Below, one piece after another: positions 1 to 38,754 of a DNA stretch of 38,754 bases. Under the pieces are notes generated by a model, which did not search any database, was not told the DNA's origin, and saw nothing but the letters and a program-made list of their open reading frames with translations. Source of the DNA: Deltaproteobacteria bacterium CG11_big_fil_rev_8_21_14_0_20_42_23. GTDB lineage: Bacteria; UBA10199; 2-02-FULL-44-16. Position 1 is the stretch's first letter; the number at the start of each line of letters is the position of its first letter. Both the position numbers and the translations under genes were made by a program. The DNA lies in assembly GCA_002796345.1 (NCBI GenBank), contig PCXC01000065.1:1-38754 (forward strand). The letters are read 5' to 3'.

Positions 1-22
1 TTGTTTGTAGTAGGTTCCCATG

Positions 23-48
23 GCAACACCTTATCCATAAAGTGTTGC
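23..48. repeat. Short inverted repeat / hairpin at window edge
   Basis: GCAACAC (23-29) and GTGTTGC (42-48) form a perfect 7-bp stem around a 12-base loop, just outside the larger palindromic repeat that starts at 66. It could be the edge of another dispersed element cut by the window boundary. No reading frame here looks like a real protein. Confidence 0.35.
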
Positions 49-65
49 ACTTCGTTTGTGAATTT

Positions 66-204
66 AGGGGATCCACAATTCTTCTCCCGTACTGTCATTG
101 TGAGTTTTGCGAAGCAAGACGTGGCAATCTCCTCGGCCAATTGTCAGAAGAGATCCTTCGCTTCACTCAGGATGACGAAGAGCTGTGAGAATTGTGGATC
201 CCCT
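66..204. repeat. Dispersed nested palindromic repeat, copy A
   Basis: The element is bounded by a perfect 17-bp inverted repeat, AGGGGATCCACAATTCT at 66-82 and its complement at 188-204. An inner block (94-176) begins GTCATTG and ends GATGAC. Its centre is a near-palindrome, ATCTCCTC then CAATTG then GAAGAGAT. The same architecture recurs at 13791-13952, 27093-27221 and, degraded, near 38622. It resembles the widespread REP/MITE-like repeats containing GTCATTGCGAG and CAATCTCCTC. It encodes nothing convincing. Confidence 0.8.
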
Positions 205-278
205 GGTCAAGCCAGAGGATGACAAAGAGAAGATCATCGCACTCACTGCGAGCATTAGCGAAAAAGACGAATCGAAAG

Positions 279-680
279 TTATAATATCACTTTTTTTCTG
301 GTTTCTTTTTTTTCGGAAGTTTTTCTTTTATTCTCTAACATTTTTTCTTTAGCGCGCTTTGATCGTTTTCGTTTTTGTCGGCGAAGTTTTTCAATTTTTT
401 GCTGCTCTTTGCTGGCTTCACCTTTCAATTGGGTGTCAAGTTTTTCACACAAAAGACGCCGTGCAAAAAAACGATTGTCGGCCTGAGAACGTGTTTTCTG
501 ATATTTGACCTGAATGCCACTGGGAAGATGATGCAGAAAAACGCACGTGGACAGCTTATTCACATTCTGTCCGCCTTTCCCCTGAGAACGAATAAATTTT
601 TCTTCAAGCTCGGCCTCTTTTATACCAAGCTCTTCCATCCACTTTTCTAGTTCATGCTGCTTTTTGAGAGAGACCACCAT
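279..680 (-). CDS. Release-factor-like GGQ-domain protein (RF-1 domain family)
   Basis: A 133-residue protein that is essentially an isolated catalytic domain of a class I release factor. The peptidyl-tRNA hydrolysis motif GGQ is at residues 36-38 within SQGKGGQNVNKLST, followed by a segment typical of the RF-1 domain (PSGIQVKYQKTRSQADNR). The C-terminal 45 or so residues are very rich in Lys, Arg and Glu, as in the ribosome-rescue homologues ArfB/YaeJ and MTRFR (C12orf65), where a basic tail enters the mRNA channel. Codon-recognition domains are absent, so a rescue role on stalled ribosomes is likelier than normal termination; this is inferred from family. The frame stays open to a TTG at 716, but I prefer ATG 680, because the family N-terminus fits there. 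TATACT about 13 bases upstream would give a very short leader. Confidence 0.8.
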   Translation of the reverse strand: MVVSLKKQHELEKWMEELGIKEAELEEKFIRSQGKGGQNVNKLSTCVFLHHLPSGIQVKYQKTRSQADNRFFARRLLCEKLDTQLKGEASKEQQKIEKLRRQKRKRSKRAKEKMLENKRKTSEKKETRKKVIL

Positions 681-740
681 AACGTGTTTTAATAGTATAA
701 TGGTCCAAGAGTGCAATGGGACAAAAGATAAAAATACTCT

Positions 741-777
741 AACTCCCCCTACCCCCTCTTAATCTAAGAGGGGAAAA
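741..777. repeat. Short palindromic repeat (CCCCTCTTA family), copy 1
   Basis: AACTCCCCCTAC is followed by a hairpin with arms CCCCTCTTA (753-761) and TAAGAGGGG (765-773) around ATC, then an A-run. Read on the minus strand it is a GC-rich hairpin five bases past the stop codon of the metallopeptidase gene, so it may also work as its terminator. Related copies lie at 7661-7692 and 7715-7751. Confidence 0.7.
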
Positions 778-787
778 AATTGCGGTC

Positions 788-1807
788 TCAAAGCTTCTTC
801 TCAAACTTTCCGGTCATGCGGTAATTCATGGTGAGCACGGTGAGATACGAAACTACTTCGGTGATTTGCTGATCATATTTTGGCGATGCCAACAAAGTTA
901 ATTCTTTGCAGCGTTTTTCCAAACCATGCAACAAACGACTAATCATAAAACTTGATTCGCCCGTCCAATTTGAAACAGAAGACACAATTTGTTTTCGATT
1001 TTTTCTCAAAAAACGAACCGCCAATTCACTTTCTTTGTGGCCACTTGAAAAGATTCGTTTCAAGTCTTGATCGTAAAAACCCGGAAGATCATATGCACAG
1101 CGCTTTTGCTTTCGATCATAATACGTCTTCAACTTTGAGGTCATATATTTTGCATCACATATTTTCTTTCCGCCTGTAACTTTTGGAGCAACGCCCTTCA
1201 AGTCTTTCATCAACTGGTCGACATATTCCAACTTTTTAATTGCGCCCCAACTTTTATAAGCCTCTCTCCAATCTGATTCAGGATCAAGCCATACCGCAAA
1301 GGTTTCTGCAAAATCTTCATCGGGATGATACTGCGCATACCAATCATCAAGATGACGCACAAACTGCTTGCTAAAAGGTTTTGGCTTGTATGTGTCTTCG
1401 TAAGGCAAGTTGAAATCGCCAAAAACTTCTTTCCATTTTTTACGACGCCACAAAGTAAAAGCGTAATTAAGTGCATGTCCACATTCATGACGAAGCAAGC
1501 GAAGACAGTCATCATCATCACTGCCTTCGCACTCCAACATCATTTTTATTTCAAGCTGAGTAAGGGTTGGATGCGAAAGATAAAACGGAATACTAATAAG
1601 AGGAACTCTATCCGGGCAGAACCACTCGTCGCCCAAGTAACACTGAGGATGAAAAAGCAGACCATGAGCATCAAGCTCTGCATATAATTTTTGAACAATA
1701 GTATTGAGAGAACTTTTTTCTATTGAAAGGCCAAGATCCTTAATACGCATCTGGAGCAATTCTTGATGATTCAAGCTTTCCCAAGCAATTGTGTTTTGTA
1801 CTTCCAT
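788..1807 (-). CDS. Putative zinc-binding metallopeptidase
   Basis: A 339-residue soluble protein with no signal peptide. The zinc signature HECGH is at residues 107-111 (LLRHECGHALNYA), a variant of HExxH. A downstream DEDFAETFAVWL (163-174) supplies a plausible third ligand, Glu168. That pairing and the W-rich segment after it match the putative zinc-binding metallopeptidase family (Peptidase_Mx-like); I infer peptidase activity and know no substrate. ATG 1807 follows a purine-rich stretch with GAGAG. The gene ends beside the palindromic repeat at 741-777. Downstream, the GGQ protein is on the same strand with a gap of about 108 bases. Confidence 0.7.
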   Translation of the reverse strand: MEVQNTIAWESLNHQELLQMRIKDLGLSIEKSSLNTIVQKLYAELDAHGLLFHPQCYLGDEWFCPDRVPLISIPFYLSHPTLTQLEIKMMLECEGSDDDDCLRLLRHECGHALNYAFTLWRRKKWKEVFGDFNLPYEDTYKPKPFSKQFVRHLDDWYAQYHPDEDFAETFAVWLDPESDWREAYKSWGAIKKLEYVDQLMKDLKGVAPKVTGGKKICDAKYMTSKLKTYYDRKQKRCAYDLPGFYDQDLKRIFSSGHKESELAVRFLRKNRKQIVSSVSNWTGESSFMISRLLHGLEKRCKELTLLASPKYDQQITEVVSYLTVLTMNYRMTGKFEKKL

Positions 1808-1866
1808 TTCTTAACTCTCTACTCTCTCCCCCCTCCATTTCTTTTGTGTTTTTTCAACACGAATCC

Positions 1867-2652
1867 TTAATTATTTCTCAACGGATCTATAATCATCCCA
1901 CGAACACTTTGATCTTTTTCTTCCACACGATCGGGAAGCCCAAATTGGATTTCATGCGTATTTTCACGAAACTGAAAGCTGCTAAAAATCTTATCCCACC
2001 ACGAAAAAATGCTTGAAAAATTTGAATGCGTTTCACGCGGAACGTCGGAATGATGCACTCTGTGCATATTTGGCGTCACAATCACTTTTCTCAAAACGCG
2101 ATCAATTTTTTCTGGAAGCGCAACATTGCTATGATGAAAAATAATAATGGGCTGAAGCAAGGCTTCATACATCAGCAATTCAAACAAGCTTAACCCCAAC
2201 AAAGCCACAACTGGAAGCCTCACTAAAAACGAAATAAAAATTTCTCCCACATGAAAACGAAGTGCAGTGGATGCATCCATTTGTCTATCGGTGTGATGCA
2301 CACGATGAAAACGCCACAAAAAATGAATGCGATGACTTGCTCTATGCCACGCATACATCCAAGCATCAAAAAGCAAGAGCGCCAACAGCAAACGCTGCCA
2401 CGACGCAAGCTCAACAGTCCACAGCAAACCAAAAGCATGTTGTTCAGTCCACTGCGTTAAGAGGACATAGCTACCAGAAAAAATCAGCGCTACCGCAAGA
2501 GCATTAAACAGAGCAAAAGCAAAGTTGCGCAGATCGTGCTTTAGCAATTGCTTATAGTTTTTAAAATAAGGAAAAATTTGCTCCAAAAAAATCACCAGCA
2601 CGTAGGCCGAGAGCATAATAATTATTTTCCATTCTTTTATATTCAAGGTCAT
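1867..2652 (-). CDS. Sterol desaturase / fatty acid hydroxylase family membrane protein
   Basis: A 261-residue multi-pass membrane protein with the clustered histidine boxes of the fatty acid hydroxylase superfamily: HRASH (103-107), HRVHH (116-120), HH (173-174) and HRVHH (197-201). These coordinate the di-iron centre that hydroxylates or desaturates lipids at the cytoplasmic face of the membrane. Hydrophobic segments lie near residues 8-28, 42-65, 84-102 and 138-170. The physiological lipid cannot be read from sequence. ATG 2652 has AAAAGGAA immediately upstream, a tight spacing, so Met13 is a possible alternative start. The gene follows bcp by 9 bases, which suggests co-transcription. Confidence 0.88.
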   Translation of the reverse strand: MTLNIKEWKIIIMLSAYVLVIFLEQIFPYFKNYKQLLKHDLRNFAFALFNALAVALIFSGSYVLLTQWTEQHAFGLLWTVELASWQRLLLALLLFDAWMYAWHRASHRIHFLWRFHRVHHTDRQMDASTALRFHVGEIFISFLVRLPVVALLGLSLFELLMYEALLQPIIIFHHSNVALPEKIDRVLRKVIVTPNMHRVHHSDVPRETHSNFSSIFSWWDKIFSSFQFRENTHEIQFGLPDRVEEKDQSVRGMIIDPLRNN

Positions 2653-2661
2653 TTCCTTTTT

Positions 2662-3135
2662 TTATTTCACAAGGCTGTCTAGCAAACCCAAGGTTTTCTC
2701 TGCATTTCCTGTTGCCTTCACATTATTTTTGAGCGAAAGAATTTTTCCCTCTTCATCGATAAGAACGGTTGTTCTCAAAACGCCCGTCGTCACTTTTCCA
2801 TAATTATTTTTTTCGCCCCACGCCCCGTACATTTTGTGCACCTTGGTATCTGCATCGGTGAGCAATCGAAAATTGAGCTGATGCTTTTGAATGAAAGCCT
2901 GGTGCGAATCTGCGCCATCTCTGCTTATGCCCACCACCACTGCATTTCGCTGCGAAAAATCATTTCTCAGGTCACGGAAATCGCACGCCTGCGTAGTACA
3001 TCCTGGAGTGTCATCTTTCGGGTAAAAATAGAGCACCACTTTTTTCCCTTTTTGCTCGCTTAAACTAAAGCGGGCTCCATCGTTTGCCGGAAGGGTAAAA
3101 TCTGGAGCCTTATCGCCCACGCTTGGTATTGGCAT
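2662..3135 (-). CDS. bcp: Thioredoxin-dependent peroxiredoxin (Bcp/PrxQ)
   Basis: A 157-residue AhpC/TSA-fold peroxidase that reduces H2O2 and organic hydroperoxides in the cytoplasm. The peroxidatic site is FYPKDDTPGCTTQAC, with Cys46 as peroxidatic and Cys51 as resolving cysteine; this CxxxxC pair defines the PrxQ/Bcp class. Length is typical. The open frame extends upstream to 3198, but ATG 3135 is chosen because AGAGGAGG lies 4-5 bases before it and the protein then starts with the family's MPIPSVGDKAPDF. It probably leads an operon with the hydroxylase gene. Confidence 0.95.
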   Translation of the reverse strand: MPIPSVGDKAPDFTLPANDGARFSLSEQKGKKVVLYFYPKDDTPGCTTQACDFRDLRNDFSQRNAVVVGISRDGADSHQAFIQKHQLNFRLLTDADTKVHKMYGAWGEKNNYGKVTTGVLRTTVLIDEEGKILSLKNNVKATGNAEKTLGLLDSLVK

Positions 3136-3169
3136 ATTTCCTCCTCTGAGAATACTTTCTCGGGAAGGA

Positions 3170-3198
3170 GCTATAGGCAAGTTCTTTGCCAATAGCAA
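3170..3198 (-). promoter_or_regulatory. Candidate sigma-70 promoter for bcp
   Basis: On the minus strand, TTGCTA (3193-3198) and TATAGC (3170-3175) are separated by exactly 17 bases, about 35 bases upstream of the chosen bcp start. Match to consensus is moderate. Confidence 0.4.
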
Positions 3199-3253
3199 TG
3201 AAAGCTTTAAATTATTTTCTTGTTATTTTTCAATGGTTTAAATAGGTTTTCTC

Positions 3254-3284
3254 TTGACCATTTGCTTCAAAAATCTGTTACACT
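3254..3284 (+). promoter_or_regulatory. Candidate promoter for the doxX-arsM-acnA operon
   Basis: TTGACC (3254-3259) and TACACT (3279-3284) are 19 bases apart, with an extended -10 TG at 3276-3277 that can offset the long spacer. It lies about 36 bases before the DoxX start and is the only convincing promoter before the three plus-strand genes. Confidence 0.5.
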
Positions 3285-3320
3285 AAACCTGTTTCTCGTC
3301 ATCACAAAAGGAGGTTCGTC

Positions 3321-3758
3321 ATGGTGTTGAAAAAAGGACTTACATTTTTGAGAGAAAAGAACGCTTTTCTCGACGTGATTCGCATCTATCTTGGCATTGC
3401 CCTCATGGTGAAAGCGTACTTTTTCGCCATCCATCAAGAAACGTTGATGGACCTCATCAACAGCAGTGGAAATGTTTGGGGCTATGCAGCCTTCATCGCG
3501 CATTACGTTATTATTGCGCACATTGCTGGCGGATTCTTCTTAGCACTTGGCTTGCTCACACGCATCGCAGCTCTCATCCAAGTTCCAGCATTGCTCGGAG
3601 CTGTATTTTTTGTGCACATGCCTCTTTTTTCAGAAATGGGCGGAACGCCAGAATTTGAATTATCGGCGCTAGTCTTATTTCTTCTCGTGCTCTTTAGCAT
3701 TCGCGGGTCAGGAGAGTTGTCTGTGGATTATTATGTAAAAACACATCGAGATAAGTAG
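3321..3758 (+). CDS. DoxX family membrane protein
   Basis: A 145-residue protein with four predicted transmembrane helices (about 16-36, 54-75, 80-102 and 112-129). The pattern fits DoxX: RIYLGIALMVKAYFF in helix 1 and GLLTRIAALIQVPALLGAVFF in helices 2-3. DoxX proteins are small quinone-associated or oxidoreductase-partner membrane proteins whose roles vary. AAAGGAGG six bases before ATG 3321 gives an unusually strong ribosome binding site. It heads a plus-strand group with the arsenite methyltransferase and aconitase genes; a functional tie to arsenic is not shown. Confidence 0.85.
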   Translation: MVLKKGLTFLREKNAFLDVIRIYLGIALMVKAYFFAIHQETLMDLINSSGNVWGYAAFIAHYVIIAHIAGGFFLALGLLTRIAALIQVPALLGAVFFVHMPLFSEMGGTPEFELSALVLFLLVLFSIRGSGELSVDYYVKTHRDK

Positions 3759-3829
3759 AGAAACTGTTGGAAAAGAGATTGCATTCACTGGAAGAATGGC
3801 TAGAAAGCGTGGCGTGAAAGGACATTCCC

Positions 3830-4885
3830 ATGAATACAGCCTCTTTGCCTGTTCTCGATTTAGACAATATCAAGCATTACTACGGAAAAGTGCTGCAAAA
3901 AAGCAGTGATCTCAAAACCAGTGCTTGCTGCACCGCTGAATCTCTTCCACGTCATCACCAGAAAATTATGCAGCTCATTCATCCTGAAGTGCAAGAACGC
4001 TTTTATGGTTGCGGCTCACCCATTCCACCTGCCATCACCGGGAAAACCGTGCTAGATCTTGGTTGCGGGTCGGGGCGAGATGTTTATCTTCTTTCAGCCT
4101 TAGTTGGCGAACACGGAAATGTCATTGGCGTAGATATGACAGACGAGCAATTGGAAGTAGCAAAAAAATATCAAGCCTTTCATCAAGAGGCTTTTGGCTA
4201 CAAACAATCAAATGTTCAGTTTCACCAAGGATACATTGAAGACCTCGCAAGCCTCGGCATTGCCGATAATTCCGTAGACCTTGTGGTTTCAAATTGCGTC
4301 ATCAATCTCTCGCCAAATAAAGCTAAAGTCTTTGCCGAAATTTTCCGAGTGCTGAAGCCTGGTGGTGAACTTTTTTTCTCCGACGTCTTCTCGGATAGAC
4401 GCATCCCATCTGCATTAGCAACCGACCCTGTTTTACACGGCGAGTGTTTAGGTGGAGCCTTATACACTGAAGACTTCAGACGTTTGCTTTCACACTTAAA
4501 CTGCAAAGACTACCGCGTGGTAAAACAAAACCGCATCGATATTCACAATCCAGAACTTGCAGCAAAGCTAGGCCCAATCCATTTTGATTCCATCACCCTT
4601 CGCGCGTTCAAACTTGAACTTGAAGATCGCTGCGAAGATTATGGCCAGACGGCGAAATATTTAGGCAATATTTCAGAGCACCCTCATTTTTTTGAGCTCG
4701 ATGATCATCATCTTTTTGAAACCGAAAAATGGATGTCGGTCTGCGGAAACACTGCAAGCATGTTGCAGCAAACCCGCTTTGCATCTCACTTTGAAGTGAA
4801 TGGAAACACACAACATCACTTTGGATTATTCAACTGCAACACAGACGAAAACAAAAAAGAAACAACAGACATTGCTTGTTGCTAA
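3830..4885 (+). CDS. arsM: Arsenite S-adenosylmethionine methyltransferase (ArsM-type)
   Basis: A 351-residue class I SAM methyltransferase. Motif I is VLDLGCGSGRD (74-84), with the acidic ribose-binding end of strand 2 at GVDM (100-103). Cysteines at 34, 61, 156 and 206 match the four conserved As(III)-related cysteines of characterised ArsM in order and nearly in spacing: the 28- and 50-residue intervals agree, the middle one is slightly shorter. Further cysteines include Cys33 and a terminal CysCys. ArsM methylates arsenite to less toxic or volatile species. No arsR-, arsB- or arsC-like gene is in the window. AAAGGA precedes ATG 3830. Aconitase follows after 18 bases. Confidence 0.88.
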   Translation: MNTASLPVLDLDNIKHYYGKVLQKSSDLKTSACCTAESLPRHHQKIMQLIHPEVQERFYGCGSPIPPAITGKTVLDLGCGSGRDVYLLSALVGEHGNVIGVDMTDEQLEVAKKYQAFHQEAFGYKQSNVQFHQGYIEDLASLGIADNSVDLVVSNCVINLSPNKAKVFAEIFRVLKPGGELFFSDVFSDRRIPSALATDPVLHGECLGGALYTEDFRRLLSHLNCKDYRVVKQNRIDIHNPELAAKLGPIHFDSITLRAFKLELEDRCEDYGQTAKYLGNISEHPHFFELDDHHLFETEKWMSVCGNTASMLQQTRFASHFEVNGNTQHHFGLFNCNTDENKKETTDIACC

Positions 4886-4903
4886 ATCTTGAAGGAGAAT
4901 TTT

Positions 4904-7630
4904 ATGCCACATAATAGTTTTTCATGCTTAGACACTCTTTCCGTTGAAGGAAAAGAATATCACTTTTACAATCTCAAAAAAGCTGAAGCAAATGGTTTGA
5001 ACAATATTTCACAGCTTCCAAAAACCTTAAAGGTTTTGCTCGAAAATTTGCTTCGTCATGAAAATGGAATCACCGTAAACAAAAAGCAAATTGAAGCCTT
5101 TTCAACATGGCTTAAGACAAAACGTTCTGACACCGATATTGCCTATCATCCCGCGCGCGTGCTGATGCAGGATTTTACTGGCGTTCCCGCTGTTGTTGAT
5201 TTGGCAGCAATGCGCGATGCCATGAAACACCTTGGAGCTGATGCCCAAAAAATTAATCCACTTACCCCTGTCGATCTTGTTATTGATCACTCCGTGCAAG
5301 TTGACGAATTTGCAAACGTTCATGCGTTTCAGGCAAACGTTGATAAAGAAATGCAACGCAACCAAGAGCGTTATCAATTTTTGCGCTGGGGACAAAATGC
5401 CTTTGAAAACTTTCGCGTGGTTCCTCCTGGAACAGGGATTTGCCATCAAGTAAATTTAGAGCACTTGGGAAAAGTAGTGTGGACAAAGGAAAGCGAAGGC
5501 AAAACATTTGCATATCCTGATACGCTTGTAGGAACTGACAGCCACACCACGATGATTAACGGCCTTGGTATTTTAGGTTGGGGCATTGGCGGCATTGAAG
5601 CTGAAGCGGCAATGCTGGGACAGTCAGTCACCATGCTCATCCCAGAGGTGGTAGGCATGAAGCTTACGGGAACACTTCCCGAAGGAACAACAGCTACCGA
5701 TTTAGTTTTAACGGTTACACAAATGCTTCGACAAAAAGGTGTGGTGGGAAAATTTGTCGAATTTTATGGCGACGGAATACAACACCTAAGCCTGGCTGAC
5801 CGCGCAACCATATCCAATATGGCGCCAGAATATGGAGCAACCTGCGGATTCTTCCCGGTCGATCAAGAAACAGTACGTTATCTCGAATTTACTGGCCGCG
5901 GCGAATATGTTGCTCTTGTAGAAGCCTATGCAAAAGCCCAAGGGCTCTGGAGAGATGGCAATGAACCTGTTTTCACAGACACCATAGAACTTCAGCTAGA
6001 AAGTGTTCTTCCAAGCATCGCTGGCCCCAAACGCCCGCAAGATCGCGTTTTGCTGTCGCAAGCATCAGAAACATTCAAAGCGCTTCTTCATTCTTCGCTT
6101 CCAAAAAATGGAACCGGAACAGCATCTTCAGACATGCTTGAAGAAGGTGGACATCTTGAAAATAAAAATGAAACCTTTCTTTCCAAAAACAGTTTTGTAG
6201 AAGGAACAGATTATCACATTGATCACGGAAGCATCGTTATTGCAGCAATCACCAGTTGCACCAACACTTCAAATCCTTCCGTAATGCTTGCTGCCGGTTT
6301 GCTTGCCAAAAAAGCTGTAGAAAAAGGGCTAAAGGTAAAACCTTGGGTAAAAACTTCATTAGCGCCCGGATCACAAGTAGTCACCGACTATTTGGAAAAA
6401 GCGGGGCTACAAACTTATCTTGATCAACTTGGATTCAACCTTGTGGGATATGGCTGCACCACGTGCATCGGCAACTCTGGCCCACTTCCAGAAGCCATTG
6501 CAAACGCTGTGATGAAAGAAGATCTCACGGTTTGCTCAGTGCTTTCAGGAAATAGAAACTTTGAAGGCCGCATCAACCCGCATTGCAAAGCAAACTATCT
6601 TGCATCACCTCCTCTTGTTGTTGCTTATGCTCTTCTTGGAAATATGAAGTGCGATCTCACCACAAAATCTTTGGGGAAAGATAAAAATGGAAATGATGTT
6701 TACTTTAAAGACATTTGGCCAAGCAACGCGGAAATTCAAGCTACCGTTGAAAAAGCCGTTAACAAAGAAATGTTTTTGAAACGCTACGCCGACGTGTTCA
6801 CTGGTCCAAAAGAATGGAAAGAAATAAAAAGCACCAATTCACTCACCTATCCTTGGAACAACAAAAGTACCTACATTCAAAATCCACCTTACTTTGTGAG
6901 CATGAATGCTAAGCCTCAAAAAATCTCCGACATTACGTGTGCAAAAGTGTTGGCAGTGCTTGGCGACTCTGTCACCACAGACCACATCTCGCCTGCAGGT
7001 GCGATAAAAGCTGACTCTCCTGCCGGCATGTATTTACAGCACGAAGGAGTAGCACCAGTTGATTTCAACTCTTACGGTTCTCGTCGCGGAAATCATGAAG
7101 TGATGATGCGCGGAACATTTGCAAATATTAGAATTCGAAACGAAATGGTTCCCGAAAAAGAAGGTGGCTACACAAAACTTCCCGACGGTTCCATCATGCC
7201 TATTTACGAAGCTGCTATAGAATATCAAAAAGCAAAAACACCGTTAGTGATCATTGCAGGAAAAGAGTATGGCACGGGCTCTTCCCGAGACTGGGCTGCA
7301 AAAGGAACCAACTTACTTGGCGTAAAGGCCGTGATTGTAGAAAGCTTCGAACGCATTCATCGTTCAAACCTTATTGGTATGGGTGTATTGCCGTTACAAT
7401 TTACGCAAGGTCAAACACGAAAAACCCTAAAACTTGACGGCTCGGAAACCTTTAGCATTACAGGATTAGCAAGCGGCCTTACTCCCGGCATGTCACTTCA
7501 CTGCACTATCAAACGTAACGATGGCAGCAGCGAAGATGTAAAGCTTCTGTGCAGAATTGACACTTCAGACGAACTTGAGTTTTACCAACACGGCGGCATT
7601 TTGCAGTATGTGTTGCGACAGCTGATGTAG
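4904..7630 (+). CDS. acnA: Aconitate hydratase A
   Basis: A 908-residue AcnA/IRP-type aconitase that interconverts citrate and isocitrate through a [4Fe-4S] cluster. Cluster cysteines are Cys452 (in TSCTNTSNP), Cys518 and Cys521 (in GYGCTTCIGNSGP). Other landmarks are GTDSHTTMINGLGILGWGIG, the substrate-binding GSRRGNHEVMMRGTF and the C-terminal swivel-domain GKEYGTGSSRDWAAKG. Length matches AcnA rather than AcnB. The frame opens at a TTG 15 bases earlier, but ATG 4904 is preceded by GAAGGAG at good spacing. It lies in an operon-like arrangement behind arsM and ends before a palindromic repeat pair that probably terminates transcription. Confidence 0.98.
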   Translation: MPHNSFSCLDTLSVEGKEYHFYNLKKAEANGLNNISQLPKTLKVLLENLLRHENGITVNKKQIEAFSTWLKTKRSDTDIAYHPARVLMQDFTGVPAVVDLAAMRDAMKHLGADAQKINPLTPVDLVIDHSVQVDEFANVHAFQANVDKEMQRNQERYQFLRWGQNAFENFRVVPPGTGICHQVNLEHLGKVVWTKESEGKTFAYPDTLVGTDSHTTMINGLGILGWGIGGIEAEAAMLGQSVTMLIPEVVGMKLTGTLPEGTTATDLVLTVTQMLRQKGVVGKFVEFYGDGIQHLSLADRATISNMAPEYGATCGFFPVDQETVRYLEFTGRGEYVALVEAYAKAQGLWRDGNEPVFTDTIELQLESVLPSIAGPKRPQDRVLLSQASETFKALLHSSLPKNGTGTASSDMLEEGGHLENKNETFLSKNSFVEGTDYHIDHGSIVIAAITSCTNTSNPSVMLAAGLLAKKAVEKGLKVKPWVKTSLAPGSQVVTDYLEKAGLQTYLDQLGFNLVGYGCTTCIGNSGPLPEAIANAVMKEDLTVCSVLSGNRNFEGRINPHCKANYLASPPLVVAYALLGNMKCDLTTKSLGKDKNGNDVYFKDIWPSNAEIQATVEKAVNKEMFLKRYADVFTGPKEWKEIKSTNSLTYPWNNKSTYIQNPPYFVSMNAKPQKISDITCAKVLAVLGDSVTTDHISPAGAIKADSPAGMYLQHEGVAPVDFNSYGSRRGNHEVMMRGTFANIRIRNEMVPEKEGGYTKLPDGSIMPIYEAAIEYQKAKTPLVIIAGKEYGTGSSRDWAAKGTNLLGVKAVIVESFERIHRSNLIGMGVLPLQFTQGQTRKTLKLDGSETFSITGLASGLTPGMSLHCTIKRNDGSSEDVKLLCRIDTSDELEFYQHGGILQYVLRQLM

Positions 7631-7660
7631 AATTCGGAATTTTTTGCTTAACAATCTTCT

Positions 7661-7692
7661 CCCCTCTTAGATTAAGAGGGGCTGGGGGAGTT
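7661..7692. repeat. Short palindromic repeat (CCCCTCTTA family), copy 2, inverted
   Basis: Arms CCCCTCTTA (7661-7669) and TAAGAGGGG (7673-7681) flank GAT, followed by CTGGGGGAGTT. This is copy 1 in reverse orientation. It lies 30 bases after the acnA stop, with a T-run at 7696-7701, so it is also a plausible acnA terminator. Confidence 0.7.
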
Positions 7693-7714
7693 ATGTTTTT
7701 TGAGTACAAAAACA

Positions 7715-7751
7715 ATAACCCCACCTAACCTCCCCTTAATCTAAGGGGAGG
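7715..7751. repeat. Short palindromic repeat (CCCCTCTTA family), copy 3
   Basis: CCCCACCTAA is followed by arms CCTCCCCTTA (7729-7738) and TAAGGGGAGG (7742-7751) around ATC. It faces copy 2 head-to-head, so the two can also fold into one larger hairpin between convergent genes. Relative to the other copies the arm sequence has changed on both sides, keeping full pairing. The stop codon of the minus-strand gene (7741-7743) lies inside this copy. Confidence 0.7.
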
Positions 7752-9126
7752 AATGAAAGCCTTCCGTTTCCTGTTTTGACCTCTGATACCACCTCACTAC
7801 CGGAACAGCCGCGAGTGGTATTACCATTCCGTAAGGGGTGGACATTAAAGGAAGAAGGCTTTGTAAAACGAAAGCCATGTAAGCGTACCCATTCATTTTT
7901 TGTCTCACCGGCGCTGAGGCTACTGTTACTAACATCGAGGCACTGAACCAAAAAAAACTTCCGAGGAGACCTAAAAGGTTTAACACTTGAAGATAAGTTT
8001 TTTTCTGAAAATCAATCTGAGGATCCAAAGCCACTTCAATCATGCTTTGAGAGTTTATATAAAAACTACATACTGCTCCAAAACCACCTAAAAACCGAAA
8101 GGTGTTTTGCATTCTCATACTTTGCCCAACCTCATTGGAAAAAACTTTAATTTTGTCTAAGGAACTTTCTGACTTACTCGCCTCTCTCACCAAATGAAGC
8201 CAATACACAATAGCTCCTGTCCCATATCCAACATCAAAAAATGAAAAAGCCACATTACTTCCACTCAAGTTTTCCCACGCTGCTTCCGATCCAAACCGTT
8301 GCCTATTTTCATGATACTGTTTCCACTCAAAGCCCAATCGGCAAGCTCCGGCAGTAATAAGGAGACCTCCGCCTAAAAAATGTAAGAATTGATGTCTCGT
8401 AAAAGCTCGATATGTCTGACTCTCTAAAGCTGCTTCGGAACTGAGGACCAACTCTTTAAACAATGTGTTGCCTCGTTGATAAAACACTTCTGCAAGCAGA
8501 CGAGAACCCATTGCAGCCATGTCAGAAGTAACTGCGAACGCTTGTTTGAAATTGAGTGATGCCCCAGGAACAGCCACTGCCGCTGTAAGCGCTGCAACAT
8601 CAAAACCGAGCCGAGTTCCAGCAGCATGCACTCTAAGCCTTCCCGCCTGTGCTTTTAGTTGATGTCCCCTAGCTTCCAAGTGCACCAAGTCTTGCGGGCT
8701 AAGATTTCCCACACGTCCAGCATCACTTCCCAAAAACATGCGACCAGCCACTCGGCCAGCAAAGGTATGTGATTCATACATCTTCCGCACTCCACCTGAA
8801 AATATGGGTGATGCGGGTTCGTGTGTAAGCCGAACAAGATTGCTTTGATATCTTCCCACTGCTTCCGGATGAGTAGCAACAAGCCCAAGAGCTGGACCAC
8901 AAGTATCTCTCCCAAAAAGATGAAGTGCATAAGCTGGCGAAGTCGACATCGATGATCTCAATGTAGAATCAGGAGCATCTCTAGTAACAAGACTTGCAGC
9001 AGATGGTGCTGACACTCTTCGCTCTGGCTGTGATGATGGAAGACAAGCTGACATGGCCGCAGAAAATGCAAACGGCGCAAGGAAACTCCGAACTGTTGGT
9101 AAACGAAATGAAAACAAAGGATTCAT
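7741..9126 (-). CDS. Uncharacterised multi-pass membrane protein, possible lipoprotein signal
   Basis: A 461-residue protein I do not recognise. The N-terminus is signal-like and ends SAAMSAC, a weak lipobox with Cys at residue 28. The region to about 200 is Ala/Ser/Arg-rich and includes HLFGRDTCGPALGLVATHPE. The second half holds several hydrophobic stretches (about 250-268, 290-312, 345-365, 385-412 and 420-450), so it looks like a polytopic membrane protein. ATG 9126 is preferred over an ATG seven codons upstream, because AAGGGAG lies five bases before it. Its last residues and stop codon are contributed by the palindromic repeat at 7715-7751, so the original C-terminus may have differed. 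The gap to the upstream aminotransferase gene is about 183 bases, with nothing else convincing in it. Confidence 0.6.
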   Translation of the reverse strand: MNPLFSFRLPTVRSFLAPFAFSAAMSACLPSSQPERRVSAPSAASLVTRDAPDSTLRSSMSTSPAYALHLFGRDTCGPALGLVATHPEAVGRYQSNLVRLTHEPASPIFSGGVRKMYESHTFAGRVAGRMFLGSDAGRVGNLSPQDLVHLEARGHQLKAQAGRLRVHAAGTRLGFDVAALTAAVAVPGASLNFKQAFAVTSDMAAMGSRLLAEVFYQRGNTLFKELVLSSEAALESQTYRAFTRHQFLHFLGGGLLITAGACRLGFEWKQYHENRQRFGSEAAWENLSGSNVAFSFFDVGYGTGAIVYWLHLVREASKSESSLDKIKVFSNEVGQSMRMQNTFRFLGGFGAVCSFYINSQSMIEVALDPQIDFQKKTYLQVLNLLGLLGSFFWFSASMLVTVASAPVRQKMNGYAYMAFVLQSLLPLMSTPYGMVIPLAAVPVVRWYQRSKQETEGFHSSP

Positions 9127-9309
9127 CCAGGCTCCCTTCGCGAGCATTACCTCGAGCAGGTTCTATGGCTTTTTCTCAACCGCCTCGTCCGTAAATGACG
9201 AGAGCAGTACGCCAGCTGTTATTCTCAATTATCAAAAGATTTGAAGCGGATGTGCCAGCTCGGCTTTTTAAAGTAAAGGGGAAAGTACCGGAAAAAAGAG
9301 AAGGCGGTT

Positions 9310-10704
9310 TTAAGAGCGCATACGCGCAGATTTTGCCGCTGCAATGGCCAAATCTTTTCCCACAGACCAAATGGAACCCGGAAACGTATGGCACAGCTGC
9401 ATCACCTGTTCGAAGGCATTTACAAACTGATTCACTTCCGCTTCACCAATGCACAGTGGAGGCAAAACCTTCACCACATCCATGTTATGACCAGCTACTT
9501 GTGTGAGCACATGATGATCGCGCATAAGTGGAATCACTACCATCTGTCCAAAGAGTCCAGCATTTACAGCATGCACCAGTTTCCAACCAGCTTTTAGCTT
9601 CATCGACTTTGGCTCGCCAAACTCAAAGGCAAGCATCAGCCCTTCACCACGCACATCCGCAAGCATTTCATACTTCGGCTTCATCGCAAGAATGCGAGAT
9701 TTGATTTCTTCGCCACGAAGTTTTGCATTTTCTACCAGCTTGGTTTCTTCCATGTAGTCCAGCGTTGCAAGTCCAGCAATCATCGCCAAATGATTTCTGC
9801 CGAACGTACATGAATGCACAACGCATTCATCCATGCTGCGAAAGACTCTATTGTAGATTTCCTCACTGTAACAAACAGCACCAATGGGAATGTAGCCACC
9901 AGACAAGCCCTTAGCCACAAGCACAATGTCGGGCGTAATATCATAAGCATGATGCGCAAACCATTTTCCGGTTCTGCCCATGCCCGTTTGAATTTCGTCG
10001 GCAATCAGATATGCGCCGTAATGACGGCACAATTTTTCGGCATCTTGATAGTACGTAGGTTCTTCGGCGTAGACGCCCTTGCCTTGAATGGGCTCAATGA
10101 TGAGTGCTGCAACGTCATCATGGCGCAGCTCTCGCTCGAGGGCATCAAGATCACCAAGTGGGATAGCAACACAAGCTGGCAGCAATTGGCCAAAATCTCG
10201 TTTGAATTCTTTGTTGCCATTTACTGAAAGCGAACCATTGGTCAAACCATGAAACGCATGATCAAAGTAAAGCACGCGCTGACGCCCACTGGCTTTGCGC
10301 ACAAACTTAAGCGCACCTTCAACCGCTTCAGTTCCAGAATTGCACCAAAAAACACGTTGCGTTTTTCCGCCTACTTTTTCTAACAAGCGTTCAGCCAAAA
10401 CTGCAGCCGGAAGTGGCGCATCCATTTGCACCATGCTTGGGAAATCTGCATCTAGCGCATATTTTAGGGCATCCTTTACGTACGCATTATTTCGCCCAAC
10501 GTTGAACACTCCATAACCGGCAAGAAAATCGAGGTACTTCTCGCCTTTGCTATCGTACAAATAGCAGCCTTCAGCTCGCACGTATTGTTTGTCGAAGCCA
10601 ATAGTTTTCAACACGCGTGCGAACTGCGGATTTACAAACTGCGCATACTTCGCAAACTGTTCATCGTGTGAAAGTTGCAGTGATTCTTCGAAAGAAAAGC
10701 TCAT
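9310..10704 (-). CDS. Class III pyridoxal-phosphate aminotransferase
   Basis: A 464-residue fold-type I, class III aminotransferase. PLP contacts include NSGTEAVEGALKFVRKA (122-138), DHAFHG (148-153), DEIQTGMGRTG (236-246) with Asp236, and the Schiff-base lysine Lys265 in LVAKGLSGGYIPIGAV. The family covers acetylornithine, ornithine, putrescine and lysine-epsilon aminotransferases and the hopanoid enzyme HpnO. The N-terminal FLAGYGVFNVGRN differs from classical ArgD, so the substrate is left open. ATG 10704 has AAGGAAA five bases upstream. It follows a small conserved gene by 18 bases, so the two are very likely co-expressed. Confidence 0.88.
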   Translation of the reverse strand: MSFSFEESLQLSHDEQFAKYAQFVNPQFARVLKTIGFDKQYVRAEGCYLYDSKGEKYLDFLAGYGVFNVGRNNAYVKDALKYALDADFPSMVQMDAPLPAAVLAERLLEKVGGKTQRVFWCNSGTEAVEGALKFVRKASGRQRVLYFDHAFHGLTNGSLSVNGNKEFKRDFGQLLPACVAIPLGDLDALERELRHDDVAALIIEPIQGKGVYAEEPTYYQDAEKLCRHYGAYLIADEIQTGMGRTGKWFAHHAYDITPDIVLVAKGLSGGYIPIGAVCYSEEIYNRVFRSMDECVVHSCTFGRNHLAMIAGLATLDYMEETKLVENAKLRGEEIKSRILAMKPKYEMLADVRGEGLMLAFEFGEPKSMKLKAGWKLVHAVNAGLFGQMVVIPLMRDHHVLTQVAGHNMDVVKVLPPLCIGEAEVNQFVNAFEQVMQLCHTFPGSIWSVGKDLAIAAAKSARMRS

Positions 10705-10722
10705 AAAATTTCCTTAAAAACT

Positions 10723-11031
10723 TTAGGCATTTTTGCATGCATCTTGTTTTTGCTTTTTTTCTAACCATTCTTGATACGACTTACCGGCCGCAAGGTCTTC
10801 TCCTGTAAGCTCTACAGAGACTACTTGAAAAAGATTGTAGCGTGCATGGTCGCCACTTCCAGCAAGGTAAAGGTCGATAAAATTTTCATCTGATGCACGA
10901 GCATTCTCATATTCGCGATTATACAAATATCCTTCCACTTTTGAATTGTCGGAAAGCGTAACCGTAACATTCCCTCTGTATTTAAAAGCGTTCTCTACTT
11001 GTTCTTTCAGTACTGGTGTAATCTGAGACAT
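10723..11031 (-). CDS. Small conserved protein, Sm-like beta-barrel pattern
   Basis: A 102-residue cytoplasmic protein. Residues 13-75 show the alternating pattern of a small Sm/SH3-like barrel: FKYRGNVTVTLSDNSKVEGY, then IDLYLAGSGDHARYNLFQVVSVELTG. It ends in a helix, GKSYQEWLEKK, and a Lys-rich tail. I have seen this general pattern (barrel plus a GKS..W helix) in uncharacterised bacterial proteins but know no function. GGAAGGGG precedes ATG 11031. The 18-base gap to the aminotransferase suggests a partner or regulatory role for that enzyme, as inference only. Confidence 0.7.
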   Translation of the reverse strand: MSQITPVLKEQVENAFKYRGNVTVTLSDNSKVEGYLYNREYENARASDENFIDLYLAGSGDHARYNLFQVVSVELTGEDLAAGKSYQEWLEKKQKQDACKNA

Positions 11032-11087
11032 AAAAAACCCCTTCCGTTTGTAATGAGAGTCTACCTAGCCGGCTTGACAGCTTCCCG

Positions 11088-12230
11088 TCAAGCAGCAAAA
11101 AAGAAGTGCCAAAAGGCACCACCAAGCGAAGAAAAAACGATAATCCAAATGGGATGCAGTTTTTTCCATCCCAGCAAAAGAAACGTTGCCACAGCTGCAA
11201 TCAGCATCTGGACAGGATTTCCCCACAGGCTTGTTTTTACAATTCCCACACAAGCAACAAGCATAAGTGAAATGGCACTTATATTTACGGCATCTAAAAA
11301 TCGTGAGGCCAGTTTGGATTTTCGAAGTTTTGGAATAAAGGGATTAAGGGCAAGCACAAAGAAAAACGAAGGAAGAAAAATACAGATTGTTGAAAGAATT
11401 GCTCCCCAAAAACCCTGAAGCTGAAATCCAATAAAGGTTGCCGTGGTTAAAACCGGGCCCGGCGTAAACTGACCTATAGCAACAGCATCCAGCAATTGTG
11501 TTTGTGTGAGCCAGTGAAAGCGCTGCACCATTTCGCCTTCAAGGTAGGCAATAAGCACATAACCACTTCCAAAAAGAACAGACCCTATTTTTAAGAAAAA
11601 AAGCGAAAGCTGCCACAAGCTTGGCGGCAGCTGAGCTAGCACTGGCAAGCTTTCTGCCGATGAACTTAAAACGGGAAGTGCGCCAAGTGAAAAAAACGAA
11701 AGCAGTTTTTGCCCACGCATTTGAAACCATACAACACCAACAATTCCACCAATCAGCAAAGCTACAATTTCACTAACACCACCTAAGTTGAGAGCAAAAA
11801 CCATGGCTCCAATTATTCCAAGCTGCCACGACTTCAGCGCCTTTTTCCCCAAGGTGTACACAGCACTGAGGATAAGCGCCAACACAGCGGGCCGCAAGCC
11901 AATGAAGAATGGCGCCACCTGAGGAAGAGCTCCATACTGAACATACATCCACGCAAACGCAAGTGTGATAAGGGCTGCAGGAAGAATGAATGCAGTGCCC
12001 GCAAGCAAAAGCCCCGCAAAACCTCTGCGTTCCATACCACAGTGCATAGCCATCTCGGTAGAATTGGGGCCGGGGATGAGGCTGGTTGCACCAACTAAAT
12101 CAAGAAAATGTTCGTCGCTAATCCATTTCTTTTTGGCCACAACTTCATGTTGCATCAACGCAATGTGCGCAGCTGGCCCACCAAAAGCAAAGGCACCTAG
12201 TTTGAGAAAAAGGAAGAGAATGTCTTTCAT
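11088..12230 (-). CDS. chrA: Chromate transporter (ChrA, two-domain)
   Basis: A 380-residue inner-membrane protein made of two homologous CHR domains, the long-chain ChrA form. The N-terminal half has LKLGAFAFGGPAAHIALM (9-26) and LVGATSLIPGPNSTEMAM (45-62). The second half repeats the pattern with FLKIGSVLFGSGYVLIAYL and AIGQFTPGPVLTTATFIGF. ChrA proteins export chromate, and some homologues may carry other oxyanions. No chrB regulator is adjacent. The ribosome binding site is weak (AGAAAG). The gene sits between xthA (about 42-base gap) and the small Sm-like protein (56-base gap), all on the same strand. Confidence 0.93.
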   Translation of the reverse strand: MKDILFLFLKLGAFAFGGPAAHIALMQHEVVAKKKWISDEHFLDLVGATSLIPGPNSTEMAMHCGMERRGFAGLLLAGTAFILPAALITLAFAWMYVQYGALPQVAPFFIGLRPAVLALILSAVYTLGKKALKSWQLGIIGAMVFALNLGGVSEIVALLIGGIVGVVWFQMRGQKLLSFFSLGALPVLSSSAESLPVLAQLPPSLWQLSLFFLKIGSVLFGSGYVLIAYLEGEMVQRFHWLTQTQLLDAVAIGQFTPGPVLTTATFIGFQLQGFWGAILSTICIFLPSFFFVLALNPFIPKLRKSKLASRFLDAVNISAISLMLVACVGIVKTSLWGNPVQMLIAAVATFLLLGWKKLHPIWIIVFSSLGGAFWHFFFAA

Positions 12231-12272
12231 GTCAAATCTTTCTTAAGGCTCTACTTAAAGGGAAAATGCGAC

Positions 12273-13028
12273 TCAAACATTTAAGGTTAATCCAACTGGA
12301 CAATGATCAGAACCCAATACATCGCAGTGAATGTCAGCAGCTTTAAGCCCAGTTTTTAAAGCAGCCGAAACGCAAAAATAATCAATTCTCCACCCAACAT
12401 TTCGTTTTCTCGCAGCAGTTCTGTACGACCACCATGTGTAATGGTCTGGCTCATCCGGATGAAATTCACGAAAGGTATCCAAAAATCCCGCAGCAAAAAG
12501 TCTTTCCACACCTTCTCGCTCTTCGTCGGTAAAACCAGCGCTGTTGTGGTTTTGATCAGGCCGCGCCAAGTCAATTTCATTTCTTGCTACATTTAAATCA
12601 CCGCAGAGAATGACGGGTTTTTTCTTTTGTAATGCATCAAGATATTCAACAAATACTTTATCCCATACTTGACGATAGCCAAGACGCTGAAGTTTATCTC
12701 CAGAATTTGGTGTATACACATTCACCAAAATAAAATCTTTGTACAAAGCGGTAATCACCCTGCCTTCTTCATCATGTTCAGGAAGATTCATCCCAAAGTG
12801 AACTTCGAGTGGTTTTTGCTTTGTCAGCAAAAGAGTGCCTGAATAGCCCGGACGTTTTCCCGAATTCCAATAGTGATGGTATTCTTCGTAATCGATATCC
12901 ACTTGTTCTTTGTTGGCCTTAGTTTCTTGCAAACAAAGAATATCCGGCTGATGAGTATTCATAAAATCGTGGAAATTTTTGCGCAAAACGGCTCGAATTC
13001 CATTTACATTCCAAGAGATAAGCTTCAT
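12273..13028 (-). CDS. xthA: Exodeoxyribonuclease III
   Basis: A 251-residue AP endonuclease/3'-5' exonuclease of the ExoIII family, acting in base excision repair. Diagnostic motifs are WNVNGIRA (6-13), LQETKA (catalytic Glu in QE), VYTPNSG, GDLNVAR, GWRIDYFCVS and the C-terminal GSDHCPVGL (catalytic Asp-His). It is full length. ATG 13028 directly precedes the motif-bearing strand, though no strong ribosome binding site is visible. The gene is divergent from the DUF554 gene across about 70 bases. Confidence 0.97.
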   Translation of the reverse strand: MKLISWNVNGIRAVLRKNFHDFMNTHQPDILCLQETKANKEQVDIDYEEYHHYWNSGKRPGYSGTLLLTKQKPLEVHFGMNLPEHDEEGRVITALYKDFILVNVYTPNSGDKLQRLGYRQVWDKVFVEYLDALQKKKPVILCGDLNVARNEIDLARPDQNHNSAGFTDEEREGVERLFAAGFLDTFREFHPDEPDHYTWWSYRTAARKRNVGWRIDYFCVSAALKTGLKAADIHCDVLGSDHCPVGLTLNV

Positions 13029-13097
13029 AAGCGCTGCTTATAGACAAACTCAAATTGAAGAGCAAGTCTTTGAAAGATTTTAAGAAAGAGGAGCAAA

Positions 13098-13778
13098 ATG
13101 ATCCCTTTTTCCGGTTCACTTATTGATGCCGCTTCCATCATCGTTGGAACCCTCATCGGCCTCACCCTTGGCAAAATTATCACCGATCGCTTCCGAGAAA
13201 TTTTATACCACGCTCTTGGCCTTTCGGTTTTTTTCATCGGCATTACCATTGCTCTTAAAGGGCAAAACTCAATTGTACTCTTGGGAAGCATGTGTCTTGG
13301 CGGCATTAGCGGAGAGTTGATTTCTATTGATCAAAAAATTAATCGCCTAGAACTAAAACTTTCAGAACGCTTTTCAAACTTTAAATCAAATATTGGAAAC
13401 GCTTTCATCACCTCAACCCTTGTCTTTTGCGTTGGCTCCATGGCGATTCTGGGATCAATTGAAGAGGGCTTAAAAAATGAACCCACTATCTTGCTGGCAA
13501 AATCTTTTTTAGACGGAATTTCGGCAATTATTTTTGCAAGTTCGATGGGAATTGGCGTACTTTTTTCAAGCGTTGTGGTTTTGCTGTATCAAGGTTCAAT
13601 CACGCTTTTTTCTTCCTGGTTTGGAAGCATCTTGGGAGAAACTGTTATCAACAACATTAGCGCGGTGGGAGGAGTAATTATTGTGGCTATCTCGCTGAAC
13701 ATTTTAGGCATCACGCGCATCCGCGTTCCCAATCTTCTGCCAGCAATTGTTTATGCTTTTGTTCTTTCACTTTTTTAG
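13098..13778 (+). CDS. DUF554 family membrane protein
   Basis: A 226-residue hydrophobic protein with about six or seven transmembrane segments. It starts GSLIDAASIIVGTLIGLTLG, ends with GGVIIVAISLNILGI and RVPNLLPAIVYAFVL, and has FVCVGSMAILGSIEEGL-like central residues, the recognisable DUF554 (YdfK-type) pattern. Function is unknown; the Gly-rich helices suggest a transporter or channel. GAGGAG lies five bases before ATG 13098. It is a single gene followed at once by a large palindromic repeat that may stop transcription. Confidence 0.9.
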   Translation: MIPFSGSLIDAASIIVGTLIGLTLGKIITDRFREILYHALGLSVFFIGITIALKGQNSIVLLGSMCLGGISGELISIDQKINRLELKLSERFSNFKSNIGNAFITSTLVFCVGSMAILGSIEEGLKNEPTILLAKSFLDGISAIIFASSMGIGVLFSSVVVLLYQGSITLFSSWFGSILGETVINNISAVGGVIIVAISLNILGITRIRVPNLLPAIVYAFVLSLF

Positions 13779-13790
13779 GGCGTTAAGCTT

Positions 13791-13952
13791 GTCATCCTCG
13801 CGAACGCGGGAATCCAGTAATTCAAACTCTTTGCTGTCATCCTGAGTGGAACGAAGGATCTCCTCAGTCAATTGTCAGAGGAGATTGCCACAGTCGCTAC
13901 GCTCCTTCGCAATGACAGAGAATTGCTGGATTCCCGCCTTCGCGGGAATGAC
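13791..13952. repeat. Dispersed nested palindromic repeat, copy B (most complete)
   Basis: A 33-bp outer inverted repeat (13791-13823 against 13920-13952, few mismatches, starting GTCATCC and ending GGAATGAC) encloses an inner unit (13836-13916) that also starts GTCAT and ends ATGAC. The centre is an exact hairpin, ATCTCCTC and GAGGAGAT around a CAATTG-containing loop. It fills most of the gap between the DUF554 gene and the M32 peptidase gene, which converge on it. The rest of the gap (13953-13998) shows nothing notable. Confidence 0.85.
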
Positions 13953-13998
13953 AAAATGCAAAAATGGTAGTGCACCAACTGCTCACACGTTCTAAAGT

Positions 13999-15492
13999 TT
14001 ACACTTCGTACAAAGCACCAAACTTTTCTTTGAGGTAACTGGTAAAAAACTTTGCGCTGAGAGGTTCACCGGAAATATTTTCTACTAAGTCCGCTGCAAA
14101 ATACTGCCGGCCACGGCGATGAACATTTTTTCGAAGCCAGGAAAGCAAGGTGGAGAGGGTTTCTGCTGTGATGTCTGTTTTAAGACTTGGAATATCTTGC
14201 TCAATTTTTTTCCACATTTGACTGCCGTAAATATTGCCAAGCATATAGGTTGGAAAATATCCAAAGCCTCCAAACGACCAGTGAATATCTTGCAAAACGC
14301 CCTCGGCATCATTTTTTGGAGTGATCCCCAAATAATTTTTCATTCGCGCATTCCATTCATGAGGAAGATCCGCCACTTTCATTTCGTCTGCTATAAGCGC
14401 ACGCTCAAGTTCAAAACGAAGCACAATATGCAAATTGTACGTAAGCTCGTCAGCTTCAACACGAATAGGACTTGCTTCAACTTTGTTGAGCGCTGCATAA
14501 AAAGCTTCCTCTTTCACCTGAGATAACTGATTGGGAAACAGTGTTTGAAGTTGTGGAAGAAAAAAGTGAACAAAGGCTTTACTGCGTCCCACAAGGTTTT
14601 CCCAAAGACGCGATTGAGATTCGTGAATTCCAAGTGAAATGGCTTCGGCCATGGGAGTGCCTTCATACTCCTCTTCAAAACCTTGCTCGTACAAAGCATG
14701 CCCCGCTTCGTGAGCAACGCCGTACAAAGCTTGGAACAATTCTTTCTCGTCGTAGCGAGTGGTAATGCGAACATCGTTTGTAGCAGGACCACCACAAAAA
14801 GGATGTGTGGAAGTATCGAGCCTACAAGCATCGAGATCGAGACCAAATGTTTTCATGATAAGGCGACAAGCTTTTTCCTGCTCAGCTTTCGGATACGTTT
14901 GCTGCAAAAAAGAGCTATCTGGTTTAACCTTACTTTTTTGAATGGCAGCAAAAAGTGGAACCACTTCAGCTTTCACTTCATCAGCAAACTGCGCAAAGCG
15001 TTTTGTGGTCATGTGCGCTTCATAGGTATCAAGCAGCGCATCATAAGGCTCGCTCTCAAAGCCAAGACACTTGGCCTTTTGCTGGCAGAGCAACACAATA
15101 TTTTCAAGACTTGGAGAAAAAACTGAGAAGGAACTTTCTTGACGTGCCCTTGCCCAATCTTGTTGCGCAAGTGAAGTTTGTTTGCTGAGCTCTCTCACCA
15201 AACTTTCAGGAAGTTTTGTCGCTTTTTCATAGTCACGCTTCCAAGCTTTCACATTTGCAGCTTGTGTTTCCGATAAATTTTCCTCAGCTGCAGCGGAAAT
15301 CCAATCACCAACTTGCACCTCAACTACTTTTCGATGAATCATGGTAGACAAAACTGAAATTTGCTCAGCCCTTGCCTTTGCCCCTTTTGGCGGCATCATG
15401 GTTTCTTGATCCCAACCTAAAAGGCTTCTGGCACCTGCAATTGCCGAGACTTCCTTAAAATATTTTTCTAAACGCTCATAAGTTTTTGACAT
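13999..15492 (-). CDS. M32 family metallocarboxypeptidase (Taq-type)
   Basis: A 497-residue zinc carboxypeptidase releasing C-terminal residues from peptides in the cytoplasm. The zinc motif HEAGH is at 261-265, with the third ligand Glu291 in IHESQSRLWE (289-298). Other M32 signatures are LGWDQETMMP near the N-terminus, the HPF motif in DTSTHPF (226-232), DVRITTRY (240-247) and GVLQDIHWSFGGFGYFPTY in the C-terminal half. Length is typical. ATG 15492 lies one base after the dcd stop, so the pair is translationally coupled. The shared operon may simply be convenience, since no pathway link to dCTP deamination is known. Confidence 0.96.
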   Translation of the reverse strand: MSKTYERLEKYFKEVSAIAGARSLLGWDQETMMPPKGAKARAEQISVLSTMIHRKVVEVQVGDWISAAAEENLSETQAANVKAWKRDYEKATKLPESLVRELSKQTSLAQQDWARARQESSFSVFSPSLENIVLLCQQKAKCLGFESEPYDALLDTYEAHMTTKRFAQFADEVKAEVVPLFAAIQKSKVKPDSSFLQQTYPKAEQEKACRLIMKTFGLDLDACRLDTSTHPFCGGPATNDVRITTRYDEKELFQALYGVAHEAGHALYEQGFEEEYEGTPMAEAISLGIHESQSRLWENLVGRSKAFVHFFLPQLQTLFPNQLSQVKEEAFYAALNKVEASPIRVEADELTYNLHIVLRFELERALIADEMKVADLPHEWNARMKNYLGITPKNDAEGVLQDIHWSFGGFGYFPTYMLGNIYGSQMWKKIEQDIPSLKTDITAETLSTLLSWLRKNVHRRGRQYFAADLVENISGEPLSAKFFTSYLKEKFGALYEV

Positions 15493-15493
15493 T

Positions 15494-16069
15494 TTATTCC
15501 TCGCAAAGTCCGTAAGGATTTTTGGCGTTATTTTTTTCGAAATTCATCCACATGCGAGAACCAACGGGCTTTGGATCTTTCTCGTTGTACTTTGCACATT
15601 TTTTATTGGCGTAAGAGTTGATAACATCACCTTCAACCGCAAAATAAATAAGCTGGCCAATAGGCATTCCCGCATAAATACGTACCGGTTGCTTGCACGA
15701 AATTTCTAAAGTCCAATAATTGCAAAAACCAACATCACCTTTTCCTGCTGTAGCATGAATATCGATACCAAGCCGGCCAGCACTCGATTTTCCCTCAAGA
15801 AAAGGAACATGTTTGTGCGTTTCGGTGTATTCTTCTGTGATGCCTAAATAAAGGGTTTCCGGTTGGATGACAAAACCTTCTTCCGGAATAGTGATGTAAT
15901 CAAGCTCATGATCTTTTTTCGCATCGAGAATTGTATCTTTGTAGGTTGCCAGTATTTTTCCAAGATGCACATCGTAAGAATTTGATCCCAAACACTGTTG
16001 GCGATATGGCTTCACCACAATCTCACCTTTTTCAATCGCATCTAGAATTCCCTGGTCTGATAAAATCAT
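15494..16069 (-). CDS. dcd: dCTP deaminase
   Basis: A 191-residue homotrimeric enzyme converting dCTP to dUTP on the way to dTTP. The core is EGKSSAGRLGIDIHATAGKG (91-110), holding the Ser-Ser-Arg nucleotide contacts and the catalytic Glu of this family, with the N-terminal MILSDQGILDAIEKGEI typical of Dcd. The following VGFCNYWTLEI lacks features of dUTPase-only relatives, so mono-functional deaminase is preferred. GAGGAGAG precedes ATG 16069. It is followed by the M32 peptidase gene with one base between. Confidence 0.95.
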   Translation of the reverse strand: MILSDQGILDAIEKGEIVVKPYRQQCLGSNSYDVHLGKILATYKDTILDAKKDHELDYITIPEEGFVIQPETLYLGITEEYTETHKHVPFLEGKSSAGRLGIDIHATAGKGDVGFCNYWTLEISCKQPVRIYAGMPIGQLIYFAVEGDVINSYANKKCAKYNEKDPKPVGSRMWMNFEKNNAKNPYGLCEE

Positions 16070-16157
16070 ATTCTCTCCTCTGTTACCCGCATGAACGGTA
16101 GCTGTTATCGCTCTCTCCCCTTTTTTTCAAGCAATAACTGCATTTTGTCAGTTGGTG

Positions 16158-16727
16158 CTATTCTAAGCTAAACTCGATAGGGAATGAAAAAATATACTGG
16201 TCTTCTTGTATGCTTTTTGGAAATGGAGGAAAGCTTCCAACCCGCTTCACCAAAGCCTTTGCTTCTTCGTCCAACAAATAGACTCCAGAACTTTTTTTCA
16301 AACGTGAAACTAAAATTTCTCCTTCACGAGAAAGAGTGACTTCCATAACAGTGCCCCCTTCTTCACCTCGTTGCTTCGAAAGAAGCGGATATCGTTTTGC
16401 CTTATCTAGAAGCGCCAAAATACGTTCTTGATACAACGCGCTTTCAGCAAGATCATTTCCAGCTACCTGTTGCTCTGAAGAACGTTGCTCAGATAAAGCA
16501 TCACTCTTGTTAAAACCACTTACATCAAGCCTTTGCTCTTGTTCACTCGCATTTTTTTCTTGCTGAATGTTTTTTTTCTCTTCTGCCGTTTGAACAAGAT
16601 TTATATTTAAAGGCCGAAAACTAATAATATCTTTTGATGAGGGAAAAGAGATGAAAAACAAAAGATGCAAAAAAGCTGAAAGAATAAAACCCAATAAAAG
16701 AAAATGTTGTCGAAAAAGAGAAAGCAT
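16158..16727 (-). CDS. TonB-like energy transducer
   Basis: A 189-residue protein with one N-terminal transmembrane helix (about 6-30), a Glu/Gln/Ser-rich periplasmic linker (45-95) instead of the usual Pro-rich one, and a C-terminal TonB domain (about 100-189). The last includes YPLLSKQRGEEGGTVMEVTL and LDEEAKALVKRVGSFPPFP. TonB couples inner-membrane proton motive force, via ExbB/ExbD, to outer-membrane receptors. The short linker is notable. It follows exbD by 8 bases. No TonB-dependent receptor is in the window. Confidence 0.88.
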   Translation of the reverse strand: MLSLFRQHFLLLGFILSAFLHLLFFISFPSSKDIISFRPLNINLVQTAEEKKNIQQEKNASEQEQRLDVSGFNKSDALSEQRSSEQQVAGNDLAESALYQERILALLDKAKRYPLLSKQRGEEGGTVMEVTLSREGEILVSRLKKSSGVYLLDEEAKALVKRVGSFPPFPKSIQEDQYIFSFPIEFSLE

Positions 16728-16735
16728 AAATAAAG

Positions 16736-17122
16736 TTATTTTTTTTGCACAGCAAGGGAAACATCTTGAATATCTAAACTTCGAAGCAGATCCATTACAC
16801 TCACCAGAAAACCAGTTGGGACAAGCTTATCCGCTTGAAGCATAATTTTTTTCACCTTCTCTGTTTCTAACTTTTCGCGTAAAGTTTTTTCTGAATATGA
16901 TTGGCCATCCATAAACAACTCTTGGTTTTCAGTGATGGAGATTGTTGCTACGTGAAGAGCAATCTCTTCTGCAGTGCTAGAGGCTGGAAGGGAGAGACTT
17001 ATTTTTGCATCGGAACGCAAGTTCATGCTGAGCATAAAAAAAATGAGCAGCAAAAAAACCACATCTATTAAAGAAGTAAGATTGGGAAAAGCCTCTATCC
17101 GTTTTCGTCGCCGAATCTGCAT
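16736..17122 (-). CDS. exbD: ExbD/TolR biopolymer transport protein
   Basis: A 128-residue protein with a basic N-terminus, one transmembrane helix (about 14-36) and a periplasmic domain. The helix contains SLIDVVFLLLIFFML with the conserved proton-path aspartate at Asp20, the key residue of ExbD/TolR. It forms a pentamer-dimer complex with ExbB and energises TonB, whose gene follows directly. Its ExbB partner gene is not adjacent but 2.2 kb upstream, beyond an ATP-grasp gene and a toxin-antitoxin pair. Confidence 0.92.
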   Translation of the reverse strand: MQIRRRKRIEAFPNLTSLIDVVFLLLIFFMLSMNLRSDAKISLSLPASSTAEEIALHVATISITENQELFMDGQSYSEKTLREKLETEKVKKIMLQADKLVPTGFLVSVMDLLRSLDIQDVSLAVQKK

Positions 17123-17174
17123 GCAGGCTCTCTAGCGCAAAGCACAGGAAAAATGCAAGGTGGAAGGCAATACA

Positions 17175-18323
17175 TCAATCTTCTTCCACTTCAATTACAA
17201 GCGTCTTGCGAATGGTTTCAAAAATCTGAATAATTTCATCTCGATTTTGTCCCCTTACCAAAACACGGCCTTTATTTTCGCCCGCTGTTTCTCGCTTTTT
17301 AATTTTTTCTCCCACCTTTAACTTCACCTGAACAGCTTCTACTCCAGGAAGAGCTGAAAGCTCCTTCACGCCTTTAAGTTTTGTGATTGTTCCCGCGGGA
17401 GGATGAATAAGATGCACTCCGGCATAAGATTTTCTTTTCGGTGGAAAATTCACCATCTCCCCAAGCTCAAGCCTAACAAGCATTTCCCAAGGCTTAAATC
17501 CAAATTCAAGTTCAATGAGCAACATAATAAAACCACCCGGAGGACGAATGGCAACCTCACCAAAAACGGGGCCTTGTTCGGTGAGGTAAAATTCCGCATG
17601 CGTCATGCCTGTATCTACACCCAAAATACTCAGTACTTTATTGTTCAGCGCTATCACCTCTTCTGTCACTTTGGGATACTGTGCAGCGGGAGCAATGAGG
17701 TGATGATAGTGACCAAGATATTCGGTAGTATGCTGAAATAAAATTTTTCCATTTTGCACAAAACTTTCAACAGACATCTCAGATCCAGTAATGAAGCGCT
17801 CTGCAAGCCAGCCTTGTTTTTTCTGCAATGCAAACTTCTTTACATCGGAAAGCACCTGCAAATCTTTTCCACCCGAAAGATCTTTGCGTTTAAACACAAC
17901 GGGCAAGCCCAATTCTTGCACAAGATTTTTCACGTTTGTGTTTTCATTAATTTCTACAAAATCGGTAATAGGAATATCGGCTTCCAAAACTTTTTGTTTC
18001 ATTGCAAGCTTGTTATGAAAGCATTCAACTGTAAATGGAAGCGCTCGTTTAAAACCAAGATGCTCTCTAACCCTTGCTCCAAGCACAACAGAGGCTTCGC
18101 TCACGGCTAAAACGGCATCAATGTTTTGAGCATCAAGAAACGAGAGGATTTCGGCAGAAAAAGATTCGTTTGATTTCGGAAACGGAATTTCCAAAGAGGC
18201 CAACGCTTTTTTTGAAAGCGATGGAAGAAGACCACGTTCATCCCAAAGCAAATATTGATGCCCTAAGTTGAGCACCGCTTCGCAGCAAGGTTTCCTGGCA
18301 CCAATAATTAAAACCGTCTTCAC
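17175..18323 (-). CDS. ATP-grasp domain protein, putative carboxylate-amine ligase
   Basis: A 382-residue ATP-grasp enzyme. Residues 1-100 form a pre-ATP-grasp Rossmann-like domain (VLIIGARKPCCEAVLNLGHQ). The ATP-grasp fold follows: KLAMKQKVLEADIP, PVVFKRKDLSGGKDLQVL, AERFITGSEMSVESFV, then the metal-binding MTHAEFYLTEQGPVFGEVAIRP, with Glu and downstream Arg as expected catalytic residues. Such enzymes join a carboxylate to an amine via an acyl-phosphate, as in dipeptide ligases (YwfE type), PurK and biotin carboxylase. The substrate cannot be assigned. The start is GTG 18323, backed by GAGGGAAGAG three bases upstream. It lies between a toxin-antitoxin pair and exbD. Confidence 0.85.
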   Translation of the reverse strand: MKTVLIIGARKPCCEAVLNLGHQYLLWDERGLLPSLSKKALASLEIPFPKSNESFSAEILSFLDAQNIDAVLAVSEASVVLGARVREHLGFKRALPFTVECFHNKLAMKQKVLEADIPITDFVEINENTNVKNLVQELGLPVVFKRKDLSGGKDLQVLSDVKKFALQKKQGWLAERFITGSEMSVESFVQNGKILFQHTTEYLGHYHHLIAPAAQYPKVTEEVIALNNKVLSILGVDTGMTHAEFYLTEQGPVFGEVAIRPPGGFIMLLIELEFGFKPWEMLVRLELGEMVNFPPKRKSYAGVHLIHPPAGTITKLKGVKELSALPGVEAVQVKLKVGEKIKKRETAGENKGRVLVRGQNRDEIIQIFETIRKTLVIEVEED

Positions 18324-18404
18324 ACTCTTCCCTCACGGAAGCTAGCCATCTAACAGTTTCTGTTTCCCGAGACGAGGAAAAAGTGAAGGAAGATAAACTG
18401 ATTA

Positions 18405-18890
18405 TTATGCGGCTTCTTGCCATTCTTTATTTTTTGTAACGAAGATTCTTTTGTGGGATTTTTTAGTCTTCTCTGAGCCATAGGAACTAAGATTTTTTGT
18501 ATAGTTACGAAACGGCCCATATTCCGAAAGAATAAGGGTACGTAAAAATCTTTCTGAGGTGAGCGACATTTGCTCTTTTCCATTTTCCCACCGAGATACG
18601 CTTTCGGGGGTAACTGCAAAGTTTTTGGCAAACTCAACTCCAGACCAGCCTAAATGAGATCGCAAAAAACGCACCTCAGTTGGAAGCAAACGGCTTTTTT
18701 GTGAAGCCACCACCTTGGCAATTACAGTATGAAGTTGTTCAAGATTGGGGATAACAATTTCTTCTTCATCGCAATGCGAACACGTATAAATTTCTATTTT
18801 TTTTAGAATAATATTTTTCAGTCCACACTCAGCATAGCGATAATCAGCAAGTTTTTTTTTCATTTTTTTTGAACACTCTGAACACATCAT
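18405..18890 (-). CDS. MqsA/YgiT-family antitoxin (zinc finger plus HTH)
   Basis: A 161-residue protein. Two CxxC pairs, Cys3/Cys6 and Cys37/Cys40, form the zinc-binding N-terminal domain of MqsA/YgiT antitoxins. A helix-turn-helix of the XRE type follows (about 68-115), with WSGVEFAKNFAVTPESVSRWENG. The C-terminal tail is Lys/Ser-rich. It is expected to bind and silence the toxin encoded immediately upstream and to repress their common promoter. One base separates the toxin stop from ATG 18890, and GGAGA lies eight bases before the start, so the order is toxin then antitoxin. Confidence 0.85.
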   Translation of the reverse strand: MMCSECSKKMKKKLADYRYAECGLKNIILKKIEIYTCSHCDEEEIVIPNLEQLHTVIAKVVASQKSRLLPTEVRFLRSHLGWSGVEFAKNFAVTPESVSRWENGKEQMSLTSERFLRTLILSEYGPFRNYTKNLSSYGSEKTKKSHKRIFVTKNKEWQEAA

Positions 18891-18891
18891 T

Positions 18892-19203
18892 TTATTTTCT
18901 CCAAGCAGTGATACAACGAATACAATTTTGATGCATAAATGTAATCACCACAATTATTTTTTCTGTTTCCACTCTGTAACGGTATGTTCCATTAACCAGC
19001 TCTGGATCTGTGTAAATCAAGCCTGCCTTTAACACATTTAAAAGATCAACTGTCGTAAGATTATCGTGGGCTAGCTCTTTGCGACAATGTTTACTGAGAG
19101 AAATAGCGTTAGTATCTGCATTCAGAATTTCTGAAAGCAGCTTCCGGGCCTGAACCCGATTCAATCTTGATAATATATCAATACTTGATTTAAAATCAAC
19201 CAT
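18892..19203 (-). CDS. DUF4258-like toxin of a type II toxin-antitoxin module
   Basis: A 103-residue protein with the core SKHCRKELAHDNLTTVDLLN, NVLKAGLIYTDPEL, GTYRYRVETEKIIVVITFM and a final ITAWRK. This is the DUF4258-type pattern (His-containing helix, VL..G, RY.V.T, then ITAWR) often paired with MqsA-type antitoxins, and probably an RNase-fold toxin related to RelE/MqsR. ATG 19203 is chosen over a TTG 33 bases upstream that would add a non-family extension. The ribosome binding site is poor. The module sits between exbB and the ATP-grasp gene on the same strand. Confidence 0.75.
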   Translation of the reverse strand: MVDFKSSIDILSRLNRVQARKLLSEILNADTNAISLSKHCRKELAHDNLTTVDLLNVLKAGLIYTDPELVNGTYRYRVETEKIIVVITFMHQNCIRCITAWRK

Positions 19204-19307
19204 TTTAATCCCAAAAAAAAGAGGAGCAAGAGCCAAAAACCTAATTGCTTTGTCCCTCGTTCACTTTACAAGAGTAAAAGATGGGAAAATGGAGTGAAAT
19301 CGTTCAC

Positions 19308-19913
19308 TTATTCCAAGGCTGAAACAAGGGACACACAGCGTTGAAGCTGGTGTTCTAGCTTTTCGAGTCTGGCCTCGAAAGTGTAGTAGGCGATGAGGGA
19401 AACAATGGAGATCATCAGCCCAAAGGCAGTGGTGATAAGGGCTTCCCAGATACCGCCTGCAATGAGAGATGGCGAAACAGTCGTAGCTATTTCGATAGTG
19501 GAAAAAGCGCGAATCATACCTGTTACCGTTCCCAACAAACCCACAAGTGGACTCACCGCTGCAATAATGGAAAGTGGACGTAACCAAGATTCTAAAGAGC
19601 GTAACAAAACAGAGGCTTTGTGAAACAAGATATTTTTAAGCTGCTCACCGATATATTTTTTTGTTTCGAAGGTATTAACAGCTTCAAGAAAAAATCGTGA
19701 AAGAGGATCTTGTTTTTTCTCAAGTATTTTCCCCGCCTGTTTTAATTCATTTTTTTGAACAAACTGGAAAACCTCTTCAATACTCACTTTGCGGAACAAG
19801 CCTAAACTGAAAAACTGAAAACTTTTTGCAAAAATAATCGCCAAAGAGAAAAAGGAAAAGGCGAGCAAAACCCACATCAACTCGCCACCTTTAAAAAATA
19901 TATCTATACTCAT
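19308..19913 (-). CDS. exbB: ExbB/TolQ/MotA-family proton channel protein
   Basis: A 201-residue inner-membrane protein with three transmembrane helices (about 11-32, 110-135 and 150-178). The second to third helix region contains the family core, SIIAAVSPLVGLLGTVTGMI, and IEIATTVSPSLIAGGIWEAL. It builds the proton-conducting pentamer around ExbD. It is closer to ExbB/TolQ than MotA in length. ATG 19913 overlaps the region just after the slipin stop, with AGAGAAG upstream. exbD and tonB are downstream on the same strand but separated by the toxin-antitoxin and ATP-grasp genes. Confidence 0.92.
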   Translation of the reverse strand: MSIDIFFKGGELMWVLLAFSFFSLAIIFAKSFQFFSLGLFRKVSIEEVFQFVQKNELKQAGKILEKKQDPLSRFFLEAVNTFETKKYIGEQLKNILFHKASVLLRSLESWLRPLSIIAAVSPLVGLLGTVTGMIRAFSTIEIATTVSPSLIAGGIWEALITTAFGLMISIVSLIAYYTFEARLEKLEHQLQRCVSLVSALE

Positions 19914-19916
19914 AGT

Positions 19917-20666
19917 TTACTTCTCTTTATTCACAAAAAATTTCACCAAGTCCATGGGAATGGGGAAAAATGTGGTTGAATTATGTTCGCTGGCAATCTC
20001 CGCCATCGTTTGCAAATAGCGCATTTGCAACGACATGGGATGAAGCTCCATCATTTTTGCTGCTGCTACCAATTTTTCTGCTGCTTGATGTTCACCTTCA
20101 GCTGCAATCACCTTCGCACGTCGCTCACGTTCTGCTTCAGCCTGTCTTGCCATTGCACGCTTCAATTCTTCAGTGAGATCGACGTGTTTAATTTCAACAT
20201 TCGTAACTTTAATTCCCCACGGGTCTGTTTGCTTATCGAGAATTTCTTGAATTTGACCGTTAATTTCTTCGCGCTCAGAAAGAAGTTCGTCAAGCTCTCG
20301 CTGACCAACTACTGAACGTAAAGTAGTTTGTGCCATTTGACTTGTTGCAAACACATAATTCTCCACTTCAATTACAGACTTGTTTGGTTCAAGCACGCGA
20401 AAATACACAACTGCATTTACCTGAACTGAAACGTTATCTTTGGTGATGATATCTTGAGGAGGAACATCAAGAGCTATTAAACGCAGGCTAATTCTTACAA
20501 TGCGGTCGATGGGCTTGAAGACAAAAATAAATCCCGGGCCTTTTGGAGTTTTAAGCAAACGACCAAGCCGAAAAATAACACCCCGCTCATATTCATTCAA
20601 AATGTTAATGCACGATGCCAAATACAAAGCAAGAAACACTACTATAATGACTGTTGGGGAAAACAT
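19917..20666 (-). CDS. Slipin (SPFH/band 7 membrane protein)
   Basis: A 249-residue stomatin-like protein: an N-terminal hydrophobic hairpin (3-24), then the SPFH domain ([22 protein letters not shown] to about residue 190), and a coiled-coil [24 protein letters not shown] (173-196), as in slipins. It should scaffold membrane microdomains and is the usual partner and possible substrate of the NfeD protease encoded eight bases upstream. AGGAGG five bases before ATG 20666 is a strong ribosome binding site. exbB follows within a few bases, an unusual neighbour for a slipin-NfeD pair. Confidence 0.94.
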
Positions 20667-20674
20667 AAATCCTC

Positions 20675-22066
20675 CTATTGTGAAGATGAAATTGATTTCA
20701 CCTGAAGCTTGAGACCGTTCATAGCATCAACCCTTACTTTATCTCCAGCAGAAAACGTAGAATCACTCGTGGCATGCCAAATTTCTCCATGCACAAAGAT
20801 ACTTCCTTCATAACCCTTCCAAGAAGACACTTCCCCTACAAGGCCTATCATTCCTTCGCTTCCCGTTACCACCTTTTGATTTCGCATCCGGAAGAGCATG
20901 CTCATGAGAAACGAAACAATAAGCGTTGTTGCAAACGTCACAGCTATAATAATGTGAAGTGAAACACGCATATACTGATGAGGCGAATCAAATAAAATAA
21001 GAGAACCAAAGAAGAGCGAAATAATTCCACCCACTCCAAACAATCCAAATCCAGCTGCTTGAGCTTCGGCGATGAAAAGCAGCACCGACAAGGCAATAAG
21101 CGCCACACCTGCATAGTTTGTGGGAAGAATCTGCATTCCAAAAAAAGCAAGCACAAGACAAATGCTGCCAGCCACACCTGGAAAACCAAAACCTGGATGT
21201 GTGAACTCAAAGAGCAAGCCGTAAAATCCCAACATCATCAAAATATAAGCAATATTTGGATGCGCCAAAAAAGTGAGTAAACGCAAACGAAAATCTTGAG
21301 GAAGTATTTTAAGCTCAAGATGCTTGGTATCAAGTGTAATCGTTTTTTCACCCACCTTCACCTCTACACCATCAAGCTGTCGCAGCAAATCTGCACGATT
21401 AGTGGCTATAAAGTTAATCACCTTTTCTTGCAGCGCTTTTTCCGCAGTAATTGAAACACTTTCAGAAACAGCAAGACGCGCCCACGCTTCGTTTCTGCCA
21501 CGAAGTTTTGCCAAGCCTTCTATCCACGCCAAAGTATCATTCATGATTTTATCTTCCATGGGATCATGAGATTTTTCAGTGCTTGGCGAAGTGTTGCGTG
21601 GTTTATCTTCGGATGGCTGCTTCTCTTTTTTTTCAAATTGTTGAAAAATATCTTTCCAACTTTTTTCTTCTTTTTTTTCTCCACCCACATTTACAGGATG
21701 CGCAGCGCCAATATTGGTTGAAGGTGCCATCGCCACCAAGTGCGCAGCATAACTGATAAAGACGCCAGCAGATCCAGCTCGAGATCCCGATGGTGAAACA
21801 TAGACAATCACAGGAATGTTGGCGTTTACGATGCGCTTCACAATGGTTCTGGTTGAGCTCAGCAAACCACCCGGAGTATCAAGCTGGATCAGTAAAAACG
21901 CAGCATGATCTTTTTCCGCTTGCTCCAGTGATGTGGCAATATATTCGGCAGAAACAGGACTAATGATTTCGTCATTCAGTTCAATGCGATAAGCAAATTT
22001 TTCTTGAGCAAATGCTTGCATCGTAAAAGCAAATAAAAAGAAAGAAAGGAAAAGCAACTTTTTCAT
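20675..22066 (-). CDS. nfeD: NfeD long form, membrane-bound ClpP-like serine protease
   Basis: A 463-residue protein: signal peptide 1-20 (ending AFA), ClpP-class protease domain (about 25-225), four or more transmembrane segments (about 255-390), and a C-terminal OB-fold NfeD domain (about 405-463). Ser99 in [11 protein letters not shown] corresponds to the nucleophile of archaeal 1510-N, and Lys173 in [13 protein letters not shown] to its general base, so the Ser-Lys dyad appears intact. Residues 127-168 are a Lys/Glu/Ser-rich insertion. The frame stays open 65 codons further upstream, but ATG 22066 is preceded by GAGGGA and begins a clean signal peptide. Confidence 0.94.
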
Positions 22067-22074
22067 TTTATCCC

Positions 22075-22401
22075 TCACTTCATAAGAGCTTGGTGAATGA
22101 AATATCCAAGAACTAGTAATGCCACTCCCATCATGTATAACCACCAAAAACCAAGTTTCAATTTTTCGGCAAAAAGAAATGGGAGAAAAAATAAAAGCGA
22201 AACAGGAACGGCGACAAAAATACTTTTTGCAAAGTGCACACTGTTGGCGCTGTCTTTCCATTCAAGCTGAGAAAACGGCAAAACCAGTAAAGTTGTAAGT
22301 GGAAGCGCCACGATAAAACCTGCAAGCACTGGTTTTCTCCCAGCAAGCCAAGAAGAAAAGGCAATAACAAGGGCTGCAACAAAAGTTTTTATGAGCATCA
22401 T
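22075..22401 (-). CDS. Small membrane protein (DUF3147-like)
   Basis: A 108-residue protein with three or four transmembrane segments (about 4-20, 26-45, 60-77 and 84-104). RKPVLAGFIVALPLTTLLVL resembles the core of small DUF3147-like inner-membrane proteins; function is unknown. Two ATG codons begin the gene in tandem, and the upstream hydrolase's TGA overlaps them (ATGATG), so translation is coupled. AAGGGGA lies upstream. It is followed by nfeD after 8 bases. Confidence 0.65.
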   Translation of the reverse strand: MMLIKTFVAALVIAFSSWLAGRKPVLAGFIVALPLTTLLVLPFSQLEWKDSANSVHFAKSIFVAVPVSLLFFLPFLFAEKLKLGFWWLYMMGVALLVLGYFIHQALMK

Positions 22402-23123
22402 TTTTTTCCCCTTGGAAAAAAGGTGTTTACGATTTCTACAATTTTTTCTTCATGTCTAAAAAAGAGATGTCCCATATCTGGAATCAAAATATGATTTTCT
22501 GTCTTTTGAAAAAGATCAAGGTCTAAAAATGGGTCTTTTTCTCCAGAGATAAATACTGCTTTTGGCTTTAGTTTTTTTATGGTCTTCACATCATCTTCAA
22601 GCACCACATGCTGTAGCGACGAAAGCACAGAATAAAAAGTGTGATTGAATGAAGAAAGAAATGAGTCAAAATATTCTGGTTCAGCCAAATAGAAAAAAGG
22701 AAGAAAAAAATATTTCCACACCGATCTACTTCTACACAAAAGCTTCCCCCATGTTGATTCGGTAAGAAATGATTTCGAAAGCCATGAGCGATATAAGTGT
22801 TTTTTGCTATCGAAGGGATAGTTGACAAACACCAAGCCTTGAACCCGCTTAGGATAGCGAAGCGCATACTCCTTTGCTAGAATACAGCCCATAGAATGGG
22901 CAAGTAACAAAAACGTTTCACCTTCAGGCACAAGTTCATCAATACGTTTTGAAATATGCTCTAAGAAGCAATCTACATTGTAGTCACATTCTGGTTTTTC
23001 TTCTTCACCAAAACCAATCAAGTCAAACGAATAAAAATGATCCGATGGTTCTAAAATTTCTTCAAAGTGACGGAAGTTTAGCTTTGAACCAGTAATTCCA
23101 TGGATAGCAACAATATTCCTCAT
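22398..23123 (-). CDS. Alpha/beta hydrolase
   Basis: A 241-residue alpha/beta-hydrolase-fold protein. The oxyanion-hole region is AIHGITGSKLNF (6-17), the nucleophile elbow AHSMG has Ser77, and the likely triad is completed by Asp197 (GEKDPF) and His219 (DMGHLF). The fold serves esterases, lipases and thioesterases; no substrate can be named. It has no signal peptide, so it is cytoplasmic. It overlaps the next gene by four bases and follows pyrD after about 53 bases. Confidence 0.88.
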   Translation of the reverse strand: MRNIVAIHGITGSKLNFRHFEEILEPSDHFYSFDLIGFGEEEKPECDYNVDCFLEHISKRIDELVPEGETFLLLAHSMGCILAKEYALRYPKRVQGLVFVNYPFDSKKHLYRSWLSKSFLTESTWGKLLCRSRSVWKYFFLPFFYLAEPEYFDSFLSSFNHTFYSVLSSLQHVVLEDDVKTIKKLKPKAVFISGEKDPFLDLDLFQKTENHILIPDMGHLFFRHEEKIVEIVNTFFPRGKK

Positions 23124-23176
23124 GCCCAGCTACATAGCTGTGAAGAACAAAAAACGAAAGAGTTTTGAAGGGGTAA

Positions 23177-24208
23177 TTACTGCTTAAGAAGTGAACTGAG
23201 CAATCGCTTTACAAAACATGGCCCTTTATAAATAAGGCCAGTATATATTTGGACAAGATCGGCGCCAAAGGCAAATTTGGCGTGCATTTCCTGTTCACTC
23301 ATAATTCCGCCCACACCGATGAAGTGAATTTTTTCTTTAAACTCATGATGTAAACTCTTGAGCATTTCTGTACTTTTCAAAAAAAGTGGTTTTCCGGAAA
23401 GACCACCTTTGCCTTCTGGAGCAGATGCAACAAGGGTTTTATCAAGCGTGGTGTTGCTGATAAGCATTCCTTTAAACTGATGCTCAATCGCCAATTGTGT
23501 GGCCAGCTCTGCATCTTCTTCACTAAGATCTGGCGCTAACTTCAATACAAGAGGCAGCGCAGATGCGCGTTTTTCATTCGCAGAGGAAAGAACATTCAAA
23601 AGTTTTTCTAACTGATCGCCGTGCTGCAACTGGCGCAAACCCGGTGTATTTGGGCTGGACACGTTCACCACCATATAATCTGCGTAATCGGCAAGATGCT
23701 GAAATGAAAACAGATAGTCCTTCGCAGCATCTTCAAGTTCCGTCACTTTTGATTTTCCAATGTTTACTCCCAGCGGCATAAAAAGACGTTGCTGCTTTCG
23801 CAACTTTTCAAGCCGCGTTGCCATCTGCACTGCACCTGCGTTGTTAAAGCCCATGCGATTGAAAAGTGCCTTCTCTTCTGGCAGACGAAAAAGACGCGGC
23901 TTAGGATTTCCTTCCTGAGCTTTTGCCGTCACGGTTCCCACTTCTACAAATCCAAAGCCCAGCGCCTGTAAGGCCGGGATGGCCACAGCATCCTTATCTA
24001 AACCTGCAGCCAAACCAATGGGATTGGGAAACGTGATGCCCCAAAGTTTTTTCTGAAGCTGGGAATTTCTGGCCATGTGTGAAGCCGGAAGGTCTGAGTG
24101 GCAAAAAACTGACATCAGTCTCAGGGCGATCATCCCAAAATGATGGGCTTTTTCGGCATCAAGCTGAAAAAGGAGGGGACGAAGAAAAGGCCAAAAATCG
24201 TGTTTCAT
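23177..24208 (-). CDS. pyrD: Dihydroorotate dehydrogenase (quinone), class 2
   Basis: A 343-residue FMN enzyme of pyrimidine synthesis, oxidising dihydroorotate to orotate with electrons passing to the quinone pool. Class 2 marks are the N-terminal membrane-associating helices (MKHDFWPFLRPLLFQLDAEKA), NPIGLAAGLDKD (62-73), EVGTVTAKAQEGNPKPR, LFNRMGFNNAG (115-125) and the catalytic loop NVSSPNTPGLRQLQ with Ser185. The frame extends 18 codons upstream, but ATG 24208 is preferred, with GAGGAAA before it and the family-typical start. It leads the long minus-strand run toward nfeD and exbB. Confidence 0.97.
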   Translation of the reverse strand: MKHDFWPFLRPLLFQLDAEKAHHFGMIALRLMSVFCHSDLPASHMARNSQLQKKLWGITFPNPIGLAAGLDKDAVAIPALQALGFGFVEVGTVTAKAQEGNPKPRLFRLPEEKALFNRMGFNNAGAVQMATRLEKLRKQQRLFMPLGVNIGKSKVTELEDAAKDYLFSFQHLADYADYMVVNVSSPNTPGLRQLQHGDQLEKLLNVLSSANEKRASALPLVLKLAPDLSEEDAELATQLAIEHQFKGMLISNTTLDKTLVASAPEGKGGLSGKPLFLKSTEMLKSLHHEFKEKIHFIGVGGIMSEQEMHAKFAFGADLVQIYTGLIYKGPCFVKRLLSSLLKQ

Positions 24209-24319
24209 GCTGAATTTCCTCACATATTTGCAGTATAAACGCCAGCTCTTTTCGCTTGGCACAACACTTGCTCTCTATCAGAGTAAAACAGGGGAAATTT
24301 TAAAAAAGGAGTATCACAG

Positions 24320-25399
24320 ATGAAGAAAACATATGTCACCTTAAGCCTGCATCTAGCACTAATCTGCGCCCTATCACTTGGCATGATGAGCTGTAGTGGA
24401 GACGGTGGAAGCGATAGCAGCGCAACCCAATCACAGACTCCCGGTGGAAATGGAGGCCCCATTGACATCGGCGGCCTCATTGGAAATCCAGGACCAACGG
24501 GCACAGGTGAAAACAGTGAAAGCACCGAAGATGACACTGTTGTAACTGATGATGAAAGTGGAAATAAAAAATTTCTTGTCCGTGAAGTGATTGTGTCCAA
24601 TAAAGACGGCAACGCTATCTCTACGATGTTGTTTTCCTACGATGACTTAGGCCGGCTTATTTCAGTGGAAGAAGAAGATAAGCTTCAAAAAAGCAAAACA
24701 AACATAAACTATTTAGAAAAAAGTGCAGAACTTGAAAAAACGGTAAATGAAAAAAGAGCGAGAAAAGAAACCTGGTCATTTGATGACAACGGAAGACGCG
24801 TACGAGTACTTGTCATAAACAGTTCAACTCAACCAAGCAAACAACTCTTTACCTACAATTATGATCGCGACGCAAAAGAAAAAGATAATCCCATCATAGA
24901 TGAAATTTCTCTCATCAATAAAAATAAATACAGCAAGCATTATGAAACAAGCTTGAACAATGGCGATATCGAAAAGACACTTGTTGTTCTTGGCCCAGAC
25001 GGAAGCCAAAGCCTACAAACTCATTACACCTTCAACGCGGATCACTCTTGCCTTACAGAACGAGTCTTTCTTGAAGATGCGAAAGTAAGCAAAACAGAAA
25101 AGATTAAATGTGTCTTTGCAAACGGCCGTCTTTCACATCACATCATCAGCACAAGACTAGGTCAAAGTAACGATGTCACACAAAAGGAAATTATTTCTTT
25201 TGAATACGATGAAAATGGAAACATCAGAAAACGTTGCCACGATAGCGAAAACGATGGAACAGTAGATGCTTGTTACAGCTTTAGCTTTGTTGAAGCAAAA
25301 AACATTTCCAACTTAAGCTTAATGCTTCCAGATCCAAATGCACTTGTTCCGTCAAATAAGTTCTTGAGCGAAAGAGGTTTCTTTCTCTTCAAGCCATAA
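24320..25399 (+). CDS. Putative lipoprotein with YD/RHS-like repeats
   Basis: A 359-residue exported protein. The signal peptide ends LGMMSC, a loose lipobox with Cys25, followed by a Gly/Ser-rich linker (27-65) and an acidic patch. The rest contains several degenerate YD-type units such as FSYDDLGRLISVEE, WSFDDNGRRVR and FEYDENGNIRK, separated by about 60-150 residues, resembling short RHS/YD-repeat surface proteins of envelope-rich bacteria. Function is unknown. AAAGGAG lies nine bases before ATG 24320. The stop codon abuts the convergent gene's stop, and a strong terminator follows. Confidence 0.7.
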   Translation: MKKTYVTLSLHLALICALSLGMMSCSGDGGSDSSATQSQTPGGNGGPIDIGGLIGNPGPTGTGENSESTEDDTVVTDDESGNKKFLVREVIVSNKDGNAISTMLFSYDDLGRLISVEEEDKLQKSKTNINYLEKSAELEKTVNEKRARKETWSFDDNGRRVRVLVINSSTQPSKQLFTYNYDRDAKEKDNPIIDEISLINKNKYSKHYETSLNNGDIEKTLVVLGPDGSQSLQTHYTFNADHSCLTERVFLEDAKVSKTEKIKCVFANGRLSHHIISTRLGQSNDVTQKEIISFEYDENGNIRKRCHDSENDGTVDACYSFSFVEAKNISNLSLMLPDPNALVPSNKFLSERGFFLFKP

Positions 25400-26368
25400 T
25401 TAAAAATGAGAACCAAAAGAAAAAGGCCTCGCGAAGAGGCCTTTTTTTATTTTTATACACAACCTGTTTACACCAGTTCCTGTATTCGCTGTTGGACCAC
25501 TAGGATCCGTTGGCGTACTTGGCGGCGTTGTAGGTGGTGTGCTTGGAGGAGTTGTTGGCGGTGTCACGGGTGGAGTTACCGGCGGCACAATTTCATCAAG
25601 CGGGCAACTTGCTGCATCGCCATATCCAAAACTGAACATGGTGTTTGTGCCAGCATCAACTTTTGCAAACGCAAAGGGATCAAGTGTAAATCGATACAGC
25701 AATGAATTCGCAGCATCAAAAGCAAAATAAGTATCATCACCAGAAAGCTGCAAAAGCGCTAAGCCAGTGTAATTTTGGTTGAAGGCTAAATCTTCACCCA
25801 CAACTACAGTTCCGTTAAGATATGCATTTGTAGGAAGCTTCAGCGCAACGTCAACGTTTACGCTGTTATCACCAAGATCAATTAATACAATTTGGCCATC
25901 GGTGGCATTGAGGTAGACAAGCTTATCATCTTGCGTAATCACAAAATCACCATCCACAAAATCATAAGCATAGTGTGACCACAACGTTGCCACACCACTT
26001 GCAGGATCAACGGTGTAGAGATCATCATTGGCGGTATCAAGCAGATAGTGTGTTCCATCTGGAGCAACAGCATACGCTTCGGTGTTTGCTGTAATACCAG
26101 TTGGGCCTGCAATATCCAAAAGCGTTCCATTTTCTTGTACACTTACAAGATAGCGTGGATCAGCTGCAGAAGGAGCTGCAGTGTGCGAAAAAAGTTGTTT
26201 GAGTGTATCCAACGCAAGCGCAGCAGTTACTGCATCAGCTTCTGGGTAAAATCCTAAAGAGGTTTGATAACCATTGAGAGGAACAATCACATAAACCGCA
26301 TGGCGTTCTGTATCAAGGTGGACAAGACGTTCAGAGCAGAGCAAAAAGCTTGTTACAAATAACTTCAA
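25400..26368 (-). CDS. Putative beta-propeller-like secreted protein with Pro/Thr-rich tail (start uncertain)
   Basis: The frame encodes up to 322 residues. Repeating blade-like strands are visible (LVHLDTERHAVYVIVPL, HYLLDTANDDLYTVDPASG, KLVYLNATDGQIVLIDLGD, YFAFDAANSLLYRFTLD), then a tail of about 25 residues alternating PPTTPPSTPP. No signal peptide is seen and no ATG occurs near the N-terminus; the only possible start in the overlap is TTG 26368, inside the end of the upstream gene. The reading looks protein-like up to that overlap, so the gene may be the continuation of the upstream gene across a +1 frameshift or a deletion scar. The last 20 or so residues are read through a bidirectional terminator. 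Confidence 0.5.
   Translation of the reverse strand: MKLFVTSFLLCSERLVHLDTERHAVYVIVPLNGYQTSLGFYPEADAVTAALALDTLKQLFSHTAAPSAADPRYLVSVQENGTLLDIAGPTGITANTEAYAVAPDGTHYLLDTANDDLYTVDPASGVATLWSHYAYDFVDGDFVITQDDKLVYLNATDGQIVLIDLGDNSVNVDVALKLPTNAYLNGTVVVGEDLAFNQNYTGLALLQLSGDDTYFAFDAANSLLYRFTLDPFAFAKVDAGTNTMFSFGYGDAASCPLDEIVPPVTPPVTPPTTPPSTPPTTPPSTPTDPSGPTANTGTGVNRLCIKIKKGLFARPFSFGSHF
25421..25448. terminator. Strong bidirectional rho-independent terminator
   Basis: AAAAGGCCTC (25421-25430), loop GCGAA, then GAGGCCTTTT starting at 25436 forms a 10-bp perfect stem followed by a T-run. On the minus strand the stem is also followed by T-rich sequence. It ends the lipoprotein gene and lies within the 3' coding end of the convergent gene. 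Confidence 0.85.
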
Positions 26369-27050
26369 GATTCACATTGATGTCACCATGCCAGCTTGTT
26401 TTTCGTGTATCAGCAACAATTTTTTTGCCATCATCATGAACAAAATCAAACCAAGTAGATGCACCAAACAATAAGTTTTTTCCATTCGCCATTTCTCCTA
26501 CCTGGAAACGATATTGGCCATTGGGTGGATACGGAGTTACCACAACACTTCCCACTCCGCCAACCTGCGTCCAAGTAGCTTTTGAAAACGTGTAGTATTC
26601 CCAACGTGAAGTAACAAAATCTGTTTGCACATTATGCTGCAATTCTTTTTTTGCTTGAACCGCCGCTAATGCAGCACCAGTAAGGCGCGTGAGGCTGAGC
26701 TCAATTTCCCATTCATCTCCACCATACACTGAAAAATAAGCAGCGCTGCTTTCTTTTCCTAATTTTGCAATTCCATGAAGAGTAGCCGTTCCATCTTCTT
26801 TTACATCAAGAAAAGAATCCGCTTGAAAATAAAAGCGTGCAATTTTGCTTTGGTCGCCATCATAAAAACCTGGCATCCAGATACTATGTCCACCTGAGGC
26901 TGCGCTTTGGTACGCGGTATCTGAAATGGCGCTTGTAACGGTATAACGTTTCACCACATCTGTTGGTGTTGCGTCGCAGTCTGCAAATGCACGTGATTGC
27001 AATGAAAGCAGCAACACAACCACACATCCTAACATTTTCATTTTCTTCAT
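26331..27050 (-). CDS. Secreted protein of unknown function
   Basis: A 239-residue protein with a clear signal peptide (MKKMKMLGCVVVLLLSLQSRAFA, cleavage after Ala23). The mature part is rich in aromatic beta-strand-like runs (SIWMPGFYDGDQSKIARFYF, WEIELSLTRLTGAAL, YRFQVGEMANGKNLLFGAS, SWHGDINVNLEVICNK) and looks like an extracellular beta-sandwich or carbohydrate-binding type fold. I recognise no family. AAAGGA precedes ATG 27050. It overlaps the beta-propeller-like frame by 38 bases with a +1 frame offset; see the finding there. Confidence 0.6.
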   Translation of the reverse strand: MKKMKMLGCVVVLLLSLQSRAFADCDATPTDVVKRYTVTSAISDTAYQSAASGGHSIWMPGFYDGDQSKIARFYFQADSFLDVKEDGTATLHGIAKLGKESSAAYFSVYGGDEWEIELSLTRLTGAALAAVQAKKELQHNVQTDFVTSRWEYYTFSKATWTQVGGVGSVVVTPYPPNGQYRFQVGEMANGKNLLFGASTWFDFVHDDGKKIVADTRKTSWHGDINVNLEVICNKLFALL

Positions 27051-27092
27051 TTTTTATCCTTTATTCCTAGTGAGATTTTTTCTTTTTTCCTT

Positions 27093-27221
27093 GTCATCAC
27101 GAGGAGCGAAGCGACGTGGTGATCTCCTCGGTCAATTGCTAGAGGAGATCCTTCTCTTCGTTCAGGATGACAGCAAATTGTTTTAATTGCTGGATCCCTC
27201 CGCCTCTGGCGGAAGGATGAC
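27093..27221. repeat. Dispersed nested palindromic repeat, copy C
   Basis: The inner unit (27093-27171) starts GTCATCACG and ends GGATGAC. Its centre is an exact palindrome, GATCTCCTC and GAGGAGATC around CAATTG. Only the right outer arm (to 27221, ending GGATGAC, with GCTGGATCCC) is present; the left one seen in copies A and B is missing. It lies between the broken OmpA-family gene and the secreted-protein gene. Confidence 0.75.
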
Positions 27222-27241
27222 AAAAGAAAATTAATTTTTCT

Positions 27242-28524
27242 TTAATGAATAAACAGCAATTCAAATTCAGTTCTTCTGTTTTTTGCTCTGCCCTCTTCGG
27301 TATCGTTTGGTGCAACAGGAACACTCTCACCCATTCCGCGGACAATCAGTGAATCGGCATCCATTCCGTTTCGCATCAAGCCATTTTTTGCTTCTTCGGC
27401 TCTTTGCACAGAAAGCTTTTGATTGTATTCATCAGAACAAAAACTATCGGTGTGACTTGTAATACGATATTTAGAATTGGGATGTTTTCTCCACTGCTCT
27501 GCAAGGCGCTTAATATCTGATTCGTAGCGCTCTTCATAATTTGCTTCATCAAACGGATGATAAACTGTCTCACTATAAATTAATTCTTCTTTCACTACCG
27601 GCGCAGGCTTTGGTTCTTCTTTCTCTTTTGGCTTAAACACATAAGAAACTCCACCAATGAAACGAAAATCTGATGATGTATAACCGCCGGTTACACCTTT
27701 TGTTACACCAACTGTTGCGATGAGATTATTTTTAAATGTCTTTTTTACTACAGCCTGCATTTCAACCGGTGTCGTTTCTTCATCATCAAAAAAGTTTTTC
27801 CAAATCGTGGAACCATACACTTCACCAACAACATCAAGATTCCATTTTTTTACAAGCGGCCGTTCTATCCCTGCACCAAAAAGAAACGTTTCATCTACAT
27901 TAAGATTTGCAATTACTTCACGATTTCTAAAATTTGAACCAAGATTTACATAAATACGATTACTCAAAATTTGCTTATCAACCGCAAACACAGCTCCACC
28001 AGTCACTCCGTTGTCTCCAAGATATTTTGAATCTTTTCCGGTAGGAAGAGTGATAAAAGGAACAAGCGCAAAGCCCCATCCAGACTGGGTTTTATCTGCA
28101 TCAGAAAAACTTACTTTTGCATTAAACCTAATATCTCCAAGATTGAAGTAACCATAATCTCTATTCGGATTTGCATACGGCGCAATCGTATTGGGAGAAA
28201 TATTGTGATAAAGGTTTAAAGGAAGATCGGCATCAACTTACAGCCAATCTGCAAGACCAACACTGAGAAGAAAATCTGTGGTGATCAACTGATCCACCAA
28301 ACCACCCGTTCGCTTTCCAGAATTCAAACCGGTTTCGATAGGGTTGTGCACGTAGTTTGTAAAAAAACCGACAGCCACATTTTTTTGAGGAAGCAAGCTT
28401 GAAGTAAAAAGCTGATATCCCTTTTCGGCTCCGGTTCCAGGGCGATGCGCCTGAACATTCAGTGCATATGCTGATGAGGAAATGCCCAGTAAGAGGACAA
28501 ATAAAGGAAGGGCTGCTGTTTCAT
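27242..28524 (-). pseudogene. OmpA-family outer membrane protein, broken by frameshift and nonsense codon
   Basis: Conceptually about 427 residues: signal peptide (ALPLFVLLLGISSSAYA), N-terminal beta-barrel-type region (FTNYVHNPIETGLNSGKRTG to GGVSYVFKPKEKEEP), then an OmpA-like peptidoglycan-binding domain. The last includes YRITSHTDSFCSDEYNQKLS, VQRAEEAKNGLMRNGMDAD and GRAKNRRTEFEL. Two lesions are visible. First, ATG 28524, with a correctly spaced AGGA, is out of frame with the signal peptide from codon 3 on, as if one base were lost near ATGAAACA. Second, TAA at 28238-28240 interrupts LADWL and VDADL in frame. The longest open piece (GTG 28006 on, 254 codons) has no proper start. Sequencing error is possible. 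Confidence 0.75.
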
Positions 28525-28712
28525 TGTTTTTCCTGGTTCACCATGTTATTTTACGCGCCCCCACTCGCTTTGCCGCCTATCTTGTCGTCAATAAAAATGA
28601 AAGGTTGCGTACTTATTTTAAGGAAAAAGTGCAAGGCGAATACGGTGAAAGGAGAAAAATCTAAGGAAGGCTTCAAAATTAACTTTTTGAGCAAAAAAAG
28701 AGAAGAAAAGAG

Positions 28713-29288
28713 TCATTTTTTTTGAGTTTCATTCAATAATTCGGCTAAAAGCTCTAAAAAAGGCTTGTCCCATTCAATGGGGCCCACAATTTTTTGAAGC
28801 ATCAGGTGTTGGCTGTTGAGCACAATGGTTTCAGGAAAACCTGTAATCTGAAAGGACTCTGCAGCCACCTTTCCATCTTCATCCCATATCAGTTCAATGT
28901 TACGGGGAAGCGAAAGCTCATGCTCTTTGTAAAGAACTTCAAAAAAATCCTTCACTTCTTTTTGAGTGTGGTCGGCAGCAACGGCAAGCATCACCATGTT
29001 TTGCTGTTCGTACTGTTTCATTTCTTTGATCAGACGTGGAAATTCTTCTTGGCATGGCGCACACCATGTTCCCCAAAAGTGCAACAACACTACCTTTCCC
29101 GCATGCTCCGAAAGCCGAAACTGCGTTCCATCTAGTTTTGTAAAGACAACATCAGGAATTGCTTTCCCTTTTGCATACGATGCATCCTCAGGAACCGAAT
29201 CCAGAAAATCAAAATGAACCACACCAGAATAATGCAGTCCAAAAAAAAGAATGGTGGCAAAAAGAAAAAAACTGAGCGACCTCATCAT
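28713..29288 (-). CDS. TlpA/ResA-like thioredoxin-fold protein
   Basis: A 191-residue membrane-anchored periplasmic thiol-disulfide protein. An N-terminal hydrophobic anchor (about 4-22) precedes a thioredoxin fold with the redox motif WCAPC, Cys76 and Cys79, and a conserved cis-proline region ITGFPETIVL. In System II cytochrome c maturation such ResA/TlpA proteins reduce the CxxCH haem-binding cysteines of apocytochromes. Its start overlaps the end of ccsA by four bases (ATGA), so it is the last gene of that operon. The 28525-28712 intergenic region upstream of the broken OmpA gene shows no further feature. Confidence 0.92.
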   Translation of the reverse strand: MMRSLSFFLFATILFFGLHYSGVVHFDFLDSVPEDASYAKGKAIPDVVFTKLDGTQFRLSEHAGKVVLLHFWGTWCAPCQEEFPRLIKEMKQYEQQNMVMLAVAADHTQKEVKDFFEVLYKEHELSLPRNIELIWDEDGKVAAESFQITGFPETIVLNSQHLMLQKIVGPIEWDKPFLELLAELLNETQKK

Positions 29289-31150
29289 GATTTCAACTCA
29301 CGATAACTAATAAGGGTGTAGAGAACCAAAGCAAAGACAAGTTCAAGCGAACAGAACAACATAAGATTGAAGAAAATATTTTCGGTGAATCCATATGAAT
29401 GCAAACCAACATTCAAAAGATTTACACCAAACCACGCAAGCGCCACTATAATATTGGTGAATACCATCCCTACCGCGAAACCAAGATGCTTCAAGTATTT
29501 GGTGAGAATGCCGTGCAATAAAAACAGAAGCCACAAGACAATAAGCAACGCTCCATTTTCTTTTGGATCCCATCCCCAAAACCTTCCCCACGATTGGTCT
29601 GCCCAAATACCGCCCAAAATTGTTCCAAACAAAGTGAAGAAAAGAGCAAACAAGCTCATCCCCAACATCGCGTGATACATTTCTTTGAGCTGAGCAGCAC
29701 TTGCAGAAAAAAGTCTTCGAACCAAATAAACATGCCCTGTAATGCCCGCTACAAAACAACATGCGTAGCCAATGGTGATGGTAACCACATGCGTTGCCAG
29801 CCAAAAGTTGGTATTAAGCACCGCAACCAACATTCCCATGGTGTCACCATCGCTGGCATAACCGCGGCTGAGAAAGAGAAGCGAGGCACCCAAAAGTGAA
29901 GCGATAAAAAGACCAAGTCCATTTTTCTTCACACGTTCAAACAAAAAACCAAACAATGCTGCAACAAAAGCTACAAATATAATTGATTCGTACAAAGTAG
30001 AAACCGGTGGTCGCATCAAAATAAGAATTCGCGAAATAATTCCTGCAGCGTGAAGCAGCAATGAAAAACTGAGAACAAACAATGAAACTCGTTGCAGCGG
30101 AATTTTCCAAAATACCCAACTAAATGAAAGCAAGAGAAAACTTAAAATGTAGAGCGCCATGCTTTTTGTAAAGGGATCGAGCAGGGAAAAATAATATTCA
30201 AGACGCAAAGCCCACGGACGCGTAACAAAAGTTTTTCCTTTTTCTGCAATGGTTTGAGCAAGCCTCTTCCAATCTGCTTCTTGGTTGTTTGCATAGGCAT
30301 TTCTGGCATTTTTCCAAAGAGAAAGATATGCGGCACTTTCTGGTGAACCTTGATTTTTACTCAGAACTTGCCAAGGGGAAAGCCAGTTCTGATCACCATT
30401 TGCCCATTGCGGTGGAATAATGCGCAACAACTTCGACCTCACATCTTGATCAAAAATACTCAAACCATATGCAAGTGAAGTGATTTCAATTTCACGTTCG
30501 CTGAGACGAGCTAGATCTTTTTTTGCTATCTTCTTTACTTCACTTTCTAAAAGATGGCGAAGAGGAAGGAGATCGAAATAGCTATAGGGTTTTTCTTGTT
30601 CCAGCTTAAGAAATGAAGCCACTTCTTTGGTGTGAATAAGAAATGGAGTGAAGAAAAGTGAAAAACTTCTTTTCAGGTCGTAGTAATGAATGGTTTTGAA
30701 ATATAAATCGACAATTTGATTCTGCGCAGGAGTTCTGTCTTCTTTCTTTTTCTGATGCAACTCTTCAACCGTCTTCAAAATATTTTTCAATGCTGCAGAA
30801 ACTTCATTAAACGTATAAAGATGTTTTGGATTTGCTCCTAGACCAAGTATTACCAACACATCTGGATTAAGAACTGAAAAAATACGCTCGTCATCTCCTT
30901 CATTTTCCCGAAAAAAAAGATGCGCCAGCCATTCTGTAGCGGATTTCTTCTGCAAAGAACTTTTCCCAGAAAAATAAAGCAGATTGGCTCTAGCAAAGGT
31001 ATCAAGTGGCTTTACGCGCCCTTCGTGTAAAACAGGAACTTGTGCAATAAAGCTATAATCAAAACGATTGTGAGCTGGAAGATTTTCTGCAGATGCCGAA
31101 AAACAAAATGAACTCAGAAAGATAAAAAAGAAGAGGATAAATTTTTTCAC
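29285..31150 (-). CDS. ccsA: Cytochrome c biogenesis protein CcsA (System II)
   Basis: A 621-residue membrane protein. The signal peptide (1-22) precedes a large periplasmic domain (about 25-325, with VPVLHEGRVKPLDTFAR) found in the long CcsA forms of several Gram-negative phyla. About eight transmembrane helices follow, with the haem-handling WWD motif WADQSWGRFWGWDPKENG at 516-533. Conserved histidines include one in WLATHVVTIT and His584 in VGLHSYGF. CcsA with ResB delivers and attaches haem to apocytochrome c. Both ends overlap neighbours by four bases. Confidence 0.95.
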   Translation of the reverse strand: MKKFILFFFIFLSSFCFSASAENLPAHNRFDYSFIAQVPVLHEGRVKPLDTFARANLLYFSGKSSLQKKSATEWLAHLFFRENEGDDERIFSVLNPDVLVILGLGANPKHLYTFNEVSAALKNILKTVEELHQKKKEDRTPAQNQIVDLYFKTIHYYDLKRSFSLFFTPFLIHTKEVASFLKLEQEKPYSYFDLLPLRHLLESEVKKIAKKDLARLSEREIEITSLAYGLSIFDQDVRSKLLRIIPPQWANGDQNWLSPWQVLSKNQGSPESAAYLSLWKNARNAYANNQEADWKRLAQTIAEKGKTFVTRPWALRLEYYFSLLDPFTKSMALYILSFLLLSFSWVFWKIPLQRVSLFVLSFSLLLHAAGIISRILILMRPPVSTLYESIIFVAFVAALFGFLFERVKKNGLGLFIASLLGASLLFLSRGYASDGDTMGMLVAVLNTNFWLATHVVTITIGYACCFVAGITGHVYLVRRLFSASAAQLKEMYHAMLGMSLFALFFTLFGTILGGIWADQSWGRFWGWDPKENGALLIVLWLLFLLHGILTKYLKHLGFAVGMVFTNIIVALAWFGVNLLNVGLHSYGFTENIFFNLMLFCSLELVFALVLYTLISYRELKS

Positions 31151-32268
31151 GATTCACCTCGTTTCACAAGCTTTGGAACTTGCAACAAAAGATGAAGCAA
31201 TAAACCAAAACACATAATAATGCTTGAGAGATAAGGAAAAATTCTTCCAATATTTTTCACAACTGCAAACACACTTGTTTGAGCATCAACTCCATCTACA
31301 AACGAAGCTTGATAAAAAGTGTACCCTTTATACCGTAGCGGCTGATTCATTTGAATGAAGTAACGCTGCTCTATCCCGCCATCGGAGAGAACAATGCGCG
31401 AACTAAAACTTTTTGCTTTTTCTGTTGCCGCGTAGGTTTTCTTTTCGAAGTCAAGCAGGCGAATGCTAAAGGGCAGATAGGTACGCTTAGCTCGAAGCTC
31501 GAAACGATATGGCACATCTTTAATGCTTATGTTTTGCGTAATAGGCATCTCTTCTACAAGCGAGTAAATACCGTTATTTGCCGCCTCTGCATTTTCAAGC
31601 AAAAAACTTAAACAGGCCTGATTTTTCTCTTCTTCTTTTTCACGCGGAAGTGGAACGAAGAAAAAGTTTTTTGCCAAACCATGATATTCTTTATCATCGT
31701 CAGATTTTCTTTTGGCCAAAGTACAATTTGTATAAGATTCTACAACGTGCATGCTGAAAGGAAGTGAAGCCAAAGAAAGTTTTTTTCCTTTCTGAAGCCA
31801 ACCTTGCTGAAAGGCATATACCTTTTCTGTTTTTGGCTGAGAGACATCAATAACCACAAGTTCTTTGTCATGGTAATCCCTCACATAGCTCACCGTTTCA
31901 CCTTCAACAATCGCCATACTTCCTTCTTCGCTAAAGGTAGAAGTGAGAAAACCACCAAACAAAAGCAGCATGGCACCAAGGTGCACTACGTTGATTCCAA
32001 TTCTTTTTTTGGTCCACGGACTTTTGAAAATAAGTTTGGAAAGCAAACCAATAAAAAGAACGCTCATCACCAAAGAACCACTGGGCAAGGGAATGAAGCC
32101 AACCCAAAAAAACCATGACGAAAAAAAATACTGTTGTGATTGATACAAGCCAATATAACGCTGCGCAATCGTTCCAAAAACAAGGAGAACCATGAGCCAA
32201 AAAAGGCAGAAAAAAACCAAGTCGGCACTGCAGGAAAAATGTTTTAGTTTGAGTAAAATTTTTTTCAT
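31147..32268 (-). CDS. resB: Cytochrome c biogenesis protein ResB (CcsB-like)
   Basis: A 373-residue ResB-family protein. Transmembrane segments lie near 15-36, 65-82, 92-110 and 338-358, with an extended periplasmic domain between the third and last. Typical ResB pieces include VVHLGAMLLLFGGFLTS, IVEGETVSY and the C-terminal YFIQMNQPLRYKGYTFYQAS. It partners CcsA in System II. The last stretch before the final helix runs into NIGRIFPYLSSIIMCFG. The stop overlaps ccsA's start by four bases; its own start overlaps the lipoprotein's stop likewise. Confidence 0.92.
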   Translation of the reverse strand: MKKILLKLKHFSCSADLVFFCLFWLMVLLVFGTIAQRYIGLYQSQQYFFSSWFFWVGFIPLPSGSLVMSVLFIGLLSKLIFKSPWTKKRIGINVVHLGAMLLLFGGFLTSTFSEEGSMAIVEGETVSYVRDYHDKELVVIDVSQPKTEKVYAFQQGWLQKGKKLSLASLPFSMHVVESYTNCTLAKRKSDDDKEYHGLAKNFFFVPLPREKEEEKNQACLSFLLENAEAANNGIYSLVEEMPITQNISIKDVPYRFELRAKRTYLPFSIRLLDFEKKTYAATEKAKSFSSRIVLSDGGIEQRYFIQMNQPLRYKGYTFYQASFVDGVDAQTSVFAVVKNIGRIFPYLSSIIMCFGLLLHLLLQVPKLVKRGES

Positions 32269-32840
32269 TTTCTAAGCGACCTGCACAAACTCAAAAAATC
32301 ATTTTGATAATATTCTAATTGTTTTTTACTTCCTTGCATCTTAAGAAAAAGAGTTGTGCTTGTTTTTTCATCGAAGAACAACGCTGCTATCATTGCATTT
32401 GCGCTTGGCTCTTGGTTTGCTGAAAAATGAACCCATTCAAAAGCGCCCAGCTGACTGTGATCTTTTTTTACGGTTTGCTGTATTTCTAAACCTGACATGG
32501 GAGCAAGCGAAAGCTGTTCTCTCCATCTATTTACATTGGCAACAAGGCCACCTGCATCTCCGGCTAAACTGACAAGCGAAATTTCGGGACTGTGTTGCGC
32601 TTCAAGATCTGTTTCCAACACAAAACTTGCGAGCCGCATTCCTGAAGCTGGTTTTTCACGCCATCCTGCTGGCGTAAGCCATTTCACCTGCGCACGGATA
32701 AATGCTGGAAGTGTCTCTGAAGAAGAAGAAGAAGAAGAAGGCGCAAGCACCTCGTACTCGCGAATTTCCATGCTCGCTTTGTTGCATGCCAGAAAAAGCA
32801 AACTTATGCCCAAAACGAAAACCCATTTTGTCTGCATCAT
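32265..32840 (-). CDS. Lipoprotein leading the cytochrome c maturation operon
   Basis: A 191-residue lipoprotein: signal peptide ending LLFLAC, with Cys19 as the lipidation site. A Ser-homopolymer (SSSSSSS, about 36-42) lies between the Cys and a mature domain beginning WLTPAGWREKPASGMRLASF and containing GGLVANVNRWREQLSL. I have seen this domain pattern in uncharacterised lipoproteins beside ResB-type genes, so a role in cytochrome c maturation is plausible but unproven. The Ser run is encoded by a seven-unit GAA/TTC tract. GGAGAG lies upstream of ATG 32840. It is coupled to resB by a four-base overlap. Confidence 0.8.
   Translation of the reverse strand: MMQTKWVFVLGISLLFLACNKASMEIREYEVLAPSSSSSSSETLPAFIRAQVKWLTPAGWREKPASGMRLASFVLETDLEAQHSPEISLVSLAGDAGGLVANVNRWREQLSLAPMSGLEIQQTVKKDHSQLGAFEWVHFSANQEPSANAMIAALFFDEKTSTTLFLKMQGSKKQLEYYQNDFLSLCRSLRK
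32719..32740. repeat. Trinucleotide (GAA) tract inside the lipoprotein gene
   Basis: Seven tandem GAA units (TTC on the coding strand, read as Ser) occur in the linker after the lipobox. Unit gain or loss would keep the frame and only vary linker length. Confidence 0.8.
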
Positions 32841-32848
32841 TACTCTCC

Positions 32849-32873
32849 AAAGGCCTAAAGGGCTGCGGCCTTT
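32849..32873. promoter_or_regulatory. Leader hairpin before the lipoprotein-resB-ccsA operon
   Basis: AAAGGCC (32849-32855) and GGCCTTT (32867-32873) pair around an 11-base loop directly upstream of the GGAGAG ribosome binding site of the lipoprotein gene. It could affect translation initiation or be a remnant repeat; no T-run follows in either direction. Upstream, TTGAGA (32931-32936) is a weak -35 candidate. Confidence 0.35.
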
Positions 32874-32936
32874 CCTGGTGATTCAAAAACCAAGTGCCCC
32901 TTAGCTGTGTATGAAAAGAATGTAAAGGAATCTCAA

Positions 32937-33081
32937 TAGACCTCTTGCAGAACCTACTACGTAACCCAATGACTTCGTTGGGACACCCCAAAATCCTCAC
33001 GTATCCATATATACGCTCCGGTTTCGGGACCCCGCCCCGCCTCGTCCTTGGGCTGCTCGCGACGGTTCTGCAAGAGGTCTA
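32937..33081. mobile_element. MITE-like element with 18-bp terminal inverted repeats
   Basis: Perfect 18-bp inverted repeats, TAGACCTCTTGCAGAACC at 32937-32954 and its complement at 33064-33081, bound a 145-base GC-richer insert without coding capacity. Both ends carry TA, which could be a TA target duplication as made by IS630/mariner-type transposases; that is a guess, and the parent element is not in the window. An internal hairpin (CCCAA, TTGGG) is present. The right end supplies the TAG stop codon of the ABC permease gene. Confidence 0.75.
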
Positions 33082-33960
33082 ACGCTCTTCTTTAAACTGA
33101 TTTTTTAACCTTGCATGCCGAAAAAGACCATGGAGAGGCGAAAACAAAAACGCCAAGAAAAAGAGGATGCCCGCCACCACGGCCATGCAACCCGCTATCG
33201 ATCCATTGATGCTGCCCGAAAGCAAATATCCAAACACCGCAGAAGCGACACCAATAACGCTGGCAATAATCAGCATGGCCTTTAGAGAATCTGTCAGCAA
33301 ATAGGCCGCAGCCGCTGGTGCCACAAGCATTGCCACCACTAAAATCGCTCCCACACTTTCAAACGCGGCAACGGTTGTAAGTGAAACAAATCCCATTAAG
33401 AGATAGTGATACTTTCGTGTTGAAATACCCAAGCTATCAGCAAGCAAAGGATCAAATGTGGTAATTTTTAATTCTTTGTAACAGAGATAAATAAAAAGGA
33501 GATCGCACAAAAGCACGCCACCAATCATCCATACTGCTCGCGGCCCCAACGACACATCCCCCACCAACCACACATCCCAAGGCACATAGGCAATTTCACC
33601 ATAGAGCACGCACTCTTGATCGAGATCTACCTGGCCTGTAAAGAGAGAAACTAAAATAACTCCAAGTGCAAAAAGCCACGTAAAGGTTACTCCAATAGAT
33701 GCATCTTGTTGCACTTTTCCATAGCGATGAAGTGTTTCCGCCAAAAAAGCTGTGAGCAGCCCAAACAAGCTTGCGCCAAGAAGCATAGGAAAAACGCTGC
33801 GACTTCCTGTGATGAGAAAGGCAAGCACCAACCCTGGCAAAACCGCATGGCTAATAGCATCGCCAAGCATTGCATTTTTTCGAAGTACTAAAAATGAGCC
33901 CACTAAAGAACAACTTACAGCGGTGAGAATGCCCGTTAAAATAATCCAAAACTCACTCAT
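33079..33960 (-). CDS. Metal ABC transporter permease (ZnuB/MntC family)
   Basis: A 293-residue inner-membrane permease of the ABC-3 family (eight or nine helices) importing Mn, Zn or Fe. Family marks are LGDAISHAVLPGLVLAFLI (33-51), FDPLLADSLGIS and VVAMLVAPAAAAYLLTD. It overlaps the fused permease gene upstream by eight bases and pairs with it as a heterodimeric channel. The gene ends at a TAG that belongs to the terminal repeat of the MITE-like element, so the ancestral C-terminus may have been different or longer; the hydrophobic core is complete. Confidence 0.92.
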   Translation of the reverse strand: MSEFWIILTGILTAVSCSLVGSFLVLRKNAMLGDAISHAVLPGLVLAFLITGSRSVFPMLLGASLFGLLTAFLAETLHRYGKVQQDASIGVTFTWLFALGVILVSLFTGQVDLDQECVLYGEIAYVPWDVWLVGDVSLGPRAVWMIGGVLLCDLLFIYLCYKELKITTFDPLLADSLGISTRKYHYLLMGFVSLTTVAAFESVGAILVVAMLVAPAAAAYLLTDSLKAMLIIASVIGVASAVFGYLLSGSINGSIAGCMAVVAGILFFLAFLFSPLHGLFRHARLKNQFKEER

Positions 33961-35251
33961 AAGCTTTTCCTTTCTGAGGAGGAATGGGATGATGATGTGG
34001 ATCGTGAGTTGGATTTTCCAATACCTTTACCAACTCGGCCTCCAATTCTAGAGTAAGAATATGCTCGATATTTTCTGCATCGGTATGAACATGCTCAGAA
34101 CTGAGATCAAGATATCGGCTTAAATAAAGTTCCCACAGACGATGTCGCCGCAAAAGCGCGAAAGCACGCTCTTTACCAGATTGAGTAAAAACCCAAGTTT
34201 CTGGAAGATCCCCTAAGAGAAGCAAATTTTCCTTTTGTAAATTTCGTAAAAGATAAAGCGCTCTTCTGACGTTGTAGTTTCGAATGCTTCTCAGCTGGTC
34301 GAGAGAAAACTGGTAAAAACCTTCTTCGGCATATCGAGCAAACGTAAGCAAAATATTTTCTTTTTGAATTTTATTTTTTTGTTTTCGATGTCGAAGCCAA
34401 AGCGACAACATTCCTCGCTGCGGAGAAATTAAGAGCGAAACGGCAAACACAAAGGTGATGGCCATTACAATCCAAGGACCTGTTGGCATTCGTGGCGCGA
34501 GTGTACTCATAACCACACCACTACTTCCTGCAAGCGCACCAAACACTCCTGCCAAAACTAACATCAGCGACAAACGATTCGTCCACAATCTTGCGGCCGC
34601 AGCTGGCGTAATGAGCATTGCCGCCATCAACACAACACCCACAGCCTGCAAACCAGTGGTCACCACCAAAACAATGAGCAGTGTGAGAAGTGTATCGATA
34701 AAGCGCATAGGCATGCCAAGGCTTTCAGCAAAACCGCGATCAAAACATAAAGCTTTTAATTCTTTGTAGGTAAAAGCAACAACCAGCAGTAACACGAAAG
34801 CTAGAACTGCAAAGACTTTCACGTCGGCACTTACAAGTGATGCCGTTTGCCCAAATAAAAATTTGTCCAAACCAGACTGGTTTCCCAAAGGCTTATGCTG
34901 AATCATGGTGAGCAACACAATTCCCACTGCAAAAAAAACGGAGAGAATCAAAGCAATTGCAGTATCCTCTTTAATACGAGATTTTCGGGAAATGGTTTGC
35001 ACAAACATACTTGCAATGAGGCTCGTAACACTTGCACCAATAATTAACGCATATGGATTTTTGCTTTGTGTAAATAAAAAAGCTAAGCACACGCCGGGAA
35101 GTGCAGCATGGGCAATAGCATCCCCAAGCAAGGCGCGTTTACGCAAAAAAGCAAACGAACCTAAAACACCAGAACTGATGCCAAACAAAACGCACCCAAA
35201 CCACACAAACTGTACATTGGGATCGAGGAAAATATGAAAGAAAGTATTCAT
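33953..35251 (-). CDS. Metal ABC permease fused to a DtxR/MntR-like metal-sensor domain
   Basis: A 432-residue protein. Residues 1-285 are an ABC-3 family permease (LLGDAIAHAALPGVCLAFLF, FAESLGMPMRF, MAAMLITPAAAARLW). Residues 295-425 read as a DtxR-type winged helix (FARYAEEGFYQFSLDQLRSI) plus dimerisation domain, ending THDPHHHPIP like the stand-alone repressor's KHDPHGEPIP. The DtxR ligand set is kept: His370, Glu374, His389, Glu393, Glu396, His397, with Glu at the position that is Cys in DtxR, as in Mn-type MntR. The tail probably senses cytosolic metal and modulates transport (inference). TAATG overlaps the ATPase stop. Confidence 0.88.
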   Translation of the reverse strand: MNTFFHIFLDPNVQFVWFGCVLFGISSGVLGSFAFLRKRALLGDAIAHAALPGVCLAFLFTQSKNPYALIIGASVTSLIASMFVQTISRKSRIKEDTAIALILSVFFAVGIVLLTMIQHKPLGNQSGLDKFLFGQTASLVSADVKVFAVLAFVLLLVVAFTYKELKALCFDRGFAESLGMPMRFIDTLLTLLIVLVVTTGLQAVGVVLMAAMLITPAAAARLWTNRLSLMLVLAGVFGALAGSSGVVMSTLAPRMPTGPWIVMAITFVFAVSLLISPQRGMLSLWLRHRKQKNKIQKENILLTFARYAEEGFYQFSLDQLRSIRNYNVRRALYLLRNLQKENLLLLGDLPETWVFTQSGKERAFALLRRHRLWELYLSRYLDLSSEHVHTDAENIEHILTLELEAELVKVLENPTHDPHHHPIPPQKGKAYE

Positions 35252-36006
35252 TATATTTTCGCCATTTGCTCACTTACGCGAGCAAGCATATTTAATCTTC
35301 CGCCATAAGTGGTGTTAATTTTTTCTTCAGTAAAAGTTTCTGCCGTTGGACCAAACGCAACCAAACGCTGGTTCAACAACACCACCGAATCAAAATATTC
35401 TGGAACTGATTGCAAGTCGTGATGCACCACTACAACCGTGTACCCTTTTTCTTTGAGTTCACGCAGCAAAACAATAATCGCCTGTTCGGTAGCAGCATCA
35501 ACACCTGTAAAAGGTTCATCCATTAAATAAATTTGAGCTTCTTGAGCAAGCGCTCTTGCAAGAAACACGCGCTGCTGCTGTCCCCCAGAAAGTTGACTGA
35601 TTTGTCTGTTGGCATAATCTGCTATTCCCAATTTTTTCAAACACTGTAACGCAAATTCTCGATGAGCTTCGTTTGGACGTTTAAAAAGTGGGAGTTTTCC
35701 GTAGCGACCCATCATCACCACATCAAGCGCATTCGTGGGAAAATCCCAATCAACACTGCTTCGCTGAGGAACATAACCAATGAGATGTCGTTGATTTTTG
35801 AGTGCTTCTCCAAATACTTTTATTTCTCCCGAAAGCATGGGAAGCAAGCCCATCACGGCTTTAATCAAGGTAGACTTTCCAGCGCCGTTAGGGCCAACAA
35901 CACCAATCAATTCACCTTTTGGTAACTGTAGATTTATATTCCACAAGACCGGTTGGCGTTGATACGCAACTGTAAGATCTTGAATGCTGAGCGCTGGATT
36001 TTTCAT
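35251..36006 (-). CDS. Metal ABC transporter ATP-binding protein
   Basis: A 251-residue ABC ATPase of the Mn/Zn/Fe importer family. Walker A GPNGAGKST (38-46), signature LSGGQQQR (139-146), Walker B LMDEP (161-165) and H-loop HHD are intact. The motif YVPQRSSVDWDFP is typical of MntB/ZnuC/SitB-type ATPases. It powers the two permeases downstream. ATG 36006 is chosen over a TTG 18 bases upstream, which lies in the ribosome binding region (AGAGAG). It follows the binding protein gene by about 21 bases. Confidence 0.94.
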   Translation of the reverse strand: MKNPALSIQDLTVAYQRQPVLWNINLQLPKGELIGVVGPNGAGKSTLIKAVMGLLPMLSGEIKVFGEALKNQRHLIGYVPQRSSVDWDFPTNALDVVMMGRYGKLPLFKRPNEAHREFALQCLKKLGIADYANRQISQLSGGQQQRVFLARALAQEAQIYLMDEPFTGVDAATEQAIIVLLRELKEKGYTVVVVHHDLQSVPEYFDSVVLLNQRLVAFGPTAETFTEEKINTTYGGRLNMLARVSEQMAKI

Positions 36007-36027
36007 ATGTTTCTCTCTTTGCAAAAC

Positions 36028-36999
36028 TTACTGTTCACTTGCTGGAAAAAGCAATGCATCGCGAATTGTTTTCACATTTGCTTTGACCATTCCAATATAA
36101 TTATCTGCATCACTCCCGGGGCTGCCCATGGCATCAGAGTAAAGTTCTCCCCCTATTACAAGCTGGTGTCCTTTTGCTTTTGAACCTTCTACAACCGCTT
36201 CAATAGAGCGCTTTGGAATACTTGATTCAACAAAGACTGCGGGAATTTTTCGAACGGCGAGCATCTCTACCAAACGCTGAATGTCTTTCAAGCCAAATTC
36301 TGAAACCGTGCTCACCCCTTGCAAGCCCATCACTTCTACATCATACGCCTGTCCAAAATATCCAAAGGCATCATGAGCCGTGACAAGCACACGCGTAGTT
36401 TTGGGAATGCGCATCATTTCAGTTTTCACCCAAGCATGAAGTTCATTCAATTTTTTTCCATACTCTTTACTTTGGCGTTGATAGAATTCGCTATGCTCGG
36501 GATCAAATTGGCTTAACTCACTTGCAATAACTTCCAGTGTTTTAGTCCATAATGAAACATCAAACCATACGTGTGGATCAAAATGACCAGCAAACTCAGG
36601 TGGCTCGCGCAAAAGCGAGTGATCAATTTTTTCTGTCACTGCAACAACAGGTTTGAATCGAGCCATTTTTACAAAGATGTCTCCCATTTTTCCTTCAAGG
36701 TTAAGTCCACTGTAAAAAATCATTTCTGCATTTTCGAGTTTTGCAATATCACCCTGACTTGCTTTGTACAAGTGAGGATCAACGCCAGCGCCCATCAACT
36801 GAACAACTTGCACATATTCTCCGCCTACGTTTTTCACCGCATCCGCAACCATGCCTGTTGTAGCAACAACTTGAATTTGTTGCGTTGGCGTTACAATACG
36901 TTTTTCATTTTTTGAAGCTGCCTTCTGCTGGGATGAACTTGAGCACGAAAGCGTCACTCCTATTAAAAAAACCATTAAAAGCTGAAACATTTTTTTCAT
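36028..36999 (-). CDS. Metal-binding lipoprotein of ABC importer (TroA/MntA family)
   Basis: A 323-residue cluster A-I solute-binding protein. The signal peptide ends VTLSC (Cys19 lipidated). The metal site residues of TroA (His68, His133, His199, Asp279) align as His76 (DPHLY), His143 (DPHVW), His209 (TAHDAFGYF) and Asp289 (YSDAMG), with nearly identical spacing. TroA binds Zn and Mn; a His-rich loop as in ZnuA is absent. Three His plus Asp do not separate Mn from Zn, but the Mn-type regulator beside it favours Mn or Fe. It is the first gene of the importer operon; AAGGA lies upstream. Confidence 0.94.
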   Translation of the reverse strand: MKKMFQLLMVFLIGVTLSCSSSSQQKAASKNEKRIVTPTQQIQVVATTGMVADAVKNVGGEYVQVVQLMGAGVDPHLYKASQGDIAKLENAEMIFYSGLNLEGKMGDIFVKMARFKPVVAVTEKIDHSLLREPPEFAGHFDPHVWFDVSLWTKTLEVIASELSQFDPEHSEFYQRQSKEYGKKLNELHAWVKTEMMRIPKTTRVLVTAHDAFGYFGQAYDVEVMGLQGVSTVSEFGLKDIQRLVEMLAVRKIPAVFVESSIPKRSIEAVVEGSKAKGHQLVIGGELYSDAMGSPGSDADNYIGMVKANVKTIRDALLFPASEQ

Positions 37000-37007
37000 T
37001 TTAATCC

Positions 37008-37067
37008 TTAGCCTTTCCTTTTCTAAATTATTAGTCTTGACTAACCAACTCTATACCTCTAGGCTAA
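37008..37067. promoter_or_regulatory. Divergent promoter/operator for importer operon and mntR-like gene
   Basis: A perfect palindrome TTAGTC-TT-GACTAA (37031-37044) is flanked by outward half-sites TTAGCCT (37008-37014) and AGGCTAA (37061-37067), which are inverted repeats of each other. TTAG/CTAA half-sites are the core of DtxR/IdeR boxes. For the repressor gene, TTGACT (37037-37042) and TAGGCT (37060-37065, 17-base spacer) form a promoter overlapping the palindrome. For the importer operon, TTGATC (37072-37077) and TATAGA (37050-37055) are 16 bases apart on the minus strand, leaving the palindrome just downstream. Confidence 0.6.
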
Positions 37068-37088
37068 TAAAGATCAAGGAGAAAAAGC

Positions 37089-37769
37089 ATGAACACCATT
37101 TTAAGCCGAGAAAATATAAGCGCCTCCATTCAAGACTATGTCAAAAATGCTTATAAAATTTCTCAACAAGATGAAAATATTACGGTTTCTAAGCTTTCTC
37201 GCGCCCTTTCTGTTTCTCTTCCCTCCACTACCAACATGATAAAACGTTTGGTGGATTTAAGCCTGATGAAAAAAAACAGAGGCGGAAAAATTAAGCTTAC
37301 TGAAAAAGGCGAGTTGCTCGCATTAGAAGTCATTCGTCATCATCGTTTGCTGGAAACATTTTTCATTGATGTGCTTGGCATGGATTGGGCCGCCGCTCAT
37401 GAAGAAGCTGAAATTTTGGAACACTATATTTCAGAACGCCTTGAACAACTTATTGACAAAAAACTTGCACAACCAAAACACGACCCTCACGGAGAACCAA
37501 TTCCAACACGCTCTGGAAGTCTAAAGCAAAAAAACCTTCTCAACTTACTTGATACACCTGTAAAAGAAAAATTTCGCATTGTTGAAATTCATTCCAGCCA
37601 AGCAGAAATGCTAAGCTATCTTCAAAACAATAAACTTTTCCCCGGCACTGAACTTATCGTAAGTGAAATCGCTCCTTTCGATGGGCCAGTGAAATTTGAA
37701 ATGGGAAAACAAACACACTTCATCGGCCAATCCGCGGCCAGATGTATTTACGGAGAAAAAATTACATGA
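37089..37769 (+). CDS. mntR: DtxR/MntR-family metal-dependent repressor
   Basis: A 226-residue regulator. The winged helix occupies about 10-75 (ITVSKLSRALSVSLPSTTNM), the dimerisation domain 76-140 and an SH3/FeoA-like C-terminal domain 150-223. Metal ligands by analogy with DtxR/MntR are His85, Glu89, His104, Glu108, Glu111 and His112; the Glu at 108 (Cys in DtxR) is typical of Mn-responsive members, although the length with an SH3 domain is DtxR/IdeR-like. It should repress the divergent importer when metal is plentiful. AAGGAG lies seven bases before ATG 37089. It overlaps the next gene (ATGA). Confidence 0.93.
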   Translation: MNTILSRENISASIQDYVKNAYKISQQDENITVSKLSRALSVSLPSTTNMIKRLVDLSLMKKNRGGKIKLTEKGELLALEVIRHHRLLETFFIDVLGMDWAAAHEEAEILEHYISERLEQLIDKKLAQPKHDPHGEPIPTRSGSLKQKNLLNLLDTPVKEKFRIVEIHSSQAEMLSYLQNNKLFPGTELIVSEIAPFDGPVKFEMGKQTHFIGQSAARCIYGEKIT

Positions 37770-38533
37770 AAAAAATAGTTACGCTCACCCTTCTTGCTTT
37801 TGTTCTTTTCACACCTCATTTGCACGCAGATGAAATCACCACCGATCGGCCAGATGCTGCTGAATCTAGCGTTACCGTTGGTAAGTATCGTTTTCAAAGT
37901 GAACATGGCTTTTCAATTGGCTACGATGATCCCGCTGGACCAAGTACAAGAACCTATACTTTTCCCACCTTACTGCGTTTTGGAATACTTGAAGATGTAG
38001 AACTCCGTCTGGAAACTGAAATTGCAAGCATTCAGTCTTCAGTTGGAACCACCACCAGAGGCTTTACCGATATTGATCTTGGAGCAAAATGGCATGCCTT
38101 CGATCAAAGCAAAGCATTACCTTCTCTTGCTTTGCTGGCACACCTTACTCTACCGGTAGGAAAAGATTCTCTTTCCGCAAACGTTGTTGTTCCCACTGTT
38201 AAAGCTTTAGCCGATTGGGATTTGCCAAAAGGTTTTGCCATTGGCAGCAATGCTGGCTTTGACCTCCCCGCCCGCGAAGGCGGAGATAAGTTTGCGCGTT
38301 TTCTTTATGCCATTTCTCTTTCACATTCTTTGTTCGTAGAAGAATTAGGAGGATTTCTAGAATTTGCAGGAGTTTTGCCAATGGCTACAGGAAAGTTGCA
38401 CGAACATTTTTTCGACTGCGGCCTTACCTATTTGCTGAAAGAAAACATTCAAGCCGACATCTCAAGTCAAATTGCCTTAAACGAAACAGCACAGGATTTT
38501 TCACTTGGATTTGGCCTTAGTATTTTGTGGTAA
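37766..38533 (+). CDS. Putative outer-membrane beta-barrel protein (Phenol_MetA_deg-like)
   Basis: A 255-residue exported protein: signal peptide 1-21 (TLLAFVLFTPHLHA) then TTDRPDAAESSVTVGKYRFQ, TFPTLLRFGILEDVELRLET, FTDIDLGAKWHAFDQSKALP and LLAHLTLPVGKDSL, the strand pattern of the Phenol_MetA_deg/transporter outer-membrane family, ending in an aromatic residue (SILW) as barrels do. Function is unknown. ATG 37766 overlaps the repressor's TGA, and GGAGAAAAA precedes it, so it is co-transcribed with the metal regulator and could admit metal across the outer membrane. Metal specificity is not shown. Confidence 0.75.
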   Translation: MKKIVTLTLLAFVLFTPHLHADEITTDRPDAAESSVTVGKYRFQSEHGFSIGYDDPAGPSTRTYTFPTLLRFGILEDVELRLETEIASIQSSVGTTTRGFTDIDLGAKWHAFDQSKALPSLALLAHLTLPVGKDSLSANVVVPTVKALADWDLPKGFAIGSNAGFDLPAREGGDKFARFLYAISLSHSLFVEELGGFLEFAGVLPMATGKLHEHFFDCGLTYLLKENIQADISSQIALNETAQDFSLGFGLSILW

Positions 38534-38754
38534 GAAATTATTTTTAGAAGGTTTTAGGGCGTGTGGACAATTAATTTAAGTAGCTGATTAAAAAACTTTT
38601 TTAACAAGATCTTTAAAGGTTGTCATCCTGAACAAAGTGAAGGATCTCCTTGAAATCACGTAGATTCTTCGCATGCGCTCAGAATGGGCATAATGGCAAA
38701 AAATGTGTGCTCGAGTTACCACTATCCTAAATAAATTCAAATAGTTGTTGATAC
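38534..38754. other. 3' intergenic end of window with degraded repeat
   Basis: No gene is visible. A decayed copy of the palindromic repeat (copy D) starts GTCATCCTGAACAAAGTGA at 38622, retains GGATCTCCTT, and fades near 38697 where the matching end is not recoverable. No terminator hairpin is seen directly after the stop at 38533. Confidence 0.5.

Follow-up and report, generated by a model that had tools for sequence, protein, structure and literature searches.

A toxin-antitoxin pair and an ATP-grasp ligase gene between exbB and exbD, a probable insertion downstream of an NfeD-slipin operon

In the window (the whole 38,754-nt stretch of DNA analysed), exbB, a toxin gene, an antitoxin gene, an ATP-grasp ligase gene, exbD and tonB form a single run on the minus strand at 19913-16158; thus, all six genes of the order and shared strand reported in an earlier note are present. 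In relatives exbB and exbD stay adjacent, and the toxin-antitoxin pair and the ligase gene each occur elsewhere without the other and without exbB and exbD, which supports the insertion that the note had put forward as one of its two readings. We consider it probable that the pair and the ligase gene are two independent cargoes within an exbB-exbD-tonB operon, which had in turn become attached to an NfeD-slipin operon (Table 1). Judged from gene order and comparison with relatives, the arrangement would have been produced by insertion, and the locus looks like an ordinary insertion, not a new system.

Table 1. Positions of the six genes, the gap upstream of the toxin gene and the neighbouring NfeD-slipin genes in the window
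Feature	Coordinates	Strand	Description
NfeD, slipin partner	20675..22066	-	PF24961, PF25145, PF01957; likely start 22066; context
slipin/SPFH (Band 7)	19917..20666	-	PF01145 3.7e-39; context, not cargo; exbB 3 nt downstream
exbB	19308..19913	-	201 aa; MotA/TolQ/ExbB proton channel family; PF01618 2.9e-28
exbB-toxin gap	19204..19307	-	104 nt, exbB stop to likely toxin ATG
toxin, DUF4258-like	18892..19203	-	103 aa; PF14076 23.3 bits; MqsR/RelE-like predicted fold
antitoxin, MqsA family	18405..18890	-	161 aa; CxxC...CxxC finger and helix-turn-helix; TIGR03830 76.0 bits
ATP-grasp ligase with L-amino acid ligase C-terminal domain	17175..18323	-	382 aa; PF18603, PF02222
exbD	16736..17122	-	128 aa; PF02472 1.2e-25
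tonB, TonB_C domain	16158..16727	-	189 aa; PF03544 1.1e-12; TIGR01352 44.4 bits

From a hydrolase gene through to exbB, the intergenic gaps are -4, 8, 8 and 3 nt. The toxin and antitoxin genes lie 1 nt apart and exbD and tonB 8 nt apart, while the gaps at the cargo edges measure 104, 81 and 52 nt; gaps of 42-88 nt also separate other same-strand neighbours within the window. The minus strand and the NfeD-slipin pair directly ahead of exbB are points absent from the earlier note. Among the 17 closest slipin relatives (59-79% identity; the set was restricted to relatives at 59% or above, leaving out more distant ones), NfeD adjoins slipin in every locus (17/17) and exbB or exbD in none (0/17).

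ExbB (PF01618, 98.6 bits), ExbD (PF02472, 90.5 bits) and the TonB_C domain of TonB (PF03544, 48.7 bits) all score above the Pfam cut-offs. The adjacency of exbB and exbD, which is usual for these genes without defining them, is absent from the window, where 2189 nt lie between the two matches. In 46 genomes of the class, we scored 40 pairs of ExbB/TolQ and ExbD/TolR matches out of 55 ExbB-like matches, the remaining 15 having been dropped as their contigs held no scored ExbD-like match. The spacing was 45-204 nt in 39 of the 40 pairs, including the genome's own Tol pair, and the window pair was the sole wide one, so the unusual separation described in the note was confirmed.

In a tree of 21 rows chosen by hand from the 55 ExbB-like matches, the window ExbB falls within a 10-row clade (support 100/100), apart from the 11-row clade that contains the genome's own TolQ, and exbD adjoins exbB in 9/9 of its relatives in that clade. 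The window ExbB has a long branch (2.3), and its grouping with the closest relatives, those of genomes G041 and G032, is supported at 85/67 only; the best ExbB identity is 41%, so these relatives are distant. In both genomes, the mechanically called exbB and exbD frames overlap by 4 nt and are followed by tonB. Additionally, the last part of a TonB-dependent receptor barrel is encoded by the frame ahead of exbB in G041. Taxonomically, the nearest genomes compared were three of the same family, of which two are 81-83% complete; their ExbB matches were no better than 7.5e-11 and slipin had none at 1e-30, so no true empty site was seen. Among the fetched loci, the best matches of TonB are also those of G041 and G032; tblastn on these loci failed to detect the ExbB of L136 and the ExbD of L137, both found by the earlier class-wide searches. 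The best match of ExbD is in G032, and G016 and G022 outscore G041, so a single origin of exbB, exbD and tonB is not proven. The genome holds one match to the plug domain of TonB-dependent receptors, located on another contig (C54:1802-2116 of G000, 4.1e-26), and this receptor would presumably be served by the motor encoded in the window.

The antitoxin exceeds the TIGR03830 cut-off (76.0 against 61.8 bits) and scores below that of Pfam MqsA (28.3 against 30 bits). Three relatives in the class share 56-60% identity with it across 161/161 residues. In seven antitoxin loci of other genomes, the toxin is also present in four (one clipped at a contig end), three have no such toxin, and none (0/7) contains exbB, exbD, tonB or the ligase gene. 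The toxin scores 23.3 bits against DUF4258 (PF14076; 23.9 bits in a second run), below the curated cut-off of 25; it is thus named DUF4258-like and is not filed as a member. A longer toxin frame would begin with a TTG at 19236; the ATG at 19203 is the more likely start, since relatives begin at the matching residue. A model predicted from the toxin sequence alone, without alignment (pLDDT 78.3, pTM 0.67), had as its top structural match 3hi2 chain D, taken from its chain length to be MqsR (Z 9.1, 84 residues, rmsd 2.7), followed at Z 6.1 mostly by RelE/ParE-superfamily toxins, BrnT and colicin E5. A Foldseek search with the same model was weaker, with 3hi2 at E 0.10 in fifth rank after TrmO and RelBE2 rows and none at 0.001. 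The modelled fold thus appears to be MqsR/RelE-like and nearest to the MqsR entry, in keeping with an MqsA-type antitoxin. Neither toxin nor antitoxin had a match in the viral contigs searched. In plasmids, toxin and ligase gave no match at the limits used, and antitoxin relatives were found in five records at 29.6-34.0% identity. Defence-system models over the locus matched the ligase once, weakly, and otherwise gave only weak helix-turn-helix-type matches.

The ligase carries LAL_C2 (PF18603, 47.6 bits) and ATP-grasp (PF02222, 37.1 bits) domains above the Pfam cut-offs. Its best solved relative is the L-amino acid ligase 4wd3 (8.8e-19). No NCBIfam model matched it at cut-off, and therefore no substrate is named. 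Full-length relatives occur in Colwellia, Halobacteriovorax and Bdellovibrionia. Searches of the class found only distant ATP-grasp relatives at 20-32% identity. Six relatives in named genomes were located by exact peptide patterns, and these loci represent part of the family; exbB, exbD, tonB or the toxin-antitoxin pair is found in 0/6 of their fetched flanks, which are uneven, with L069 almost devoid of upstream flank.

No promoter- or terminator-like match was detected by our scan in the three cargo-edge gaps, which makes co-transcription possible. Inside the toxin and ligase genes, the scan returned six promoter-like and four terminator-like minus-strand matches which, if real, argue against one simple transcript; the scan totals are slightly over chance (promoter-like, 20 against 13.9, sd 3.7; terminator-like, 12 against 7.7, sd 2.8). 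Two repeats lie in the exbB-toxin gap: a 6-nt inverted repeat, and a 10-nt direct repeat whose copies start 43 nt apart, the first of them just within the exbB stop. When 2000 random 108-nt pieces were drawn from the window, 2.25% held such a direct repeat and 0.8% both repeat features, so these repeats might, weakly, be a candidate operator. Folding of the gap gave a z of -0.62. The opening codons of the toxin gene gave no support for a conserved operator there, identical codons being used at identical residues in 3/8 cases in the first 18 columns and 9/36 in the rest. Base composition is similar across the genes and gives no sign that the cargo is foreign, and no target-site duplication was found among the 20 of 31 direct repeat families listed over the cargo.

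The genes might instead have come together by accretion, with exbB first joining the NfeD-slipin operon while exbD-tonB arrived separately downstream, where the pair and the ligase gene already lay, so that nothing was split. The 3-nt slipin-exbB gap set against the 52 nt ahead of exbD-tonB, the conserved NfeD-slipin core and the different ranking of relatives by ExbD and ExbB are consistent with this history. Nevertheless, ExbB should depend on ExbD, adjacency holds for all 39 other scored pairs, and G041 and G032 are best for both ExbB and TonB; we therefore regard accretion as unlikely. An assembly artefact, in which the draft genome (81 contigs) joins pieces from different genomes, is hardly credible given an estimated contamination of 0.97%, the similar composition across the genes, the intact frames, and the identities of slipin to order relatives (74-79%) and of the antitoxin to class relatives, which assign both flank and middle to a single lineage.

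The single run on one strand and the three gaps free of promoter- or terminator-like matches also agree with a functional unit, in which the ligase would make a small peptide imported or exported by the TonB system and the toxin-antitoxin pair would link the unit to stress. This is very unlikely, as no second case exists among the 40 scored pairs, exbB, exbD and tonB are absent from the fetched DNA of all ligase and antitoxin loci, and only remote ATP-grasp relatives were found in the class; the note's alternative of a peptide handled by the transport system was thus left unsupported. An ancient functional linkage was rejected on the same pair and locus counts. Yet more speculative, and in our opinion extremely improbable, is a co-transcribed module in which an MqsA-type antitoxin bound in the exbB-toxin gap would throttle read-through into exbD-tonB, the state of the pair would set TonB-dependent uptake, and the ligase product would be cargo or signal.

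Under the preferred reading of insertion, an exbB-exbD-tonB operon would have been placed directly after the NfeD-slipin operon. Two unrelated cargoes would then have come between exbB and exbD: a toxin-antitoxin pair with an MqsA-type antitoxin, and an ATP-grasp gene that stands alone and is of the L-amino-acid-ligase kind. ExbB, ExbD and TonB presumably still form a proton-driven motor for a TonB-dependent receptor, with exbD-tonB probably relying for expression on read-through or on a promoter within the cargo. The pair is presumably an ordinary type II module that regulates itself and whose toxin is an MqsR-like RNase, and the ligase presumably couples a carboxylic acid and an amine, e.g., two amino acids. 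The locus is a clear small example of an operon gaining unrelated genes, a toxin-antitoxin module included. Among the matches listed by a literature search for exbB with toxin-antitoxin, no title concerned such an arrangement.

The three Exb and TonB proteins, with domains above the Pfam cut-offs and a plug-domain receptor elsewhere in the genome, resemble an ExbB-ExbD-TonB energy-transducing system, from which the locus differs in that unrelated genes part exbB from exbD and in its position behind an NfeD-slipin operon. The ligase shares the ATP-grasp and LAL_C2 domains of L-amino acid ligases such as 4wd3, whereas its phmmer alignment to 4wd3 covers only residues 59-382. With an MqsA-family antitoxin above the TIGR03830 cut-off and a toxin near DUF4258 and modelled nearest MqsR, the pair resembles the MqsRA and DUF4258-MqsA modules, which are assigned the BECR fold in PMC11980606 (2025). 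A table in that paper lists DUF4258 with the antitoxin gene ahead of the toxin gene and with an unknown activity, and DUF4258-MqsA fusions with the toxin part first are also reported there; the toxin gene of the window comes first, unlike the tabled order and like these fusions. For a family with no activity listed in that table, the modelled MqsR-like fold offers a testable guess of RNase activity. The insertion of toxin-antitoxin modules into operons has been mentioned before (PMC6504116); as in the cases described there, a module lies between operon genes, while here a second, unrelated gene stands beside it.

On the minus strand, the genes run in the order alpha/beta hydrolase, small membrane protein, NfeD, slipin (SPFH), exbB, toxin, antitoxin, ATP-grasp ligase, exbD, tonB, dCTP deaminase and M32 peptidase; the order and coordinates reported in the earlier note were correct against the window gene calls. 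The toxin probably starts at 19203, since its relatives start at the matching residue.

Positions of the genes and of the gap discussed in the text
Feature	Position	Strand
exbB	19913-19308	minus
exbB-toxin gap	19204-19311	
tonB	last of run, reaching 16158	minus

This gene order is real and locally rare. Searches of 46 class genomes (a phylum-wide search returned the same 46) gave 55 ExbB-like and 40 ExbD-like matches, and all 40 of the latter had an ExbB-like partner on the same contig and strand. Measured from match end to match start, 39 of these 40 pairs are 45-204 nt apart, and the pair of the window is separated by 2189 nt; the count leaves out 15 ExbB-like matches whose contigs carry no scored ExbD-like partner. 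TolQ-TolR pairs make up many of the 40, including the genome's own pair on contig C32. In an ExbB/TolQ tree of 21 rows that we selected, a 10-row ExbB clade, comprising the window's gene and nine relatives, was split from TolQ, and exbD adjoins exbB in all nine relatives. The window's ExbB joins its two closest relatives, in genomes G041 and G032, with support of only 85/67; in both of these, the exbB and exbD frames, as called mechanically, share 4 nt, and tonB comes directly after them. The frame preceding exbB in G041 encodes the end portion of a TonB-dependent receptor barrel (PF00593, 7.3e-15). In the ExbD search, G032, G016 and G022 rank above G041. In the class tree, a very long branch (2.3 changes per column) leads to the window's ExbB, which suggests a fast-evolving protein or one of distant origin.

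Upstream, NfeD and slipin occur together in 17 of 17 loci of slipin relatives (at least 59%), and exbB and exbD are absent from all 17 within the fetched 5.8-13 kb; exbB thus appears to have joined a conserved pair. The longest NfeD frame (start 22261; region 20675-22401) overlaps the small membrane protein frame (22075-22401); a start at 22066, 8 nt behind that frame, is more likely. The family's three other genomes, two of them only 81-83% complete, gave no ExbB match better than 7.5e-11 and no slipin match at 1e-30.

The toxin-antitoxin pair and the ligase were each found elsewhere. Antitoxin matches occur in 8 of the 46 class genomes, own genome included; three of these genomes, from a different family of the class, hold relatives at 56-60% over 161/161 residues. 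Among the seven antitoxin loci of other genomes, the toxin is present in four (one cut by a contig end) and absent in three, and none carries exbB, exbD, tonB or the ligase. Loci L142, L143 and L154 (genomes G036, G006 and G033) hold antitoxin relatives at 39%, 37% and 24% with no detectable DUF4258-like toxin nearby; these would be orphans or have other partners. Six full-length ligase relatives, 35-39% identical, were found in named genomes of Colwellia or Cognaticolwellia (four), Halobacteriovorax (one) and Bdellovibrionia (one), and their fetched flanks contain no toxin, antitoxin, exbB, exbD or tonB. Ten neighbouring proteins were scanned: two have no family, the others include RsmI, a CNNM/CorC protein, YjbR, prolyl oligopeptidase and dienelactone hydrolase, and only Peptidase_S9 recurs in two loci, as a minor match in one. 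Class ATP-grasp proteins resemble the ligase only distantly (20-32% identity). The window's own genome has four further distantly ligase-like ATP-grasp frames (420-453 aa) on contigs C35, C17 and C2, with about 7 kb separating two of them on C35, possibly a biosynthetic cluster. Given their separate occurrence away from exbBD, neither cargo appears tied to the other or to the ExbB-ExbD-TonB motor.

Going from the hydrolase to exbB, successive genes are spaced by -4, 8, 8 and 3 nt (the last from slipin), and exbD-tonB by 8 nt; the cargo-edge gaps measure 104, 81 and 52 nt. These wide gaps support seams and do not prove them, because gaps of 42-88 nt also separate other same-strand neighbours in the window. 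Our scan found no promoter- or terminator-like match in the three gaps, and six promoter-like and four terminator-like minus-strand matches within the toxin and ligase genes, its overall totals being barely above chance, so that transcriptional read-through is possible. Within the exbB-toxin gap, AAGTGAACGA occurs in two copies 43 nt apart, of which the first doubles as half of a 6-nt inverted repeat. Such a 10-nt direct repeat turns up in 2.25% of same-size random pieces, and this one could be an operator; by eye, it was not seen in the printed stretches upstream of related pairs in genomes G010 and G026. The earlier note had proposed insertion of the module into an existing operon, which gains support from the adjoining exbB-exbD of the nine relatives; accretion is a much less likely alternative, and ordinary insertion or accretion appears sufficient to account for the order. 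Toxin-antitoxin modules placed within operons by insertion are mentioned in PMC6504116.

The toxin scores just under the DUF4258 cut-off. Its single-sequence model (pLDDT 78.3, pTM 0.67) best matched chain D of the MqsR-MqsA entry 3hi2 (Z 9.1, 84 residues), taken to be MqsR from its chain length of 91; the next rows (Z near 6) were mostly RelE/ParE-superfamily toxins, BrnT and colicin E5. Foldseek alone was weak, with no match at 0.001 and 3hi2 (E 0.10) behind TrmO and RelBE2 rows. The predicted fold and the partner agree, because the antitoxin belongs to the MqsA family by TIGR03830. A Xanthomonas study (PMC4861877) found its DUF4258 toxins on chromosomes only, and PMC11980606 places DUF4258 among the BECR-fold toxins, gives its activity as unknown and reports 17 DUF4258-MqsA fusions.
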